Source of the DNA: Herbidospora daliensis
GTDB lineage: Bacteria; Actinomycetota; Actinomycetes; Streptosporangiales; Streptosporangiaceae
Length of the DNA: 64,000 bases
Reading direction: 5' to 3'
NCBI RefSeq assembly: GCF_001570585.1
Contig: NZ_BBXF01000001.1
Coordinates: 923,691 to 987,690, forward strand
The position numbers and the translations under genes were made by a program. Shown here one piece after another: positions 1 to 64,000 of this stretch; within the stretch, counting starts at the first letter, position 1, and each line of letters starts with the position of its first letter. The notes below the pieces were generated by a model. It was given only the letters and a program-made list of their open reading frames with translations. It was not told where the DNA came from and ran no database searches.

Positions 1-521
1 AGCCGTCGGACGCCTTCCCCTGGCTCTCCCAGGCCCGCAGGGCGATCCGCCTGCACTTCGCCACGCGGCCGGACCTCCCGCCGGAGGCTTTCGACGCGCT
101 GATGAAGGCGGCGGTCCACGACCCCGACCCGAGTTTCAACCGCGGCTTCGTCGAGCCCGCGCTCAACGCCTTCGGCCGCCGCCGCGTCCGGACGGCGCTG
201 CTCGCCTACCTCATGACGGGCGCCGACCAGGAGAAGGCGGGCGCGGCCTCCGCCTGGTACTGGTCGGGCCTCCGCCTGCGATCCGGCGGGTCGGCCGAAG
301 ACACGGCCGACCTGGTGGCGATGTGGCACGAGGCGGCGCTGCGTGAGTTCGTCGGGAACGAGCACCTGGACGTCCGGCGCAACCTCGTCTCCGGGTTGCC
401 GCTGAACCCGGAGGCGGCTCCACCGGAACTCCGTCCTCTCGTCGAGGAGGTGGTGCGCATCGCCCGCGCGCATCCCGACGAGTACATCCGCCACCGTGTC
501 GAGATCCAGGTCCGGGTCTGA
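1..521 (+). CDS. Hypothetical protein, 5' end missing
   Basis: An open frame enters from the left edge (first full codon at base 3) and stops with TGA at 519-521, so only the C-terminal about 172 residues are seen. The protein is Trp- and Arg-rich and built of short helical stretches, with phrases such as ASAWYWSGL and RRNLVSGLPL that look like the repeating helix pairs of a HEAT-type solenoid. I recognise no catalytic motif. It runs towards hyuB and ends 7 bp short of it. The internal ATG at base 102 is not needed, since the reading frame is open to the edge. Confidence 0.6.
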   Translation, partial: PSDAFPWLSQARRAIRLHFATRPDLPPEAFDALMKAAVHDPDPSFNRGFVEPALNAFGRRRVRTALLAYLMTGADQEKAGAASAWYWSGLRLRSGGSAEDTADLVAMWHEAALREFVGNEHLDVRRNLVSGLPLNPEAAPPELRPLVEEVVRIARAHPDEYIRHRVEIQVRV

Positions 522-528
522 TCGGCGG

Positions 529-2349
529 TCAGGGCCGGAGGTCCACCTCCGCGTGCGGACGGCCGCCCGACAACTTCGGGAAGCCCGGTCCCCGGTCGAA
601 GAACGCCTCCTGCGGCACCCGCAGTTCCGCGCGCAGCGCCTCGGTGGCCGCCTCGTCGACGTCCAGGCCCGCGGAGAACACCACCCCGTAGTCCTCCCGC
701 GCCGCTTTGAGGGACACCTTCCCGTCGCGCACGTCGTCGGCCACGCACAACGGTTCGCGGTCGAAGGGAGAACCCCAGCCGCCGCCGCCCGTCGTCCGCA
801 CGCGGACGATCTCGCCCTCGCGCACCGGGAAGTCGTCGACCAGGCCGTCCATCTCGACGCCGTTCACCGTCACCACGAACGGCCTCCCGGCCCGGCCGCC
901 GTTGACGCCCCAGCAGCTGAGGATCGAGCGGTCGGCGATGCTCATGAACGACGCGTCGCGGAGCAGGCGGATGTGCTTGTCGTAGCCGAGGCCGCCCCGG
1001 TAACGCCCGGGGCCGCCGCTGTCGACGGCCAGGCCCAGGCGTTCGACCCGCAGCGGCCAGCGGGCCTCGGCGAACTCCACGGGGATGTTGCGGGAGTCGG
1101 GGACCACGTGGATGGTGTCCTCGCCGTCGGCGTACCAGCGGCCGCCCGAACCGCCGCCGAGGACCTCGCGCATCAGGTAGTCGTTCCCGGCCGCGTCGTG
1201 GCCGTAGACGCCCGTGTAGCGGATGGTCTCCTGGTCGGCGGGCATGCGGCCGCCGGTCGCCTTGGCCAGCACGCCGGCCAGGACCCCGAGGAGGCGCAGG
1301 ATGACGAAGGTCCGGGCGTTGGTGGGGGCGGGGAAGATCGGAGTCAGGAGGGTGCCCTTCTCCGGGAAGACCATCTTGATCAGCGGGACGACGCCCTCGT
1401 TGACGTCCAGTTCCGCCATGCGCTCGGGGGTGTCGGCCAGGTTCCGCAGGATCGGGGCCAGCCACTTCTTCAGGAACACCCCGTCGGCGTAGTCGCCCGC
1501 GTGGTTGATGGGGCCCTTGGCCTGCGGCGAGGTGCCGGTGAAGTCGATCACCAGGGGTTCGGGGGCGGCGTGGTCGACGGTCAGGGTGATGCGCTGGGCG
1601 TGCAGGCGGGGTTCGTCGACGCCGTCGTGCTCGGCGTAGTCCTCCCAGACGTGCACGCCCTCGGGGATCTTCGCCAGCAGCTCGCGGCGGAAGGTCTCCG
1701 TCGTCTTGGCCAGGATCGCGTCGAAGCACGCCTCGACGGCCTCGCGGCCGTAGCGGTCGAACAGCTCGCCGAGCCGCCGGGCGCCCATCAGGCAGGCCGA
1801 GCACTCGGCGTCGAGGTCGCCGGCCAGGGAGTCGGGCATACGCGAGTTGCGCGTCATGATCCGCAGCGCGGCGTCGTTGGGCACGCCCCGGTCCCAGAGG
1901 CGGATCGGGGGCACCATCAGGCCCTCCTCGAACACGCTCCGGGCGCCCGAGGGCATCGAGCCGGGGCACGCGCCGCCGATGTCGTCGTGGTGGCCGAACG
2001 CCTGCACGAAGGCCACCACCTGCCCGTCGTGGAAGACCGGCACGGTCACGCACAGGTCGGGCAGGTGGCCGATGCCGCCTTCGGACAGGTAGACGTCGTT
2101 GTGGAAGAAGACGTCGCCGGGGTTCATCGTCTCGACCGGGAAGTCGCGCACGATCGGCTGCACGAGGGCGCTGTAGGAGCGCCCGGTCAGCTTGCGCAGC
2201 CGGACGTCGTGGATGCCGGCCCGGAAGTCGTGCGCGTCGCGGATCATGGGCGAGCGGGCGGTCCGGGCGATGGCGGTCTCCACCTCCATCTCGACCGACG
2301 CCAGGGTCCCCTCGACGATCTCGATCAGGATCGGGTCAGCCAAGCTCAC
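529..2349 (-). CDS. hyuB: Hydantoinase B / oxoprolinase B-type subunit
   Basis: 606 aa, full length for the HyuB family. The N-terminus (DPILIEIVEGTLASVEMEVE) and the internal AFGHHDDIGG segment are family hallmarks. HyuA and HyuB together hydrolyse five-membered cyclic amides such as N-methylhydantoin or 5-oxoproline at the cost of ATP; acetone carboxylase-type enzymes are distant relatives. The GTG start at 2349 has GGAGG 6 nt upstream and overlaps the end of hyuA by 14 bp, so the two are translationally coupled. The real substrate cannot be read from the sequence. A purine-catabolism block lies 8 kb away, which makes a hydantoin-like substrate attractive but unproven. Confidence 0.88.
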   Translation of the reverse strand: MSLADPILIEIVEGTLASVEMEVETAIARTARSPMIRDAHDFRAGIHDVRLRKLTGRSYSALVQPIVRDFPVETMNPGDVFFHNDVYLSEGGIGHLPDLCVTVPVFHDGQVVAFVQAFGHHDDIGGACPGSMPSGARSVFEEGLMVPPIRLWDRGVPNDAALRIMTRNSRMPDSLAGDLDAECSACLMGARRLGELFDRYGREAVEACFDAILAKTTETFRRELLAKIPEGVHVWEDYAEHDGVDEPRLHAQRITLTVDHAAPEPLVIDFTGTSPQAKGPINHAGDYADGVFLKKWLAPILRNLADTPERMAELDVNEGVVPLIKMVFPEKGTLLTPIFPAPTNARTFVILRLLGVLAGVLAKATGGRMPADQETIRYTGVYGHDAAGNDYLMREVLGGGSGGRWYADGEDTIHVVPDSRNIPVEFAEARWPLRVERLGLAVDSGGPGRYRGGLGYDKHIRLLRDASFMSIADRSILSCWGVNGGRAGRPFVVTVNGVEMDGLVDDFPVREGEIVRVRTTGGGGWGSPFDREPLCVADDVRDGKVSLKAAREDYGVVFSAGLDVDEAATEALRAELRVPQEAFFDRGPGFPKLSGGRPHAEVDLRP

Positions 2350-4354
2350 GGCGCACCTCCAGGTTGCCGTAGTCGTCCATGGTCGCGGTGAAGCCGGGGT
2401 GGACCGGGAGCGTGGAGCCGTACTCCTCGATGACCGCCGGGCCGTGGACGACGGCCCCGGCCCCCAGGTCGCGGCGGCGGTAGATCACCGTACGGGCCCA
2501 GCCGTCGAAGTGGACGTCGCGGGTGCAGATCGGGGTGGGCTCCTCGAACTGCTCGGGGCGGCGGGCCAGCGCCGGGCGGGTGATCGGGCCGACCCCGCTG
2601 ACGCGCAGGTTGACCCATTCGACGGCGTGGCGGGGGTCGTCGCGGTAGCCGTAGCCGTAGAGCCTCTGGTGCGCCTCGTGGAAGCGGGCCTCGACGTCGC
2701 CGTCGGCGGGCACCCGGACTTCGTACGCCTGGCCGTAGTAGCGCAGGTCGGCGGTGCGGACGTACACGTGGTCGGTGAAGCCCTCGCGGTCGAGCGCCAT
2801 GGCGGCCTGGGCCTCCAGGTCGCGGAAGACCGCCTCGATCGCGTCGGGGTCGGGGTCGGTCGTCACGTGGGTGCGGACGTAGTCGTTCTTGACGTCCACC
2901 GTCAGCAGGCCGAAGGCCGACACGTTGCCCGGGTCGGGCGGCACGATCGCGCTCTTCAGGCCCAGGACGTCGAGCAGGCGGCAGACCAGCAGCGGGCCGG
3001 AGCCGCCGAAGGCGACCATCGGGAAGTCGCGCACGTCGAGGCCGCGCTTCACGGTGATCTGGCGGATCGCGTTCGACTGGTTGAAGGCGCTGATCTCCAG
3101 GATGCCGGTCGCGCAGCGTTCGGGGGTGAGGCCGAGCTTGGCGGCCAGGCCCTCGATGCCGGCCCGCGCCGCCGCCGCGTCGAGCGGGATCTCCCCGCCG
3201 AGCAGGTGGGGCGGCACCCGGCCGAGGAACACGTGGGCGTCGGTCACGGTGACCTCGGTGCCGCCCTTGCCGTAGCAGATGGGGCCCGGGTCGGCCCCCG
3301 CCGAGCGGGGACCGACCTTCAGGGTGCCCTCGGGCGAGATCCACGCCACCGAACCGCCGCCCGCCCCGACGGTGACGATGTCGATCATGGGGATCTTGCA
3401 GGGGTAACGCCCGATGGAGCCCTCCGTGGTCTGGGAGGGCTCCCCGTCGACGATGACGGCGACGTCGGTGCTGGTGCCGCCGCCGTCCAGGGTGATCACG
3501 CTGGGGTGCCCGGCCGTGCCGGCGATCAGGGCCGCGCCGAGCGCGCCCGCCGCCGGGCCCGACAGGACGGTGGTGATGGGCTGGTTGACGACCTCGGCCG
3601 CCGACAACACCCCGCCGTTGCTCTTCATCACCGAGAAGCCCCGGCCGAGCCGCTCCGAGAGGTTTCCGATGTACGTCCGCATGATCGGCTTCACGGCCGC
3701 GTCGACCAGCGTGGTGACCGAGCGTTCGTATTCGCGGTACTCCCGGAGCACGTCGCTCGACAACGAGACCACGGCCTCGGGGTGCTCGCGGGCCAGCACG
3801 TCGCGCATGAGGCGTTCGTGCGCGGGGTTGGCGTACGCGTGCAGGAAGCACACCCCGATCGCGGTGACGCCCAGCTCGCGCAGCCCGCGCGCGGCCTCGG
3901 CGGCGGCCTCCTCGTCGAACGGCCGCACCTGCGCGCCCGTGTGGTCGAGGCGGCCCGGCACGGTCCGCACCCGGTGCACCGGGACGATCCGGGGCGGCTT
4001 CACCCAGAAGTAGGAGTTGCCGTAGCCGTCCGGGACGCTCTGGCGGGCGATCTCCAGGATGAACTCGAAGCCCTCTGTGGTGATGAAGCCAAGATGGTCC
4101 GACCGGTCGGGACGGTCCTCCAGGAGCTGGTTGGTGGCGACCGTGGTGCCGTGGACCAGCGCCGAGACGCTCGCCAGGTCGACCCCGCCGCCATGGAGCT
4201 CCAGGACCTTGGCGACGCCCGCCAGGAACCCGTCGGCCGGGTTCGACGGGGTCGACGGGGTCTTGGTCGTCACGATCTGCCCGGTGCGCTCGTCGACGAG
4301 CACCACGTCGGTGAACGTGCCACCCGTGTCGACACCGATTCGGACGCTGTACAT
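2336..4354 (-). CDS. hyuA: Hydantoinase A / oxoprolinase A-type ATP-binding subunit
   Basis: 672 aa, normal for HyuA. The N-terminus carries the actin/hexokinase-like phosphate loop GVDTGGTFTDVV at residues 7-18, then VHGTTVATNQLLE and, mid-protein, SGPAAGALGA and DGGGTSTDVA, all typical of the ATP-dependent hydantoinase/oxoprolinase fold. It should phosphorylate the substrate amide for the HyuB partner encoded immediately downstream with a 14-bp overlap. ATG at 4354 is preceded by a GGGG ribosome site. The 307-bp upstream gap contains an 18-bp perfect palindrome that may be its operator. No regulator gene is adjacent. Confidence 0.9.
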   Translation of the reverse strand: MYSVRIGVDTGGTFTDVVLVDERTGQIVTTKTPSTPSNPADGFLAGVAKVLELHGGGVDLASVSALVHGTTVATNQLLEDRPDRSDHLGFITTEGFEFILEIARQSVPDGYGNSYFWVKPPRIVPVHRVRTVPGRLDHTGAQVRPFDEEAAAEAARGLRELGVTAIGVCFLHAYANPAHERLMRDVLAREHPEAVVSLSSDVLREYREYERSVTTLVDAAVKPIMRTYIGNLSERLGRGFSVMKSNGGVLSAAEVVNQPITTVLSGPAAGALGAALIAGTAGHPSVITLDGGGTSTDVAVIVDGEPSQTTEGSIGRYPCKIPMIDIVTVGAGGGSVAWISPEGTLKVGPRSAGADPGPICYGKGGTEVTVTDAHVFLGRVPPHLLGGEIPLDAAAARAGIEGLAAKLGLTPERCATGILEISAFNQSNAIRQITVKRGLDVRDFPMVAFGGSGPLLVCRLLDVLGLKSAIVPPDPGNVSAFGLLTVDVKNDYVRTHVTTDPDPDAIEAVFRDLEAQAAMALDREGFTDHVYVRTADLRYYGQAYEVRVPADGDVEARFHEAHQRLYGYGYRDDPRHAVEWVNLRVSGVGPITRPALARRPEQFEEPTPICTRDVHFDGWARTVIYRRRDLGAGAVVHGPAVIEEYGSTLPVHPGFTATMDDYGNLEVRRELG

Positions 4355-4579
4355 GCCCCGTTTCTACCGACCTGCCCGACGTGGGGAATCAGCGGGTTGT
4401 GCCGAAGAATCCCAAAATACTCGTCACAGCCTGCCCGGCCGGTTCGTGAACCCCGATCCGTCGGCGTGTCTGTGACCCCAGGTCAGCGGCCACGAGGCCG
4501 ACGGGGCCGGGGTTCCCGCCCGGGATGGCGGGGAAGGGGAGTTTTGGCCGGAACATGGGGCGCTCACACTGTTTGATTA

Positions 4580-4597
4580 TTTTCGGTCGACCGAAAA
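4580..4597. promoter_or_regulatory. 18-bp perfect palindrome upstream of hyuA, candidate operator
   Basis: TTTTCGGTCGACCGAAAA is perfectly self-complementary and AT-flanked in an otherwise GC-rich gap (4355-4661). It lies 226 bp from the hyuA start and 65 bp beyond the end of the DsbA-like gene. Its size and symmetry fit a dimeric repressor (IclR, GntR or TetR type), but no regulator gene adjoins. Apart from this element and the hairpin at 4606-4632 I see nothing else in the gap. Confidence 0.45.
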
Positions 4598-4605
4598 ACC
4601 GGCTT

Positions 4606-4632
4606 CCGGCTCAGCTCGAAGACCTGAGCCGG
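4606..4632 (-). terminator. Hairpin after the DsbA-like gene
   Basis: CCGGCTCA (4606-4613) pairs perfectly with TGAGCCGG (4625-4632) across an 11-nt loop, 30 bp beyond the stop of the DsbA-like gene. A T5 run follows a few bases later on the minus strand (4594-4598). Probable terminator. Confidence 0.5.
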
Positions 4633-4661
4633 GCTCGGATACGGTCGGACCCAAACGGTGG

Positions 4662-5306
4662 TCAGATGAGGCAGTAGCCGTCGGCGCACGCGTCGCCCCG
4701 CGGGACCGACAGCGGCTCGCGCTGCTCGACCTCACGCAGCGCCCCGACGAGCACGTCGACCGGCTGGGCGCCGGAGACGGCGTACTTGTCCTCGAACAGG
4801 AACAGCGGCACACCCGAGATGCCCAGGTTACGAGCCCGGTCGAGGTCCGCCTTGACCTCCGCGGCGCCCTCGCCGGTGTCGTCCACCCCCACCTCGGCGG
4901 CGAGCTTGGCCAGCACCTGCGCGTCGCCGACGTCGAGGCCGTCGGAGAAGTGGGCCCGGAACAGGCGGTCGGTCATCTCGGGGGCCTTGCCGTCGCGCTG
5001 GGCCAGCCAGACCAGCCGGTGCGCCTCGGCGGTGTTGGCGCCGATCGCCTGGTCGTACTTGAGGTCGAGACCCTCCTGCGCCGCGACGCCGACCACCCGG
5101 TCGATCATCTGGAGCGCCTGGCCGCCGAACCTGCGCTCCAGCCAGGCCGTGAGCGGGGTGCCGTCGCTGACGGCCTCGGGAGACAACTGGAACGGCCGGT
5201 AGGCGACCTGAACGGGCTTGCCGTAGGCGCGGACGGCCGCGCGGAACCGCGTGTGCCCGATGTAACACCACGGGCAGACGACGTCAGAAAAGATCTCAAC
5301 CTTCAC
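4662..5306 (-). CDS. DsbA/FrnE-like thiol-disulfide oxidoreductase
   Basis: About 214 aa from GTG at 5306. The thioredoxin-fold active site CPWC lies at residues 11-14 after a short beta strand (VEIFSDVV), and GVPLFLFEDKYAVSGAQ near the C-terminus supplies the cis-proline loop of the family. There is no signal peptide, so it acts in the cytoplasm as a 2-hydroxychromene-isomerase/FrnE-type protein handling thiol redox. An upstream in-frame GTG at 5324 exists. I prefer 5306 because a SigR-like promoter (GGAAT-N19-GTT) would start the transcript at about that codon. It stands alone, divergent from nothing and ahead of hyuA. Confidence 0.82.
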   Translation of the reverse strand: MKVEIFSDVVCPWCYIGHTRFRAAVRAYGKPVQVAYRPFQLSPEAVSDGTPLTAWLERRFGGQALQMIDRVVGVAAQEGLDLKYDQAIGANTAEAHRLVWLAQRDGKAPEMTDRLFRAHFSDGLDVGDAQVLAKLAAEVGVDDTGEGAAEVKADLDRARNLGISGVPLFLFEDKYAVSGAQPVDVLVGALREVEQREPLSVPRGDACADGYCLI

Positions 5307-5315
5307 ACCGGCTGC

Positions 5316-5342
5316 AACCCTCACGGGTCACGACCGAATTCC
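5316..5342 (-). promoter_or_regulatory. SigR-like promoter for the DsbA-like gene
   Basis: GGAAT at 5342-5338 and GTT at 5318-5316 are separated by 19 nt, close to the GGAAT-N18/19-GTT consensus of the actinobacterial thiol-stress sigma factor SigR. Transcription would begin at about 5306-5309, giving a leaderless mRNA at the GTG chosen for the gene. A single match in GC-rich DNA; the thiol function of the gene supports it. Confidence 0.4.
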
Positions 5343-5405
5343 CCTGTTCATGAGGCAGATTCACGAACGCGAGCCACGACCGGCCTTCGGCCGTCCGCGT
5401 CTCGC

Positions 5406-6302
5406 TCATCGCGCGAGATCGTGCAGGCGTTCGGTGAGCTGATCATGATGGCCGTCGATCAGCGCCGACACCGCGCGCCACCAGGCGAACCACTCGGCGC
5501 TGCGCCACATCCAGTCGAGCCGCTCCACGGCCGCCACGACGTCGCCGACGGTCTGCCAGGCGGGCCCGGTCTCCTCGGTGGTGGCGCCGTGGCGGATCGT
5601 CCACTCCCGCAGCACGTGGCCGGTCTTCGCGTCGATCTCCTGCCCGTACGGGCTGGGCTCCTCCCCCGGCAGCGGGTGCGGCCCGAGGCCGGCGGCGACG
5701 CCCCACGACCACTGGGCCTCGGCCGGGCGGGCGTAGCGGAGGGAGTTGAAGTCGAGATTGGTGCCGAGTTCGTCGTCGAGACGGCGGACCACGACGGCGT
5801 CGAGCCGCCCTCCGGCGTCGAACGAGACGACCAGCTTGGCCCCGGCCCGCACGCCGGGCGGCACCGCGACCCGGTCTTCGGCCTGCCAGGAGTTGAGGTC
5901 GGCGACGCCCACGGGCGGGCCCCACAGGGTGTCGGCGACGTCGTCGGAGACCCACGCGGCCAGCGTCTCGAGAACGGTCAGGTCACCCCACGGCTCGATC
6001 GGCTGCGCCTTGACCAAAGCCTCTTCGGGGGCGGGCAGCTTTCCGTCGCGGCTGACGGTCCACCAACCGCCGCCGAGCTCATCGGTCCCGACGAGGAGCG
6101 CGGCGACGGCCGCCAGTTCGGCTGAGCGCCGAGTCAGTGGGGCGAGACGGACCAGGTCCGCCACGCGGCGGGTGCGTTCGCGGCCGAGCACGGCCTGCGC
6201 CTCCCTCAGGAGGGTGGCCGCCGTTGGACGGTCCTCTCCCAGCAGGTCGGTGGTCAGCCGTCGTGCCTCTGCCCGAGCGTCCTCCGCGTGCGACTCCCGC
6301 AT
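5406..6302 (-). CDS. Hypothetical protein, Trp-rich
   Basis: 298 aa, no family recognised. The N-terminal half is helical and Arg/Ala-rich; the C-terminal half has many tryptophans (for example WMWRSAEWFAWWRAVS) and a WGPPVGVADLNSWQ segment. No signal peptide or membrane span is evident. The ATG at 6302 lacks a ribosome-binding site. A TAACTT hexamer on the minus strand at 6314-6309 sits 6 nt upstream, so a leaderless transcript is likely. It is followed by the DsbA-like gene after about 100 bp. Function unknown. Confidence 0.65.
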   Translation of the reverse strand: MRESHAEDARAEARRLTTDLLGEDRPTAATLLREAQAVLGRERTRRVADLVRLAPLTRRSAELAAVAALLVGTDELGGGWWTVSRDGKLPAPEEALVKAQPIEPWGDLTVLETLAAWVSDDVADTLWGPPVGVADLNSWQAEDRVAVPPGVRAGAKLVVSFDAGGRLDAVVVRRLDDELGTNLDFNSLRYARPAEAQWSWGVAAGLGPHPLPGEEPSPYGQEIDAKTGHVLREWTIRHGATTEETGPAWQTVGDVVAAVERLDWMWRSAEWFAWWRAVSALIDGHHDQLTERLHDLAR

Positions 6303-6335
6303 GCGGACAAGTTACGCCCAAAGATCGCCCGATCG

Positions 6336-6980
6336 CTAGCGTTTCCCGGCACGACCGAGAAGCCAGCCGATGACGGCGCTTCCCAGGGCGATCCCGGCAC
6401 CCATCCCGAAAGCGGCCAGAACGGGCCACGCGCGGGACCCCCGCTCGCGCCCGCGCCCGCTGGCGGGGGCCTCGGCGCGGGTGAAGACGCTCGGCAGCGC
6501 GACCTCCTCGACCTGCGTGTTCTCGACGGGGAACAGCGCCGGCACGGCCAGGATGTCCTTCTCGACGGCGGTGAAGAACTCCCCCGCCATCTTCTTGGCG
6601 ACCGAGGTGAGCATGCGCTGCCCGACCCCGCCGACCATGCCGCCCACGACGGCGTCGGCGTCGTAGTCGATCCGGGTGCCGCCGTCCTCCTCGGTGAGCC
6701 GCACCCGCACGGTCGCGTCGACCGTGCCGGGCGCTCCCTGCCCGCGCGCCTTCAGCACGAACGCCTCGGGCTCCTCGGGGTCGGTCAGCGCGACCTGTCC
6801 CTGGTAGATCCCCTTGATGGACGCCACCCCCGCCGAGACGGTCATGGTGTAGACGTCGCTCCCGACCGCCTCCAGGCGCTGGCAGCCGGGGATGGTGCGC
6901 ACCAGCACGGCCGGATCCTGCAGGGCGTCCCAGACCTTCGACCGGTCCGCCCCGATCAGTGCACTGCCGACGACCTTCAC
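6336..6980 (-). CDS. CoxG-like SRPBCC protein with C-terminal membrane anchor
   Basis: 214 aa. The N-terminus MKVVGSALIGADRSKVWDAL and IPGCQRLEAVG are typical of the CoxG/START-like (SRPBCC) fold found next to CO-dehydrogenase-type molybdenum hydroxylases. The C-terminus has one hydrophobic span (PVLAAFGMGAGIALGSAVIG) followed by basic residues, consistent with anchoring at the inner face of the membrane. In Oligotropha CoxG recruits the hydroxylase to the membrane. Here it is separated by 5 kb from the CoxL/M/S-like genes, so partnership is inferred. GTG at 6980 has GGGAGG 5 nt upstream; the earlier GTG at 6986 abuts that site and is less likely. Confidence 0.75.
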   Translation of the reverse strand: MKVVGSALIGADRSKVWDALQDPAVLVRTIPGCQRLEAVGSDVYTMTVSAGVASIKGIYQGQVALTDPEEPEAFVLKARGQGAPGTVDATVRVRLTEEDGGTRIDYDADAVVGGMVGGVGQRMLTSVAKKMAGEFFTAVEKDILAVPALFPVENTQVEEVALPSVFTRAEAPASGRGRERGSRAWPVLAAFGMGAGIALGSAVIGWLLGRAGKR

Positions 6981-7190
6981 GGCCACCTCCCTCGGTTGCC
7001 GAGCACACTAGAGAATCCAGGCGACCGGCGAGTACGGCAACATCTGCCGCCCGGGGGCCCCGGCGCCGTGCAGATGTTCACAGCGTAGACCGGACGTCAC
7101 GGAACGAGGACGATCCGCCCGGCCAGCTCGCGGCCCTGGAGTTCGGCCTCCGGCCGCCGGTCTCACCACCCGGGGCTAGGATTGCGCGTC

Positions 7191-8009
7191 ATGCGCCGGG
7201 CCTTCACGATCATCCTCACGGCCCTGGCGCTGAGCGCCTGTTCGGCGCCCCCGGCCGCTCCCCCGCCGCCGCCGCCCGTGGCCGCGCCGACCGCGTCGCC
7301 GACGCCGTCCCCGTCTCCGTCGCCCACGCCCAGCGGGCTGCCGGTGCCGGGTGAGGTCACCCGGATGAAACGCGACGGGTTCCCGGTCATCAGCACCATC
7401 CCGACGAAGCGGAAGGTCGTCTTCCTCACCATCGACGACGGCTGGGAGCAGGATCCGGGGTTCGCCCGGATCGTCCGCGAGCGCGGCATCCCGATCACCG
7501 TCTTCCCGACCCGCGACGCCGTCGAGGCCAAGGACGGCCAGGAGGCCGGGCAGGGCTGGAAGTACATCGGGGCGGGCGGCTGGCCCTACTTCAGGGACCT
7601 GGGCGTGCCGATCGAGAACCACACGCTCACCCACCCCGACCTGCGCACCCTCGGCCCCGACGCGCAGCGGGCCGAGATCTGCGGCGCGGCCAAGGCCATC
7701 GAGCGGCACGTCGGCCGCGCCCCGGAGTTGTTCCGGCCGCCGTTCGGCTCGTGGAACGCCGCCACGCTGACCGCCGCCGAGAAGTGCGGCATGCGCGCCA
7801 TGGTCCTGTGGACGGCCTCCGTGCAGACCGACGCGCTGATCGCGTACCAGAACCCGGAGAAGCGGCTCTACCCGGGCGACATCCTGCTCCTGCACTTCCG
7901 GCCGCCGCTGGAGAAGGACTTCACCCGGCTGGTGCGGAAGATCGAAAGGCGCGGCTTCTCCTTCGGCGACCTGAACGCCTACCTGGACGACCTCCTCCCG
8001 GTCTCCTGA
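7191..8009 (+). CDS. Polysaccharide deacetylase (NodB) lipoprotein
   Basis: 272 aa from ATG 7191. It has a signal peptide with lipobox LSAC (Cys17), then a Pro/Ser/Thr-rich linker of about 40 residues, then a NodB catalytic domain with TIDDGW (catalytic Asp and metal Asp), NHTLTHPDL (metal His pair) and RPPFGSWN. It should remove acetyl groups from peptidoglycan or another surface glycan outside the membrane. A TAGGAT hexamer at 7176-7181 lies 9 nt ahead of the ATG, so the mRNA may be leaderless; AGGA in the same place could also serve as a weak ribosome site. It stands alone, convergent with the padR gene. Confidence 0.82.
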   Translation: MRRAFTIILTALALSACSAPPAAPPPPPPVAAPTASPTPSPSPSPTPSGLPVPGEVTRMKRDGFPVISTIPTKRKVVFLTIDDGWEQDPGFARIVRERGIPITVFPTRDAVEAKDGQEAGQGWKYIGAGGWPYFRDLGVPIENHTLTHPDLRTLGPDAQRAEICGAAKAIERHVGRAPELFRPPFGSWNAATLTAAEKCGMRAMVLWTASVQTDALIAYQNPEKRLYPGDILLLHFRPPLEKDFTRLVRKIERRGFSFGDLNAYLDDLLPVS

Positions 8010-8013
8010 ACGC

Positions 8014-8580
8014 TCATTCGCCGGCCATGCGGAAGGCGCCCTTCTCCAAGCGGGCGATCAGGCGTTCGGTCCAGGCGGCGCGGCTGTCGGCGGTGTGCAG
8101 CCACAGGTCGATGACCGCGCCGGTCGGGCCCCACTCCTCCAGGTCGGAGCCGGGCGGCAGGTGGCTGGTGATCGCCGAGCGCCAGTCGGCCATCGCGCGG
8201 GCCCGGGTGCGGAGCAGCTCGACCGCCTCGGCCCGGGGCAGGTCGTCGACGAAGCCAACGGCCGCGGCGAGCAGGTCGAGGCGGGGGTCGCGGCTGGAGA
8301 GGGCGGTGCGGAGCAGGGCGAGGTAGGCGTCGTCACCCTCAGGGGTGATCTCGTACTCCATCCGGGGCGGGCCCCCGGCCTCGCTGGGGCTGGTCTCGTG
8401 GGCGCGCAGCAGCCCCTGCTCGCTCATGGCCTTCAGCGCGTGGTAGATCGACCCGGGGGTCGCGTTCGACCATTCGTGCGCGCCCCACGACTCCAGGTCG
8501 GCGCGCACCTTGTAGCCGTGGGCGCGGCCGTGCCGCCTGACCGCGCCGAGGACCAGCAGCCGGACCGCCGACACGGTCAC
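8014..8580 (-). CDS. PadR-family transcriptional regulator
   Basis: 188 aa. The N-terminal winged helix (LLVLGAVRRHGRAHGYKVRADLE, then GSIYHALKAMSEQGLL and YEITPEG) is classic PadR, followed by a helical dimerisation domain containing PRLDLLAAAVGF and a C-terminal helix. It starts with GTG at 8580, overlapping the stop of the VOC gene by GTGA, so both are one operon. A near-perfect palindrome just upstream of the operon suggests autorepression. The ligand is unknown. Confidence 0.88.
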   Translation of the reverse strand: MTVSAVRLLVLGAVRRHGRAHGYKVRADLESWGAHEWSNATPGSIYHALKAMSEQGLLRAHETSPSEAGGPPRMEYEITPEGDDAYLALLRTALSSRDPRLDLLAAAVGFVDDLPRAEAVELLRTRARAMADWRSAITSHLPPGSDLEEWGPTGAVIDLWLHTADSRAAWTERLIARLEKGAFRMAGE

Positions 8581-9266
8581 CCCTCCACGGTCAGGTCGTC
8601 GAGGGCCGCGCGCTGGGCCTCGGAGAGGGGCAGCGCCCGCGCCCGGTCGACGAACTCCCGGGCGCGGGCCGGGTCGCCGGTGCGCACCGCGAGTTCGGCG
8701 CGGTAGGTCAGCGCCTCCACCAGGTCGGCCGCCGGGGCGGTGTCCTGGTCGCGCAGCAGCGCGTTGTCGAGGATGCGGGCCGCCTGCTCGTCGTTGCCGT
8801 GGGAGTCGCCCATGACGACCGCGCTGCGCAGGCTCTTCGCCAGGGTGCCCGGCGGTTCCTCGGCGGCCGGTCCGGGCGCGGCGGCGGTGATCCTGATCCA
8901 GTTGCCGCCCGGGTCGACCACCGAGAACCCCGTCACGCCGTCGGCGTTCTTGCGGCTGCGCGGCCGGGTCATCCGCGGGATCCCGGCGACCAGCACCTTC
9001 CCGTACGCCGCCCGCATGCCCGCCGCGAACGCCGCGTGCAGCGCCGCGATGTCGGGCACCAGCACCACGCAGGTGCCGTAGGAGTCCTCCGGCTTGAAGC
9101 CGGGCATGCCGAAGAAGCCCAGGTGCAGGTCGTCACGCTGCAACGCGACGTAGGGGTTGGGCCGCACCTGCCGGTAGGTCCGGACGAAGCCCAGCGCCCG
9201 GTAGAACTCCTCGATCTCGTCGATCGAGCCGCACGGCAACAGCGGCACGGTCTTCTCTCCGGCCAT
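8577..9266 (-). CDS. VOC (glyoxalase/bleomycin-resistance-type) protein with helical tail
   Basis: 229 aa from ATG 9266, which has GGAGG 4 nt upstream; the TTG at 9284 is too far. Residues 1-110 form a VOC domain (IDEIEEFYRALGFV, GFSVVDPGGNWIRI). The remaining about 110 residues are helical with TPR-like phrases (AEAARILDNALL-type, ALTYRAELAVRTGDPARAREFVDRA). The role is probably ligand binding or detoxification, perhaps resistance to a small molecule sensed by the coupled PadR regulator. Confidence 0.75.
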   Translation of the reverse strand: MAGEKTVPLLPCGSIDEIEEFYRALGFVRTYRQVRPNPYVALQRDDLHLGFFGMPGFKPEDSYGTCVVLVPDIAALHAAFAAGMRAAYGKVLVAGIPRMTRPRSRKNADGVTGFSVVDPGGNWIRITAAAPGPAAEEPPGTLAKSLRSAVVMGDSHGNDEQAARILDNALLRDQDTAPAADLVEALTYRAELAVRTGDPARAREFVDRARALPLSEAQRAALDDLTVEG

Positions 9267-9277
9267 CTCGCCTCCAC

Positions 9278-9293
9278 TAATCAAATTTGACTA
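9278..9293. promoter_or_regulatory. Candidate PadR operator
   Basis: TAATCAAATTTGACTA has a perfect TCAAATTTGA core and matching outer bases (7 of 8 half-site positions). It lies 11 bp upstream of the VOC start codon, overlapping where the ribosome would load, in the only AT-rich patch of the area. Position and symmetry fit autorepression of the VOC-padR operon. Confidence 0.5.
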
Positions 9294-9401
9294 GCAGCCT
9301 AGGGCATGTCACCCGCGCGGTGTACCCCCCGATCAGCCTCCCGGCGGACGCCCCGGCGCCCTCCCGTGCGGGACATTCGGTGGCAGAGAAAATCCCGCGC
9401 G

Positions 9402-9422
9402 GACAGGGCATCCGTCCCTGTC
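9402..9422. repeat. Inverted repeat, 7-bp arms, in the cydA upstream gap
   Basis: GACAGGG (9402-9408) and CCCTGTC (9416-9422) form a perfect hairpin with a 7-nt loop. It is the first of two strong hairpins in the 340-bp gap between the padR operon and cydA (9285-9624). No T run follows it; it could insulate the two divergent units. Confidence 0.45.
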
Positions 9423-9473
9423 GGCCGGGACACCCGGCGCGGCATTCTCGGTACCGCAACGGGGGTTGTGCGT

Positions 9474-9511
9474 ACCGGGATCCGGGGGTTGGGAGAGCTC
9501 CGGATCCCGGT
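9474..9511. repeat. Inverted repeat, 12-bp arms, upstream of cydA
   Basis: ACCGGGATCCGG (9474-9485) and CCGGATCCCGGT (9500-9511) are perfect complements with a 14-nt loop. It lies 12 bp before the Rex-like site. It is very stable as RNA and could be a terminator protecting the cyd promoter from read-through, or part of an extended operator. Confidence 0.55.
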
Positions 9512-9522
9512 CATGCCACGTA

Positions 9523-9538
9523 TGTGACGAAGATCGCA
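9523..9538. promoter_or_regulatory. Rex-like operator upstream of cydA
   Basis: TGTGACGAAGATCGCA matches the Rex core TGTGA-N6-TCACA at 9 of 10 fixed positions. Rex is the actinobacterial NADH/NAD+ sensor known to repress cydABCD in Streptomyces, so both sequence and target fit. It lies 86 bp upstream of the cydA start. Confidence 0.6.
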
Positions 9539-9556
9539 GCAGACACCGGAGGCTGA

Positions 9557-9605
9557 GCTCTACAAGCTGTAGTACTACTTGAGGTAGCACTACACCCCGT
9601 AGAGC
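9557..9605. promoter_or_regulatory. CTAC/GTAG inverted-repeat array directly before cydA
   Basis: Nested symmetric elements fill 49 bp: CTACA-AGC-TGTAG (9560-9572), GTAGTACTAC (9569-9578), GTAGCACTAC (9584-9593) and outer arms GCTCTAC (9557-9563) and GTAGAGC (9599-9605). TACTAC/GTAGTA half-sites recall operators of BlaI/CopY-family repressors in actinobacteria. The array ends 4 bp before the cydA ribosome site, so a bound repressor or an RNA hairpin could block cydA. Confidence 0.55.
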
Positions 9606-9624
9606 ATCCGGAGGGGGACCGACC

Positions 9625-11055
9625 ATGGACGCCTTGGACCTGGCACGGTGGCAGTTCGGGGTGACCACCGTCTACCACTTTCTTTTCGTACCGCTGACCA
9701 TCGGGCTGGGCGTGTTCGTCGCCGGCCTGCAGACCGCCTGGTACCGCACCGGCAAAGAGCACTACCTGACGCTGACGAAGTTCTTCGGCAAGCTGTTCCT
9801 GATCAACTTCGCGATGGGCGTGGTCACCGGGATCGTGCAGGAGTTCCAGTTCGGCATGAACTGGAGCGAGTACTCGATCTTCGTCGGCGACGTCTTCGGG
9901 GCGCCGCTGGCGCTCGAGGCGCTGCTGGCGTTCTTCCTGGAGTCGACGTTCCTCGGATTGTGGATCTTCGGCTGGGACAAGCTGCCCAAGAAGCTCCACC
10001 TGGCGACGATCTGGGCGGCGGTCATCGGGTCGAACCTGTCGGCCTACTTCATCCTGGCCGCGAACGCGTGGATGAAGCACCCGGTGGGCTACGAGGTGGT
10101 CGACGGCAAGGCCCGGATGACCGACCTGTGGGCGGTGCTGACCAACTCGACCGCGCTCGCGCAGGTCCCCCACGTGGTGGCCGGGTCGTTCGTGGTGGCG
10201 GGCGGGTTCGTGCTGGCGGTGGCGGGCTACCGGATCCTGCGGGAGCGCAACGCCACCGGGCTGATCCCCCGCAAGAAGGACTTCGCCGACGTCACCGCGC
10301 CGATGCGCCGCGAGGTCGACATGTGGCGGGCGGCGCTGCGGGGCGCGCTGGTGATGACCGCGATCGCGGGGGCGATCGTCGCGCTGACCGGGGACATGTC
10401 GGGACAACTGCTGCACACGCAGCAGCCGATGAAGCTGGCCGCCGCCGAGGGGCTGCGGCACGACACCGCCGGGGCGCCGTTCTCGCCGGTGCCGGGGGTC
10501 GAGGTGCCCGGCCTGCTGAGCCTGCTGGCCGCGCACGACCCCAACGCCACCATCCAGGGCATCGACGACATCCAGCAGCGCCTGGTGACCCAGTTCGGCC
10601 CCGGCGACTACGTGCCGAACCTGCCGATCGTCTACCTCTCCTTCCGGGTGATGATCGTGTTCGGCATGGCCACGGTCGGGCTGGCCTTCCTCGGGCTCTT
10701 CCTGACCCGCGGCCGGGGCCGCCGCGCCCGGCCGGTGCCGACCTGGTTCGCCCGGCTCTGCGTGCTGGCGCTGCCGCTGCCGATCGCCGCGATCATCTCC
10801 GGGTGGCTGCTGAGCGAGATCGGCCGCCAGCCCTGGACCGTCCAGGGTGAGCTGCTCACCGCCGCGAGCGTGTCGCCGGGCGTGAGCCTGACCGAGGTCG
10901 CGATCTCGCTGGGCCTGTTCACCCTCGTGTACGGCGTCCTCACGGTCGCCGAGGCGATCCTGCTGATCCGGCACGTCAAGGCGGGCCCCGACGAGCCGGT
11001 GCCGGCCGTCGTGCCCGGCGAGACCGAGCGCCGCGTTCCGACCCTGATGTACTGA
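9625..11055 (+). CDS. cydA: Cytochrome bd oxidase subunit I
   Basis: 476 aa, multi-pass membrane protein. ARWQFGVTTVYHFLFVPLTIG contains the conserved haem-ligand His near residue 19, GIVQEFQFGMNWSEYSIFVG and FFLESTFLGLWIFGW are core helices, and IGRQPWTVQG (near residue 400) is the invariant GRQPW region. It is shorter than the E. coli protein and seems to have a short Q-loop. With CydB it oxidises quinol and reduces O2 at high affinity. ATG follows GGAGGGGG. The upstream region carries a Rex-like site and a CTAC/GTAG array, implying redox control. The cydDC assembly transporter genes are not next to it. Confidence 0.95.
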   Translation: MDALDLARWQFGVTTVYHFLFVPLTIGLGVFVAGLQTAWYRTGKEHYLTLTKFFGKLFLINFAMGVVTGIVQEFQFGMNWSEYSIFVGDVFGAPLALEALLAFFLESTFLGLWIFGWDKLPKKLHLATIWAAVIGSNLSAYFILAANAWMKHPVGYEVVDGKARMTDLWAVLTNSTALAQVPHVVAGSFVVAGGFVLAVAGYRILRERNATGLIPRKKDFADVTAPMRREVDMWRAALRGALVMTAIAGAIVALTGDMSGQLLHTQQPMKLAAAEGLRHDTAGAPFSPVPGVEVPGLLSLLAAHDPNATIQGIDDIQQRLVTQFGPGDYVPNLPIVYLSFRVMIVFGMATVGLAFLGLFLTRGRGRRARPVPTWFARLCVLALPLPIAAIISGWLLSEIGRQPWTVQGELLTAASVSPGVSLTEVAISLGLFTLVYGVLTVAEAILLIRHVKAGPDEPVPAVVPGETERRVPTLMY

Positions 11056-11066
11056 GGTGCCGTGAC

Positions 11067-11975
11067 ATGACCACGTTCTGGTTCATCCTGATCGCCTTCC
11101 TCTGGACCGGCTACTTCGTCCTGGAGGGCTTCGACTTCGGGGTCGGCGCGCTGATGCCGGTCCTGGCCCGCGGCGAGGCCGAGCGCCGCCAGGTGCTGCG
11201 CACCATCGGCCCGGTCTGGGACGGCAACGAGGTGTGGCTGATCACCGCGATCGGCGCCATGTTCGCCGCCTTCCCCGCCTGGTACGCCGGCTTCCTCAGC
11301 CAGTTCTATTTGGCGGCCGTCATGGTCGTGCTGGCGCTGATCGTGCGCGGCGTCGGGCTCGAATGGCGCGGCAAGGTGCGCGCCAAGGAGACCCCGCTGG
11401 TGGACGTCGCGATCGTCACCGGCAGCGTGCTGCCCGCCTTCCTGTGGGGGGCGATCTTCGGCAACGTGCTGTTCGCGTCGGCGTTCGCGACCGTCATGGG
11501 CGGGCTGCTGTCGCTCGGCCTGGCGCTGGTGCACGGCGCGGTGTTCGTCGCGCTGAAGACCAAGGGCCCGGTCAGGGCCCGCGCCCGCGAGACCGCCTGG
11601 GTCGCGGGCGTGGTGCTCGTTCCGGTGGCCGCCTTCGCCCTGTGGCGGCTCGACGCGGTCCCGGCCTACGCCGCCATGGCGACGTACGCCGCCGGGGTGG
11701 TGCTGGTCTGGGCCGGGAAGGAGGCGTGGGCGTTCGCGTGCACGGCGGTCACGATCGTGCTGACCACCGCCGCGACGTTCCTCGCCCTCCACCCCGAGCC
11801 CCTGCCGGGGCTCATGATCGAGTCGGCCGCCTCGGGCCCCTACACGCTCACGGTCCTCACGTGGATCGGCCTCGTCGCGCTCCCCGGGGTCATCGCCTAC
11901 CAGGCGTGGACCTACTGGGTGTTCCGCAGGAGGCTGACCGCTCCGGAGGTCCTGCTGGAGTCGCGCAGCGCGTAG
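11067..11975 (+). CDS. cydB: Cytochrome bd oxidase subunit II
   Basis: 302 aa, starting 11 bp after cydA. The N-terminus FWFILIAFLWTGYFVLEGFDFGVG and GPVWDGNEVWLITAIGAMFAAFP are diagnostic of CydB; nine or so hydrophobic spans follow, ending with YQAWTYWVFRRRL. It stabilises the haem-bearing subunit I. It is at the short end of the family. Its last 64 bp overlap, on the opposite strand, the 3' end of the molybdenum-hydroxylase large subunit gene. A second, longer cydB without a cydA lies at 33771-34832. Confidence 0.93.
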   Translation: MTTFWFILIAFLWTGYFVLEGFDFGVGALMPVLARGEAERRQVLRTIGPVWDGNEVWLITAIGAMFAAFPAWYAGFLSQFYLAAVMVVLALIVRGVGLEWRGKVRAKETPLVDVAIVTGSVLPAFLWGAIFGNVLFASAFATVMGGLLSLGLALVHGAVFVALKTKGPVRARARETAWVAGVVLVPVAAFALWRLDAVPAYAAMATYAAGVVLVWAGKEAWAFACTAVTIVLTTAATFLALHPEPLPGLMIESAASGPYTLTVLTWIGLVALPGVIAYQAWTYWVFRRRLTAPEVLLESRSA

Positions 11976-14335
11976 AGGTCGGACGGGGAGATCGGCATCC
12001 GGTCGATGACGATCTTCTCGGCGTCCTCGACCGCGCCCGCGACCACCGCGGAGACCGGGATGACCCCGGCCTCGCCGGCCCCCTTGATGCCCAGGGGGTT
12101 GAGCGGGGACGGGGTCTCCAAATGGTCGGTCTCGATCTTCGGGATCTCGGTGACGTAGGGCATCAGGAAGTCCATGAACGACGCGTTGAGCAGCTGGCCG
12201 TACTCGTCGTAGGCCATCTTCTCGTAGAGGGCCCCGCCGACGCCCTGGGCGACGCCGCCGTGGATCTGCCCCTCGACCAGCATCGGGTTGATCATCTTGC
12301 CGCAGTCGTGCACGACGGCGTACCGGAGGATCTTGATCTCGGCGGTGTCGGGGTCGGTCTCGACGATGGCGGCGTGCATGCCCGACGCGAACGTCGAGCG
12401 CACCGGCGAGTAGTAGTCCTTGCCCTCCAGGCCCGGCTCCTGGCCCTCGGCGACCGGGGGCTTCTCCATGCTGCCGCCGGTGGCGAACTGGGTGGCCCGC
12501 TTGGCCTCCTCGTCGAAGGCGTACCGCAGCGGGTTGGAGAGCACCGCGACGGTGGCGAGCGGGATCGAGGCGCTGGGGGCGCCCACGACGTGCACCATGC
12601 CGTCGGTGATCTCCAGGTCGGCCGGGTCGGCCTCCAGCGCGTCGGCGGCGATCTGGAGCGCCTTCTCCTTGACCTTCCGGCACGCCAGCGCGATGGCGTT
12701 GCCGCTCATCACGGCGGCGCGGGAGGCGAAGGTGCCGACGGCGTAGCCGAACCGCCGGGTGTCCCCGGTGACGACCGACACCTTCTCGATCGGCACGCCG
12801 AGCTCGGTCGCGGCGATCTGGGCGAACACCGTCTCGTGGCCCTGCCCCTGGGAGGTGAGCCCGGTGGAGACGTGGACCCGCCCGTCGGAGGTCACCTGGA
12901 CGTGGCCGCCCTCGTAGGGGCCGACCCCGGTGCCCTCGACGTAGCAGCCGACCCCGATCCCCAGCTTCCTGCCCTGCTGGGCGGCCTCCTCCTGAAGCCG
13001 GGGGAAGTCGTCCCAGCCGATCAGCTCTTTCAGCTTCCGGAGCGACTCGGGGTAGTCGCCGCTGTCGTAGATCAGCGGGCGGCCGTCCTGGAAGATCATC
13101 TGCTGGTCGTAGGGGAACTCGTCGGGCTGGATGAAGTTGACCGCCCGAACGTCGGTCCGGTCCTTGCCGAGGTACTGGGCGATCTTGTCCATGGTGCGCT
13201 CCATGCAGAACACGCCCTGCGGGCGCCCGGCCCCCCGGTAGGGGGTGACCTGCACGGTGTTGGTGTAGACGGAGAAGAACTCGACCCGGTAGGAGCCGAT
13301 CTTGTACGGCCCCAGGAGCTGCGTCGAGGTGATGATCGGCACGATGATGCCGTAGGGCGTGTAGGCCCCGTGGTCGTGCAGGATCTCGACGTCGAGCCCG
13401 AGGACGCGGCCCTCGTCGTCGAAGCCGACCCTGACGTGCTGGACCTGGGCCCGCTCGTGGGCCGAGGAGACGAAGTGCTCGCGCCGGTCCTCGGTCCACT
13501 TGACCTCGCGGTCGAGCAGCCGGGCCGCCCACGGCACCAGGATCTCCTCCGGCCACGGGTGCACGATCTTCACCCCGAACCCGCCGCCGACGTCGGGCGC
13601 GATGACCTCGACCTTCGGCAGGGGCAGCCCGAGCTTGGCCGCGATGGCCATCCGCACGCTCGTGGACGTCTGGGTGGAGCTGTAGACGCGCAGCGAACGG
13701 TCGTCGGCGTCCCAGCGGGCGTACACCCCCTTGCCCTCCATCGGCATGCACGCCGACCGTTCGATGTCGAGCCGGAACTCCAGCGTGTGGGGCGCGGCCG
13801 CGATGACGTCGCGGGTGGCGCGGCCGTCGCGGTGGGCGACCTCCTGCACCAGGTGCGCGCCGATGTTGCCCGGCACGTCGTCGTGGACGAGGTTGGGGCC
13901 CTCGACGGCGTTCTCCAGCCCGACGACGGGCTTGAGGAACTCGTAGGAGACCTCGATCCGCTCGCAGACGTCCTCGGCGATGTAGCGGTCGGTCGCGACG
14001 ACCATGACGATCGGCTCGCCGACGTGCCGCACGACGTCCTTGGCCAGGCAGTAGGCGGTGCGGCCGTGGGTGAGCGCCGGGTGGGGGATCAGCAGCGGCA
14101 GCGGCTCGCGCACGCCCTCGGGCAGGTCCTCCCACGTGTAGATCGCGACCAGGCCCTCGACGTCGATCGCGTCGTCGACGTCGATCCCGGTGATGCGGGC
14201 GTGCGCGTGCGGCGACCGGACGAACGCCACGGCCAGCGCGCCGGCGCCCAGGTCGTCGAGGTAGCGGCCGTTCCCGGCGACCAGCCGGGCGTCCTCCCTG
14301 CGGCGGACCGGCTCGCCGAACAGCTTGGTCGTCAC
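11912..14335 (-). CDS. Molybdenum hydroxylase large subunit (CoxL form II / xanthine dehydrogenase family)
   Basis: 807 aa from a GTG at 14335 that overlaps the stop of the iron-sulfur subunit by GTGA; the open frame further upstream is shadow. It begins KLFGEPVRRREDARLVAGNGRYLDDL. The molybdenum-cofactor site segment reads PYRGAGRP (near residue 365), the form II signature, not the AYRCSFR of genuine CO dehydrogenase. GAGEAG near residue 755 supplies the catalytic Glu. It should hydroxylate an N-heterocycle or similar. With an NCS2 permease and PucR in the same block a purine substrate is likely but not proved. Its 3' end overlaps cydB by 64 bp. Confidence 0.88.
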   Translation of the reverse strand: MTTKLFGEPVRRREDARLVAGNGRYLDDLGAGALAVAFVRSPHAHARITGIDVDDAIDVEGLVAIYTWEDLPEGVREPLPLLIPHPALTHGRTAYCLAKDVVRHVGEPIVMVVATDRYIAEDVCERIEVSYEFLKPVVGLENAVEGPNLVHDDVPGNIGAHLVQEVAHRDGRATRDVIAAAPHTLEFRLDIERSACMPMEGKGVYARWDADDRSLRVYSSTQTSTSVRMAIAAKLGLPLPKVEVIAPDVGGGFGVKIVHPWPEEILVPWAARLLDREVKWTEDRREHFVSSAHERAQVQHVRVGFDDEGRVLGLDVEILHDHGAYTPYGIIVPIITSTQLLGPYKIGSYRVEFFSVYTNTVQVTPYRGAGRPQGVFCMERTMDKIAQYLGKDRTDVRAVNFIQPDEFPYDQQMIFQDGRPLIYDSGDYPESLRKLKELIGWDDFPRLQEEAAQQGRKLGIGVGCYVEGTGVGPYEGGHVQVTSDGRVHVSTGLTSQGQGHETVFAQIAATELGVPIEKVSVVTGDTRRFGYAVGTFASRAAVMSGNAIALACRKVKEKALQIAADALEADPADLEITDGMVHVVGAPSASIPLATVAVLSNPLRYAFDEEAKRATQFATGGSMEKPPVAEGQEPGLEGKDYYSPVRSTFASGMHAAIVETDPDTAEIKILRYAVVHDCGKMINPMLVEGQIHGGVAQGVGGALYEKMAYDEYGQLLNASFMDFLMPYVTEIPKIETDHLETPSPLNPLGIKGAGEAGVIPVSAVVAGAVEDAEKIVIDRMPISPSDLYALRDSSRTSGAVSLLRNTQ

Positions 14336-14808
14336 GGGCCCTCCTCGGCCATCAGCTCGGCGGCGCGGTGCACCGACTTCACGATGTTCTGGTAGCCGGT
14401 GCACCGGCACAGGTTGCCCGCCACCGCCTCGATCGCCTCGTCGTCGGCGGGCGCGGGGTTCTCCCGCAGGAACGCGGTCACCGTCGTCAGGAACCCGGGG
14501 GTGCAGAAGCCGCACTGGAGCCCGTGGCACTCGGCGAAGGCCCGCTGGACCGGCGACAACCTCTCGCCGTCGGCGAGCCCCTCGACGGTGGTGACCTCGT
14601 GCCCGGCGACCGACACGGCGAAGGTCAGGCAGGCCCGCACCGGCTGCCCGTCGAGCAGCACCGTGCAGGCCCCGCAGACCCCGTGCTCACATCCGACGTG
14701 GGTGCCGGTCAGGCCGAGGTCGTGGCGGAGGAAGTCGCTCAGCAGCCGCCGCGCGGGCACCCGCGCGTGGCGCGGCACCCCGTTCACGATCAGGGTCACG
14801 TCATGCAT
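14332..14808 (-). CDS. Molybdenum hydroxylase 2Fe-2S subunit
   Basis: 158 aa, typical for the small (CoxS/CutS) subunit. Plant-type cluster cysteines appear in CEHGVCGACTVLLDG, and the second cluster in the helical C-terminal domain in CGFCTPG and LCRCTGYQNIV. It passes electrons from the molybdenum centre to the FAD subunit. It overlaps its upstream neighbour by 8 bp and its downstream neighbour by 4 bp, so the three subunits are co-translated. Confidence 0.93.
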   Translation of the reverse strand: MHDVTLIVNGVPRHARVPARRLLSDFLRHDLGLTGTHVGCEHGVCGACTVLLDGQPVRACLTFAVSVAGHEVTTVEGLADGERLSPVQRAFAECHGLQCGFCTPGFLTTVTAFLRENPAPADDEAIEAVAGNLCRCTGYQNIVKSVHRAAELMAEEGP

Positions 14809-15613
14809 CGGCGGCCTCCTTCAGCGCCCGCGCGGCCAGCACGCCGGTCAGGTGCCGCCGGTAGTCGGCGGTGGCGTGGATGTCGGCCTCCGGCTCGATC
14901 TGCTCCTGTACGAGTCGCGCCGCCCGCGCCCAGTCGCCGCCGGCCTCGGTGACGTCGACGACCACGGGCACCGGCCCGACGCTCAGGCAGGCGACCCGGG
15001 CGTGCCCGGGGGCGACCAGCGCCGCGACCCCCGCCATGGCGTAGTCGCCGTGCCGGCGCGCCACCTCGACGATCGCCGTCCCGCCCTCGGCGGCCGGGAA
15101 GAACACGGAGAGGGCCAGTTCGCCGGTGCGCAGCGACGACTCCATCGGCCCGGTGAAGAACTCGGCGGCCGGGATGTCACGTTCCCCGTCGGCCCCGCGC
15201 ACCCGGACCGACCCGCCGAGCAGCGCCAGCACGGCCGGCATCTCGGCGGCCGGGTCGGCGTGCACGATGCTGCCCACGGTGGTGCCCCGGTTCCGGACCG
15301 CCGGGTGGGCCACCAGCCGCAGCGCCCGCCGGACGAGCGGCTGGGCCGCGAAGGCGGTCTCGCTGGCCTCGACCTCGGCGTGCCGGGCCAGCGCGCCGAC
15401 CCGGACTCCCCCGGCCTCGGCGGTGATCTCGCCGAGCCCGGCCACGTGGTTGATGTCGACCAGCCGGCCGGGCGCGGCCAGCCGCATGTTCATGAGCGGG
15501 ATGAGGCTCTGGCCCCCGGCCAGCACCTTCCCGTCGGCCCCCGCCGCGGTGAGGGCCTCGACGGCCTCGGCCACCGTGGCGGGAGCGTGGTAGACGAACG
15601 AAGGAGGCTTCAC
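14801..15613 (-). CDS. Molybdenum hydroxylase FAD-binding subunit
   Basis: 270 aa, medium (CoxM/CutM) subunit. FAD-binding signatures are AGGQSLIPLMNMRLA in the N-terminal domain and TTVGSIVHADPAAEMPA in the middle, followed by the CoxM C-terminal domain. It takes electrons from the 2Fe-2S subunit and passes them to an acceptor such as a quinone or NAD+. The start codon directly abuts the stop of the permease gene, showing that transport and oxidation are one operon. Confidence 0.93.
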   Translation of the reverse strand: MKPPSFVYHAPATVAEAVEALTAAGADGKVLAGGQSLIPLMNMRLAAPGRLVDINHVAGLGEITAEAGGVRVGALARHAEVEASETAFAAQPLVRRALRLVAHPAVRNRGTTVGSIVHADPAAEMPAVLALLGGSVRVRGADGERDIPAAEFFTGPMESSLRTGELALSVFFPAAEGGTAIVEVARRHGDYAMAGVAALVAPGHARVACLSVGPVPVVVDVTEAGGDWARAARLVQEQIEPEADIHATADYRRHLTGVLAARALKEAADA

Positions 15614-16933
15614 TTAAACCGTTCTACTCCCGGAAAGCGCTCGGAGCAGGTGGTACCCGCCCAATACGACCACGGTGCCCAGGGCGATGCCGCCGAGGTC
15701 GAAGCCCTCGACGATCTGCATGTTGACCGGGCCGATGGCCAGGATGATGCCCGCGCCGATCGGGACCATGTTGACCGGATCGGCGAAGTCGACCCGGTTC
15801 TCGATCCAGATCTTGGCGCCGAGGAGGCCGATCATGCCGTACAGGATGACCGTGACGCCACCGAGCACGCCGCCCGGGATCGCGTAGACGAGCGCGCCGA
15901 ACTTGGGCACCAGACCGAGCAGGATCGCGATGACGGCGGCGATGTAGTAGGCCAGCGTCGAGTAGACCCGGGTGGCGGCCATGACGCCGATGTTCTCCGC
16001 GTAGGTGGTGGTGGGCGAGCCGCCCACGGCCGAGGTGACCACGGTGGCGACGCCGTCGCCGATGATCGCCTTGCCCATGACCGGGTCGACGTCGGCGCCG
16101 GTCATCTCGCCGACCGCCTTGACGTGTCCGATGTTCTCGGCGATGAGAGCGATGACCGCCGGGAGCACCACGATGATGGCCGAGAGCTTGAAGTCGGGCG
16201 CGTGGAAGTTCGGCAGCCCGAACCACGCGGCCTGCTCCACGCCGCCGAAGTCGACCCGGAAGTGACTGGTGACCTGGCCGGCGCCGGTGGGGGCGGTGAT
16301 CTGCCCGAAGATCCGGTCGGCGAGCCACGAGAGGACGAAGCCGGAGACCAGGCCGATGAGGATGCCGAGCCGTCCGACGAAGCCCCGGAACAGGGCGATG
16401 ATCACGAAGGTGACGAGCATGGTGAGCAGGGCGATCCACTGGTCCTGCGGCCAGTAGATGTCGGCGACGACGTAGGCCAGGCCGAAGCCGATCAGCATGA
16501 CCACCGCGCCGGTCACGACCGGCGGGAAGATCCGGTTGATGACGCCGATGCCGAGGAAGTGGATGATCACGCCGCACAGCGCGAGCACGACGCCCGCCAC
16601 CAGGATGGCGCCCGTGATCGTGGCCGGGCTGCCGCCCTGCGCGGTGATCGCGGCGGCGCCGCCGACGAACGACGCCGACGTGCCGAGGTAGCTGGGGATC
16701 TTCCCGTTCACGATGAGCAGGAAGATGATCGTCGCGACGCCGCTCATCATCACCGCGACGTTGGGGTCGAGCCCCATCACCACCGGGAAGACGAACGTGG
16801 CGCCGAACATCGCGATGACGTGCTGGGCGCCGAAACCGACCATGCGCGGCCACGACAGCCGCTCGTCGGGTTTGACCACCTCTCCCGGGGCGAGCGTGCC
16901 CTTTTCTCCGTGTACCTTCCACCCGAAAGCCAT
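15614..16933 (-). CDS. NCS2 (uracil-xanthine/UraA-type) permease
   Basis: About 439 aa from ATG 16933, preceded by AAAGGGG at 7 nt; an in-frame start at 16960 has no such site. The sequence shows about 12-14 hydrophobic spans, with FGAQHVIAMFGATFVFPVVMG at the start and GDGVATVVTSAVGGSPTTTYAENIGVMAATRV in the middle, the NCS2 substrate-loop signature. It imports nucleobases or close relatives by proton symport. It heads the molybdenum-hydroxylase operon with no gap to the FAD subunit. PucR is encoded just upstream on the same strand. Confidence 0.9.
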   Translation of the reverse strand: MAFGWKVHGEKGTLAPGEVVKPDERLSWPRMVGFGAQHVIAMFGATFVFPVVMGLDPNVAVMMSGVATIIFLLIVNGKIPSYLGTSASFVGGAAAITAQGGSPATITGAILVAGVVLALCGVIIHFLGIGVINRIFPPVVTGAVVMLIGFGLAYVVADIYWPQDQWIALLTMLVTFVIIALFRGFVGRLGILIGLVSGFVLSWLADRIFGQITAPTGAGQVTSHFRVDFGGVEQAAWFGLPNFHAPDFKLSAIIVVLPAVIALIAENIGHVKAVGEMTGADVDPVMGKAIIGDGVATVVTSAVGGSPTTTYAENIGVMAATRVYSTLAYYIAAVIAILLGLVPKFGALVYAIPGGVLGGVTVILYGMIGLLGAKIWIENRVDFADPVNMVPIGAGIILAIGPVNMQIVEGFDLGGIALGTVVVLGGYHLLRALSGSRTV

Positions 16934-17040
16934 GTGAGCCCCTTTGCAACGGGCCGACACCTGGTGGCCACCCCGCAGGCATCCCAGCGCGGCAAAACAT
17001 TCAGCAGCCCTTCTACCTGGGCTGTTGCGGGCACATTAGG

Positions 17041-17064
17041 CCCGTGATCTCTGTAGCACACGGG
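17041..17064. repeat. Inverted repeat between the permease and the pucR relic
   Basis: CCCGTG (17041-17046) and CACGGG (17059-17064) are perfect 6-bp arms with a 12-nt spacer. It lies 24 bp beyond the pucR relic and about 108 bp ahead of the permease start, so it may be a pucR terminator or a permease operator. Confidence 0.3.
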
Positions 17065-17087
17065 CAGCATGTGCCAAACAACCGGCC

Positions 17088-17186
17088 TCAGATGCCGCGC
17101 ATGTTGAGGACATGGAGCGCCAGGGTGAGGTTGAGCCGCAGATGGGCGTCCTCGGTGAAGTTGCCGAGCAGGCGTTCGAGCTTTCC
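17088..17186 (-). pseudogene. Relic of a second pucR 3' end
   Basis: These 99 bp repeat 17200-17298, the last 99 bp of the intact pucR, with 88 identical bases. Read on the minus strand it encodes the same peptide (core NFTEDAHLRLNLTLALHVL, ending NMRGI) followed by its own stop (TGA, where the intact gene has TAG). All nine sense-codon differences fall at third positions and are synonymous; the 48 bp on the 5' side are identical. No further pucR sequence precedes it before the intact gene's stop, only 13 bp of spacer. It looks like the surviving tail of a paralogous or incoming pucR whose body was lost by recombination. Confidence 0.8.
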
Positions 17187-17199
17187 CAATAGACGGGCG

Positions 17200-18810
17200 C
17201 TAGATCCCACGCATGTTGAGCACATGGAGAGCGAGCGTCAGATTGAGGCGCAGATGGGCGTCCTCGGTGAAGTTGCCGAGCAGGCGTTCGAGCTTTCCGA
17301 TGCGGTAGCGCAGCGTGTTGTAGTGGAAGTGCAGCCGCCGGGCGGTCTCGGCCACGTTGAGGTTGGTCTCCAGCAGGACGTGCAGGGTGCGGCGCAGGTC
17401 GGCGTTCTCGGCGTCGTCGTCGCCGGCCAGTGCGCCGAGGGTCTCCCGCACGAAGGCGTGCAGTTCGGCGGTGTCGTTGACGAGCGAGAGCAGGCGGTAG
17501 ACGCCGAGCTGGTCGAAGTGGGCGACCGCGCCGTTGCCGTGGAGCTGGCGGCCCACCCGGGCGGCCTTGAGCGCCTGGGCGTAGGCGTCGGCGAGCCCTT
17601 CGGCGCCGGAGGCGATCCGGCTCATGCCGGTCGAGAAGGTGCACTCGGCGAAGGCGGCCTGCGCGGCGGTGGCGAGCCGGGCGGTGTCGGCCCCGGCCCC
17701 GACGATGACGACGACCTCGTGGGAGAACCCGGCGACCGCGCCGCGCGGGTCGTGGCGGCGGACCGCGGCCTGCCAGACGGCCAGCAGCCGGTCCTGCGCG
17801 GTGCGCTCGTCGCTCTCGGGGTCGAGCTCGGCGACCATGACGCTGACGGGACGCTCCAGGTCCCAGCCGAACGCCTTGGCGCGTTCGGCGATGCGCCCGC
17901 CGCCCCGGCCGGTGAGCACGTCGCGCAGGAAGTCGGCGCGGTACTTGCTCTCGACCGCGTTGACGGCCTCCTGCTTGGTGATGACGAGGGCGGCGACGGT
18001 GGCGGCCCGCTCCAGGATGCGGATGTCGCTCTCGCGCAGCGTGCCGGCCTGGCTGAAGGCGACGATCCGGCCGTGGTGGTGGCCGCCCGCCACGATCGGC
18101 ACGACCGCGTAGTGGCCGTCGGCCCGCACCATCGGCTCGGGCTGGTCGCGGCCCGGCCCACTGATCATGTACGCGTCGCGCAACATCGCCACCTGCTCGG
18201 AGCCCCCGGCGGCGGCCAGGGTCGCGCCCGAGACGTCCATGGCGGCGACGGCGACCTCCAGCAGCCCGGCGACCTCGGCGGTCACCTCGCGCATGCCGCC
18301 GCCCGCGAGCACGATCTGGACCAGGCCCCGGTGGGCGTCCTCGGCGCGGGCGAGGATGGCGGCCTGCCGGTTGAGGATGTCGGTGAGCACCTGGTTGAGG
18401 ATGTCGTCGAACCCAACGTCGTTCGGCAGGATGATCAGCGGGAAGCCGAGCCGGTCGGCCTGTTCGATCATCTCGGCGGGCAGCTCGTCGAGGTATCTGC
18501 CCAGCTTGATGGCGAGGGCCGACAGCCCGCGTTCGTCGAGATCGGCCACCAGGCGGCCCAGCGACTGGGGCGTGTTCCTGAGCGGGTAGCCCGTCGTGAG
18601 CAGCAGCTCGTTGGGCTTCACCCACGCCAGGATGTCGGGCACCTCCATGACGTTGAGGCGCTGGACGATCCGGTCGAGCCCGGCCCTCCCGGCGATGAGC
18701 CGCGCCCCGGCGAGGGTCGAGACTCCCAGGACCTCCCCGACCGTCACCCCGTGGATGATCGTTCCGGTGCTGGCGAGCCGCATCGCGGGTGCAGCGGGAT
18801 CCGTCGTCAT
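17200..18810 (-). CDS. pucR: PucR-family transcriptional regulator
   Basis: 536 aa. Residues about 20-150 form the PucR N-terminal domain (VTVGEVLGVSTLAGARLIAG, NELLLTTGYPL), the middle is a degenerate GGDEF/CdaR-like sensor region, and the C-terminus has the PucR helix-turn-helix (LETNLNVAETARRLHFHYNTLRYRIGKLERLLG). In Bacillus PucR activates purine-catabolism genes in response to allantoin-type intermediates. It sits between the hydroxylase/permease operon and the divergent allH-allFG genes, so it likely controls both. ATG at 18810. A 99-bp duplicate of its 3' end follows the stop. Confidence 0.85.
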   Translation of the reverse strand: MTTDPAAPAMRLASTGTIIHGVTVGEVLGVSTLAGARLIAGRAGLDRIVQRLNVMEVPDILAWVKPNELLLTTGYPLRNTPQSLGRLVADLDERGLSALAIKLGRYLDELPAEMIEQADRLGFPLIILPNDVGFDDILNQVLTDILNRQAAILARAEDAHRGLVQIVLAGGGMREVTAEVAGLLEVAVAAMDVSGATLAAAGGSEQVAMLRDAYMISGPGRDQPEPMVRADGHYAVVPIVAGGHHHGRIVAFSQAGTLRESDIRILERAATVAALVITKQEAVNAVESKYRADFLRDVLTGRGGGRIAERAKAFGWDLERPVSVMVAELDPESDERTAQDRLLAVWQAAVRRHDPRGAVAGFSHEVVVIVGAGADTARLATAAQAAFAECTFSTGMSRIASGAEGLADAYAQALKAARVGRQLHGNGAVAHFDQLGVYRLLSLVNDTAELHAFVRETLGALAGDDDAENADLRRTLHVLLETNLNVAETARRLHFHYNTLRYRIGKLERLLGNFTEDAHLRLNLTLALHVLNMRGI

Positions 18811-18861
18811 GGTGCGCTCCGGGGGGATTTGAACGTTCTCCGCAAATTGTGCCTGACTGGG

Positions 18862-18897
18862 CGACTGTCAGGAAGAGCCAAGCATTTGGCCGACTGT
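18862..18897. promoter_or_regulatory. Repeat cluster in the pucR-allH divergent promoter region
   Basis: The 165-bp gap between the divergent genes holds two CGACTGT direct repeats (18862-18868 and 18891-18897) flanking an inverted repeat, GCCAA-N4-TTGGC (18877-18890). Such an arrangement suits binding of the intergenic regulator, most simply PucR itself. No experimental consensus is available to me for this host. Confidence 0.35.
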
Positions 18898-18975
18898 TGG
18901 CAGATTTCCCCGTACGGACCCCGGGGGTCGCGTTCTAGCGTCCCTTCTAATGGGGGTACGGATGAGGGAGGACTC

Positions 18976-19878
18976 GTGGCTGTAGGTACACGCCCTCGAA
19001 GCCGGCGCCCGGTGCAGACGGCGCAGCCCGAGGTCACGTACCTGTCCGGGGCCGCCGCCACCAGTCTCCGGCCGCTTCTGGAGGCCCCGCGCCGCCCCGC
19101 CCGGGTGCTGGCCGCCTTCCCGTCGGCGGTCTACCTGGAGGTGCGGACCGAGACCGAGCCGCGCGTGCTCGCTCTCGTGACCGGTGAGGCCACCCGGCTG
19201 CCCAACGCCGTTGTGCTGACCGGCGCGCTCGAAGGCTTCGCGGCCGGCGACGACGCGTGGGTCGGCGACGGCGTCGTCGAGGCCGGCGGCCGGGCCGTGC
19301 GGGTCCGCCGCTGGTGGGACCCCGCCCCGTCGCTGGGGCCCGTCTCCGCCGCCGCGCTCGCCAAGACCCTCCCCGTACTGCACGACATCTGCGTCTCCTC
19401 CCCCCGGCAGCCCGGCCTGGAGAGCGGCGGCGCGTCCGCGCTGCTGTCGGCCGGCTGCCACCGGGGCTCGCTCGTCGACGCGATCACCGCGGCCGAGCAG
19501 CTCATGGGCCTGGGGCCGGGCCTGACGCCGAGCGGCGACGACATGCTGGCCGGGCTCCTGGTCACCCTGCGCTCGGTCGGCACGGCCGCCGGGGTCGGCC
19601 GGGCCGTGTGGCTGGCCGACTGGCTGGCCGCGGCGGTCACCTTCGACGCCCGCACCCGGACCACCCCGATCTCCGCGACGCTGCTGCACTGCGCGGCGCG
19701 CGGCGAGGCGGGCCTGGAGACCCTCGCGGTGCTGCGCGGCCTCACCGGCCGCCAGCCGCTGGAACCGGCGGTCCACCGCCTGCTCCGGCTGGGTCACACC
19801 TCGGGCGCCGACCTGGCGTGGGGCATCAGGACGGGAGTGTCCGCCGTCCTCGGACTTGGTGAGAGGGACGCTGAGTGA
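18976..19878 (+). CDS. allH: DUF2877 protein, AllH-like subunit of oxamate carbamoyltransferase
   Basis: 300 aa from GTG 18976 with GGGAGG 4 nt upstream; the long frame further upstream is antisense to pucR and is discarded. The motif LMGLGPGLTPSGDDMLAGLL in the second half identifies DUF2877, the family of E. coli YlbF. The E. coli trio FdrA, YlbE and YlbF has been reported as AllF, AllG and AllH, forming oxamate carbamoyltransferase, which converts oxalurate and phosphate to oxamate and carbamoyl phosphate in allantoin breakdown. Its stop overlaps the next gene by GTGA, so the partners are made together. Confidence 0.8.
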   Translation: MAVGTRPRSRRPVQTAQPEVTYLSGAAATSLRPLLEAPRRPARVLAAFPSAVYLEVRTETEPRVLALVTGEATRLPNAVVLTGALEGFAAGDDAWVGDGVVEAGGRAVRVRRWWDPAPSLGPVSAAALAKTLPVLHDICVSSPRQPGLESGGASALLSAGCHRGSLVDAITAAEQLMGLGPGLTPSGDDMLAGLLVTLRSVGTAAGVGRAVWLADWLAAAVTFDARTRTTPISATLLHCAARGEAGLETLAVLRGLTGRQPLEPAVHRLLRLGHTSGADLAWGIRTGVSAVLGLGERDAE

Positions 19879-22697
19879 ACCTGGTGGAGATCCGTCCGGG
19901 GGTCTATCACGACTCGGTCAGCCTGATGAGGGTCAGCCAGGCGCTGACCGGCCGCCCGGGGGTCGAACTGGCGATCGTGGCGATGGCGACGGCGCTGAAC
20001 GTCGAACTCGCCGCCGACGCGGGCTTCGACGTCCCGGCCGCGACCGCCGGCGACCTGCTGGTCGCGATCCGGGCGACCACGGACGCCGACCTCCAGGAGG
20101 CCGCCGCCGACCTGGAGCGGCAGTTGTCCGCGCGGGCCGAGACGCGTGACCGGGCCGAGTCCCTCCCCCGCACGATCCGGGCCGCCGCGCGCCTGGCCGA
20201 CCCGTCGGCGGTCGTGCTGGTCAGCGTGCCGGGCGAGCACGCCTTCACCGAGGCGATGGAGGCGGTCGACGCCGGCCACTCCGTGATGATCTTCAGCGAC
20301 AACGTGCCGGTGGCGCGGGAGGTCACGCTCAAGGACCTGGCCCGCGAACGGGGCGTCCTGGTCATGGGCCCCGACTGCGGCACCGCGATCGTCGGCGGCG
20401 CGGGCCTGGGCTTCGCCAACGTGGTCCGCCCCGGCGCGGTCGGCGTGGTCGCCGCCTCCGGGACCGGCGCGCAGCAGCTCACCGCCCTCCTCGACCTGGC
20501 CGGGGTGGGCGTCAGCCACGTGCTCGGCGTCGGCGGCCGTGACCTGGGCGCCGCCGTCGGCGGCCGCTCCACCCTCCAGGCTCTGGACGCCCTCATCGCC
20601 GACCCGGCGACCGAACTGATCGTGATCGTCTCCAAGCCGCCCGACCCCGACGTGGCCGCCCGCCTCGACGAGGCGATCGCCCGGAGCCCCAAGCCGGTGA
20701 TCACCGCCCTGCTCGGCGCGGGCAGGCCCGACCTGACCACGGCGGCCGAGTCGGTCCTGCGCGCCGTCGGCGCCCCGATCCCGGCGTGGCCGAGCTGGCC
20801 CGGCAACACCGAACCCGGCGGCGGCCCCCTGCGCGGCCTCTATTCCGGCGGCACCCTCTGCACCGAGGCCCGCCTGATCGCCGGCACGGGCGACTTCACC
20901 GACTTCGGCGACGACGAGTACACCGTCGGCCGCGCCCACCCGATGATCGACCCCGCCCTCCGCCTGGAGGCCCTCGACGCGGTCACCGAGGGCGTCGCAC
21001 TCCTGGACGTCGTCCTGGGCCACGGCTCCGACCCCGACCCGGCCGCCTCCCTGTCATCGGCCGTCGCGGCGGCCAAGTCCCGCGGCGTCTCGGTCGTCGT
21101 CGCATTGGTCGGCACGGAGGGCGACCCCCAGAGCCTCCAGGCCCAGGCGGCCCGCCTGTTCGAGTCGGGCGCCGAGGTCTACACCTCGAACGCCCAGGCG
21201 GCGAGAAGAGCCGCGACCCTGGCAGGCGCGCCCCCAGCAGAGCCCGCCACCACTCCGGCCGCTGGCGCAACCTCGGCCACCGGCAGCACGGCCGACACCC
21301 TCGGGTGGGTGGGCCGTCCTATGGCCATGCTGTCGGCGGAGCCCTCGGTCGTCTCGGTGGGCGCGTCGATCCTGGCGGAGGCGCTCGACCAGCAGGCCGT
21401 GGCGCACACGCCCGTCGACTGGCGGCCTCCCGTGCAAGGGGTGGCCGCTGATCTGGCGGCCGTGATGGCCGATCCGCGCCGGAAGGCGGCCAACGAGAAG
21501 GCGGTCGGGCGGCTGTTGAGCGCCAGGCCGCATCTCGTCGGGGTCAAGCGGGCCGGAGACGTACTGGACCTCCCGAAGGGGACCTTCTTCCACGCCGGGC
21601 CGCCCATCGAGTGGGAACGGGCCTCCGGGCCCATGCGGGGCGCGCTCATCGGCGGGATGTTGTTCGAGGGGCTGGCCGCCGACGCCGAGGAGGCCGAGCG
21701 GAAGCTCGCGGGGGGCGAGGTCAAGCTCGACTCCTGTCACCACCACCGGACCGTCGGGCCCATGGCGGGCGTCGTGTCTCCGTCCATGTGGATGCTGGAG
21801 GTGCACGACGCCGAGAACGGCGGCACCGCCTTCTGCTCGCTGAACGAGGGCCTGGGCAAGGTGCTCCGCTACGGCGCCTACGGGCCCGAGGTGATCGAGC
21901 GGCTGCGGTGGATGGGCGAGGTGCTGGGCCCGGCGCTGGCCGAGGTCATGAAGGTCACCGGGCCGCTCGACCTGCGCAACCTGATCGCGCAGGCCCTCCA
22001 GATGGGCGACGAGCTGCACAACCGCAACCGGGCCGCCACCTCTCTCATGGTCAGGGAGCTCGCCCCGGCCATCGTCGACGCCGTGCCGGGCCGGGCCGCC
22101 GAGATCCTGCGGTTCGTCAACGGCAACGACCACTTCTTCCTGAACGCCGGCATGGCGGCCGGCAAGGTCGCGGCCGACGCGGCGCGGAACGTCGAGGGCT
22201 CCTCGATGGTCGTCGCGATGGCCCGCAACGGCACCGACTTCGGCATCCAGGTCTCCGGCCTCGGCGACCGCTGGTTCACCGGCCCGGCGGGCGTGCCCGA
22301 CGGCCTCTATCTGGGCGCCTACGGCCCCGGCGACGCCAACCCCGACATCGGCGACTCGACCATCACCGAGACGGTCGGCCTGGGCGGCTTCTCGATGGCC
22401 GCCGCGCCGGCGATCGTCCGGTTCGTCGGCGGCGACGTCGCCGACGCGGTCGCCGCCACCACGGCCATGTACGAGATCACTCTCGCCGAGCACCCCGTTT
22501 ACCAGATCCCGGGTCTCGGGTTCCGCGGCACACCCGCCGGTATCGATGTCACACTGGTCACGCGGACCTCGGTGCTGCCGGTAGTCAATACGGGTATCGC
22601 CGGGCGCGTCGCCGGAACAGGGCAGGTCGGAGCAGGTCTGGTGAGCCCTCCGATGGAGGCGTTCACCGCCGCGTTGGCCGCTTTGGCCCGGGTTTAA
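19875..22697 (+). CDS. Fused AllF-AllG (FdrA-DUF1116) protein
   Basis: 940 aa. Residues 1 to about 445 are FdrA-like: a succinyl-CoA-synthetase-type fold with VMGPDCGT (about 163-170) and GVVAASGTGAQQLTALLDLAG. About residues 450-482 are an Ala/Thr/Pro-rich linker. From about 485 to the end is a DUF1116 (YlbE) domain with GPPIEWERASGPMRGALIGG, DSCHHHRTVGPMAGVVSPSM and RFVNGNDHFFLNAGMAAGK. In E. coli these are two proteins (AllF, AllG) of oxamate carbamoyltransferase. Here they are one polypeptide, coupled to AllH upstream. No carbamate kinase gene is in the window, so the fate of carbamoyl phosphate must be set elsewhere. Confidence 0.85.
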   Translation: MNLVEIRPGVYHDSVSLMRVSQALTGRPGVELAIVAMATALNVELAADAGFDVPAATAGDLLVAIRATTDADLQEAAADLERQLSARAETRDRAESLPRTIRAAARLADPSAVVLVSVPGEHAFTEAMEAVDAGHSVMIFSDNVPVAREVTLKDLARERGVLVMGPDCGTAIVGGAGLGFANVVRPGAVGVVAASGTGAQQLTALLDLAGVGVSHVLGVGGRDLGAAVGGRSTLQALDALIADPATELIVIVSKPPDPDVAARLDEAIARSPKPVITALLGAGRPDLTTAAESVLRAVGAPIPAWPSWPGNTEPGGGPLRGLYSGGTLCTEARLIAGTGDFTDFGDDEYTVGRAHPMIDPALRLEALDAVTEGVALLDVVLGHGSDPDPAASLSSAVAAAKSRGVSVVVALVGTEGDPQSLQAQAARLFESGAEVYTSNAQAARRAATLAGAPPAEPATTPAAGATSATGSTADTLGWVGRPMAMLSAEPSVVSVGASILAEALDQQAVAHTPVDWRPPVQGVAADLAAVMADPRRKAANEKAVGRLLSARPHLVGVKRAGDVLDLPKGTFFHAGPPIEWERASGPMRGALIGGMLFEGLAADAEEAERKLAGGEVKLDSCHHHRTVGPMAGVVSPSMWMLEVHDAENGGTAFCSLNEGLGKVLRYGAYGPEVIERLRWMGEVLGPALAEVMKVTGPLDLRNLIAQALQMGDELHNRNRAATSLMVRELAPAIVDAVPGRAAEILRFVNGNDHFFLNAGMAAGKVAADAARNVEGSSMVVAMARNGTDFGIQVSGLGDRWFTGPAGVPDGLYLGAYGPGDANPDIGDSTITETVGLGGFSMAAAPAIVRFVGGDVADAVAATTAMYEITLAEHPVYQIPGLGFRGTPAGIDVTLVTRTSVLPVVNTGIAGRVAGTGQVGAGLVSPPMEAFTAALAALARV

Positions 22698-22702
22698 TTC
22701 CC

Positions 22703-22722
22703 TTTGACCCTGGTTTGACCCT
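22703..22722 (+). promoter_or_regulatory. Tandem TTTGACCCT direct repeat before the kinase gene
   Basis: TTTGACCCT occurs at 22703-22711 and again at 22714-22722, spaced 11 bp, one helical turn, just before an AT-rich TAATAT (22722-22727). The spacing is typical of response-regulator or two-subunit activator sites near a promoter. It lies about 80-95 bp ahead of the kinase start. Confidence 0.35.
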
Positions 22723-22798
22723 AATATCGGTGGCCAACCTCAGAAAATCGCGCGGGTATCTCGCGCGGCCCGGACGAGGAGAATTGGGGACCCCGCCT

Positions 22799-24805
22799 AT
22801 GACGACCGATCGCCTGCTCGGTATGGTCCCCGATGGTCAGGGCGGGACGCCCGAGGGGCAGGGCAGGCTCGTCGGCCGCCGCTACCGGCTGTTGTCGCCG
22901 GTGGGCCGGGGCGGCATGGGCATGGTGTGGCACGCGCACGACGTGCTGCTCGACCGCGACGTCGCCGTCAAGGAGCTGATCCTCCCCTACGGCCTCGACC
23001 AGCAGGGCCGCCAGACCGCCCACACCCGCATGCTCCGCGAGGCCCGTTCGGCCGCGCGGCTGAGCCACCCGGGCATCGTGACCGTCCACGACGTCGTCGA
23101 GGAGGACGGCCGCCCGTGGATCGTGATGGAGCTGGTCCGGGCCTGGTCGCTGGAGCAGGCGGTGCGCCAGAGCGGGCCGCTGCCGGTCGTCCAGGCCGCC
23201 GAGATCGGCATCAGGGTGCTCGACGCGCTGCGTCACGCCCACGCCGCCGGCATCCTCCACCGCGACGTCAAGCCCGGCAACGTGCTGCTGACGGCCGACC
23301 GCGTGGTGCTCACCGACTTCGGCATCGCCGCCATCGAGGGCGACGTGTCGATCACCCACCCGGGCCTGCTGATGGGCTCCCCGGCGTACATCCCGCCGGA
23401 GCGGCTGCAGGGCCGCCCGATCACGTTCGCGGCCGACCTGTGGTCGTTCGGCGCCACCCTCTACGCGGCGGTGGAGGGCCGGCCCCCGTACGAGGGCCCC
23501 GACGCCGTCGCCGTGCTGGGCGCGGTGCTGACCCAGGAGCCCAACCGCCCCGGGCGGGCGGGCGCGCTGATGGGCGTCATCGAGGGCCTGCTGCGCAAGA
23601 ACCCGGCCGACCGGCTGCCCGCCGCGCAGGTGTCCGACATGCTGGAGCACGTGCTGCGCCAGCACGGCCTCGGCGTGCGCCCGACCGCCCCGCCGCAGAG
23701 CCCGGCCCAGGCCCAGCCGCAGCCCCCCGCCGGGCCCTCCCCCGCGCCGACCCCCGCCGACCAGACCCCGGTTCAGATGCTGCCGCCACTCGACCCGCCC
23801 TCCGGACCGATGCCCTCGCGCATCATCGAGACCCCGTCGGGTCCGGTCCGCGTGCCGTACGACCCCAACAGCCCGTCGGGCGGCTACCCGATGAGCGCCC
23901 CCAAGCCCGACCCGCTGAGCAGCCCGACCGGTGACATCACCACGACGGGCGGCGTGTCGTTCTTCGCGCCGATCACCCCGAGCAAGCCCGGCGGCCCGAG
24001 CCGTCCGGCGCCCGCCGGCGCGGCGCAGACCTCGGGCGGCTGGCCGATGCCCGACCAGAAGGACCTGCCGGAGTTCGGCGACCCGGGCAGGGACGTCCGC
24101 GCCGGGAAGTCGTTCGACGGTCCGGGCGACAAGGCCGCCGAGCGCAAGCCCGCCCCGCCGCGCGCCTCGCGCCGCCGCAAGGACCCCGACGACGAGCGCG
24201 GCAGCCGCAGCACCCTGCTCGCGGTGGTCGCGGCGATCGCCGTGATCGCGGTCGTGGTGCTGGTGTTGTTGATCATGGTACCGGGTGACGACACGCCCGC
24301 CGACCCGCGCGGCCAGGCGGTGGCGACCGCCCCGGCCGACAACGGCGCCGACGTGCCGGTCGTGCCCGCCGCGCCCGAGGGCGAGCTGCCCGAGGGCTTC
24401 CGCAACCACACCGTCGGCGGCGTCACCGTCGCGGTCCCCGACACCTGGAAGGTCGCCGCGCAAGACGGCGCGGTCGTGCTGACCGGCCCGAAGGACAGCG
24501 GCCAGAGCGGCCTGATCGAGGACATCCCCGACGGCGGCCTCGACGCGCTGAAGAAGGCCGAGGGCAAGGCGTCGTTCGAGGAGTACACCCAGCTGCAGCT
24601 GGCCGAGGTGGAGTACCGCTGGCCGGCCGCCGAGTGGGAGTACACCCACCGCGACGCCGCGAACGTGACCGTGCACACGGCGATCCGCTACGTCACGGTC
24701 GGCGGCCGCTCCTACTCGATCACCTTCACCGCGCCCGACTACGACTGGACCGAGAGCGCCGCGAGCGTGCGCGCGACCCTCTGGAACTCCTTCACCCCGG
24801 CGTAA
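22799..24805 (+). CDS. PknB-type transmembrane Ser/Thr protein kinase
   Basis: 668 aa from ATG 22799. Kinase domain: glycine loop VGRGGMGMV, VAVKEL (Lys58), HRDVKPGNVLL (catalytic Asp156), TDFGIA, and PAYIPPERL with LWSFGATLYAAVEGRPPYEG. A Pro-rich juxtamembrane region of about 180 residues follows, then one membrane span (about 473-495, LLAVVAAIAVIAVVVLVLLI) and an extracellular domain of about 150 residues containing VGGVTVAVPDTWKVAAQDG, unlike PASTA repeats. It signals from outside to the cytoplasm; targets are unknown. An 11-bp-spaced direct repeat lies upstream. Confidence 0.9.
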   Translation: MTTDRLLGMVPDGQGGTPEGQGRLVGRRYRLLSPVGRGGMGMVWHAHDVLLDRDVAVKELILPYGLDQQGRQTAHTRMLREARSAARLSHPGIVTVHDVVEEDGRPWIVMELVRAWSLEQAVRQSGPLPVVQAAEIGIRVLDALRHAHAAGILHRDVKPGNVLLTADRVVLTDFGIAAIEGDVSITHPGLLMGSPAYIPPERLQGRPITFAADLWSFGATLYAAVEGRPPYEGPDAVAVLGAVLTQEPNRPGRAGALMGVIEGLLRKNPADRLPAAQVSDMLEHVLRQHGLGVRPTAPPQSPAQAQPQPPAGPSPAPTPADQTPVQMLPPLDPPSGPMPSRIIETPSGPVRVPYDPNSPSGGYPMSAPKPDPLSSPTGDITTTGGVSFFAPITPSKPGGPSRPAPAGAAQTSGGWPMPDQKDLPEFGDPGRDVRAGKSFDGPGDKAAERKPAPPRASRRRKDPDDERGSRSTLLAVVAAIAVIAVVVLVLLIMVPGDDTPADPRGQAVATAPADNGADVPVVPAAPEGELPEGFRNHTVGGVTVAVPDTWKVAAQDGAVVLTGPKDSGQSGLIEDIPDGGLDALKKAEGKASFEEYTQLQLAEVEYRWPAAEWEYTHRDAANVTVHTAIRYVTVGGRSYSITFTAPDYDWTESAASVRATLWNSFTPA

Positions 24806-24848
24806 AACCCGTTGTGGGCGCTGTCATGAGCCATGCCAGACTTCGCTC

Positions 24849-26108
24849 ATGACAGCGATCCCCCTCGCATCCCACCAGAAGGTGCAACGCCGCACTCTCG
24901 GAGTGCTCTCCCTGGTCCAGATCGTGTCCGGGATGGGGATCGCCGTGGTGCTCGCGCTGAGCTCCCTCACGGTGTACGACCTCTCGGGCTCCGAGGCGAT
25001 CAGCGGCCTGGCCGGCACGGCCACAGTGCTGGGCACCGCGTTGATGGCGCTCCCGGCGGCCAGGGCCGCCGACGCCGGCGGCCGCAGGGCGGGCCTGTCC
25101 CTCGCCTACGGGACCGCGCTCCTCGGCTGCCTGGCGGCGGTGGCGTCGGTCGGACTCGGATCGTGGCCGCTGCTCCTGCTCTCGCTGGTCCTCATCGGGG
25201 CGGGCAGCGCCGGAAACCTGTCGGCCCGCTACGCCGCCACCGACCTGGCCCCGCCGGGCCGGACCGCCCGCCATCTGTCGCTGGTCGTCTGGGCGGCCAC
25301 CATCGGCAGCGTCACGGGCCCCAACCTGGCCGAGCCGGCCGACACGCTCGGCGTGGACCTGGGGCTGGCGCGCTCGGCCGGCTCGTTCGCGCTCGCGGCG
25401 GTCGCGTTCGCGGCCTCCCTGGTGGTGATCAACGCCGGGCTCCGGCCCGACCCGCTGCTGCTGGCCCGCCAGAGCCGCGAGGTGGCCGTCGCCCGGCGGC
25501 GGCAGCCGCTGCGCGAGGCCGTGGCGACGGTGAAGGCGGCCCCCGGCGCCCGGATCGGCCTGCTGACGATCGCGGCCGGACACACCGCGATGGTGTCGGT
25601 GATGTCGATGACGCCCGTCCACCTGGCCCACGGGCACGCCGGCATCTCGGTCATCGGCATGGTGCTGAGCCTGCACATCGCCGGGATGTTCATGTTCTCG
25701 CCGCTCGTCGGCTGGGCCGCCGACCGGTTCGGCCGGGCCGTGGTCGCGACGGCCGGCATGGGGATCCTGGTCGTCTCGGGGCTGCTGGCCGCCTTCGGCG
25801 GGCACGACGTGCCGGTGATCACGGCGGGCCTGGTGCTGCTGGGTCTCGGCTGGTCGTGTTCCCTGGTCGCGGGGTCGGCGATGGTGACCGAGGCGGTCGC
25901 CCTGGAGCGCCGCCCGGCCGTGCAGGGCCTGTCGGACCTGCTCATGAACGTCTGCGGCGCGGCCGGCGCGCTGCTGGCCGGCGCGATCGTCGGCACGCTC
26001 TCCTACCTGGTCCTCGGCCTGATCACGGCGGCGCTGACCGGCCTGACCGGGGTGGTCATTTGGCGTCGGCGTAACACCGCACCGGTGTCGCCCCCATCGG
26101 GAACCTGA
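24849..26108 (+). CDS. MFS transporter
   Basis: 419 aa with 12 predicted spans. The first half has LGVLSLVQIVSGMGIAVVLALSSLTV and the loop-2/3 region RAADAGGRRAGL, in which the usual motif A is loosely kept; the second copy reads GWAADRFGRAVV. It is probably a proton-driven exporter or importer of small molecules; the substrate cannot be told. It follows the kinase after 43 bp, and its last 53 bp overlap the 3' end of the convergent polymerase gene. Confidence 0.82.
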   Translation: MTAIPLASHQKVQRRTLGVLSLVQIVSGMGIAVVLALSSLTVYDLSGSEAISGLAGTATVLGTALMALPAARAADAGGRRAGLSLAYGTALLGCLAAVASVGLGSWPLLLLSLVLIGAGSAGNLSARYAATDLAPPGRTARHLSLVVWAATIGSVTGPNLAEPADTLGVDLGLARSAGSFALAAVAFAASLVVINAGLRPDPLLLARQSREVAVARRRQPLREAVATVKAAPGARIGLLTIAAGHTAMVSVMSMTPVHLAHGHAGISVIGMVLSLHIAGMFMFSPLVGWAADRFGRAVVATAGMGILVVSGLLAAFGGHDVPVITAGLVLLGLGWSCSLVAGSAMVTEAVALERRPAVQGLSDLLMNVCGAAGALLAGAIVGTLSYLVLGLITAALTGLTGVVIWRRRNTAPVSPPSGT

Positions 26109-27651
26109 CCGGGGTCGCGCCGAACAGCAGGCGGGTCGCCTCCTCGGCGCTGGCCGCGATGGCGGCGGCCACCTCTGGGGCCTGGTCTTCCGGGCAATGG
26201 ACCATGACCTCGTCGTGCTGGAAGAACACCAGCCGCGCGGCGCCGGTCAGCCGCCCGCGCAGCACGGCCATCAGCGTGAGCGCCCATTCGGCGGCGGTGG
26301 CCTGGACGACGAAGTTGCGGGTGAACCGCCCCCGGTCGCGGGCGGCACGGCCCCCGTCGGGCCCGGAGACGACGGCCCGCCAGCGGTCGGACGGCGGCGG
26401 GCTGGTGCGGCCCAGCCACGAGCGCACCACCCGGCCCTCCTCCCCGGCGCGGGCGGCGTCTTCGACGAACGCGTAGGCCTGGGGGAAGCGGGAGCGCATC
26501 ACGGCCAGCAGTTTGGGGGCGTCGCCGCTGGTGCCGCCGTACATGGCCGACAGCATGGCGATCTTGGCGGCGTCGCGCTGGCCGCCGAACGCCTGGGCCA
26601 GCGCGGCGTAGAGGTCGATCTCGCCGGCGGCGCGGGCCAGCCCCCGGTCGCCGGCCATGGCGGCCAGCACGCGCGGTTCGAGCTGGGCGGCGTCGGCGAC
26701 CACGAGCGTCCACCCGTCGTCGGCCACCACCGCCCGGCGCAGCACCTTCGGGATCTGCAGCGCCCCTCCCCCGCTGGTCGCCCACCGCCCGCTGACCACG
26801 CCGCCGACGACGTACTCGGTGCGGAGGCGGCCGTCGTGGACCCACTGGTCGGCCCACGCCCACCCGTGGGCGCTGAACAACCGCGCCAGCTCCTTGTACG
26901 CCAGCAGCGGCGCCACCGCCGGATGACCGACCTGCTTCAGCACGTGGGACCGGGTCGACGGCACCTCCACCCCGGCCGCCTTGAACGCCTTCACGATCTG
27001 CTGCGGCGAGTCGGGGTTGACCGGCCGGCCGAACGCGGCCGCGACCTGGTCGGCGAGCGCCTGGAGCTTGGCGGGCCGCATGCCGTGGGCGGGCCGGGGC
27101 CCGAGCAGGCCGGTCAGCAGCTCGTCGTGGACCGGCTCGCGCCACGGCATGCCCTCGTGGCGCATCTCGGCCGCGACCAGCCCGCCGGCCGACTCGGCCG
27201 CGACCAGCAGCCGGAACCGGCCGGGCTCGGGCAGCGCCGCGATGCGGGCGGCCTGCGCGGCGGCCACCTCGTCGACGAGGGCGGCCCCCGGCTCGGCCGG
27301 CGCGGGCTCGGGGTCGAACAGCGACCCCTGGGCGGCCTCGGGCCCCTCGTGGCGGTCTTCGGGCACCGGGAGCCCGTGGAGCCGCGCGTGGGCGGCCAGC
27401 ACCGACCGGGGCTCGCCGTAGCGGCCCTCGGCGGCCAGCAGCAGGTTCTCGGTCAGCGCGACGTCGTGGCAGCGCGCCACCCGCACGCCCCGGGCCAGCA
27501 GCCCCGGGTAGACGCGCCGGGTGTCGGCCCACACCCACCGGGGCGGCGCACCGGCCTCGACGCCCCGGACCGCCGCCGCCAGGTCGGCGACGGGACCTCC
27601 GGGGAGCAGCTCACCGCTGCCGTCTTTCGCCCCGGAAACCGTCACCTGCAC
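26056..27651 (-). CDS. Pol I-family DNA polymerase (actinobacterial exonuclease/polymerase type)
   Basis: 531 aa. The C-terminal half has family A polymerase motifs: motif A LVVADAAQLEPRVLA (Asp320), motif B DAAKIAMLSAMYGG (Lys363, Tyr371) and motif C FFQHDEVMVHC (His479-Asp480-Glu481). The N-terminal about 200 residues correspond to a degenerate 3'-5' exonuclease domain without clear DEDD acids, and there is no 5' nuclease. It is shorter than a true PolA, which must lie elsewhere. It is likely an accessory repair polymerase. It overlaps the convergent MFS gene by 53 bp. Confidence 0.8.
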   Translation of the reverse strand: MQVTVSGAKDGSGELLPGGPVADLAAAVRGVEAGAPPRWVWADTRRVYPGLLARGVRVARCHDVALTENLLLAAEGRYGEPRSVLAAHARLHGLPVPEDRHEGPEAAQGSLFDPEPAPAEPGAALVDEVAAAQAARIAALPEPGRFRLLVAAESAGGLVAAEMRHEGMPWREPVHDELLTGLLGPRPAHGMRPAKLQALADQVAAAFGRPVNPDSPQQIVKAFKAAGVEVPSTRSHVLKQVGHPAVAPLLAYKELARLFSAHGWAWADQWVHDGRLRTEYVVGGVVSGRWATSGGGALQIPKVLRRAVVADDGWTLVVADAAQLEPRVLAAMAGDRGLARAAGEIDLYAALAQAFGGQRDAAKIAMLSAMYGGTSGDAPKLLAVMRSRFPQAYAFVEDAARAGEEGRVVRSWLGRTSPPPSDRWRAVVSGPDGGRAARDRGRFTRNFVVQATAAEWALTLMAVLRGRLTGAARLVFFQHDEVMVHCPEDQAPEVAAAIAASAEEATRLLFGATPVRFPMGATPVRCYADAK

Positions 27652-27753
27652 GGTTCCAGCCTGCCAGGCGCCACCGACAGTTCCCGCTGCCGGGCTCGCC
27701 CCCCTGTGGTCGTTCTGCCGCAGGGTGGGCGGGAGCCGTAAAAGAGCGGGATC

Positions 27754-29265
27754 TCAGGCCAACGGGATGATCACTTCGTCTTCGACCGGAGGTTCGAGCT
27801 CCTGGGCCAGGCAGCCGGTCGCGGCGAAGCAGCGGATGCGCAGTTCCGCCGGGGTGACCGAGACGTGCAGGAAGCTCTTGAAGAACGGCGGGGTGTCCCA
27901 GTCGGTCAGCTCGGAGATCCAGCGGTGGAAGAAGCGGCCCACCGGCAGGTGGAAGGGCATCGGCCAGCCGCCGAGGAACCGGGCCGCCCACTTCATCCGG
28001 GCGGTGATCCGCACGGGCGGGGTGTCGCGGACCGGCTCGTTGCCGATCTGCCGCGACATCAGCGCCACGGCCTCTTCAGGCGTCAGGTAGAGCCACTTCA
28101 TCCGCAGCTTGCGCGAGTAGAGCAGGCTGTAGAACGACAACGAGTCGCCGCGCAGCGGGTAGCAGCGGAAGTCGTCCTCGTGGACCTTGTCGACGCGCGG
28201 GATCGTGTGGGTGGCGTGCATGAACGCGCCGCCGCCGCCCGCGACGAAGTACTGGATGACCCGCCCGTCGACGTTGACCGGGAACCGCTGGTAGTTGTGG
28301 ACGTCGCCGCCGATCGCCGCCACGTAGTTGTGCGCCGGGTCGCGCACGATCTCGTCGACCGTGCCGCCGCCCTCGATCGGGCAGGGCTTGTAGTCGTTGC
28401 GCACGTAGATCGGCTTGCCGGTGACGAGCACCTTGGGCCGGGTGTCGGCCGACGAGACGTGCCGCAGCCACTCGCCCTGCTCGCGGTCGAGCGAGCCGGT
28501 GATGCCGGTGTCGATGCCGACCAGCACGAGCTCGCCCAGGTCGAGCACCCAGTAGGGAGCCGGCTGCCGGGCCTCCTGCGTCGGCTTTCCGCGCAGCTTC
28601 CACGCCTCGGCCAGCGCGGCCTCGTCGATCGCCTCGGGCTTCTTCCAGAGCAGGCCGCGCAGCCCGGCCGGGGAGAGCCGGAAGCCCTCCCGCTCGACCT
28701 TGAGCGGCTTGGCGCCGCAGAAGACCCGCATGAAGCCGCCCAGGCCGTCGTACCAGTCGTGGTTGCCGGGGATGGCGAAGATCGGGGCGTCGTAGTCCTT
28801 GAACGGGCGGAAGAACTTGTCGCAGTAGTCGCTCGCGGCGCCCGTCGGGTAGATCACGTCGCTGGCGATCACCGCGAAGTCGGTCGTGCCGCCCACTTTC
28901 AGCAGGCCGGGGACCACCGCGTACTGGGAGGCGTCGCCCTCGCCGGTGTCGCCGATGACGACGAACGAGTACTCCGGGCCCATCAGGCGGGTCATCCGGA
29001 AGTCGGGGTCGGCGCCGTTCTCGCGCATGGACGCCACCCAGCGGCGGCGCACCTCGGCGGACGGATCGCCGAACAACCCGGCGAGGATCTCGTTGCGCGA
29101 CCGCCACAGGGTCTTCGGGTGTAACCACGTGAAGGTGTTCTTGTTGGGACGCAGCGCCTGGAAGGTCCCGATCTCCTGGCAGTGCCACCCGGCGCCGTGC
29201 TCGGAGACCCGGGAGGAGACCTGTTTCCCGCGCGCGGCCGCAGCCTCGACGCCGATGTCCGCCAT
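27754..29265 (-). CDS. Metallophosphoesterase
   Basis: 503 aa from ATG 29265; the open frame upstream is antisense shadow of the next gene. Metal-binding motifs of the calcineurin-like fold are present in order: VIGDTGEGD, SDVIYPTG, IPGNHDWYDG and AAIGGDVHNYQRF. About 100 residues on each side are extra. No signal peptide is visible, so it acts inside the cell on an unknown phosphoester. It is followed by a gap of about 100 bp before the polymerase gene and preceded by the FAD oxidase gene 20 bp upstream, suggesting co-transcription. Confidence 0.85.
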   Translation of the reverse strand: MADIGVEAAAARGKQVSSRVSEHGAGWHCQEIGTFQALRPNKNTFTWLHPKTLWRSRNEILAGLFGDPSAEVRRRWVASMRENGADPDFRMTRLMGPEYSFVVIGDTGEGDASQYAVVPGLLKVGGTTDFAVIASDVIYPTGAASDYCDKFFRPFKDYDAPIFAIPGNHDWYDGLGGFMRVFCGAKPLKVEREGFRLSPAGLRGLLWKKPEAIDEAALAEAWKLRGKPTQEARQPAPYWVLDLGELVLVGIDTGITGSLDREQGEWLRHVSSADTRPKVLVTGKPIYVRNDYKPCPIEGGGTVDEIVRDPAHNYVAAIGGDVHNYQRFPVNVDGRVIQYFVAGGGGAFMHATHTIPRVDKVHEDDFRCYPLRGDSLSFYSLLYSRKLRMKWLYLTPEEAVALMSRQIGNEPVRDTPPVRITARMKWAARFLGGWPMPFHLPVGRFFHRWISELTDWDTPPFFKSFLHVSVTPAELRIRCFAATGCLAQELEPPVEDEVIIPLA

Positions 29266-29285
29266 ACGGTCAATCTTGCTCGGTT

Positions 29286-30815
29286 TCAGGGGACGAGGAC
29301 ACCGGGGTTGAGAATCCCCATCGGATCGAGACTTTTCTTGATCGCCCGCATCACGCCGACGCCCACGGGGCCGATCTCGGTGGCGTAGGCGGCGCGGTGG
29401 TCGCGGCCGACGCCGTGGTGGTGCGAGATGGTGCCCCCGGCCAGCCCGATCGCCTCGGACGCCTTGGCCTTGGCGGCCTCCCAGCGGGCCAGCGGGTCGT
29501 CGCCGGAGGCGGTGACGACGGTGAAGTAGAGCGACGCGCCGGTCTCGTAGAGGTGGGAGACGTGGCACATCACGATCAGCCGGCCGAGCGAGGCCTCCAG
29601 GGCGAGCCTCACGGCCTCGTAGAGGCGGGGCAGCGTCGACCAGTGGGCGGCGGTCTCCAGCGTCTCCACGGTCGCCCCGGCGGCGATGAGCGCGTCGCGC
29701 AGGTAGGGGCCGCCGAACCGGCCCTCGGCCCAGCGCTCGGCGGGCTCGGCGCCCAGGTGCTCGGCGCCGGCGAACCTCGGCGGCTCGCCCCCTTCCAGGC
29801 CGACCACCATCAGGCAGCCGGAACCGCCGCCGATCATGGTCTCGGTCTCGTCGGACAGGCGGAGCACCGCCGGGAGCCGCCGCTCCTGGGCCAGGACGCG
29901 CATCGCGTCGCGCCCGGCCGCGAACGACGGGAACCGCCAGGCGTCCCAGGTCCGCCGCGCGGGCATCCGCCGCACCCGCAGCCGCATCGAGGTGATCACC
30001 CCGAACGCCCCCTCGGAGCCCAGCACGACGTGCCGCAGGTCGGGCCCGGCGGCCGAACGCGGCGCCCGGCCGATCTCCCAGTCGCCCACCGGAGTGGCCA
30101 CGGTCAGCCCCTCGACCATGTCGTCGAACCGCCCGTATCCCGCCGACGCCTGCCCCGACGAGCGGGCGGCGGCGAACCCGCCGAGGGTGGCGTACTCCCA
30201 CGACTGGGGGAAGTGCCCCAGCGTCAGCCCCCGGGCGTTGAGCAGTTCCTCGGCCTGCGGCCCGCGCAGCCCCGGCTGGAGCTCGGCCAGCATCGACTCC
30301 TCGTCGACCGACACCAGCTTGTCGAGCCGCCGCAGGTCGAGCACGACCGAACCGGAGAACCCGTCCCATTCGCACGTGACCCCGCCGACGACGGACGTCC
30401 CTCCCCCGAAGGCCACCACCGAGACCATCTCGTCGCTGCACAACCGCAGCACCTCTGAGATCTGGTGGTGCGAGCCCGGCAGCACGACGGCGTCGGGGGC
30501 GTCGTCGGCGTCTCCCATCCGCATCTTCAGCAGGTCGGGCGTGGATTTGCCCCGCGTGTGCCGGATCCGGGCATCGGCGTCGGTCCGGACGTTCTCCGCG
30601 CCTACGATGGTCCGGAGCGAGTCCAGCACGAACGACGACAGACCGGTCGCGGGGAGCCTGACGTCGCCGAACCCCGCCGGCTCGTCGGCGGGCGGCGTGA
30701 CGCCGAGCGCCTCCGCGAGCAGGTCGAGCACTTCCGGAGCGAGCCCGGTCGCCTTCTCGGGGTCGCCCCAGCCCGACCAGAGCATGGGCTGCACGGGGGT
30801 ACGCGGAGTCTCCAC
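29286..30815 (-). CDS. FAD-linked oxidase, alkyl-DHAP synthase-like
   Basis: 509 aa from GTG 30815. It begins MLWSGWGDPEKATGLAPEVLDLL within its first 20 residues, which is the start pattern of alkyldihydroxyacetonephosphate synthases. The VAO-type FAD domain shows VVAFGGGTSVVGGV and the C-terminal ISHHHGVGRDH, the active-site His-rich loop of the family. In eukaryotes this enzyme swaps an acyl for an alkyl chain on DHAP to start ether-lipid synthesis; bacterial members may be DHAP-site oxidases of unknown substrate. It is divergent from glpD, which makes DHAP from glycerol 3-phosphate. Confidence 0.8.
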   Translation of the reverse strand: METPRTPVQPMLWSGWGDPEKATGLAPEVLDLLAEALGVTPPADEPAGFGDVRLPATGLSSFVLDSLRTIVGAENVRTDADARIRHTRGKSTPDLLKMRMGDADDAPDAVVLPGSHHQISEVLRLCSDEMVSVVAFGGGTSVVGGVTCEWDGFSGSVVLDLRRLDKLVSVDEESMLAELQPGLRGPQAEELLNARGLTLGHFPQSWEYATLGGFAAARSSGQASAGYGRFDDMVEGLTVATPVGDWEIGRAPRSAAGPDLRHVVLGSEGAFGVITSMRLRVRRMPARRTWDAWRFPSFAAGRDAMRVLAQERRLPAVLRLSDETETMIGGGSGCLMVVGLEGGEPPRFAGAEHLGAEPAERWAEGRFGGPYLRDALIAAGATVETLETAAHWSTLPRLYEAVRLALEASLGRLIVMCHVSHLYETGASLYFTVVTASGDDPLARWEAAKAKASEAIGLAGGTISHHHGVGRDHRAAYATEIGPVGVGVMRAIKKSLDPMGILNPGVLVP

Positions 30816-30875
30816 AGGATGCCGGCCTCTCGGTAGGTTACCCAAGGGTAGTGCCCGTCCCGATCAAGGAACCGC

Positions 30876-32378
30876 ATGGAGACCTCCCTCAACGCGGCCC
30901 GCCGCGCCCGCGACCTCGACGACGCCCGCCGGGAGGTCGCCGACCTCCTGGTGGTGGGCCTGGGCGCCACCGGCGCGGGGGTGGCGCTCGACGCCGCCGC
31001 CCGCGGGTTGTCGGTGGTCGCGATCGACGCCCACGACCTGGCCTTCGGCACCTCCCGGTGGAGTTCCAAGCTCATCCACGGCGGGCTGCGCTACCTGGCG
31101 TCCGGCCAGATCGGGCTGGCCAGGGAGAGCGCGGCCGAACGCCACGTGCTGATCCGGCACACCGCGCCCCACCTGGTGAAGGCGCAGCCCTATCTGCTGC
31201 CGCTGACCCCCGGCGTCCCGGCGGCGACGGCCCGCAAGCTGATGACCGGCTACCGGCTCGGCGACCTGCTGCGCGCCGCCGCGGGCACCCCGAGGAAGCT
31301 GATCCCCGGCCCGGCGCGGCTGGGCGCGGCCGAGGCGCTCGACCTGGTCCCGGCGCTGGCCGCCGACGGGCTGCGGGGCGCGCTGCGCTCCTATGACGGC
31401 CGGGTGGTCGACGACGCGAGGCTGGTGGTCGCGCTGGCCCGCACCGCCGCCGGGCACGGCGCCCGGGTGCTGACCCGCTGCCGCGCGCTCGGCCTGGCCG
31501 GCGACGGCGCCGAGGTGCGCGACGAGCTGACCGGCGACGTGTTCACGGTCAGGGCCAGGGCGGTGGTGAACGCCACGGGCGTGTGGGCGGGCCTGCTCGC
31601 CCCCGAGATCACGCTGCGGCCCTCTCGTGGCACCCACCTGGTGCTGCGCGAGGGGGTGCTGGGGCCGCTGCGGGCCGGGCTGCACGTGCCGATCCCGGGC
31701 GAGTCGAGCCGGTTCCTGCTGGTGCTGCCGCAGAGCGACGGGCACGTCCTGGTCGGGCTGACCGACGAGCCGGTCGAGGGGCCGGTGCACGACGTCGCCG
31801 AGGCGCCCGAGGGCGACGTGGAGTTCCTGCTGGCCACGCTCAACGGCGTGCTGGGCGTGCCGGTGACCCGCGACCAGGTCGCGGGCGCCCACGCCGGGCT
31901 GCGCCCGCTGCTCGACACCGGCTCGGGGCAGGGGACGGCCGACCTGTCACGCCGCCACGCGGTGCTCCGGGGCGCCGACGGCGTCGTGACCGTCGTCGGC
32001 GGCAAGCTCACCACCTACCGCCGCATGGCCGAGGACGCCGTCGACGCGGCCTGCCCGCAGGCCCGGCGCAGCACCACCGCGCGGCTGCCGCTGGTCGGGG
32101 CCGCCACGCGCGGCATCAGGGCCCCCTGGCGGCTGGTCGAGCGCTACGGCGCGGAGGCCGAGGACATCACCGCCCTCATCGAGTCGAACCGGGCCCTGGG
32201 CGCGAAGGTGCTTCCCGGGGAACCGACGACATGGGCCGAGCTCCTGTGGGCAGTGCGCCACGAGGGCGCGCTCGACGAGGACGACCTCCTCGACCGGCGT
32301 ACCAGGATCGGCCTGATTCCGGAAGACCGCCAAATGGCGCTGAAAGTCGCACGCCACGTTCTGTCACTTCAGCCCTGA
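30876..32378 (+). CDS. glpD: Glycerol-3-phosphate dehydrogenase (FAD)
   Basis: 500 aa. FAD-binding DLLVVGLGATGAGVALDAAARG and the GlpD signature SRWSSKLIHGGLRYLASGQ are followed by a C-terminal helical domain that ends near RTRIGLIPEDRQMALKVARHVL. It oxidises glycerol 3-phosphate to DHAP at the membrane and feeds electrons to quinone. ATG 30876 has AAGGA about 7 nt upstream. The divergent neighbour is an alkyl-DHAP-synthase-like oxidase, so both genes concern DHAP and its lipid precursors. Confidence 0.88.
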   Translation: METSLNAARRARDLDDARREVADLLVVGLGATGAGVALDAAARGLSVVAIDAHDLAFGTSRWSSKLIHGGLRYLASGQIGLARESAAERHVLIRHTAPHLVKAQPYLLPLTPGVPAATARKLMTGYRLGDLLRAAAGTPRKLIPGPARLGAAEALDLVPALAADGLRGALRSYDGRVVDDARLVVALARTAAGHGARVLTRCRALGLAGDGAEVRDELTGDVFTVRARAVVNATGVWAGLLAPEITLRPSRGTHLVLREGVLGPLRAGLHVPIPGESSRFLLVLPQSDGHVLVGLTDEPVEGPVHDVAEAPEGDVEFLLATLNGVLGVPVTRDQVAGAHAGLRPLLDTGSGQGTADLSRRHAVLRGADGVVTVVGGKLTTYRRMAEDAVDAACPQARRSTTARLPLVGAATRGIRAPWRLVERYGAEAEDITALIESNRALGAKVLPGEPTTWAELLWAVRHEGALDEDDLLDRRTRIGLIPEDRQMALKVARHVLSLQP

Positions 32379-32396
32379 ACGTTTGACAGCATCGTC

Positions 32397-32415
32397 TAAG
32401 GTTAGGATTACCTAA
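32397..32415 (+). promoter_or_regulatory. Iron box (IdeR/DmdR operator)
   Basis: TAAGGTTAGGATTACCTAA matches the actinobacterial iron box TTAGGTTAGGCTAACCTAA at 16 of 19 positions. A perfect inverted repeat GGTTAGG-N4-CCTAACC (32400-32417) is included. A TAGGAT hexamer (32403-32408) inside it may be the -10, with TTGACA at 32383-32388 as a closely spaced -35. It lies 31 bp before the start codon. Confidence 0.75.
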
Positions 32416-32446
32416 CCGAAGATGATCACAAGGACGGAACGGGCAC

Positions 32447-33355
32447 ATGAGCAAGGGTTGCGACCACGCGGCGGGCCTGCACACCGGCGACGCGCCGGTG
32501 CTCGCCAGCGCGACGGTCGGCGCCCGCCGGTGGCTGCTCATCGAGCACAACGGCCCCTGGGCCGCATACCTGCCCGAATGCCGTCTTCCGCAGAGCGTGC
32601 TGGCCCTCATCGACCGCGCCACCGCCCTCGGCATCCGTTCGCAGCTCATCCGCCGCCCCGACCGCGAGACCACGCAGGGCCCCCGCGCGCTGCACGTTTT
32701 CGTCGGATCGTCCACGGGGAGTGACCCCTGGCTGGCAGAGGCCTGGCTCGACCACCCCGACGATCTTGACCTGGGCGCACTTGTGGACGGAGCGCTTCCG
32801 GAGTCCTGCATACTTGTCAGTGAGCCGGTATTTCTGGTCTGCACGCACGCCAAGCGCAACGCGTGCTGCGCCCGCTTTGGTCTCCCGATCGCGAGATCAC
32901 TATCCCGGAAACACCCCGGGAATGTGTGGGAAACCACACATGTCGGCGGCGATCGATACGCCGCCAACCTCGTGTGCTTGCCACACGGGCTTTACTACGG
33001 CAGCATGTCTGAGGCTGCCGCGATCGCGGCGGCACACGCCTACCGTGACGGCAAGATCGTTCTTGACCGTTTCCGGGGGCGCGCGGGTCTCCCTGAGCCA
33101 TCGCAAGCCGCCGAGCATTTCGTCCGGTCACACACGGGCGAGCTCTCGGTCGGCGGAGTGGCCGTGGAATCCTCCCGGTCGGAAGGTGACTCCACCGTGT
33201 GCGTTGTGCAAACCAACGCGCAGGGTGGAACGTCCCGTTTTCGGGTAGTGGTCGAGCCTTCGGTGTTCGCGGCACCGTGCGGTCTCGCCTGCGCCGAAGA
33301 GATCACGACCTACAGGTTGGCCGAGCTCAAGCAGCTCACCCCGGCTTTGACCTGA
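32447..33355 (+). CDS. Sucrase/ferredoxin-like protein, iron-regulated
   Basis: 302 aa, sucrase/ferredoxin-like family with a thioredoxin-like ferredoxin domain. The central motif FLVCTHAKRNACCARFG supplies the cysteines expected to bind a 2Fe-2S cluster, and GNVWETTHVGGDRYAANLVCLPHGLYYG is the second family block. The C-terminus adds PCGLACAEEITTY with two further cysteines. Such proteins are presumed redox carriers. The iron box just upstream argues for expression under iron starvation, perhaps to reduce ferric siderophores. A tight hairpin follows the stop. Confidence 0.82.
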   Translation: MSKGCDHAAGLHTGDAPVLASATVGARRWLLIEHNGPWAAYLPECRLPQSVLALIDRATALGIRSQLIRRPDRETTQGPRALHVFVGSSTGSDPWLAEAWLDHPDDLDLGALVDGALPESCILVSEPVFLVCTHAKRNACCARFGLPIARSLSRKHPGNVWETTHVGGDRYAANLVCLPHGLYYGSMSEAAAIAAAHAYRDGKIVLDRFRGRAGLPEPSQAAEHFVRSHTGELSVGGVAVESSRSEGDSTVCVVQTNAQGGTSRFRVVVEPSVFAAPCGLACAEEITTYRLAELKQLTPALT

Positions 33356-33371
33356 GGCTTCGCAAGAAGCC
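33356..33371 (+). terminator. Hairpin after the sucrase/ferredoxin-like gene
   Basis: GGCTTC-GCAA-GAAGCC starts immediately after the TGA stop: a perfect 6-bp stem with a stable tetraloop but no T run. Probable actinobacterial terminator; it abuts the whiB promoter. Confidence 0.5.
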
Positions 33372-33372
33372 G

Positions 33373-33399
33373 GGAACACCACGGACGCTCCTCGCGTTG
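33373..33399 (+). promoter_or_regulatory. SigR/SigH-like promoter for whiB
   Basis: GGAAC (33373-33377), 18 nt, then GTTG (33396-33399): a full match to the GGAAY-N18-GTT pattern of thiol/oxidative-stress ECF sigma factors. The start would lie at about 33405, giving a leader of about 68 nt before the whiB ATG. Confidence 0.5.
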
Positions 33400-33472
33400 C
33401 AAAAGAGGAACCCATAAGCGTCCATTGCGGCACAAACACTGAAATACCTCTTCTCACCAAAGGTGGTTTCTC

Positions 33473-33787
33473 ATGTCTCAGGTACGTCGGCAGCTCGCCC
33501 GCCCCCGCCCCAGTTGGGGTTGGCAGGATGATGCCGCGTGCCGGGGAGAGGACCTTGTGCTGTTCTTCGGCCCTGACGGGGAGCGCCAGCCTGAGCGCGA
33601 CATCCGCGAGCGGAAGGCGAAGGCGATCTGCGCCGGCTGCCCGGTCCGCGCGGAGTGTCTTGACTACGCGCTTTCCCGCCCTGAGAAGTACGGCACCTGG
33701 GGTGGCCTGAACGAGGACGAGCGCGCTTCCGAGCGTCGCCGTCGGATGCGGCGCGCCGCGAGCGCCGGCATCAGCGCCGTCGCCTAG
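33473..33787 (+). CDS. WhiB-family iron-sulfur regulator
   Basis: 104 aa. The four cluster cysteines are in DDAACRGED, KAICAGCPVRAECLDYAL, giving C-Xn-C-X2-C-X5-C, followed by the WhiB turn GTWGGLNEDER and a basic C-terminal tail (RRRRMRRA) for DNA contact. It holds a 4Fe-4S cluster sensitive to O2 or NO and works with the principal sigma factor. I cannot assign it to a numbered subclass with certainty. A SigR-like promoter upstream and an orphan cydB convergent with it (17-bp overlap) point to redox or respiratory control. Confidence 0.92.
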   Translation: MSQVRRQLARPRPSWGWQDDAACRGEDLVLFFGPDGERQPERDIRERKAKAICAGCPVRAECLDYALSRPEKYGTWGGLNEDERASERRRRMRRAASAGISAVA

Positions 33788-34832
33788 CACCACCCTCCCC
33801 GGCATTCGCCAGATCTCCCTGGTTGTGACCCGCTGGGATGTTCCGCCCACCGATGCGGCGGCGGAACACCCAGTAGGTCCACGACTGGTACAGCAGCACC
33901 AGCGGCAGGAACACGACCGCGACCCACGTCATGATCTGCAAGGTCTTCGGCGTGGACGCGGCGTTTTCTATGTCCAGACCGTTTTCCGAACCCGCCGTCG
34001 ACGGCAGCACGTCGGGATGGAGCGCCGCGAAAAGGCTGACCGCGGCCGCCCCGATCGCCGCGGCCGAGCCGGCGAACGCCCAGCCCTCCCGGCCGAAGAA
34101 GTTGGCCGCCATCGCCACGCACCACGCCCCGATGGCGACCGCGGCGAGCAGAACACTCACGAACGACCCTTCCATGGCCTGTGCCCAGGTCAGGAACACG
34201 ACGGCCAGAACCGCCGCGATCACCCCGCTTTTCTCCGCGACGCCCTTCGCCTTCCGCCGGATCCTGCCCATCGTCTTCACCGCCAGGAACACCGCGCCGT
34301 GCGTGACGAACAGCGCCAGCGTCGTCAATCCGCCGAGAATCGCGAACGGGTTCAGCAGGCCCCAGATCGGGCCGGCGAATTCATGTTTCCCGTCCAGGGC
34401 GATTCCGCGCACGACGTTCGCGAACACCACACCCCAGAGAAACGCGGGCGCCAGCGAACTCCAGAAAAGGCACCGGTCCCAGTTGCGCCGCCATCTTTTC
34501 GTGTCGCGGCTGCCCCGGTATGTGAAGGCCATCCCGCGCACGATCAGCGCCAGCAGAATGAGCAGCAGCGGCAGGGAGAAGGCGCTGAACAGCGCGGCGC
34601 CCCATTGGGGGAAGGCGGCGAACAGCGCCCCGGCGGCGGCGATGAGCCAGACCTCGTTGCCGTCCCACGCCGGCCCGATCGTGCCGACCATCACCTGGCG
34701 TTCCCGCTCCTCCTTCGGCAGGTACGCCAGCAGCACCCCCACCCCGAAGTCGAAGCCCTCCAGCACGAGGTAACCCGTGAAGAGCGCGGCGACGGCGGCG
34801 AACCAGATGTCGGCGAGGGTCACGGCGTCCAC
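33771..34832 (-). CDS. Second, orphan cytochrome bd subunit II
   Basis: 353 aa. The CydB signatures are intact: LFTGYLVLEGFDFGVGVLL at the N-terminus, GTIGPAWDGNEVWLIAAAGALFAAFP, and YQSWTYWVFRRRIGG near the end. It is 51 residues longer than the CydB at 11067-11975. No cydA lies beside it. It follows a phosphoribosyltransferase gene by 24 bp. The GTG start has a TACGGT hexamer 6 nt upstream (minus strand 34844-34839), so it may be leaderless, and an inverted repeat (34846-34860) lies where a repressor would block that promoter. Confidence 0.85.
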   Translation of the reverse strand: MDAVTLADIWFAAVAALFTGYLVLEGFDFGVGVLLAYLPKEERERQVMVGTIGPAWDGNEVWLIAAAGALFAAFPQWGAALFSAFSLPLLLILLALIVRGMAFTYRGSRDTKRWRRNWDRCLFWSSLAPAFLWGVVFANVVRGIALDGKHEFAGPIWGLLNPFAILGGLTTLALFVTHGAVFLAVKTMGRIRRKAKGVAEKSGVIAAVLAVVFLTWAQAMEGSFVSVLLAAVAIGAWCVAMAANFFGREGWAFAGSAAAIGAAAVSLFAALHPDVLPSTAGSENGLDIENAASTPKTLQIMTWVAVVFLPLVLLYQSWTYWVFRRRIGGRNIPAGHNQGDLANAGEGGARRRR

Positions 34833-34845
34833 TCAGTCACCGTAA

Positions 34846-34860
34846 GTGATGATTGATCAC
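34846..34860. promoter_or_regulatory. Inverted repeat upstream of the orphan cydB
   Basis: GTGAT-N5-ATCAC, perfect 5-bp arms, directly upstream of the putative -10 of the orphan cydB. It resembles a TGTGA/TCACA-type operator but with 7 rather than 6 nt between the TGTGA and TCAC elements, so it is not a canonical Rex or CRP site. Confidence 0.35.
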
Positions 34861-35501
34861 ACGGAACGGAGGCACGCCCGGGTTTCGTCGTCGGTGAGCT
34901 GCTCGAACCGTTCGTACCAGCCGCCGACGGAACCGAACTCCTCGGGCGCGATGACCGCGACGACCTCGTCGGCCTCGGTTTCGAGCGATCTGACCGCCGC
35001 GGCGGCGCCCACCGGGACCGCGAGGGTGACGCGGTGCGGGTGCTGGGCCCGGACCGCCCGCAGGGCCGCGCGGGCCGTGCCGCCGGTGGCCAGGCCGTCG
35101 TCGACCACGATCACGTCACGGCCGCGCAGGTCGGGAGGTGGACGTCCGTCGCGGTAGGCGTCGACCCGGCGGGCCAGTTCGGCGCGTTCGGCCGCCACGA
35201 CGTCGTCGAGGTCGCTCGCGCGGTAGCCGGTCCGGCGCAGCATGGCCCGGTCGAAGACCGGTTCGCCGCCCTCGGCGATGGCCCCCAGGCCCAGCTCGGG
35301 CTGGAGGGGATGGCCGAGCTTGCGGGTCACCAGCACGTCGAGCGGCACCCCGAGCGCCTGGGCGACCACCGCGCCGACGGCCACCCCGCCGCGCGGCAGC
35401 GCGAGCACGAGGTCGGCGGGCGTGCCCGCCAGCGCCTCCGCGAGGAGCGCGCCGGCGGACGTGCGATCCGGGAAGGGGTCCACCTTTCCGGTCCTACCCA
35501 C
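34857..35501 (-). CDS. Phosphoribosyltransferase-fold protein
   Basis: 214 aa. The PRPP-binding loop VIVVDDGLATGGTARAAL is well kept, and VTRKLGHPLQPELGLGAIAEGG is characteristic of the stand-alone actinobacterial phosphoribosyltransferase family often seen in stress regions. It may act on a nucleobase or be regulatory. It starts 5 bp after rsgA with GTG at 35501, though an in-frame GTG at 35483 preceded by GGAAAG is possible. It is followed by the orphan cydB. Confidence 0.82.
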   Translation of the reverse strand: MGRTGKVDPFPDRTSAGALLAEALAGTPADLVLALPRGGVAVGAVVAQALGVPLDVLVTRKLGHPLQPELGLGAIAEGGEPVFDRAMLRRTGYRASDLDDVVAAERAELARRVDAYRDGRPPPDLRGRDVIVVDDGLATGGTARAALRAVRAQHPHRVTLAVPVGAAAAVRSLETEADEVVAVIAPEEFGSVGGWYERFEQLTDDETRACLRSV

Positions 35502-35505
35502 CCGA

Positions 35506-36606
35506 TCAGGGACGGCCGCGGCCCCGCATGCCCTTGTGGATGATTTTCCACTTCCTGGTCTCCTCGGCCTGGAGCCGGGCGTCGCTGCGCCGCGCCATCC
35601 AGGCCGCCTCGCGCTGGAGCTTGCGCCAGCTCTCCAGCCGACGTTCGGGCAGCTCGCCGCTCTCCAGCGCCGCCATGACCGCGCAGCCCGGCTCCGACTC
35701 GTGGGAGCAGTCGCCGAAGCGGCACTGCTCGGCCAGGTCCTCGATCTCCGAGAACACGCGGTCGACGCCGTCGGACATGTCGAACAGGCCGACCCGGCGG
35801 ATGCCCGGGGTGTCGATGACGATGCCGCCGCCGGGCAGCGGGATCAGCTCCCGATGGACGGTGGTGTGGCGGCCCCGGCCGTCGCCGGCCCTGACCTGCT
35901 GGGTCTCCATGACCTCGCCGCCCGCCAGGGCGTTGACGAGGCTCGACTTGCCCGCGCCGGAGGCGCCCAGGATCACGGCGGTCCGCGACCCCATCAGGTA
36001 GGAGCGCACGGCCTCGACCCCGTCGCCGGTGAACGACGACACGGCGTGCACGTCGACGCCCGGCGCGGCGTTCCGCACGTCGGCCAGCAGGTCGTCGAGG
36101 CCCTGCTCGAAGAGGTCGGCCTTGGTGATGACGACGACGGGCGTGCCGCCGCTCTCCCAGGCCAGCGCGGTCAGCCGCTCGATGCGGCCGAGGTCGGCGA
36201 AGTCGGTCGCGTGCATGGCCGGTTCGGCCACGAACACGATGTCGACGTTGGCGGCCAGCACCTGGCCCTGCCCGTCGCCCGACAACCCGCCGCGCGAGTC
36301 GCGGGACACTCCGCCCCGGACGAACGCGGTGGCCCTGGGCAGCACCTCGTCGAGTTCGTGGCGGCCCTCGGCGAGCAGCCGCAGCGCCACCCAGTCGCCC
36401 ACGCAGGGCAACTTGGTGGGGTCGGCGGCGGATTCCCGGCGCACCCGGGCGCCGTAGTGGGCCTGGATCTGGCCCTGTTCGGTGATGACCTCGGCGGCGC
36501 CGCGGTGCACCCGGGAGACCCGGCCCGGGATGGTGTCCGCGGGGAGGGTACGCGAGTCGTCCCAGCCGAGGAGAGAAAGATCGAAAACGAGCGGATCGAA
36601 GAACAC
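35506..36606 (-). CDS. rsgA: Ribosome small-subunit GTPase RsgA
   Basis: 366 aa. After an OB-fold domain come the circularly permuted GTPase motifs: VVVITKADL (G4), AVSSFTGDG (G5), GASGAGKSSLVN (G1) and DTPGIRRVG (G3). The zinc knuckle CRFGDCSHESEPGC follows. It checks late assembly of the 30S subunit, releasing maturation factors upon GTP hydrolysis. The GTG start at 36606 has no convincing ribosome site, and a 17-codon upstream frame with a strong one lies 42 bp before it. It heads a run with the phosphoribosyltransferase and orphan cydB genes. Confidence 0.92.
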   Translation of the reverse strand: MFFDPLVFDLSLLGWDDSRTLPADTIPGRVSRVHRGAAEVITEQGQIQAHYGARVRRESAADPTKLPCVGDWVALRLLAEGRHELDEVLPRATAFVRGGVSRDSRGGLSGDGQGQVLAANVDIVFVAEPAMHATDFADLGRIERLTALAWESGGTPVVVITKADLFEQGLDDLLADVRNAAPGVDVHAVSSFTGDGVEAVRSYLMGSRTAVILGASGAGKSSLVNALAGGEVMETQQVRAGDGRGRHTTVHRELIPLPGGGIVIDTPGIRRVGLFDMSDGVDRVFSEIEDLAEQCRFGDCSHESEPGCAVMAALESGELPERRLESWRKLQREAAWMARRSDARLQAEETRKWKIIHKGMRGRGRP

Positions 36607-36647
36607 TTCGGGTGAAACCCTTCAGGATGGAACAGGCCCCGCGTACG

Positions 36648-36701
36648 TCAGCGGGCGGCCCGGAGGTGGATGGACGACAGGCTCAGGAGAAAGACCCGCA
36701 T
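36648..36701 (-). CDS. 17-aa upstream ORF before rsgA, possible leader peptide
   Basis: ATG at 36701 is preceded by GGGAGGTGGCGACAAC, a strong ribosome site at good spacing. The frame MRVFLLSLSSIHLRAAR ends with TGA at 36648. Its end overlaps a GC hairpin (GCCCGC/GCGGG) and a second hairpin, GGGT-TTC-ACCC, sits just before the weak rsgA start. It may couple or attenuate rsgA translation. It carries no run of one amino acid. Confidence 0.35.
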   Translation of the reverse strand: MRVFLLSLSSIHLRAAR

Positions 36702-36767
36702 GTTGTCGCCACCTCCCTGAAGGAAAGACCGGCTCGTTCCGGCCACGCAGAACCCTAGGACAGACGC

Positions 36768-36811
36768 GAAGGGCCCCGCAACGCCTTTTTCACGCGCCGC
36801 GGGGCCCTTCG
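36768..36811. terminator. Strong terminator after glyA
   Basis: CGAAGGGCCCCGC (36768-36780) pairs perfectly over 13 bp with GCGGGGCCCTTCG (36799-36811), loop 18 nt, 7 bp beyond the glyA stop. A T5 run sits in the loop, none after the stem. Symmetric, so it would insulate glyA and rsgA. Confidence 0.75.
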
Positions 36812-36818
36812 TCGTGGA

Positions 36819-38084
<1,266 letters not shown>

Positions 38085-38117
38085 TGAGCGCCTTCCTCGG
38101 AACTCGACGACTGCGTC

Positions 38118-38192
38118 GACCCAGGCGCACGGCCGACGCGGTTTCCGCTCCCCGGTGGTGCCCCACCTCATAGCGCCAGTAGCGAGAACCCC
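38118..38192 (-). ncRNA. ZTP (pfl) riboswitch upstream of glyA
   Basis: On the minus strand the leader contains ACTGGCG, then the hairpin GGTGGG-GCA-CCACC followed by GGGGAGCG, and, 20 nt further on, GCGCCTGGG, the pfl-motif hallmarks in the right order; the GGTT/AACC and CGC/GCG pairs form the outer stem. The aptamer senses the purine intermediate ZTP/ZMP, which builds up when 10-formyl-tetrahydrofolate is short, and turns on one-carbon genes. Its 3' end is about 20 nt before the glyA ribosome site, so translational control is likely. Confidence 0.88.
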
Positions 38193-38205
38193 ACCTTATC
38201 GGCTG

Positions 38206-39162
38206 TCAGTGCTGCCGGGTGTTACCCGCGAGCGGCCACAGGCGGTCGACCTCGGCGTTGAGGGTGGCCCCGATCAGCACCGCCAGGGCGGTGATGTAGA
38301 GCCAGAGCAGCACCGCGATGGGCGCGGCCAGCGAGCCGTAGATGGACAGCGGGTCGAACCAGGCGGCCAGCACCTCGCGCAGCACGGCCGCGCAGATGAT
38401 CCAGATCACCAGGGCCAGCAGCGCGCCGGGCACCTCGCGCCACCATCGGGTCCGCATCGGCACGCTCACGTGGTAGAGCAGCGTGAGCATGAGCACCGAG
38501 CCGGCCACCACCACGGGCCAGTAGAAGATCGAGATGAGCGGTTCGTAGTCGGGCAGGGCGGTGGCCAGCAGGGTCGGCCCGACGACCAGGATCGGCATGA
38601 CGACCAGGCCGATCAGCAGGGCCGCGAGGTAGAGGCCGAAGCTGAAGATCCGGGTGCGGATGATGCCCCGGGTCTCGCCCATGCCGTAGGCGATGGAGAT
38701 CAGGTCGACGTACACGAAGAGAGCACGGGAGCCCGACCACAACGAGAGCAGGAAGCCGACCGAGATCAGCGAGACCTCGCCGCCGTTGAAGACGTTGTCG
38801 ATCAGCGGCTCGACCACACGCTGGACGGCGTCGGGGGTGAACAGCAGGTCGGCGTGCTCGATCACCGACGCCTTGATGTCGGTGATCGTGCCGGGGCCGA
38901 GCAGCCCGGAGAGGTGACCGAGGACACCCAGCAGCCCGAGCACGAACGGCGGCAGCGACAGCAGGGCGAAGAACGCCGCCTCGCCCGCGAGGCCGGTGAC
39001 GCGGTAGTTGACCCCGGCCATCGTGGTGGCCTTGACCAGCGCCCAGAAGCCGCTGCCGGCGAAGCGCTCCATCCCGGCGCGGGCGCGCGCCATGCCGGCG
39101 CGGGACTGGTGCCCGAACCAGTGGCGGCGGGACCGGCGCCGGGGCGCGTTCGCTGAGGTCAT
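38206..39162 (-). CDS. YihY/BrkB-family membrane protein
   Basis: About 318 aa from ATG 39162 (an ATG at 39174 is equally possible; neither has a clear ribosome site). After a basic N-terminus come six hydrophobic spans with the family signatures GLAGEAAFFALLSLPPFVLGLLG, SLWSGSRALFVYVDLISIAYG and WLYITALAVLIGATLNAEVDR. YihY-family proteins are inner-membrane proteins of unclear function, formerly called ribonuclease BN. It lies back-to-back with the sulfite reductase operon and ends 14 bp before the ZTP riboswitch. Confidence 0.82.
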   Translation of the reverse strand: MTSANAPRRRSRRHWFGHQSRAGMARARAGMERFAGSGFWALVKATTMAGVNYRVTGLAGEAAFFALLSLPPFVLGLLGVLGHLSGLLGPGTITDIKASVIEHADLLFTPDAVQRVVEPLIDNVFNGGEVSLISVGFLLSLWSGSRALFVYVDLISIAYGMGETRGIIRTRIFSFGLYLAALLIGLVVMPILVVGPTLLATALPDYEPLISIFYWPVVVAGSVLMLTLLYHVSVPMRTRWWREVPGALLALVIWIICAAVLREVLAAWFDPLSIYGSLAAPIAVLLWLYITALAVLIGATLNAEVDRLWPLAGNTRQH

Positions 39163-39192
39163 CGGCGTCAACATTACGTGTCTCGCGAAGGG

Positions 39193-39207
39193 GTCCACAC
39201 TGTGGAC
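39193..39207. promoter_or_regulatory. 15-bp palindrome before the sulfite reductase promoter
   Basis: GTCCACA-C-TGTGGAC is perfectly symmetric. It ends 6 bp before the -35 hexamer of the leader-peptide promoter and 31 bp from the yihY start, so a regulator bound here could act on either gene. No known consensus is claimed. Confidence 0.45.
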
Positions 39208-39213
39208 GCAAAC

Positions 39214-39242
39214 TTGGACATCAAGTACCCGCAAGGTATTGT
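39214..39242 (+). promoter_or_regulatory. Housekeeping-sigma promoter of the sulfate-assimilation operon
   Basis: TTGGAC (39214-39219), 17 nt, TATTGT (39237-39242). Optimal spacing for the principal sigma factor. The distance to the leader-peptide ATG at 39250 is 7 nt, so transcription should start at that A, making the leader ORF leaderless. Confidence 0.65.
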
Positions 39243-39249
39243 TACGGAC

Positions 39250-39333
39250 ATGCCAGTGGACCCGATGCTCGTCGTGCGCCGCCACGTCGATCTCCAGCGC
39301 GTCCACAGCGCCATCTGTATCGACGCCCGTTGA
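39250..39333 (+). CDS. 27-aa Cys-containing leader peptide
   Basis: The frame reads MPVDPMLVVRRHVDL, then QRVHSAICIDAR and TGA at 39331. The RRHVDLQRV...AIC core is that of small actinobacterial leader peptides found ahead of sulfur-metabolism operons. The single Cys codon (TGT, 39316-39318) lies three bases before the 5' arm of a terminator. A ribosome stalled there when cysteinyl-tRNA is short would mask that arm and allow read-through into the sulfite reductase gene. The ATG is probably the first base of the transcript. Confidence 0.75.
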   Translation: MPVDPMLVVRRHVDLQRVHSAICIDAR

Positions 39334-39380
39334 TCGCCGCCCCTTCTTTCTGTTAAGGGCGCGTGACAGGCGTCTTTTTT
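39322..39380 (+). terminator. Attenuator between leader peptide and sulfite reductase
   Basis: GACGCC (39322-39327), inside the last codons of the leader peptide, pairs with GGCGTC (39369-39374), followed directly by six T. Inside it CGCCGCCCCTT (39336-39346) can pair with AAGGGCGCG with two bulges. This is an intrinsic terminator whose 5' arm overlaps the leader ORF, the layout of ribosome-mediated attenuation. Confidence 0.7.
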
Positions 39381-39454
39381 CATGCCCCCGCACTCAGCGC
39401 CGAGGCGGGAGGAAAAGCCTGGACGCGCGCGACCACCACTTGGAAAGGTCCCGC

Positions 39455-41137
39455 ATGAGCACCCCGGCCCGCCCGGCGAACCGCCACCACAAGCGCCCTC
39501 GCGGCGAAGGTCAGTGGGCTCTCGGCTATCGCGAGCCCCTGAACAAGAACGAGGAGAACAAGAAGAACGACGACGGCCTCAACGTCCGTCAGCGGATCAT
39601 CGACGTCTACTCCAAGCGCGGCTTCGACTCGATCGACCCCGCCGACCTGCGCGGCCGCATGCGCTGGTACGGCCTCTACACGCAGCGCAAGCCCGGGATC
39701 GACGGCGGCAAGACCGCGATCCTGGAGCCCGAGGAGCTCGACGACCGCTACTTCATGCTCCGCATCCGCATCGACGGCGGCCAGCTCGACCTCAACCAGC
39801 TGCGGGTCATCGCGGGCATCTCCAACGACTTCGGCCGGGGCACCGCCGACATCACCGACCGGCAGAACGTCCAGCTGCACTGGGTCGAGATCGAGTCGGT
39901 CCCGGAGATCTGGGAGCGCCTCGAAGCGGTCGGCCTGTCCACGACCGAGGCGTGCGGCGACACCCCGCGCGTGATCCTGGGCTGCCCCCTGGCGGGCGTC
40001 GACGCCGACGAGGTGATCGACGGGCGCGAGCAGATCCGCGAGGTGTACGACCGGTTCATCGGCGACAAGGCGTTCTCCAACCTGCCCCGCAAGTTCAAGT
40101 CGGCGATCAGCGGCTGCGGCGCCCACTGCACCGTCCACGAGATCAACGACGTGGCGTTCGTGGGCGTGGTGAACGAGGCCGGCGAGGCCGGGTTCGACGT
40201 CTGGGTGGGCGGCGGCCTGTCGACCAACCCGATGATCGGCAAGCGGCTCGGCGCGTTCGTCCGGCCCGACCAGGTGGGCGACGTCTACGGCGGCGTGATC
40301 GGCATCTTCCGCGACTACGGCTACCGGCGGCTGCGCCACCGGGCCCGCATCAAGTTCCTGGTGAACGACTGGGGCGCCGAGAAGTTCCGGCAGATCCTCC
40401 AGGACGAATACCTGAACTACGCGCTGCCCGACGGCCCCGCCCCCGAGCTGGCCGACGAGACCCGGCGCGACCACGTCGGCGTCCGCCGCCAGAAGGACGG
40501 GAAGTTCTACGTCGGCTTCGCGCCCAAGGTCGGCCGGGTCGACGGCGACACCCTGGCGAAGATCGCCGACCTGGCCGAGGCCCACGGGTCGAACCGGGTC
40601 GCGATGACGGTCGAGCAGAAGATGGTCGTGCTCGACGTGCCCGAAGACCGGGTCGAGTCGCTCGTCGACGGCCTCGACGCGATCGGCCTGAAGGTGCGCC
40701 CCTCGACGTTCCGGCGCCAGACGATGGCCTGCACCGGCATCGAGTACTGCAAGCTCGCGATCGTCGAGACCAAGGCGACCGCGACGACGCTGATCCACGA
40801 GCTGGAGAACCGGCTGCCCGACTTCGAGCACCCCCTCACGATCAACGTGAACGGCTGCCCGAATTCCTGCGCCCGCATCCAGGTCGCCGACATCGGCCTG
40901 AAGGGCCAGCTCGTCGTCAACGAGGCGGGCGAGCAGGTCGAGGGCTTCCAGATCCACCTGGGCGGCTCCCTGGGCGCCACCCCGGGCTTCGGCCGCAAGG
41001 TCCGCGGCCTGAAGACCACCGCGGAAGACTTGCCCGACTACGTCGAGCGGGTGGCCTCCAACTACGCCAAGCAGCGCAGCGACGACGAGTCCTTCGCCGC
41101 CTGGGTCCAGCGGGCCGACGAAGCGGACCTGAAATGA
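39455..41137 (+). CDS. sir: Ferredoxin-dependent assimilatory sulfite reductase
   Basis: 560 aa from ATG 39455. Two ferrodoxin-like repeats flank the sirohaem/4Fe-4S cysteines in ACTGIEYCKLA (C-X5-C) and NGCPNSCAR (C-X3-C). RGTADITDRQNVQLHW and GVGGGLS-like DVWVGGGLSTNP complete the nitrite/sulfite reductase family. The neighbours cysH and a sirohydrochlorin chelatase decide for sulfite over nitrite. It reduces sulfite to sulfide with six electrons. Expression should be set by the cysteine leader-peptide attenuator upstream. Its stop overlaps the next small gene (ATGA). Confidence 0.9.
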   Translation: MSTPARPANRHHKRPRGEGQWALGYREPLNKNEENKKNDDGLNVRQRIIDVYSKRGFDSIDPADLRGRMRWYGLYTQRKPGIDGGKTAILEPEELDDRYFMLRIRIDGGQLDLNQLRVIAGISNDFGRGTADITDRQNVQLHWVEIESVPEIWERLEAVGLSTTEACGDTPRVILGCPLAGVDADEVIDGREQIREVYDRFIGDKAFSNLPRKFKSAISGCGAHCTVHEINDVAFVGVVNEAGEAGFDVWVGGGLSTNPMIGKRLGAFVRPDQVGDVYGGVIGIFRDYGYRRLRHRARIKFLVNDWGAEKFRQILQDEYLNYALPDGPAPELADETRRDHVGVRRQKDGKFYVGFAPKVGRVDGDTLAKIADLAEAHGSNRVAMTVEQKMVVLDVPEDRVESLVDGLDAIGLKVRPSTFRRQTMACTGIEYCKLAIVETKATATTLIHELENRLPDFEHPLTINVNGCPNSCARIQVADIGLKGQLVVNEAGEQVEGFQIHLGGSLGATPGFGRKVRGLKTTAEDLPDYVERVASNYAKQRSDDESFAAWVQRADEADLK

Positions 41138-41286
41138 GCGAGCGGGCCGCTCCGTACTACTGCCCGTATTGCGGTGAAGAAGATCTCGAACCGTACGTCT
41201 CCGACGAGGAGCCGTACGGATGGTACTGCCGGAGCTGCGCCCGGGCCTTCCGGGTGAAGTTCCTGGGGATAGGCGTTCGATCGTGA
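41134..41286 (+). CDS. 50-aa zinc-ribbon protein between sir and cysH
   Basis: MSERAAPYYCPYCGEEDL begins a 50-residue protein with two Cys pairs, CPYC and CRSC, 18 residues apart, a zinc-ribbon layout. ATG 41134 overlaps the sir stop by ATGA, and its own stop overlaps a possible GTG of cysH, so it is translated with both. The acidic middle and basic end suggest protein binding; it may help sulfite reductase or hand over electrons or metal. Function unknown. Confidence 0.7.
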   Translation: MSERAAPYYCPYCGEEDLEPYVSDEEPYGWYCRSCARAFRVKFLGIGVRS

Positions 41287-41306
41287 CCCCCCGTGAGGAG
41301 AGCGTG

Positions 41307-42035
41307 ATGACCCTGGTGGACATCGAGGTTGAGCTAGAGCGCCGACGCGGCGTGCTCGACCTCCAGAGCATCGTCGAGTCGGCGGCCGAGTTCCTCGAGG
41401 ACGCCCCCGCCCGAGAGATCATCCGCTGGGCGGCGGCGACCTTCGGCGACCGCATGTGTCTCACCTCCTCGATGTCCGACGCGCTGCTGATCGACCTGGT
41501 GAGCCGGGTCAAGCCGGGCGTCGACGTGCTGTTCATCGACACCGGCTACCACTTCGCCGAGACGATCGGCACCCGCGACGCGGTCGAGGCCGTCTACGAC
41601 GTCAACCTGATCAACATCACCCCGTCGCGGACCGTCGCCGAGCAGGACCGCGACCTCGGGCCGCGCCTGCACGGCCGCAACCCCGACCTGTGCTGCTTCC
41701 TGCGCAAGGTCGAGCCGCTGAACCGGGCGCTGGAGCCCTACCTGGCGTGGATCTCTGGCATCCGCCGCGACGAGTCGCCGACCCGGACCGGCACGAAGGT
41801 CGTCGAGTGGGACGCCAAGCGCCAGATGGTCAAGGTCAACCCGATCGCGCGGTGGACCCAGGAGGACGTCGACAACTACATCGCCGACAACGGGGTCCTG
41901 ATCAACCCGCTCCACTACGACAACTACCCCTCGATCGGCTGCGCCCCCTGCACCCGCAGGGTCGCCGACGGCGAAGACGCGCGGTCGGGCCGCTGGGCCG
42001 GGCTGGGCAAGATCGAGTGCGGTATCCACCTTTGA
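41307..42035 (+). CDS. cysH: Adenylylsulfate (APS/PAPS) reductase
   Basis: 242 aa from ATG 41307 with AGGAG 6 nt upstream (GTG at 41283, overlapping the previous stop, is an alternative). The substrate loop is SSMSDALLIDLVSRV, and DVLFIDTGYHF follows. The iron-sulfur cysteines LCCFLRKVEPL and SIGCAPCTR mark the 4Fe-4S-containing class that normally uses APS. The C-terminal ECGIHL carries the catalytic Cys. It makes sulfite for the reductase encoded upstream. Confidence 0.92.
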   Translation: MTLVDIEVELERRRGVLDLQSIVESAAEFLEDAPAREIIRWAAATFGDRMCLTSSMSDALLIDLVSRVKPGVDVLFIDTGYHFAETIGTRDAVEAVYDVNLINITPSRTVAEQDRDLGPRLHGRNPDLCCFLRKVEPLNRALEPYLAWISGIRRDESPTRTGTKVVEWDAKRQMVKVNPIARWTQEDVDNYIADNGVLINPLHYDNYPSIGCAPCTRRVADGEDARSGRWAGLGKIECGIHL

Positions 42036-42754
42036 CGCCTCTGGTGGCCGTGGCGCACGGGTCCCGCGACCCGCGCGCCGCCGCCGTGGCCGAGGCGCTG
42101 CTGCACCGGGTCAGGCTGGCGCGGCCCGGCCTCGACGTCCGGGTCAGCTACCTCGACCACGTGAAGCCGGCGCTGACCGAGGCGCTGGCCCCGCTCGCCG
42201 AGGCGGTCGTGGTGCCGCTGCTGCTGACGGCGGCCTACCACAGCAAGGTCGACATCCCGGGGGCGCTGGCCGGGGTCGGCGCCCGGGTCGAGGTCAGCCC
42301 CACGCTGGGCCCCGACCCGCTGCTGACGGCCGCCCTGGAGCGCCGCCTGGCCGAGGCCGGGACCGTGGTCGGCGACCCCGGCACGGCCGTGGTGCTGGTG
42401 TCGGCCGGGTCGAGCGACCCGACCGCCAACGCGACCGTCCGGCGCATCGCCCGCGACTGGGCCCGCTCGCGGCCGTGGTGGGCGGTCACGACCGCGTACG
42501 CCAGCGCGTCGGGCCCCCGTCCGGCCGAGGCGGTGGCGATGCTGCGCGCGGCCGGGGCGCCCCGCGTGGTGGTCGCGCCCTACCTGCTTGCGCCGGGCTT
42601 CTTCGCCGACAAGGTGGCCCGGGAGGCCCTGGCGGCCGGGGCCGACCTGGTGGCCGACAGCCTGGGACCCGCCCCGGAACTGGTGCGGATCGTGCTCGAC
42701 CGCTACGACTCAGTCGATCTCGCAGCGGACCGGTTCGAGCGTCTCCCGGCCTGA
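42032..42754 (+). CDS. Sirohydrochlorin chelatase (CbiX/SirB-like)
   Basis: 240 aa, a tandem of two CbiX-like halves. The N-terminal half has VAHGSRDPRA and TAAYHSKVDIP, which hold the catalytic His pair; the second half has VSAGSSDPTAN in the same place and is probably structural. It inserts iron into sirohydrochlorin to give sirohaem for the sulfite reductase. The TTG start at 42032 overlaps the cysH stop (TTGA). Its last 45 bp overlap a convergent gene. Confidence 0.85.
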   Translation: MTPLVAVAHGSRDPRAAAVAEALLHRVRLARPGLDVRVSYLDHVKPALTEALAPLAEAVVVPLLLTAAYHSKVDIPGALAGVGARVEVSPTLGPDPLLTAALERRLAEAGTVVGDPGTAVVLVSAGSSDPTANATVRRIARDWARSRPWWAVTTAYASASGPRPAEAVAMLRAAGAPRVVVAPYLLAPGFFADKVAREALAAGADLVADSLGPAPELVRIVLDRYDSVDLAADRFERLPA

Positions 42755-43405
42755 GCCCGCGCGGTCGACCACGAGCGGCTGCGCGCAGTCGGCGGGCGGG
42801 CTGAACAGGCCCGGGTAGCGGTAGACGTGGATCGTGGCGAACATCTTCTCGTCGCGGGCCTGCTCCGCGCGTTCCTCGATCTCGGCGGCGGTGAGCGTGC
42901 CGGGCGCCTCGGTGTAGGGGAAGACCCGGGCGGTCACCCTGACCATGCCGTCAGACTGCACGGGCCTGTCGGGGTCGCCGACGTTGTCCCAGCGCAACTC
43001 GGTGATCGGCCCGCAGGGGGCCTGGGCGACCAGTTCGTCCTTGACCCACAACCCCGCATAAGCCTGGGTGCCGGTGCAGTGGACGAAGACCTCCATCGGC
43101 CCGGCGCCCGCCGGGTAGAACACGTCGTCGAGCTCCCCGGGCGACTGCGCCGAGTCGGCGTCCATCTGGTAGACGACCTGCTCCGTCGGGACGGGCGGCT
43201 GGGGCCGGGCCAGGGTGTGGTCGCCGGCGGGCAGCGCCCCCGGGAGGACGGCGAACATGCCGGCCGCCACGGCGGTGGCCGCCGCCGCGGTCCCCAGCGC
43301 GGTCCGGCGCCGACGGATGCGGCCGGCCCGCCGGTCGATCTCCTTCAGGGAGATCCGGTGTACGGGGGCCTCACGGGTGTCGTCCTCGAAAAGCTCACGG
43401 ATCAT
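42710..43405 (-). CDS. Membrane-anchored protein partnered with a SigE-type sigma factor
   Basis: 231 aa. A cytoplasmic N-terminus of about 35 residues (ISLKEIDRRAGRIRRRR) is followed by one hydrophobic span (TALGTAAAATAVAAGMFAVLPG) and an extracytoplasmic domain of about 170 residues with several cysteines. ATG overlaps the sigma gene stop by ATGA. Position and topology fit an anti-sigma factor or sensor, but no zinc anti-sigma motif is seen, so this is inference. It overlaps the chelatase gene by 45 bp on the other strand. Confidence 0.65.
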   Translation of the reverse strand: MIRELFEDDTREAPVHRISLKEIDRRAGRIRRRRTALGTAAAATAVAAGMFAVLPGALPAGDHTLARPQPPVPTEQVVYQMDADSAQSPGELDDVFYPAGAGPMEVFVHCTGTQAYAGLWVKDELVAQAPCGPITELRWDNVGDPDRPVQSDGMVRVTARVFPYTEAPGTLTAAEIEERAEQARDEKMFATIHVYRYPGLFSPPADCAQPLVVDRAGSGRETLEPVRCEID

Positions 43406-43890
43406 CGCGTGCTCCAGTCCATGGCGGTGTCGACGCGCAGCTTCGCCAGGGCGCGGCTGGCCTGGCTCCGGACGGTGACCTCCGAGCAGCCGAGGATCGC
43501 GGCGATCTCGGCGTCGGACAGATCCTCGAAATAGCGCAGCACCAGCACCGCCCGCATCTTCGGCGGCAGCGTGGCCAGCGCGGCCCGCAGCACGTCGCGG
43601 TCGTCGAGGGTGTCCTCGACGCCGGGGGCGGTCAGGTCGGGCAGCTCACCCGTGGCCACCTCGCGCCGCCACATGCGGCGCCACCAGGAGTTGTGGGTGT
43701 TGACGAGGATGCGGTAGACGTACGCGTCGGGGTGGTCGCCGACCCGCCGCCAGGCGAGCCAGGCCTTGGCCAGCGCGGTCTGCGTCAGGTCTTCGGCCGT
43801 GGCCCAGTCGCGGCACAGCAGGTAGGCCGCGCGCAGCAGCCGGGCCGACCGCTGCTCGACGTAGCGCTCGAAGTCGGCCCGGTCGCGCAT
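43402..43890 (-). CDS. ECF sigma factor, SigE-family
   Basis: 162 aa. Region 2 reads LLRAAYLLCRDWATAEDLTQTALAKAWLAWRRV and region 4 LPPKMRAVLVLRYFEDLSDAEIAAILGCSEVTVRSQASRALAKLR. It lacks region 3, as ECF factors do, and belongs to the actinobacterial SigE-like (SCO-type) group with YVEQRSARLLR at the start. It is coupled to the membrane protein gene by ATGA. The signal is unknown. Confidence 0.9.
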   Translation of the reverse strand: MRDRADFERYVEQRSARLLRAAYLLCRDWATAEDLTQTALAKAWLAWRRVGDHPDAYVYRILVNTHNSWWRRMWRREVATGELPDLTAPGVEDTLDDRDVLRAALATLPPKMRAVLVLRYFEDLSDAEIAAILGCSEVTVRSQASRALAKLRVDTAMDWSTR

Positions 43891-43965
43891 GTCGGGGTCC
43901 TCACCGTCGGAGAATTCATGTCACCGACGATGACGCGGCGGCACCGGCGATCTGTTGCACCGGTG

Positions 43966-44742
43966 TCAGCGGTCTCTGTTGTGCCTCCGGGCCTTCCTGG
44001 TCTCGTGCATGGCCTGGCGGATCGACTCGTTGACCATCCGGTTGGCGTCGCGGATCGACTCGTTGACCGCCTGGTTGATCGCGCCGTGCATGGAGCCGTG
44101 CCCGTGACCGTGGCCGAGACCGCGGCGGTTGAGCCACCATTCGGTCCAGGCCAGGGCGTTGCGCCTGATGGGCTGGGCGTGGGAGTCGCCGAGGACCTTG
44201 ATGTCGCCCATGACGACGTAGCCGCGGATCCGGATGATGGGGGCGTGCTGGCCGGGCGGCGCCTCGACCACCTTGACCTTCTTGTCGCCCATGATCGTCA
44301 CGCCGCTGAGCTGCACGTCGACGCCGTCGGGGACGATGATCTTGATGTCGCCCATCACGCAGGTCGCCACGATGTCGATCTCGTTGGAGCGCACCTCGGC
44401 CTCGCGCAGGTCGATGGTCACGTCGCCCATGACGGCCACCGCGCCGATCTCGCTGTCGACCCGCCACTTGCCCTTGCGCTTGGTGTCGCCCATCACGGCG
44501 ACGAACCACTGGCGGGCCTTGCCGGGCGGCTTCGCGGGGGCGTAGGCGGGGGCGGGGGCGCCGCCGGGGAGGTCGGCGGTCAGCTGGGCCAGCTCGCCCT
44601 GGGTCTGGGCGAGGTAGGCGGCCTCGGTGCGGTCGGTCAGTTCGGCGAGCGTCAGCCGGCCTTCGGTGGAGGCGACCCGCAGCCGCTCGACGACGGCTTC
44701 GCGCTCGCTGTCGGACGCGCGCATGCCGGCTGGTTCGGTCAT
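43966..44742 (-). CDS. DUF1707 protein with five MGD strand repeats
   Basis: 258 aa. Residues 1-60 form DUF1707 (MRASDSEREAVVERLRVASTEGRLTLAELTDRTEAAY). Then five beta repeats each contain xMGD (FVAVMGDTKR, VAVMGDVTID, TCVMGDIKII, VTIMGDKKVK, YVVMGDIKVL), as in LiaF-type cell-wall stress proteins. The C-terminus is His-rich (LGHGHGHGSMHG) and helical. No membrane span is present. Probably involved in envelope stress sensing. Confidence 0.8.
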   Translation of the reverse strand: MTEPAGMRASDSEREAVVERLRVASTEGRLTLAELTDRTEAAYLAQTQGELAQLTADLPGGAPAPAYAPAKPPGKARQWFVAVMGDTKRKGKWRVDSEIGAVAVMGDVTIDLREAEVRSNEIDIVATCVMGDIKIIVPDGVDVQLSGVTIMGDKKVKVVEAPPGQHAPIIRIRGYVVMGDIKVLGDSHAQPIRRNALAWTEWWLNRRGLGHGHGHGSMHGAINQAVNESIRDANRMVNESIRQAMHETRKARRHNRDR

Positions 44743-44797
44743 GGCTAAGAATCTAACCCTCCGGGAGCTCCCGCTCGATCCTCCCTGGGGACGATTC

Positions 44798-45412
44798 CTA
44801 TCTCACCCTGGCCCGCAACCGCACGGCCACGAAGGCCGCCACGGCGACCGCGCAGACCACGATCACCCCGTTGGTGAGCCAGCCCGAGTAGCGCTGGACG
44901 ACCTCCCAGTTCTCCCCGAGGAAGTAGCCGGCCAGCACGAAAATGGAGTTCCAGATCAGGCTGCCCAGCGCGGTGAGCAGGGTGAACACCCCGATCGGCA
45001 TGCGCTCGACCCCGGCCGGGATCGAGATGAGGCTGCGGAAGACCGGCACCATCCGGCCGAAGAAGACCGTCTTGCGCCCGTGGCGGGCGAACCAGGCCTC
45101 GGTCTTCTCGACGTCGGCCGTCGTGACGAACGGGACTCTGCCCAGCAGGGCGACGGTGCGGTCGCGGCCGAGGAGGGCGCCCAGGCCGTACAGGACCAGA
45201 GCCCCCGCCACCGAACCGGCCGTGGTCCAGGCGATGGCGGCGACCAGGCTCATGTTCCCCTGGCTGGCGGTGAACCCGGCGAGCGGCAGGATGAGCTCGC
45301 TCGGGATCGGGGGCGCCAGGTTCTCGATCGCGGTGGCCAGACCCGCCCCGGGCGCGCCCAGGGTCTCCATCAGGCCGACGACCCAGCCGGCGATTCCGTC
45401 AAGTTTCTCCAT
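44798..45412 (-). CDS. DedA-family membrane protein
   Basis: 204 aa from ATG 45412 (the frame upstream to 45499 is unlikely). It shows LENLAPPIPSE-like ENLAPPIPSELILPLAGF, FARHGRKTVFFGRMVPVFRSLISIPAG and a terminal span VIVVCAVAVAAFVAV. DedA proteins include undecaprenyl-phosphate and phospholipid flippases, so recycling of a lipid carrier is plausible. The start has no strong ribosome site. Confidence 0.85.
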   Translation of the reverse strand: MEKLDGIAGWVVGLMETLGAPGAGLATAIENLAPPIPSELILPLAGFTASQGNMSLVAAIAWTTAGSVAGALVLYGLGALLGRDRTVALLGRVPFVTTADVEKTEAWFARHGRKTVFFGRMVPVFRSLISIPAGVERMPIGVFTLLTALGSLIWNSIFVLAGYFLGENWEVVQRYSGWLTNGVIVVCAVAVAAFVAVRLRARVR

Positions 45413-45534
45413 GGCGATCACGGTAGGGAGATCCTTCCGGCGATTTGAGCCAGAAAGCCCCCGTTTCGACCGGGGGACACCCTCACCCCGCCAGCCCACA
45501 ATCTGGACATATCACCATAAAGTACCCTGGAAGG

Positions 45535-46920
45535 GTGACGATCAGTGAGCTGATGCTCGCCGTGGCGCACGACGACCTGGAGCGCGCCCGCGAGGCGCTG
45601 CGCCGCGAACCCGACCTGAACCGCGGGCGCGGCACCCTGCCGCTCTACCGCGCGGCCCAGCGGGGCAACGCCGCCATGGTGACGCTGCTGCTCGAACACG
45701 GCGCCGACCCGAACCAGGCCTCCCACGGCGAGGACGAGGGCCTGCCGCTGTGCGCGGCGGCCTCCTGGAACCACGAGGAGGCGCTGCGCGCCCTGCTGGA
45801 GGGCGGCGCCGACCCCGACCTGATCGAGTGCGACGAGTGGACCCCGCTGATGTGGGCGGCCACCCTCGGCCACCTGGAGACCGCCGACCTGCTGCTCGAC
45901 TTCGGCGCCGACCCCGACCTGTGCTCCCCGCTGGTCGCCGCCGCCCGGTTCGGGGCCTACGGCGTCGTGTGGAGCCTGCTCGAACACGGCGCCACCCCCC
46001 TGCGCGAGGCCCTGTCGGTCGCCCGCGCCCTCGCCGCCCGCGACCTGACCGAACTGGTCGAGGGCTGCGAGCCCCCGGCCGAGGTGTCACTGGCCGCCGA
46101 CGGCACCACCCTGGTCTCCACGCCCTCCCCCGAGGGCCAGGAGATCTCCCAGCGCGGCCACGCGGCCATCGCGACCCTGCTGGAGGACGCCCTCGGCGAG
46201 CGCCCCCCGGTCGAGGCGCTGATGCGGCGCGCGGTCCCCTACCGCGACGTCGACGAGGACGGCGAGACCTGGTGGGCCGCCGTGCACGCCATCCAGCGCC
46301 GCGCCGACGACGAGACCTTCGCCTCGGCGGTCGCCCTGGTCGACCGCGACGACCCGATGGAGCGCGACTTCGGCGTGGACGTCCTGTCGCAGTTCGGCTT
46401 CACCGCCGGCACCCGCCCCTACCTCGACCGCACCCTGCCGGTCCTGCGCGACCTGGCCGAACACGAGCAGGACCCGAGGGTGATCGACTCGATCCTGCGC
46501 GCCCTCGGGCAGCAGGGCGACCCCCGCGTGCTGCCCGACGTGCTGGCGCTGATCGGCCGTCCGGGCCGGGTCCACACGGTCCGCGACCCGGTCGCGCTGT
46601 CGGCGGTGCTGCCCGGCGAGGACAAGGACGGCCTGGCGGCGCTGATCACGCTGTCGCGCGACCCGTCGCCGGACGTGCGCGACTACGCGACCTTCGGCCT
46701 GGCCGCCCTCGACGCCGACGGCGACGACCTCCGCTCGGCCCTGGCCGACCGGCTGGCCGACCCCGACCTGGTCACGGCGGCCGAGGCGGCGCGCGGGCTG
46801 GCGATCAGGGGCGACGACCGGGCGGTGCGGGGGGTGCACCGGGTGTTGTCGGAGAGCGAGGACGCCTACGCGCGCGACGTGGCGCTCCAGGCGGCGGGCA
46901 CCCTGGGCCTGGACCTGTAG
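45535..46920 (+). CDS. Ankyrin plus HEAT-repeat protein
   Basis: 461 aa from GTG 45535. Residues about 5-150 are ankyrin repeats (LPLYRAAQRGNAAMVTLLLEHGADPN, TPLMWAATLGHLETADLLLDFGADPD). From about 270 on are HEAT-like repeats (DPRVIDSILRALGQQGDPRVLPDVLALI, DPSPDVRDYATFGLAAL). A TACCCT hexamer at 45523-45528 is 6 nt before the GTG, so the mRNA may be leaderless. It is likely a scaffold; partners are unknown. Confidence 0.75.
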   Translation: MTISELMLAVAHDDLERAREALRREPDLNRGRGTLPLYRAAQRGNAAMVTLLLEHGADPNQASHGEDEGLPLCAAASWNHEEALRALLEGGADPDLIECDEWTPLMWAATLGHLETADLLLDFGADPDLCSPLVAAARFGAYGVVWSLLEHGATPLREALSVARALAARDLTELVEGCEPPAEVSLAADGTTLVSTPSPEGQEISQRGHAAIATLLEDALGERPPVEALMRRAVPYRDVDEDGETWWAAVHAIQRRADDETFASAVALVDRDDPMERDFGVDVLSQFGFTAGTRPYLDRTLPVLRDLAEHEQDPRVIDSILRALGQQGDPRVLPDVLALIGRPGRVHTVRDPVALSAVLPGEDKDGLAALITLSRDPSPDVRDYATFGLAALDADGDDLRSALADRLADPDLVTAAEAARGLAIRGDDRAVRGVHRVLSESEDAYARDVALQAAGTLGLDL

Positions 46921-46924
46921 GGGC

Positions 46925-47812
46925 TCACGGCCCCGACAACGCGGGGGCCGCCGCCCTCAGGTCGGCCGCCAGCGCCAGGTCGCCCTCGGCCTCCCACGCG
47001 TAGCCCGCTCCCCGGCCGCCCAGCACGAAGCAGTATTCGGCCGCGTCGGCCAGGAGCGAGAGGGCGACCTCCTGGCCGTCGTAACCGCCGGCGGGCGAGC
47101 CCGGGAGCAGCGGAATGTGCCAGTCTCCTCCCCCGTCGCCGGTCAGCGTCAGGCGGATCGACCGGTCGCCCAGGTCGAGGCCGCTCAGCAGGGCCGTCGT
47201 CGGGAGCAGCCGCGCGCACAGGTCGGCCATCGGGTGCAGCTCCTCCGCCGGCGGCTTCGGGAGGTGCAGGCCCTCCGACACGGCCGTGTCGTGGGTGTGC
47301 ACCCAGGTCTCCAGGGCGCGGCCGAGCAGCTGGTCGCCGACCGGCAGGGGCAGGCCGCCCGGGGTGATCATCCGGGCCGGGTCGGCGCCCGACAGGGCGT
47401 GGCAGAGGGCGTCGGCCTGGTCGCGCCACGACCGGTGGGTCTCCAGCAGGGAGCGGGAGCGTTCGTGGTCGTGGACGACCGCCGTCCGGGCCATCGGCTC
47501 GTCGTCGGTGATCGGGGGGCCGTGGACGGGTGCCCCGACGGCCGCCGCCACCAGGCCGTCCTTGGCCGCCAGGTGGCCGATCAGCTCCTGGAGGTTCCAG
47601 CCCTCCACGATCTCCACGTCCCACGCGGTCGCCGAGGCGAAGACGGCGTCCATGGCGGCCACCCGGCCCGCGTACGGGCGGGCCCACGCGACGCAGTCGG
47701 CGGCGGGGCGGCGGCGGGAGGCGGCCGTGGCGAGCAGGCGGGCCCGGCCGCCCGACGGCGGGGCCACGGGGGCCTCGTCGAGCAGGTCGAGGTAGAGGCG
47801 GTCGAGGCTCAC
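46925..47812 (-). CDS. MDMPI/DinB-like protein, possible anti-sigma partner
   Basis: 295 aa from a GTG at 47812 overlapping the sigma gene stop by GTGA. It holds a mycothiol-dependent maleylpyruvate isomerase N-terminal-type helical bundle (VEGWNLQELIGHLAAKDGLV and LETWVHTHDTAV give the metal His residues) and a C-terminal SCP2-like domain. Such proteins are enzymes or zinc-bound regulators. Coupling to an ECF sigma factor suggests that it controls that factor, perhaps through zinc and thiol redox, but this is inference. Confidence 0.7.
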   Translation of the reverse strand: MSLDRLYLDLLDEAPVAPPSGGRARLLATAASRRRPAADCVAWARPYAGRVAAMDAVFASATAWDVEIVEGWNLQELIGHLAAKDGLVAAAVGAPVHGPPITDDEPMARTAVVHDHERSRSLLETHRSWRDQADALCHALSGADPARMITPGGLPLPVGDQLLGRALETWVHTHDTAVSEGLHLPKPPAEELHPMADLCARLLPTTALLSGLDLGDRSIRLTLTGDGGGDWHIPLLPGSPAGGYDGQEVALSLLADAAEYCFVLGGRGAGYAWEAEGDLALAADLRAAAPALSGP

Positions 47813-48345
47813 AGCGCCTCCTCGTTCAGCGACTCGGCCAGGCGGCGCAGGGCCAGCCGGATGCGGGACTTGGCGGTCCCCTCCGGTACGCCGATCTCCA
47901 CCGCCACCTCGCGGTAGGTGCGGCCTCCGTAGTAGGCCAGCTCGATGACCTGGCGCAGGGCGTCGGGCAAGCCCACCACCGCCTCCCTGACCCGTTTGAT
48001 CTCGTCGGCGGCGACGACGCCCTCTTCGAGGTCGTGGGGGCGTTCGAACAGGCGGGGGGCCAGGGCCCCGACGCGGCGGCGTTCCTCCGACCTGACGTGG
48101 TCGACCGAGCGCCGGTGGGCGACGGTCGCCAGGAAGGTGCGCAGGCTGCCGCGTGCCGGGTCGAAGCCCAGCGGGCGCTCCCAGAAGGTCGCGAAGACCT
48201 CCTGGGTGATGTCCTCGGCGGCGACCCGGTCGCGGGTCACGCGGAGCGCCAGACCGTAGAGCAGGGCGGAGAACCGGTCGTACATCTCGCCCAAGGCGGA
48301 TTCGTCGCCGCTCACGACCCGGCGGTGGAACAGGTGGTCGTCCAC
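47809..48345 (-). CDS. ECF sigma factor, SigK-like
   Basis: 178 aa. Region 2: EMYDRFSALLYGLALRVTRDRVAAEDITQEVFATFWERP; region 4: LPDALRQVIELAYYGGRTYREVAVEIGVPEGTAKSRIRLALRRL. These match the SigK (ECF19) group. It starts 64 bp from the divergent acyl-CoA dehydrogenase and is co-translated with the MDMPI-like protein. Confidence 0.9.
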   Translation of the reverse strand: MDDHLFHRRVVSGDESALGEMYDRFSALLYGLALRVTRDRVAAEDITQEVFATFWERPLGFDPARGSLRTFLATVAHRRSVDHVRSEERRRVGALAPRLFERPHDLEEGVVAADEIKRVREAVVGLPDALRQVIELAYYGGRTYREVAVEIGVPEGTAKSRIRLALRRLAESLNEEAL

Positions 48346-48408
48346 GGCGGCTCCCCACTCGTCGACCCGAGCATCGCATTATTCGCCCGGGATGGTCAGA
48401 TGGATGAC

Positions 48409-50010
48409 ATGAGCCATGAAGTCATGAACCAGGTGCCGCCGCTGTCGGGTCACGACGTGGCGGCCGACCCGGCGCTGGCGGCGGCGCTGGCCCGGGAGGG
48501 CGCCGACTGGGCCGAGGGCGAGCTGCGGCAGCTGGGCACCCTCGCGGGTTCGGCGAAGGCGCAGGAGTGGGGGCGGCTGGCCAACGAGAACGAGCCGGTC
48601 CTGCGCACGCACGACCGTTATGGGCACCGGATCGACGAGGTGGAGTTCCACCCGGCGTGGCACGAACTGATGACCGTCGCCGTCGAGCACGGGCTGCACG
48701 CCGCGCCCTGGACGATGGCCCGGCCGGGCGCCCACGTGGCGCGGGCGGCCAAGTTCTACGTGTGGTCGCAGGTCGAGGCGGGCCACGGCTGCCCGATCTC
48801 GATGACGTACGCCTCGGTGGCCGCGCTGCGGCACGCCCCGGCGCTGGCGGGCGAGTGGGAGGCGGCGCTCGCCGCCCGTACCTACGACCCCGGGCTGCGC
48901 CCCCTGGCCGACAAGCGCGGGGTGCTCGCCGGCATGGCCATGACCGAGAAGCAGGGCGGCAGCGACGTCCGGGCGAACCTGACGACCGCCGAGCCGCTCG
49001 GCGACGGCGCCTACGCCCTGAACGGCCACAAGTGGTTCAACTCCGCGCCGATGTGCGACGTGTTCCTGGTGCTGGCCCAGGCGCCGGGCGGGCTCTCCTG
49101 CTTCCTGCTCCCCCGGGTGCTGCCCGACGGCACGCGCAACGCCGTCAGGCTGATGCGGCTGAAGGACAAGCTCGGCAACCGGTCGAACGCCTCGGCCGAG
49201 GTCGAGTACGACGACGCGGTCGCCTGGCTGGTCGGCGAGGAGGGGCGCGGGGTCCGGACCATCATCGAGATGGTCAACATGACCCGGCTCGACTGCGTGA
49301 TCGGCTCGGCGGCGGGCATGCGGCTGGGGCTGACCCAGGCCGTCCACCACGCCCGGCACCGGGCCGCCTTCGGCCGGCCGCTGATCGACCAGCCGCTGAT
49401 GCGCAACGTGCTGGCCGACCTGGCCCTCGAATCCGAGGCGGCCACGGTGCTGATGATGCGCCTCGCCGGGGCGACCGACCGCGCCGTCGCCGGGCAGGCG
49501 CAGGAGGGGCTGTTCCGCCGGGTGGCGCTGGCGGCCGGGAAGTACTGGGTCTGCAAGCGCGCCGCCGGGCACGCCGCCGAGGCGCTCGAATGCCTGGGCG
49601 GCAACGGCTACGTCGAGGAGTCGGGCATGCCGCGGCTGTTCCGCGAGTCGCCGCTGAACGGCATCTGGGAGGGGTCGGGCAACGTCGCGGCGCTCGACCT
49701 GATGCGGGCCCTCACGCGTGAGCCCGAGGCGGCGGAGGCGTACTTCGCCGAGGTCGAGCTCGCCGCCGACCCCCGGGTCTCCGAGTCGGTGAGCCGGGTG
49801 CGCAAGACCCTGGCCCACGCCACCGAGGCCGACGCGCGGCGGCTCGCCGAGGAGATGGCGCTGGTGCTCCAGGCGTCGCTGCTGATCAGGTTCGCCCCGG
49901 CGGGCGTGGCCGACGCGTTCTGCGCCTCGCGGCTCGGCGGCGGCTCGGGCCGCGCGTACGGCGCCCTCGGCCCCGGCCCCGACCTGGACGCCATCTTGGC
50001 CCGGATCTGA
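48409..50010 (+). CDS. AidB-like acyl-CoA dehydrogenase
   Basis: 533 aa from ATG 48409 (SHEVMNQVPPLSGHD, the AidB-family N-terminus); an ATG three codons earlier is possible. MAMTEKQGGSDVRANLT and ECLGGNGYVEESGMPRLFRESPLNGIWEGSGNV are the FAD and active-site regions of the family. AidB in E. coli binds DNA and limits alkylation damage; relatives oxidise branched acyl-CoA. A ribosome site is lacking. The downstream gap (50011-50233) holds the guanidine riboswitch. Confidence 0.85.
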   Translation: MSHEVMNQVPPLSGHDVAADPALAAALAREGADWAEGELRQLGTLAGSAKAQEWGRLANENEPVLRTHDRYGHRIDEVEFHPAWHELMTVAVEHGLHAAPWTMARPGAHVARAAKFYVWSQVEAGHGCPISMTYASVAALRHAPALAGEWEAALAARTYDPGLRPLADKRGVLAGMAMTEKQGGSDVRANLTTAEPLGDGAYALNGHKWFNSAPMCDVFLVLAQAPGGLSCFLLPRVLPDGTRNAVRLMRLKDKLGNRSNASAEVEYDDAVAWLVGEEGRGVRTIIEMVNMTRLDCVIGSAAGMRLGLTQAVHHARHRAAFGRPLIDQPLMRNVLADLALESEAATVLMMRLAGATDRAVAGQAQEGLFRRVALAAGKYWVCKRAAGHAAEALECLGGNGYVEESGMPRLFRESPLNGIWEGSGNVAALDLMRALTREPEAAEAYFAEVELAADPRVSESVSRVRKTLAHATEADARRLAEEMALVLQASLLIRFAPAGVADAFCASRLGGGSGRAYGALGPGPDLDAILARI

Positions 50011-50090
50011 GTCACCCGACCGCTACGCCCCGGAAACACGGAGGAAACGGCCCGGCGCTCTCATGAAGGGGACCCACCGGAAGGTGGGGC

Positions 50091-50180
50091 GCACCTAGGG
50101 TTCCGCTCGGGTTCCGAGGCTGGTCCGAGAGGTGCAGGCGGCCGCCAGGCCGTTCCACGGCGGGAGAAAAGCCCGGGAGA
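50091..50180 (+). ncRNA. Guanidine-I (ykkC) riboswitch
   Basis: The conserved blocks appear in order: CTAGGGTTCCG (50094-50104), CTGGTCCGAGAG (50120-50131) and CGGGAGAAAAGCCCGGGAGA (50161-50180). GCACCT (50091-50096) pairs with AGGTGC (50130-50135). Downstream, TCACG-(tg)-TCGG pairs with CCGACGTGA, and GGCTTTCCCG (50211-50220) can compete for the conserved CGGGAGAAAAGCC strand, giving a plausible switch just before the AAGGAG ribosome site of the next gene. The class turns genes on when free guanidine binds. Confidence 0.92.
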
Positions 50181-50233
50181 CAGTCACGTGTCGGCTGCCT
50201 CCCGACGTGAGGCTTTCCCGAAAAGGAGTGCCC

Positions 50234-51355
50234 GTGGGACACCTCCACCACAACTACGGCCCCGAGGCCCGGTCGGCCGTCGAGCGCGAGGCCGCGCTGC
50301 CCACGACCATGCACCAGCGCGAGATCGAGCGCGGCCTGGAACTCGGACTCCCGGGCGCCGACTCGATCGTCGACCGCACCATCCCCACCTTCTCCCGGGG
50401 CGAGCTGCCGCACTTCGCCGGCATCAACACCTTCCTCAAGGCCCCGTACGTCGAGGACGTGCGCACCTGCGGCGACTACGACGTCGCGGTGATCGGCGCG
50501 CCGTTCGACGGCGGCACCACCTACCGGTCGGGCACCCGGTTCGGCCCCCAGGGCATCCGCAAGATCAGCGCCCTCTACGGCCCCTACAGTTTCGAGCTCG
50601 GCGTCGACCTGCGCGAGTCGATCACCATCTGCGACCTGGGCGACGTCTTCACCATCCCGGCCAACATCGAGAAGACGTTCGACCAGATCAGCAAGGGCGT
50701 CTCGCACGTCTACGCGTCGGGGGCGTTCCCCGTCGTGCTGGGCGGCGACCACTCGATCGGCTACCCGACCGTGCGGGCGGTGGCCGAGCACCACGCCGGG
50801 AACGTCGGGATCATCCACTTCGACCGCCACGTCGACACCCAGGAGACCGACCTCGACGAGCGGATGCACACCACGCCCTGGTTCCACGCCACCGACCTGC
50901 CGAACGTGCCGCCGAAGAACCTCGTCCAGATCGGGATCGGCGGCTGGCAGGCGCCCCGGCCGGGCGTGAAGGTCGGCCGCGAGCGCGGCACCACGATCAT
51001 GACCGTCACCGACTGCGTCGAGATGGGCATCGAGGCCGCCGCCGAGCGGGCCCTGGAGGTGGCCTGGGACGGCGCGGAGGCCGTGTGGTTGTCGTTCGAC
51101 GTCGACTGCCTCGACGCCGCGTTCGTGCCCGGCACCGGCTGGCCCGAGCCGGGCGGCTTCCTGCCGCGTGAGGTGCTGAAGTTCATCCAGCTCATCGCCG
51201 GCGCCCGGCCGCTGGCCGGCATCGAGGTGGTCGAGTGCGCGCCGCCCTACGACAACGCCGAGATCACCTCCCTCATCGCCACCCGCGTGATCTGCGACAC
51301 CCTCGGGTGCCTGGTCCGCGCGGGTCACCTCCCCAAGAAGAAGGGAGCGGCGTGA
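50234..51355 (+). CDS. gdmH: Guanidine hydrolase (GdmH-like ureohydrolase)
   Basis: 373 aa from GTG 50234 with AAGGAG 5 nt upstream. Ureohydrolase metal ligands are in GGDHSIGY (His173), FDRHVDTQ (Asp197, His199, Asp201) and SFDVDCLD (Asp289, Asp291). The DRH in place of the usual DAH and the loop PGTGWPEPGG are as in the nickel-dependent guanidine hydrolases rather than agmatinases. It should split guanidine into urea and ammonia. The guanidine-I riboswitch upstream is strong independent support. Nickel-insertion helper genes are not seen nearby. Confidence 0.88.
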   Translation: MGHLHHNYGPEARSAVEREAALPTTMHQREIERGLELGLPGADSIVDRTIPTFSRGELPHFAGINTFLKAPYVEDVRTCGDYDVAVIGAPFDGGTTYRSGTRFGPQGIRKISALYGPYSFELGVDLRESITICDLGDVFTIPANIEKTFDQISKGVSHVYASGAFPVVLGGDHSIGYPTVRAVAEHHAGNVGIIHFDRHVDTQETDLDERMHTTPWFHATDLPNVPPKNLVQIGIGGWQAPRPGVKVGRERGTTIMTVTDCVEMGIEAAAERALEVAWDGAEAVWLSFDVDCLDAAFVPGTGWPEPGGFLPREVLKFIQLIAGARPLAGIEVVECAPPYDNAEITSLIATRVICDTLGCLVRAGHLPKKKGAA

Positions 51356-52323
51356 TGTTCCGTCGCGTGCTCTTGGTCTTGCTGCTCTGTACGGCCTGCG
51401 CCGCCGCCCCCGCCGAGCAGGCCACGCCCTCGGCCGCCCCGATCACGCTCGGCTTCAGCGCCTGGCCCGGCTGGTTCCCGTGGCAGGTCGCCGAGGAGCA
51501 GGGCCTGTTCGAGAAGAACGGGGTGACGGTCGAGCTGAAGTACTTCGACAGCTACACCGACTCCCTGAACGCCCTGGCGACCGGCACGATCGACGCCAAC
51601 AGCCAGACCCTCAACGACACCCTCGCCTCGGTGGCGGGCGGGGCGAAGCAGAGCATCGTGCTGGTCAACGACAACTCGACCGGCAACGACCAGATCATCG
51701 CCGCCCCCGGCATCACGTCCCTGGCCGACCTGAAGGGCAGAACGGTCGCCGCCGAGCAGGGCACGGTCGACCACTACCTGCTGCTGCTCGCCCTGGAGAA
51801 GGCCGGCCTGTCGGAGGCCGACGTGACGTTCACCCCGATGCTCACCGACGCCGCCGCCGCGGCCTTCGTCGCGGGCCAGGTCGACGCCGTCGGCGCGTTC
51901 GCGCCCTTCACCTCGACGGCCCTCGAACGCGAGGGCAGCGCCGCCATCGCGACCTCGGCCGACTTCCCCGGCGCGATCCCCGACCACCTGGTGGTCACCC
52001 GCGACCTGGTCTCCCGCGACGAGAAGGCGGTCCAGGGCCTGGTGAACACGTGGTTCGACACGATCGAGTGGATCGGCGCGAACCGGGCGAAGGCCGTGGA
52101 GATCATGGCCAGGCGGGGCGGGGTGACGCCGGCGGAGTACGAGACGTACGACAAGGGCACCACGATCTTCACCCTCGACCAGAACCGGACCGCCTTCGCC
52201 GGCCCGCTCGACCGGCAGGCGAAGCTGATCTCCGACTTCCTGGTCTCGACCGAGCTCGTCGACGCGGCCCCGCCGCTCGAGGGCCTGTTCCTACCCAAGT
52301 TCGTGGAGGCCGTCCAGCCATGA
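51355..52323 (+). CDS. ABC transporter substrate-binding lipoprotein, NrtA/SsuA type
   Basis: 322 aa; the ATG overlaps the gdmH stop (TGATG). The signal peptide MFRRVLLVLLLCTAC ends in a lipobox (Cys15). The mature part, ITLGFSAWPGWFPWQVAEEQGLFEKNG, and VAGQVDAVGAFAPFTSTAL belong to the nitrate/sulfonate/taurine binding family. Given the riboswitch and gdmH, the ligand should be guanidine or a guanidino compound. It is anchored outside the membrane and delivers substrate to the permease encoded two genes on. Confidence 0.85.
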   Translation: MFRRVLLVLLLCTACAAAPAEQATPSAAPITLGFSAWPGWFPWQVAEEQGLFEKNGVTVELKYFDSYTDSLNALATGTIDANSQTLNDTLASVAGGAKQSIVLVNDNSTGNDQIIAAPGITSLADLKGRTVAAEQGTVDHYLLLLALEKAGLSEADVTFTPMLTDAAAAAFVAGQVDAVGAFAPFTSTALEREGSAAIATSADFPGAIPDHLVVTRDLVSRDEKAVQGLVNTWFDTIEWIGANRAKAVEIMARRGGVTPAEYETYDKGTTIFTLDQNRTAFAGPLDRQAKLISDFLVSTELVDAAPPLEGLFLPKFVEAVQP

Positions 52324-52550
52324 CCCTCGCCAACCGCCACCGCGTCCGCGTGACCTCATCCGGACCGACCGCCCGCACCGCGAGCACCCGCCGCACCACC
52401 GGCATCCCCGACGGCGCCCCGGCGGTCGTCCACGAATTCGCCGAGGACCTGCCCGCGGGCCCGGTCGCCAACGCCGCCCGCCAGGTGGTCGTGGCCGTGA
52501 CCGGCGGGTCGTGGCAGGTCGAGCCGTCGGGCGGGGTCAACGATGGCTGA
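52320..52550 (+). CDS. 76-aa protein inside the guanidine operon, unknown
   Basis: The ATG overlaps the stop of the binding-protein gene (ATGA) and its end overlaps the permease start by 8 bp, so it is firmly inside the operon. The N-terminal half is basic and Thr/Arg-rich (ANRHRVRVTSSGPTARTAS), the C-terminal half more hydrophobic (GPVANAARQVVVAVTGG). No signal peptide, metal motif or family is recognised. It might be a regulator of the transporter or an accessory to the hydrolase. Confidence 0.55.
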   Translation: MTLANRHRVRVTSSGPTARTASTRRTTGIPDGAPAVVHEFAEDLPAGPVANAARQVVVAVTGGSWQVEPSGGVNDG

Positions 52551-53379
52551 CACGACGCTGGTGAGCGTGGAGTCGCCTCCCGTCGAGCGGGCCGCCGCGC
52601 CGCGCGTGAAGCTGCTCAAGACCGGGGTCTCGCGCCGGACCGCCTGGCTGTTGCGGGTCGCCTCGGTCGTGGTGCCGTTCGTGCTCTGGTGGGCGGTCAG
52701 CGGTTCGGGGATCGTGCCCGACCGGTTCCTGCCGGCGCCGCCCGAGGTGTGGGCCGCGTTCACCGAGATGGCCGCCAGTGGCGACCTGCAGAGTGACCTG
52801 CTGGCCAGCCTCGGGCGGATCGGGGCCGGGTTCGCGCTGGCGGTGCTGATCTCGGTCCCGCTGGGGTTCCTGATGGGCACCGTCAGCTGGGCGCAGCCGC
52901 TGTTCGAGCCGATCATCGGGATCCTGCGGTACCTCCCGGCCTCGGCGTTCATCCCGTTGCTGATCATCTGGCTGGGTATCGGGGAGACGTCCAAGATCGC
53001 TCTGCTGGTGCTCGGGGTGGTGTTCTTCAACACCCTCATGACCGCCGACGTGGTCAGGCAGGTGCCGAGGAGGCTGCTCGACGTCTCGGCCACGCTCGGG
53101 GCCGGGCGGGCGCGCGTCGCCGCGCGGGTGGTGTTCCCGCACGCGCTGCCCGGCATCCTGGACGCCCTGCGCGTCAACGCCGCCGTCGCCTACAACCTCG
53201 TCGTCGTGGCCGAGCTGATCGCGGCGACCTCCGGCCTGGGCTACCGGATCACCCGGGCCCAGCGGTTCCTGCAGACCGACAAGATCTTCGCCATCCTCAT
53301 CGTCATCGGGCTCATCGGGCTGACCATCGACGTCACGCTGCGGGTCGTCCGGGCCCGGGTCGGCAGGTGGTCGGCGTGA
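52543..53379 (+). CDS. ABC transporter permease, SsuC/NrtB type
   Basis: 278 aa with six spans. The inner-membrane EAA loop lies near DVSATLGAGRARVAARVVFPHALPGILDALR, and LRYLPASAFIPLLIIWLGIGETSK is characteristic of the nitrate/sulfonate/taurine permease family. It forms the channel of the presumed guanidine importer. It overlaps the 76-aa gene before it and the ATPase gene after it (GTGA). Confidence 0.88.
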   Translation: MADTTLVSVESPPVERAAAPRVKLLKTGVSRRTAWLLRVASVVVPFVLWWAVSGSGIVPDRFLPAPPEVWAAFTEMAASGDLQSDLLASLGRIGAGFALAVLISVPLGFLMGTVSWAQPLFEPIIGILRYLPASAFIPLLIIWLGIGETSKIALLVLGVVFFNTLMTADVVRQVPRRLLDVSATLGAGRARVAARVVFPHALPGILDALRVNAAVAYNLVVVAELIAATSGLGYRITRAQRFLQTDKIFAILIVIGLIGLTIDVTLRVVRARVGRWSA

Positions 53380-54146
53380 GCCTGCGCTTCGAGGGCGTGT
53401 CGATGGCGTACACCCCCGGCGTCCCGGTGCTGGAGCACATCGACCTGGAGATCCCGCCCGGCGAGTTCGTCACGATCGTCGGGGCCAGCGGCTCGGGCAA
53501 GTCGACCCTGTTGTCGCTCGTCGCGGGCCTGACCAGAGCCACCGAGGGCCGGATCACGCTCGACGGGCGGCCCGTCGAGGGACCGGGACCCGACCGGGGC
53601 ATGGCCTTCCAGTCGCCCAGCCTCTACCCGTGGCGCACCGTCGAGAGGAACGTCGCGTTCGGCCTGGAGACGCGGGACATGTCGCGCCAGGCCAGGAAGG
53701 AGCGGGTCGCCTGGCTGCTCGACGAGGTCGGCCTCACCGAGCACGCCGCGAAACTGCCCGGCAGCCTCTCGGGCGGCCAGCAGCAGCGGGTCTCCATCGC
53801 GCGGGCGCTGGCCCGCTCCCCCAGGGTGCTGCTGCTCGACGAGCCGTTCGGGGCCCTGGACGTCCAGACCAAGGAGGACATGCAGCTGTTCATCCGCCGG
53901 ATCTGGCGCGATCTGGGCACCACGGTGGTCATGGTCACCCACGACGTCGAGGAGGCGGTGTTCCTCGGCCGGCGGGTGCTGGTGCTCGCCAGCGACCCCG
54001 GCCGGGTGGCCCGCGACCTGCGGGTGGAGCCGCCCGGCGAGGGCCTGGAGGTGAAGCGGACGGCCGCGTTCCTGGCGGTCCGGGCGCAGGTGGAGGACCT
54101 GGTCCGGCGCGAACACCGTGCCCACCTGGCAGCCGCGCACGCCTGA
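53376..54146 (+). CDS. ABC transporter ATP-binding protein, SsuB/NrtD type
   Basis: 256 aa from GTG 53376. Walker A is GASGSGKST, the Q-loop FQSPSLYPWRTV, the signature LSGGQQQRVSIARAL, and Walker B VLLLDEPFGALD with MVTHDVEEA following. It powers uptake by the permease. It is the last gene of the guanidine operon. Confidence 0.92.
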   Translation: MSLRFEGVSMAYTPGVPVLEHIDLEIPPGEFVTIVGASGSGKSTLLSLVAGLTRATEGRITLDGRPVEGPGPDRGMAFQSPSLYPWRTVERNVAFGLETRDMSRQARKERVAWLLDEVGLTEHAAKLPGSLSGGQQQRVSIARALARSPRVLLLDEPFGALDVQTKEDMQLFIRRIWRDLGTTVVMVTHDVEEAVFLGRRVLVLASDPGRVARDLRVEPPGEGLEVKRTAAFLAVRAQVEDLVRREHRAHLAAAHA

Positions 54147-54193
54147 GGCGTTATGTTCGTCGGTGGCATCACCGTTATCGAAGGGATATCGCT

Positions 54194-54622
54194 ATGGCGA
54201 CCACTCGTACCGCGACGACCCAGTGGAAGGGCGCGCTCCTCGACGGCTCCGGCTCGGTGTCGCTGGACACGTCCGGCGTCGGCACGTTCGACGTCAGCTG
54301 GCCATCGCGCGCCGAGGCGGCCAACGGTAAGACCAGCCCCGAAGAGCTCATCGCGGCCGCGCACTCCTCGTGCTTCTCGATGGCCCTGTCGCACGGCCTC
54401 GCCCAGGCGGGCACCCCGCCGCAGACGGTCGAGACCAAGGCCGACGTGACCTTCCAGCCCGGCCAGGGCATCACCGGCATCGTCCTGTCGGTCAAGGCCC
54501 AGGTCCCCGGCATCACCGCCGAGGAGTTCCAGACCGCCGCCGAGAACGCCAAGGCCAACTGCCCGGTCAGCAAGGCCCTCACCGGCACCGAGATCACCCT
54601 GAACGCCGAGCTCCTCAGCTAG
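54194..54622 (+). CDS. OsmC/Ohr-family peroxiredoxin
   Basis: 142 aa. The two redox-active cysteines are in AAHSSCFSMALSHGL and KANCPVSKALTG, the OsmC arrangement. It reduces organic hydroperoxides with a thiol reductant in the cytoplasm. ATG 54194 has GAAGGG 8 nt upstream. A clear terminator follows. It is 47 bp beyond the guanidine operon and probably separate. Confidence 0.9.
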   Translation: MATTRTATTQWKGALLDGSGSVSLDTSGVGTFDVSWPSRAEAANGKTSPEELIAAAHSSCFSMALSHGLAQAGTPPQTVETKADVTFQPGQGITGIVLSVKAQVPGITAEEFQTAAENAKANCPVSKALTGTEITLNAELLS

Positions 54623-54633
54623 ACGTTCCGTCG

Positions 54634-54664
54634 AAGGCCCCCGTCCACCAGGCGGGGGCTTTCT
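54634..54664 (+). terminator. Terminator after the OsmC gene
   Basis: AAGGCCCCCG pairs with CGGGGGCTTT around a short loop (one wobble), followed by TCTTCTTT. A typical intrinsic terminator 11 bp past the stop. Confidence 0.75.
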
Positions 54665-54767
54665 TCTTTCCGTTACGGCTCCGCCTGCCCCGGCCCCGCC
54701 CGCCGCCTCCGCAACGCGCCGCACCCGGCGCTGACCACCCGCTCCCGCACCGCGCCGCGACGCCGGA

Positions 54768-55214
54768 TCACCAGAACCGGAACCGCAGGATCTGGCCTGC
54801 CACGTCGTGCCCGGCGAACTCGGACCGCAGCGCCTCCCGCAGCGACCACCGGTCGACCCGGACGTTCCATTCGGCCCCGGCCCTGCCGAGATCGAACTCC
54901 GCGTAGGTCTCGTTCTCGTAGTGGAGGGTGTAGGCCGTGACCCGGCCCGAGGCGAGGTGCAGACGCCCGGTCCAGCTGCGCTCGGCGGGTTCTCCCGGGT
55001 CCTGGTCCCAGAGTTCCCACCGCAGGTAGAAGGGACCAGGACCGTATTCGAGGAACAGCAGGCCGTTTCGCCCGGGGGTCAGCCAGTCGGGCCCGACGTC
55101 GTGCCGCCGCTCGATGTCCCACACGCCGGGTTCGCCGGGGCCCGCGCCGATGTCGGTCACCCCGTAGAGGTGGTCGAGCGGGACGACGTCGGATAACCCG
55201 GCGAGCAGTCTCAT
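54768..55214 (-). CDS. Hypothetical protein coupled to DNA ligase
   Basis: 148 aa from ATG 55214, which overlaps the ligase stop by ATGA. The sequence has RHDVGPDWLTPGRNGLLFLEYGPGPFYLRWELWDQD and a terminal EFAGHDVAGQILRFRFW; beta-rich and Trp-rich, no family recognised. Being last in the RibD-ligase run, it may serve the same process. Confidence 0.65.
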   Translation of the reverse strand: MRLLAGLSDVVPLDHLYGVTDIGAGPGEPGVWDIERRHDVGPDWLTPGRNGLLFLEYGPGPFYLRWELWDQDPGEPAERSWTGRLHLASGRVTAYTLHYENETYAEFDLGRAGAEWNVRVDRWSLREALRSEFAGHDVAGQILRFRFW

Positions 55215-56299
55215 CGGGCCAGGATGTCGTCGAGGTTGTAGGCCACCGGCACGTCGAGCTGCTCGTAGGTGCACGACTCGGGGGTGCGGTCGGTGCGCCA
55301 GCGGCGGAACTGCGCAGTGTGCCGGAAGCGCGCCCCCTCCATGTGGTCGTAGGCGACCTCGATGACCAGCTCGGGTTTCAGGGGGATGAACGACAGGTCC
55401 TTCTTGGCGTTCCACCGTGAGACCGCGCCGGGCAGCCGCTGCCCTTCGGGCCCGCCGCCGACCCCGGCCCCCGCCCAGGCGGCCCACTCGCCCCAGGGGT
55501 GTTCGGCGGGGTCGTCGACCTTGTAGGGGGCGAGCTCGGCCACCAGCTCCTCGCGGCGCTTCATCGGGAACGACGCCGACACGCCCACGTGATGGAGTTT
55601 GCCGTCGTCGCCGTAGAGGCCGAGCAGCAGCGAGCCCACGATCGGGCCCGACTTGTGCTCGCGGTATCCGGCCACCACGACGTCGCAGGTGCGTTCGTGC
55701 TTGACCTTGAACATCACCCGTTTGTCGGGCTCGTAGGGCAGCCCGCCGGGTTTCACGATGATGCCGTCGAGCCCGGCGCCCTCGAACATCTCGAACCATT
55801 CGAGCGCCTGCTCGTGGTTGGTCGTGATCGGCGTGAGCCGGATCGAGTCGCCGGCCTTGGCGGTCGCCTCGACGAGCAGCCGCCGCCGCTCGGAGAACGG
55901 GCGGTCCATCAGGTTCTCGTCGCCCAGGGCGAGCAGGTCGAAGGCGATGAACGAGGCGGGCGTCGACTCCGACAGCAGCTTCACCCGGGAGGCGGCCGGG
56001 TGGATGCGCTGCTGCAACTGGTCGAAGTCGAGCGCCGGACCCCGGGTGACCACGATCTCGCCGTCGAGCACGCACCGCTCGGGCAGCTCGCGCTTGACCG
56101 CCTCGATGACCTCGGGGAAGTAGCGGGTGAACGGCCGCTCGTTGCGGCTGCCGAGGAAGACGTCGTCGCCGTCGCGGAACACGATGCAGCGGAAGCCGTC
56201 CCATTTCGGCTCGTAGAACAGGGTGCCGTCCTGCTCCGGCATCTTCTTGACCGCCTTGGCCAGCATGGGCGAGACGGGCGGTTGTACGGGCAGGGTCAT
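55211..56299 (-). CDS. ATP-dependent DNA ligase, LigC-like
   Basis: 362 aa. The nucleotidyltransferase lysine is in EPKWDGFR (Lys32), with DGEIVV, FIAFDLLALG, DGIIVK and FKVKHERTCDVVVAGYR as motifs III to V, and a C-terminal OB fold. It seals nicks with ATP and belongs to the actinobacterial LigC/LigD-ligase group of repair ligases. No Ku gene is in the window; a separate polymerase domain is encoded at 59781. ATG at 56299 overlaps the reductase stop by ATGA. Confidence 0.9.
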   Translation of the reverse strand: MTLPVQPPVSPMLAKAVKKMPEQDGTLFYEPKWDGFRCIVFRDGDDVFLGSRNERPFTRYFPEVIEAVKRELPERCVLDGEIVVTRGPALDFDQLQQRIHPAASRVKLLSESTPASFIAFDLLALGDENLMDRPFSERRRLLVEATAKAGDSIRLTPITTNHEQALEWFEMFEGAGLDGIIVKPGGLPYEPDKRVMFKVKHERTCDVVVAGYREHKSGPIVGSLLLGLYGDDGKLHHVGVSASFPMKRREELVAELAPYKVDDPAEHPWGEWAAWAGAGVGGGPEGQRLPGAVSRWNAKKDLSFIPLKPELVIEVAYDHMEGARFRHTAQFRRWRTDRTPESCTYEQLDVPVAYNLDDILAR

Positions 56300-57030
56300 G
56301 ACCCCTCCTCCGATCGGTCCCGGACATAGCGGCAGAACAGCGAGCCCTCCTCCTCGAGCACCCGGGCCAGCGTGAACCGGGCGTGGGAGGCGGTGCCGTT
56401 GAGCACGCGGGCGGCGTCGCCGCCGATCATCAGGGGGGAGACGGTCAGGCACAGCTCGTCGACGAGGGAGGCCGCCGCCAGGTGGGCGTTGAGCCGCGGG
56501 CCGCCCTCGCACAGGATGCGCCCGAGGCTCCGGGCGCGCAGCGCGGCGACCGCCTCGGCCAGGTCGACGCGCTGCTCCCCGGCCACGATCACGTCGGCGT
56601 GGCGGGCCGCCTCGGCTCTGCGGTCGGCGGGGGCCGACTCGGTGGTGATCACGATGGTGCGCGACTCGGGGGCGCACTCGGTGAACAGGGCCCCGCCGAG
56701 GTCGAGGTCGATCTTGCGGGTGATCACGGCCACCGGCGGCGCGGCCGGACGCCCCTCGCGCAGCGGACGCCACGCGTCGCGGGGCTTGGAGGGCCCGTAG
56801 CCCTCGATGCGGACGGTCGCCCCGCCCGCCAGCACCACGTCGGCCAGGCCGCGCAGCACCATGAAAACCCGCCGGTCGCCCGGCGAGGACAGCCCCTTGG
56901 ACAGGCCCTTCAGCCAGGCGCCGCCGTCGGCGCTGGCCACCATGTTGAGGCGCAGCCACTCGGCCTGAGGGTAGGCGTAGACCGACGGGAGGTCGGGGTC
57001 GTCGGCCGGCTCGGGATGTATCTGGCGCAC
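56296..57030 (-). CDS. RibD C-terminal-type pyrimidine reductase
   Basis: 244 aa with the dihydrofolate-reductase-like fold of RibD reductases: WLRLNMVASADGGAWLKGLSKGLSS, VMVLRGLADVVLAGGATVRIEGYGP-like segments, and ILCEGGPRLNAHLAAASLVDELCLTVSPLMIGG. It binds NADPH, and in riboflavin synthesis the family reduces the pyrimidine intermediate; stand-alone members are of uncertain role. It is the first gene of the ligase run. Confidence 0.82.
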   Translation of the reverse strand: MRQIHPEPADDPDLPSVYAYPQAEWLRLNMVASADGGAWLKGLSKGLSSPGDRRVFMVLRGLADVVLAGGATVRIEGYGPSKPRDAWRPLREGRPAAPPVAVITRKIDLDLGGALFTECAPESRTIVITTESAPADRRAEAARHADVIVAGEQRVDLAEAVAALRARSLGRILCEGGPRLNAHLAAASLVDELCLTVSPLMIGGDAARVLNGTASHARFTLARVLEEEGSLFCRYVRDRSEEGS

Positions 57031-57115
57031 GACCCCACCCTGTCACAGCGGTCCGACAACTAGGGAGGACCTCCCGGGGAGTAACGGTTTGATGTCAAGC
57101 GGTCGCCGATTGTCA

Positions 57116-57136
57116 GGTTCGGTGTTGGATCGAACC
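57116..57136. promoter_or_regulatory. Inverted repeat upstream of the small membrane protein gene
   Basis: GGTTCG-N9-CGAACC has perfect 6-bp arms and ends 2 bp before the ATG at 57139. It could be an operator or a hairpin that hides the start of translation. A TTGGAT hexamer inside it suggests a leaderless start. Confidence 0.35.
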
Positions 57137-57138
57137 AG

Positions 57139-57557
57139 ATGTGGTCGGAGGGGGTTTTCGTGCCGCTTGTCGTGTTGATCGTGTGGGTGATCGCCGCATC
57201 CATCGGGGTCTACCTGCTCTACCTGTGGTTACGCGGTGGAGGCCTGCGTCAGCAGGCCACCAAGGTGACCCGGTTCCCCAAGGCGCTGATCTTCAGCCAT
57301 CCGCTGCTGGCGGTGACCGGGCTGGCGTTGTGGGCGGCCTTTATGGTCACCCGGATCAGCGCCTACGCGTGGGGCTCGTTCGGCGCCTTGTGCCTGGTGG
57401 CGCTGCTGGGGTTCGTGATGTTCACCCGCTGGCTCGGCGGCGGCAGGCACGCGCGCGGGGCCGAGCACCGGTTCCCGGTGGTGGCGGTGGGGCTCCACGG
57501 GCTCGCGGGGGTGAGCACGTTCGTGCTGGTGCTGCTGACGGCGACCGAGCTGACCCG

Positions 57558-57561
<4 letters not shown>
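57139..57561 (+). CDS. Small membrane protein, four spans
   Basis: 140 aa. Four hydrophobic segments are seen: FVPLVVLIVWVIAASIGVYLLYLW, HPLLAVTGLALWAAFMV, FGALCLVALLGFVMF and LHGLAGVSTFVLVLLTA, joined by short charged loops. No family is recognised with confidence. It is convergent with glgX, overlapping by 4 bp. The inverted repeat before it suggests that it is regulated. Confidence 0.7.
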
Positions 57562-59678
<2,117 letters not shown>

Positions 59679-59780
59679 GCAGGTCCCATTCTCGCTTCCC
59701 GGGATTTTCCCTACCCGTTCATCCGATTTAACACAGGTAGGAGCCCAGCCCGAAAGGAGCGGGGAAGGCACAAGAACGGA

Positions 59781-60776
59781 TCATCGGTCGCGGTCCTTCG
59801 AGGGCTGCACCCGCTTGGGCTCCCCGGGCATCTTCGGGTAGTTGGGCGGATAGGGCAGGTCGCCCCGCCCGTCCTTCTCGTAGACCTCCAGGAGGCCCGT
59901 CAGGTCGCAGGCCACCTCGTCGATGCTTTCGTGCGGGTCGCCGATCTCGGCGAACCGGGCCGGCATGGTGCGGAGCGTGAAGTCGGCCGGGTCGCACGAC
60001 TCCAGTTCCTCCCACGTCACCGGGGCCGAGACCTGCCCGTCGGGCCGGGCCCGCACCGAGTATGCCGCCACGACGGTCCGGTCGAGGGCGTTCTGGTTGA
60101 AGTCGATGAAGACGCGCTCGCCGCGCTCCTCCTTCCACCAGGCCGTGGTCGCCAGGTCGGGGACCCGTTTCTCGACCTCCCGGGCGAACCCGATGCCGGC
60201 GTATCTGACCTCGGTGAACGTCCAGCGGGGCTGGAGGCGGACCGAGATGTGGATGCCCCGGTTCCCGGACGTCTTCGGGAAGCCGACCAGGCCCAGGTCG
60301 GCCAGCACCTCGCGGGCGGTGAAGGCGACCCGGCGGGCCTCGTCGAAGCCGGTGCCGGGCTGCGGGTCGATGTCGATGCGCAGTTCGTCGGGGTGGTGGA
60401 GGTCGGGCACCCGGGCCGCCCACGGGTGGAAGTCGATCGTGCCCAGGTTGGCGCACCAGGCGATGCCGGCCACCTCGGTCGGCCGGAACGCGTCGGCGGT
60501 GCGGCCGCTCGGGAAGCGCACCTCGGCGGTCTCCAGCCAGTCGGGGTGCTTGGGCATGCGCTTCTGGTAGATCGCGTCGGTCTGCACCCCGTCGGGGTGC
60601 CTCTTGATGTACGTCGGCCGGTCGCGCACCGCCCGCATGATGCCGTCGCCGACGCTCAGGTAGTACTCGACGAGCTCGCGCTTGGTCGCGCCGATGCCCG
60701 GGAAGTAGACCTTGTCGGGATTGGTGACCTTGACGGTCCGTTCCCCGGCCTCGATTTCGATGAACGGCGAAGGCAT
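59781..60776 (-). CDS. LigD-type NHEJ polymerase/primase domain protein
   Basis: 331 aa, a stand-alone polymerase domain. VYFPGIGATKRELVEYYLSV, FHPWAARV and ELRIDIDPQPGTGFDEA (catalytic Asp pair) with VFIDFNQNALDRTV are the AEP-superfamily signatures of LigD. It fills and extends DNA ends during end joining, preferring ribonucleotides. In this organism the polymerase and ligase activities are apparently on separate proteins, at least here. It is divergent from msrB. Confidence 0.88.
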   Translation of the reverse strand: MPSPFIEIEAGERTVKVTNPDKVYFPGIGATKRELVEYYLSVGDGIMRAVRDRPTYIKRHPDGVQTDAIYQKRMPKHPDWLETAEVRFPSGRTADAFRPTEVAGIAWCANLGTIDFHPWAARVPDLHHPDELRIDIDPQPGTGFDEARRVAFTAREVLADLGLVGFPKTSGNRGIHISVRLQPRWTFTEVRYAGIGFAREVEKRVPDLATTAWWKEERGERVFIDFNQNALDRTVVAAYSVRARPDGQVSAPVTWEELESCDPADFTLRTMPARFAEIGDPHESIDEVACDLTGLLEVYEKDGRGDLPYPPNYPKMPGEPKRVQPSKDRDR

Positions 60777-60795
60777 GTTCGAACCCTACCCATCG

Positions 60796-60821
60796 GGAAG
60801 GTTCCACCCCCCGAGTGGGTT
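60796..60821 (+). promoter_or_regulatory. SigR-like promoter for msrB
   Basis: GGAAG (60796-60800), 18 nt, GTTG from 60819: one base off the GGAAT-N18-GTT consensus. The start would be near 60828, leaving a leader of about 32 nt. Methionine sulfoxide reductases are known members of the SigR regulon. Confidence 0.45.
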
Positions 60822-60860
60822 GGATCAGGTGGAATCCCGTCCAGAAAAGGCTGGTGGCTG

Positions 60861-61271
60861 ATGAACAAGGTCATGAAGACGGACGCCGAGTGGCGCGCCC
60901 AGCTCAGCCCCGAGGAGTACCGGGTGCTCCGCCAGGCCGGCACCGAGCGGCCCTTCACCGGGGAGTACGTCGACACCAAGACCGAGGGCGTCTACTCCTG
61001 CCGCGCCTGCGGCGCGGAGCTGTTCACCTCGGACGCCAAGTTCGAGTCGCACTGCGGCTGGCCCTCGTTCTACGAGCCCAGCGCGGGCGACCACGTGACC
61101 CTGATCGAGGACCGCAGCCTCGGCATGGTGCGGGTCGAGGTGCGCTGCGCCTCGTGCGACTCCCACCTGGGCCACGTCTTCCACGGTGAGGGCTACCCGA
61201 CCCCCACCGACGACCGCTACTGCATCAACTCCGTCGCGATCTCGCTCAGGACTTCGGCTTCGGATAAGTGA
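60861..61271 (+). CDS. msrB: Peptide-methionine (R)-S-oxide reductase
   Basis: 136 aa. RPFTGEYVDTKTEGVYSCRACG, HCGWPSFYEP and VRCASCDSHLGHVFHGEG give the zinc cysteines (two CxxC pairs), and RYCINSVAI the catalytic Cys. It repairs oxidised methionine in proteins using thioredoxin. The ATG at 60861 is chosen over one at 60873 because the extra residues fit the family; AAAGG lies about 10 nt upstream. A SigR-like promoter precedes it. Confidence 0.93.
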   Translation: MNKVMKTDAEWRAQLSPEEYRVLRQAGTERPFTGEYVDTKTEGVYSCRACGAELFTSDAKFESHCGWPSFYEPSAGDHVTLIEDRSLGMVRVEVRCASCDSHLGHVFHGEGYPTPTDDRYCINSVAISLRTSASDK

Positions 61272-61809
61272 CCCGGCAGTCGTCCTTCGGGCCGAGCACG
61301 TTGGCCAGCACCGGGTTGCCGTTGCCCCCGGTGCGGGCCTGCACGAACACCACCCGCTTCTTGACGCCGAGCTCCGCCAGATACTGCATCCCGCGCTCGC
61401 AGAGCCGCAGGGACGCCGGGGAGTTGTCGGACGATTCAGGTAAGTCGGTGTAGATGCGCAGGTAGGTGCCGGTGGTGCGGATGTCGGTGATGTGGCCGTG
61501 GGTCGCGTCGTCCCAGCGGTCGTCGAAGTAGGCGAGCGCGTCCTTGTCGGAGTACTTCGACTCCTTGCGCTTCGCCTTCTTCTCCTCCTTCTCGGCCGGC
61601 GGCGGGGCCTGCGCCGCCGGGGCGACCGCCGCCGTCGTGGGCTCCTCGATCGAGGCGGTGCGTATGGGGGCCTGTTCGCCCCGCGCCGCCAGGAGAGGCA
61701 CCACGACGGCCGTCACGCCGAGCCCCAGGCACGAGACCCCGACGACCACTTCGGCGGTCCGAGATCGCGACCTGCGGCGTTTCCCCGTGGATCGTGCCAT
61801 TTTCATCAT
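61246..61809 (-). CDS. Hypothetical single-span membrane protein
   Basis: 187 aa. A basic N-terminus (ARSTGKRRRSRSR) is followed by one span (VVVGVSCLGLGVTAVVVPLLA), a Pro/Ala and Lys/Glu-rich linker, then an extracellular domain of about 90 residues with two cysteines (RLCERGMQYLAELG and DDCRVTYPKP). No family is known to me. Three ATGs lie close together (61809, 61806, 61800) and none has a clear ribosome site. It overlaps msrB convergently by 26 bp. Confidence 0.65.
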   Translation of the reverse strand: MMKMARSTGKRRRSRSRTAEVVVGVSCLGLGVTAVVVPLLAARGEQAPIRTASIEEPTTAAVAPAAQAPPPAEKEEKKAKRKESKYSDKDALAYFDDRWDDATHGHITDIRTTGTYLRIYTDLPESSDNSPASLRLCERGMQYLAELGVKKRVVFVQARTGGNGNPVLANVLGPKDDCRVTYPKPKS

Positions 61810-61838
61810 TTGCCCACGAGTATGCCAAGAACTGGGGC

Positions 61839-62540
61839 TTACGGCAGGGCGTTGACGAGTTCGGTGACCGGTTTGCGGCTGCCCGTGTAGAAGGGGATCT
61901 CCACCCGGGTGTGCTCACGGGCCTTGGCGCCGCGCAGGTGACGCATCAGGTCGACGATGCGGTGCAGCTCGTCGGCCTCGAAGGCGAGCATCCACTCGTA
62001 GTCGTTCAGCGCGAAGCAGGCGACCGTGTTGGCGCGCACGTCGGGGTAGTCGCGGGCCATCTGGCCGTGCTCGGCCAGCATCGCCCGGCGCTCGGCGTCG
62101 TCGAGCAGATACCACTCCAGCGACCGCACGAACGGGTAGACGCACACGAAGCCGCGCGGCTCCTCCTCGGCCAGGAACGCCGGGATGTGGGACTTGTTGA
62201 ACTCGGCCGGGCGGTGCAGCGCCATCGCCGACCAGACCGGCTCGCTGGCCCGCCCGAGGGCGGTGCGCCGGAACCGGGCGTAGACCTCCTGGAGGTCTTC
62301 GGGGGTCGGGGCGTGCCACCAGAACATGAAGTCGGCGTCGGCGCGGAACCCGGCCACGTCGTAGGCGCCGCGGGTCACCACGTCTTTCTGCCCGAGCTGC
62401 TCGAAGAGCTCGGCCACCTCCTCGGCCACGGCGTCGCGTTCGGCCGGGAGGCCCTCGCGCAGCCGGAAGACCGACCACATGGTGTAGCGGATCACGTTGT
62501 TGAGGTCACGCGCCTTGAGCCGCGGGGTGCCGTCCGTCAT
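61839..62540 (-). CDS. hemQ: Coproheme decarboxylase / haem synthase HemQ
   Basis: 233 aa, chlorite-dismutase fold. [15 protein letters not shown] at the N-terminus, [18 protein letters not shown], and [25 protein letters not shown] identify the actinobacterial HemQ. It decarboxylates coprohaem to protohaem with hydrogen peroxide in the last step of the coproporphyrin-dependent pathway. It overlaps the preceding hemG by 35 bp. Confidence 0.92.
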
Positions 62541-63936
62541 GCCGCCATTCTGCCCGGGGATCCAGGTGGTCGAGAATCCGGGCGGCCGCCATGCGGGCGG
62601 TCGCGGCCGTGGCCGGGATGCCGACGCCGTCGTAGGCCGCCCCGCACACGGCCAGGCCGGGGACCGCCGCCACCGCCGCGCGCACGCGGGCGACCCGGTC
62701 GTTGTGGCCGACGTCGTACTGCGGCAGCGCGCCGCCCCAGCGGGTGACCCGGGTGTCGGCCGGGAGGCCGCGTACCCCCATGATCTCGGTCATCTCGTTC
62801 ATGGCCAGCGCGACCAGCTCGGCGTCGTCGCGCTGGAGCAGCCGCTCCTCGCCCAGGCGGCCGAGGGAGCAGCGGACGAAGACGTAGCCGTGGCCGCCCA
62901 GGTGGGGCCACTTCACGCTGGAGAAGGTGACCGCCTTCACCGCGCGGCCCTCGACGGGCGGGGTGAGGTAGCCGCTGCCGCTCGGGACCTGCGGGAACGC
63001 CTCGATCGGGTAGGCGAGGGTGACGATCGCCATGCTGGCGTACTCGATCCTGGCCAGTTCGGCGGCGGCCTTGGGCACCTCGCGGTCGAGCAGGCGGGCG
63101 GCCGGGGTCGCCGGCACGGCCACCACGACCGCGTCGGCGTCGAGGGTGTGCTCGTCGCGGGTGGGGCCGGTGGTGAGCCGCCAGCCGGAGGGCGTACGGG
63201 ACAACTCCCGGACCATCACCCCGGTGCGGACCTGCGCGCCCGACGCGGCGGCCAGCGCGGGCGGCAGGCTGCCCATCCCGTTCTTCAGCGAGGTGAACAC
63301 GTGGCCGGGGTTCTGCGGGGCGGCGCCGGTGATCTCGCGCACGGCCCGCAGCAGCGACGCCTCCGACCGGGCCGCCGCGGCCACCGCCGGCATGGTCGCC
63401 TCAAGGGAGAGCCGGTCGGCGAACCCGGCGTAGACGCCGCCGAGCAGCGGCTCGACCAGCCGGTCGACCACCTCGTCGCCCATGCGGGCCCGGATGTAGG
63501 AGCCGACCGAGACGTCGGTCGTCACGAGGGTCGCGGGCAGCACCTGGTCGAGCGGCACCCGGGCCAGCCCCGCCGGTGACAGCACCCCCGAGCGGGCCAG
63601 CGCCACCAGGTCGGACGGCACGCCCATGACCTGGCCCTTCGGCATCGGCCGCAACTCGCCCCGCGACAGGATGGACGCGCTGGTGGTGCCGGGGTCGACC
63701 AGGTCGCCGCCGAGCCCCGCCAGGCGGGCCAGCTCGACGCCCTCGGGGCGGCGGGCCAGCAGGGCCTCGGCGCCCGCGTCGACCGGCACCCCGGCCACGT
63801 CGGTGGCGACCAGCTTGCCGCCGATCCGGGCCGCGCCGTCGAGCACGGTCACCCTGATCCGGTCGTTCCTCAGGTGCCATGCGGCGGCCAGGCCGGCGAT
63901 GCCGCCGCCCACGACGACCACGTGAAAGCGCTCCAT
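62506..63936 (-). CDS. hemG: Coproporphyrinogen/protoporphyrinogen oxidase
   Basis: About 476 aa from ATG 63936 ([22 protein letters not shown], the FAD dinucleotide fold). [26 protein letters not shown] and [18 protein letters not shown] are typical of the HemY-type oxidase, which in actinobacteria oxidises coproporphyrinogen III for the HemQ route. A TAGGGT hexamer (minus strand 63949-63944) lies 7 nt before the ATG, so the transcript may start at the codon. Upstream haem genes would lie outside the window. Confidence 0.9.
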
Positions 63937-64000
63937 GACCATCACCCTAAGGCCGTGACTGAGTCGTGACGCGCCGCGCAAAACCGTTCACGCACGGCGG

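Follow-up and report, generated by a model that had tools for sequence, protein, structure and literature searches.

Polycysteine leaders of mycobacteria are reportedly the subject of Canestrari 2020. That study is cited in passages of PMC13236596, PMC9094748 and PMC9031893. Leaderless Cys-rich small ORFs have been described before cysA2, Rv0485 and nirA (Shell 2015, PMC4633059), Cys leader peptides without terminators were predicted before the cys operons of mycobacteria and other organisms (PMC1262725), and several Cys genes of M. smegmatis are placed under translation attenuation in parts of PMC13236596. Leaderless Cys leaders are already known, and are not in themselves new. The mycobacterial polycysteine leaders are leaderless ORFs before sulfur or Cys genes, as is the leader described here, judging by its promoter spacing and operon, but they carry a run of Cys codons where ours has a single one. 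The uORFC-8-2 motif of Rhodobacterales, as presented in sections of PMC8632094, also combines Cys codons in a short ORF with a hairpin and a U run, and attenuation by Cys-tRNA has been proposed for it, but its Cys codons are in tandem, UGC is dominant, and it belongs to Alphaproteobacteria, where it lies upstream of cysS. The trpL1, ilvL and leuL2 leaders of Streptomyces lividans resemble ours in being leaderless ORFs followed by a proposed Rho-independent terminator, but they concern other amino acids; the sections of the article at hand (PMC8079986) name no Cys-dependent leader, though metL has three Cys. Neither a preference for UGU nor a single-Cys form was found in the literature searched, whose coverage omits most subscription papers.

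The leader studied here lies in a 64-kb stretch of DNA from the soil actinomycete Herbidospora daliensis (the window; features are on its forward strand unless indicated). It is an ORF of 27 codons (39250-39333, stop codon TGA at 39331-39333) that translates to MPVDPMLVVRRHVDLQRVHSAICIDAR. A first-pass annotation of the window had proposed that a promoter of the form TTGGAC-N17-TATTGT adjoins its ATG, and each of these elements is in place: 17 nt separate the -35 element TTGGAC (39214-39219) from the -10 element TATTGT (39237-39242), and 7 nt separate the latter from the ATG at 39250. From the position of the -10 element, transcription is predicted to start at 39249/39250. A promoter scan returned 1 site for 0.1 (sd 0.4) expected, reading the -35 element one base later (TGGACA, 16-nt spacer). 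We gathered 115 leaders preceding the same reductase, of which 109 are unique (6 duplicates removed), 106 from Streptosporangiaceae and 3 from other families of the class (L022, L023, L045); elsewhere, L065, L111 and L038-L040 were left out as duplicates and no motif was obtained from L106 and L291. A start codon with the hexamer [TCG]ANNNT ending 6-8 nt upstream was found in 105 of the 109 reductase leaders (L084, L094, L103 and L199 being the exceptions), in a loose test that allows several chances per leader, the hexamer occurring at 4.3% of upstream positions (282/6540). With the strict form TANNNT, counted in 105 leaders whose start codon lies 9-11 codons ahead of the motif, the gap is 7 nt in 67 and 6 nt in 9, and 23 matches are summed over 78 other gaps. 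The hexamer TTGGAC stands 17 nt before the -10 element in 71/105 reductase leaders; none of the tried -35 forms was detected in 30/105. In sections of PMC8079986, the -10 element of S. lividans is given as TAnnnT, at a mean of 6.3 nt from the start, with 17% of transcripts leaderless. The spacing in the reductase leaders agrees with these values, which favours a leaderless start; the layout is, on this comparison, conserved among reductase leaders, and transcription itself would begin at the start codon.

A palindrome, GTCCACACTGTGGAC (39193-39207), perfect except for one central mismatch, lies directly upstream of the -35 element, and sequence resembling it was noted by eye in several relatives. 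A genome-wide role for it was rejected: matches numbered 5 and 6, versus 6 and 6 in a reversed-pattern control. Its other mismatch-free genomic site adjoins an amidase-like ORF (named by eye), and the idea was dropped.

The genes downstream bear out the position before sulfite reductase that had been assigned to the leader. A putative ribosome binding site (GGAAAGG, 39442-39448) precedes an assimilatory sulfite/nitrite reductase of the NirA type (39455-41137; Pfam PF01077, PF03460), whose top-scoring NCBIfam models (NF007125, NF007126) stay below cut-off. Because all its matches are below the cut-offs, NCBIfam leaves sulfite and nitrite reductase unseparated; sulfite is the substrate suggested by the neighbouring cysH and chelatase genes. 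The cysH gene, for a (phospho)adenylyl-sulfate reductase (41307-42035, from a presumed start codon, the stretch scanned being 41247-42032), matches NF002537 with 260 bits for a cut-off of 154, and PF01507. It is followed by a CbiX-type chelatase (42032-42754; PF01903, NCBIfam matches below cut-off), which probably serves siroheme. Between the reductase and cysH, an ORF of 50 aa (41134-41286) has four Cys in two CxxC pairs (CPYC, CRSC) and matches neither Pfam nor NCBIfam at E 1e-5; it possibly encodes a small protein for this operon, of the zinc-ribbon or electron-transfer kind. The upstream genes, on the opposite strand, encode a BrkB/YihY membrane protein and a serine hydroxymethyltransferase.

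On its profile matches, the leader peptide is a member of a known family and a relative of the mycobacterial Ms4527A leader. It matches NCBIfam NF042934 over its full length with 36 bits (cut-off 27), and stays below the cut-off of 45 both for NF042936, the Ms4527A leader (27.4 bits), and for NF042933 (15.9 bits). NCBIfam calls NF042934 a "putative leader peptide" (cis_reg_atten), in an entry without a mechanism. Three matches above cut-off exist in the H. daliensis genome, the second lying upstream of a rhodanese-type sulfurtransferase and the third upstream of a 2-oxoacid:acceptor oxidoreductase, typed via its homologue at L099. Among 60 relatives, 58 yield a match at E 0.01 and 52 one above the cut-off. 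At E 0.001, 235/250 Streptosporangiaceae genomes match the reductase-leader peptide; in the wider phylum at least 16/296 genomes match at E 1e-4 (H. daliensis included), all of the same class, a lower bound because at most 29 candidates were scored per genome.

Behind other members of the family we found, besides the sulfurtransferase, cysteine synthase, PAPS reductase, taurine dioxygenase and two sodium:dicarboxylate-type symporters, all from nine downstream proteins scanned as hand-picked single examples, not as a census. At leader L119 an RNA helicase ORF lies 545 nt off, with no visible tie to sulfur. The alpha subunit of the 2-oxoacid:acceptor oxidoreductase stands behind the Cys leaders L003 (H. 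daliensis), L066, L097, L099, L109 and L124, L099 alone having been scanned and the other genes recognised by a shared N-terminus. Sodium:dicarboxylate-type symporters stand behind L028, L031, L052, L110, L043, L050, L054 and L114 (L028 and L043 scanned, the rest assigned by a similar N-terminus), and may be cystine carriers. The Ms4527A-type leaders, whose hosts, taken from the family model, are presumably Mycobacterium, are also Cys leaders before the same reductase (30/30 loci by tblastn with the reductase of the window), and they share an RRH(V/I)D(L/F)xRV core and a TGT at the last motif position (30/30). They differ in having several Cys codons, in lacking the stem that follows the Cys codon in H. 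daliensis, and in their action, reported in sections of PMC13236596 to be on translation. The mycobacterial precedent that had been invoked for this locus consequently holds for the peptide, which belongs to a related family, and fails for the terminator.

The conserved part of the peptide, RRHVDLQRVHSAIC, is encoded at 39277-39318. Among 74 distinct sequences of reductase leaders, pN/pS is 0.148 over the 13 codons leading up to the Cys, 0.50 over the preceding 6 and 0.92 over the 4 post-Cys codons; the wider leader set gives a higher 0.54 for the same 13 codons (113 sequences), because its subfamilies differ. Asp at -9 and Arg at -6 and -13 occur in 186/186 tabulated leaders, partly as a consequence of how these were found: searching with peptide profiles inflates the measured conservation of the peptide. 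These values, also new here, suggest that the 13 residues ahead of the Cys are under constraint at the peptide level and that the nascent chain takes part. Attenuators that use runs of codons are not known to conserve the rest of their residues. In the motif, the first Arg codon (39277-39279) is CGC in H. daliensis and CGA in 73/109 reductase leaders; CGA at this place often creates a second, upstream GACGC in the ORF, which could compete for the 3' arm of the terminator.

The motif ends in the only Cys codon of the leader, TGT (39316-39318), the putative stall codon. The motif-final Cys is encoded by TGT in 253/255 unique leaders (the others being L228 and L282) and in 216/218 distinct motif sequences. 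By comparison, TGT makes up 11/142 Cys codons in ORFs of the window and 57/749 in ORFs of the leader loci, backgrounds in which filtering of ORFs for high third-position G+C lowers TGT and overlapping loci were kept; the unfiltered share is 15/345 in the reductase genes downstream of the 109 leaders, counted up to the end of each locus, and the six genes around the leader have 1 TGT in 20 Cys codons. Further upstream Cys codons in the same leaders are TGC 104 times and TGT 63 times, and in Ms4527A-type leaders the codon preceding the motif-final TGT is often TGC. Another 42 loci, which overlap the main set and are not independent of it, have TGT in 41, the remaining one (L330) being cut by the end of the locus. 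None of this selected for the synonym: the leaders were searched for with peptide models or with a DNA pattern that leaves out the Cys codon. We rejected two simple accounts of the preference: the bases adjoining UGU vary, which speaks against a flanking RNA motif, and the other conserved codons mostly have G or C at the third position, which speaks against a plain effect of composition. A or T is enriched at the third position of Arg -13, Arg -6 and Leu -8 in the reductase set.

The first-pass annotation had remarked on a single Cys instead of a run. There is indeed one Cys codon in this leader, but it is not exceptional in this: where a start could be assigned (105 reductase leaders), the whole ORF holds a lone Cys in 76, two in 28 and three in 1, and the usual state before the reductase is a single Cys. 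The genome has 57 tRNA matches, all within the loci examined, with a single tRNA-Cys gene, of anticodon GCA, and UGU is therefore read by wobble. Such decoding would be slower, and would be relevant under Cys limitation. Wobble decoding of UGU might also report sulfur status through the thiolation of tRNA-Cys. Given the near-invariance of TGT and the conservation of the preceding residues, the sensor probably comprises more than a single codon. The near-invariant UGU at the motif-final Cys is, from these comparisons, a new feature.

One codon (ATC) separates the TGT from GACGCC (39322-39327), the 5' arm of the predicted terminator, which thus lies within the leader ORF. Its 3' arm, GGCGTC (39369-39374), is followed by a T6 tract (39375-39380), such a tract not being shared by all reductase leaders, and the stem encloses an inner hairpin (39339-39360, GCCC 39339-39342 with GGGC 39357-39360). 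The terminator-like element overlapping the ORF, and the three bases between its 5' arm and the single Cys codon, are as the first-pass annotation had them, and comparison adds that the stem covaries. We took one representative per post-Cys sequence type (n=41) and scored the best stem of the 13 nt post-Cys with the downstream region: the native mean is 18.66, versus 15.95 (sd 0.40) with partners permuted, none of 500 permutations scoring as high, and 14.21 for shuffled sequences. Permutation among kin keeps some phylogenetic signal, and other segments of the leader were therefore used as a yardstick. Among 12 segments of 13 nt, ten differ from their permuted mean by between -0.38 and +0.64, a segment overlapping the arm exceeds it by +1.90, and the post-Cys arm itself by +2.7. 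Arms that are altered and yet paired include AACGCC/GGCGTT (L070) and AACGTCGG/CCGACGTT (L205) and, with a T tract, GCGCCG/CGGCGC followed by TTTTTT (L207) and GCCCCG/CGGGGC followed by TTTTT (L211). In alignment A1, made of 47 of 87 types picked mainly for showing the arm pair (the similar L129 and L186 were left out), the basal helix is paired in every lettered cell, which follows partly from the choice of sequences; A1 adds one double change and G-U forms, and its whole-structure covariation score was reached by 0/500 shuffles. The inner hairpin is paired in 95.1% of the cells of A1; as a covarying element it was rejected as weak, 57/400 permutations scoring as high.

Two weaker pairings were detected by permutations that are not phylogeny-free: positions -3 to +10 of the motif with the downstream region (17.21 vs 16.16 permuted, +1.05, 0/200), and the N-terminal part of the ORF with the motif tail (16.78 vs 15.23 permuted, 0/400). 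Both may belong to a structure that competes with the terminator, though an ordinary antiterminator of the classical kind was not adopted on signals of this strength. Folding and these permutations mark a possible hairpin in the leader ORF (39256-39306, GTGGAC 39256-39261 with GTCCAC 39301-39306). A second possible hairpin follows the terminator at about 39385-39412 (CCCCCGC ... GCGGGAGG), with a similar pattern in 35/109 reductase leaders.

How general the terminator is depends on the set of leaders. Under a fixed-arm rule, the arms occur together with 4 or more T in 8 nt in 55 of the 109 reductase leaders and with fewer T in 21, and 33 show neither pattern; under a best-stem rule, at least 5 T are present in 47, 4 in 9, 3 in 17 and at most 2 in 36. 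In 121 leaders outside the reductase set, 9 of whose loci have a reductase behind them as well (L072, L113 and seven from the phylum search), the stem scores 14.10 natively, 13.82 shuffled and 13.63 permuted (1/100 as high), and at least 4 T occur in 2 alone. This signal is slight, and the post-Cys stem was rejected as a general trait of NF042934 leaders. In 28 unique Ms4527A-type leaders no post-Cys stem was found (native 11.00, shuffled 12.95, 93/100 permutations at least as high). Also new, on these alignments, is a covarying terminator arm immediately after the Cys codon in the reductase leaders, nearly all of which come from one actinomycete family.

Predictions on the single sequence are mixed. 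A simple terminator scan found 0 terminators at the leader for 0.7 expected; it allows loops of 3-8 nt, too short for a stem with another hairpin inside. A search of 38900-39600 against Rfam returned nothing but one sub-threshold lncRNA match on the opposite strand, and the stability of the fold is unremarkable (z -1.02, 29/200 shuffles at least as stable). When the RNA is ended at 39385, the stem has a predicted probability of about 0.9 without a ribosome and 0 with a ribosome at the Cys codon (A site on UGU, assumed footprint 39298-39328); the 5' arm of the terminator is likewise blocked when the ribosome is on the stop codon. A transcript extended to 39500 takes a different equilibrium fold from which the terminator is absent. 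The shorter RNA would be the relevant one during transcription, yet the fold of the longer one is a weakness of the terminator model.

A leader ORF in which a codon for the pathway product overlaps a predicted terminator, the arrangement expected of an attenuator, is what sequence and stem covariation indicate here. We think it likely that a ribosome-mediated transcription attenuator controls the sulfite reductase operon. This reading draws on the ORF, the promoter spacing, the family, the near-invariant UGU, the stem covariation, the content of the operon and the single tRNA-Cys. Transcription would begin at the ATG or one base earlier, and the first ribosome would load on a leaderless mRNA. 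The conserved RxHVDLxRVxSAx would then occupy the upper exit tunnel while the single UGU reaches the A site. With charged tRNA-Cys plentiful, the ribosome would pass UGU, terminate 12 nt later at UGA and depart, leaving GACGCC (39322-39327) to pair with GGCGUC (39369-39374) before U6, and transcription would end. With charged tRNA-Cys scarce, it would stall at UGU and cover GACGCC; the basal stem would be blocked, and RNA polymerase would read through into the genes for the reductase, CysH and the chelatase. UGU, wobble-read by the sole tRNA-Cys (GCA), together with the conserved nascent chain, would render one codon sensitive enough. Because the 5' arm would be covered just as well by a ribosome that lingers on the stop codon, the off-state needs prompt release. 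Against the attenuator stands that just 55/109 reductase leaders combine a GACGCC-type stem with at least 4 T in 8 nt. The attenuation proposed by the first-pass annotation remains the most likely mechanism and is, overall, partly supported; read-through upon scarcity of Cys-tRNA would be its consequence.

The absence of a clear T tract from about half of the reductase leaders leaves room for other outputs of a stalled ribosome. It is compatible with translation attenuation as reported for mycobacteria, in which the stalled ribosome would free the ribosome binding site of the reductase and the hairpin would be no working terminator. The kinship with mycobacterial leaders, and the statement of this mechanism for Cys genes of M. 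smegmatis in sections of PMC13236596, speak for it, as does the folding to 39500, where the reductase start codon is predicted to be unpaired with a probability of 0.21 when free and 0.49 with the ribosome at Cys; being less paired in the latter state, it may add a translational component to control. We nevertheless regard it as unlikely as the main mechanism: the predicted pairing of the ribosome binding site itself is nearly constant (unpaired 0.46 free, 0.47 stalled), the covarying post-Cys stem with its T6 precedes this site by about 60 nt, and the Ms4527A-type leaders have no such stem. Leaders devoid of a T tract would also suit Rho-dependent attenuation, suggested in 2005 for mycobacterial cys operons (in sections of PMC1262725), where the stretch after the leader, untranslated unless a ribosome stalls, would let Rho terminate, the stem being secondary. 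The T6 behind the stem in H. daliensis and the covariation of the stem across genera make this very unlikely.

A different question is what makes the ribosome stall. The single Cys codon alone might set stalling and the peptide sequence be irrelevant, a sub-version of the transcription attenuator whose probability overlaps with it. Cys is the sole residue with an obvious metabolic link, and a second or third Cys is present in 29/105 reductase leaders; but the low pN/pS before the Cys relative to the flanking codons, and the Asp and Arg residues common to all tabulated leaders (partly due to the search method), lead us to consider this rather doubtful. As for a chance ORF and a chance hairpin near an ordinary promoter, the unremarkable fold stability and the blank terminator scan are what one would then see, yet the score above the curated family cut-off, the placement kept in 109 unique leaders and the stem covariation make it hardly credible, and conservation already contradicts it.

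Beyond the transcription attenuator of this operon, NF042934 and Ms4527A-type leaders might tentatively be united in one class of Cys sensors tuned by the nascent chain, an idea we hold to be possible, though short of probable: a near-invariant rare UGU would be the trigger, RxHVDLxRVxSAx would sensitise the ribosome, and the outputs would be specific to lineages, a terminator in Streptosporangiaceae and translation in mycobacteria. If this is true, one codon can replace a run of codons as an amino-acid sensor, given a slow synonym and the help of the nascent chain, and one conserved peptide sensor would have been coupled to two outputs, termination and translation, in different lineages. The synonymous change of UGU to UGC would then be a simple test for sulfur operons across Streptosporangiaceae, where nearly all genomes have a matching leader, and beyond.
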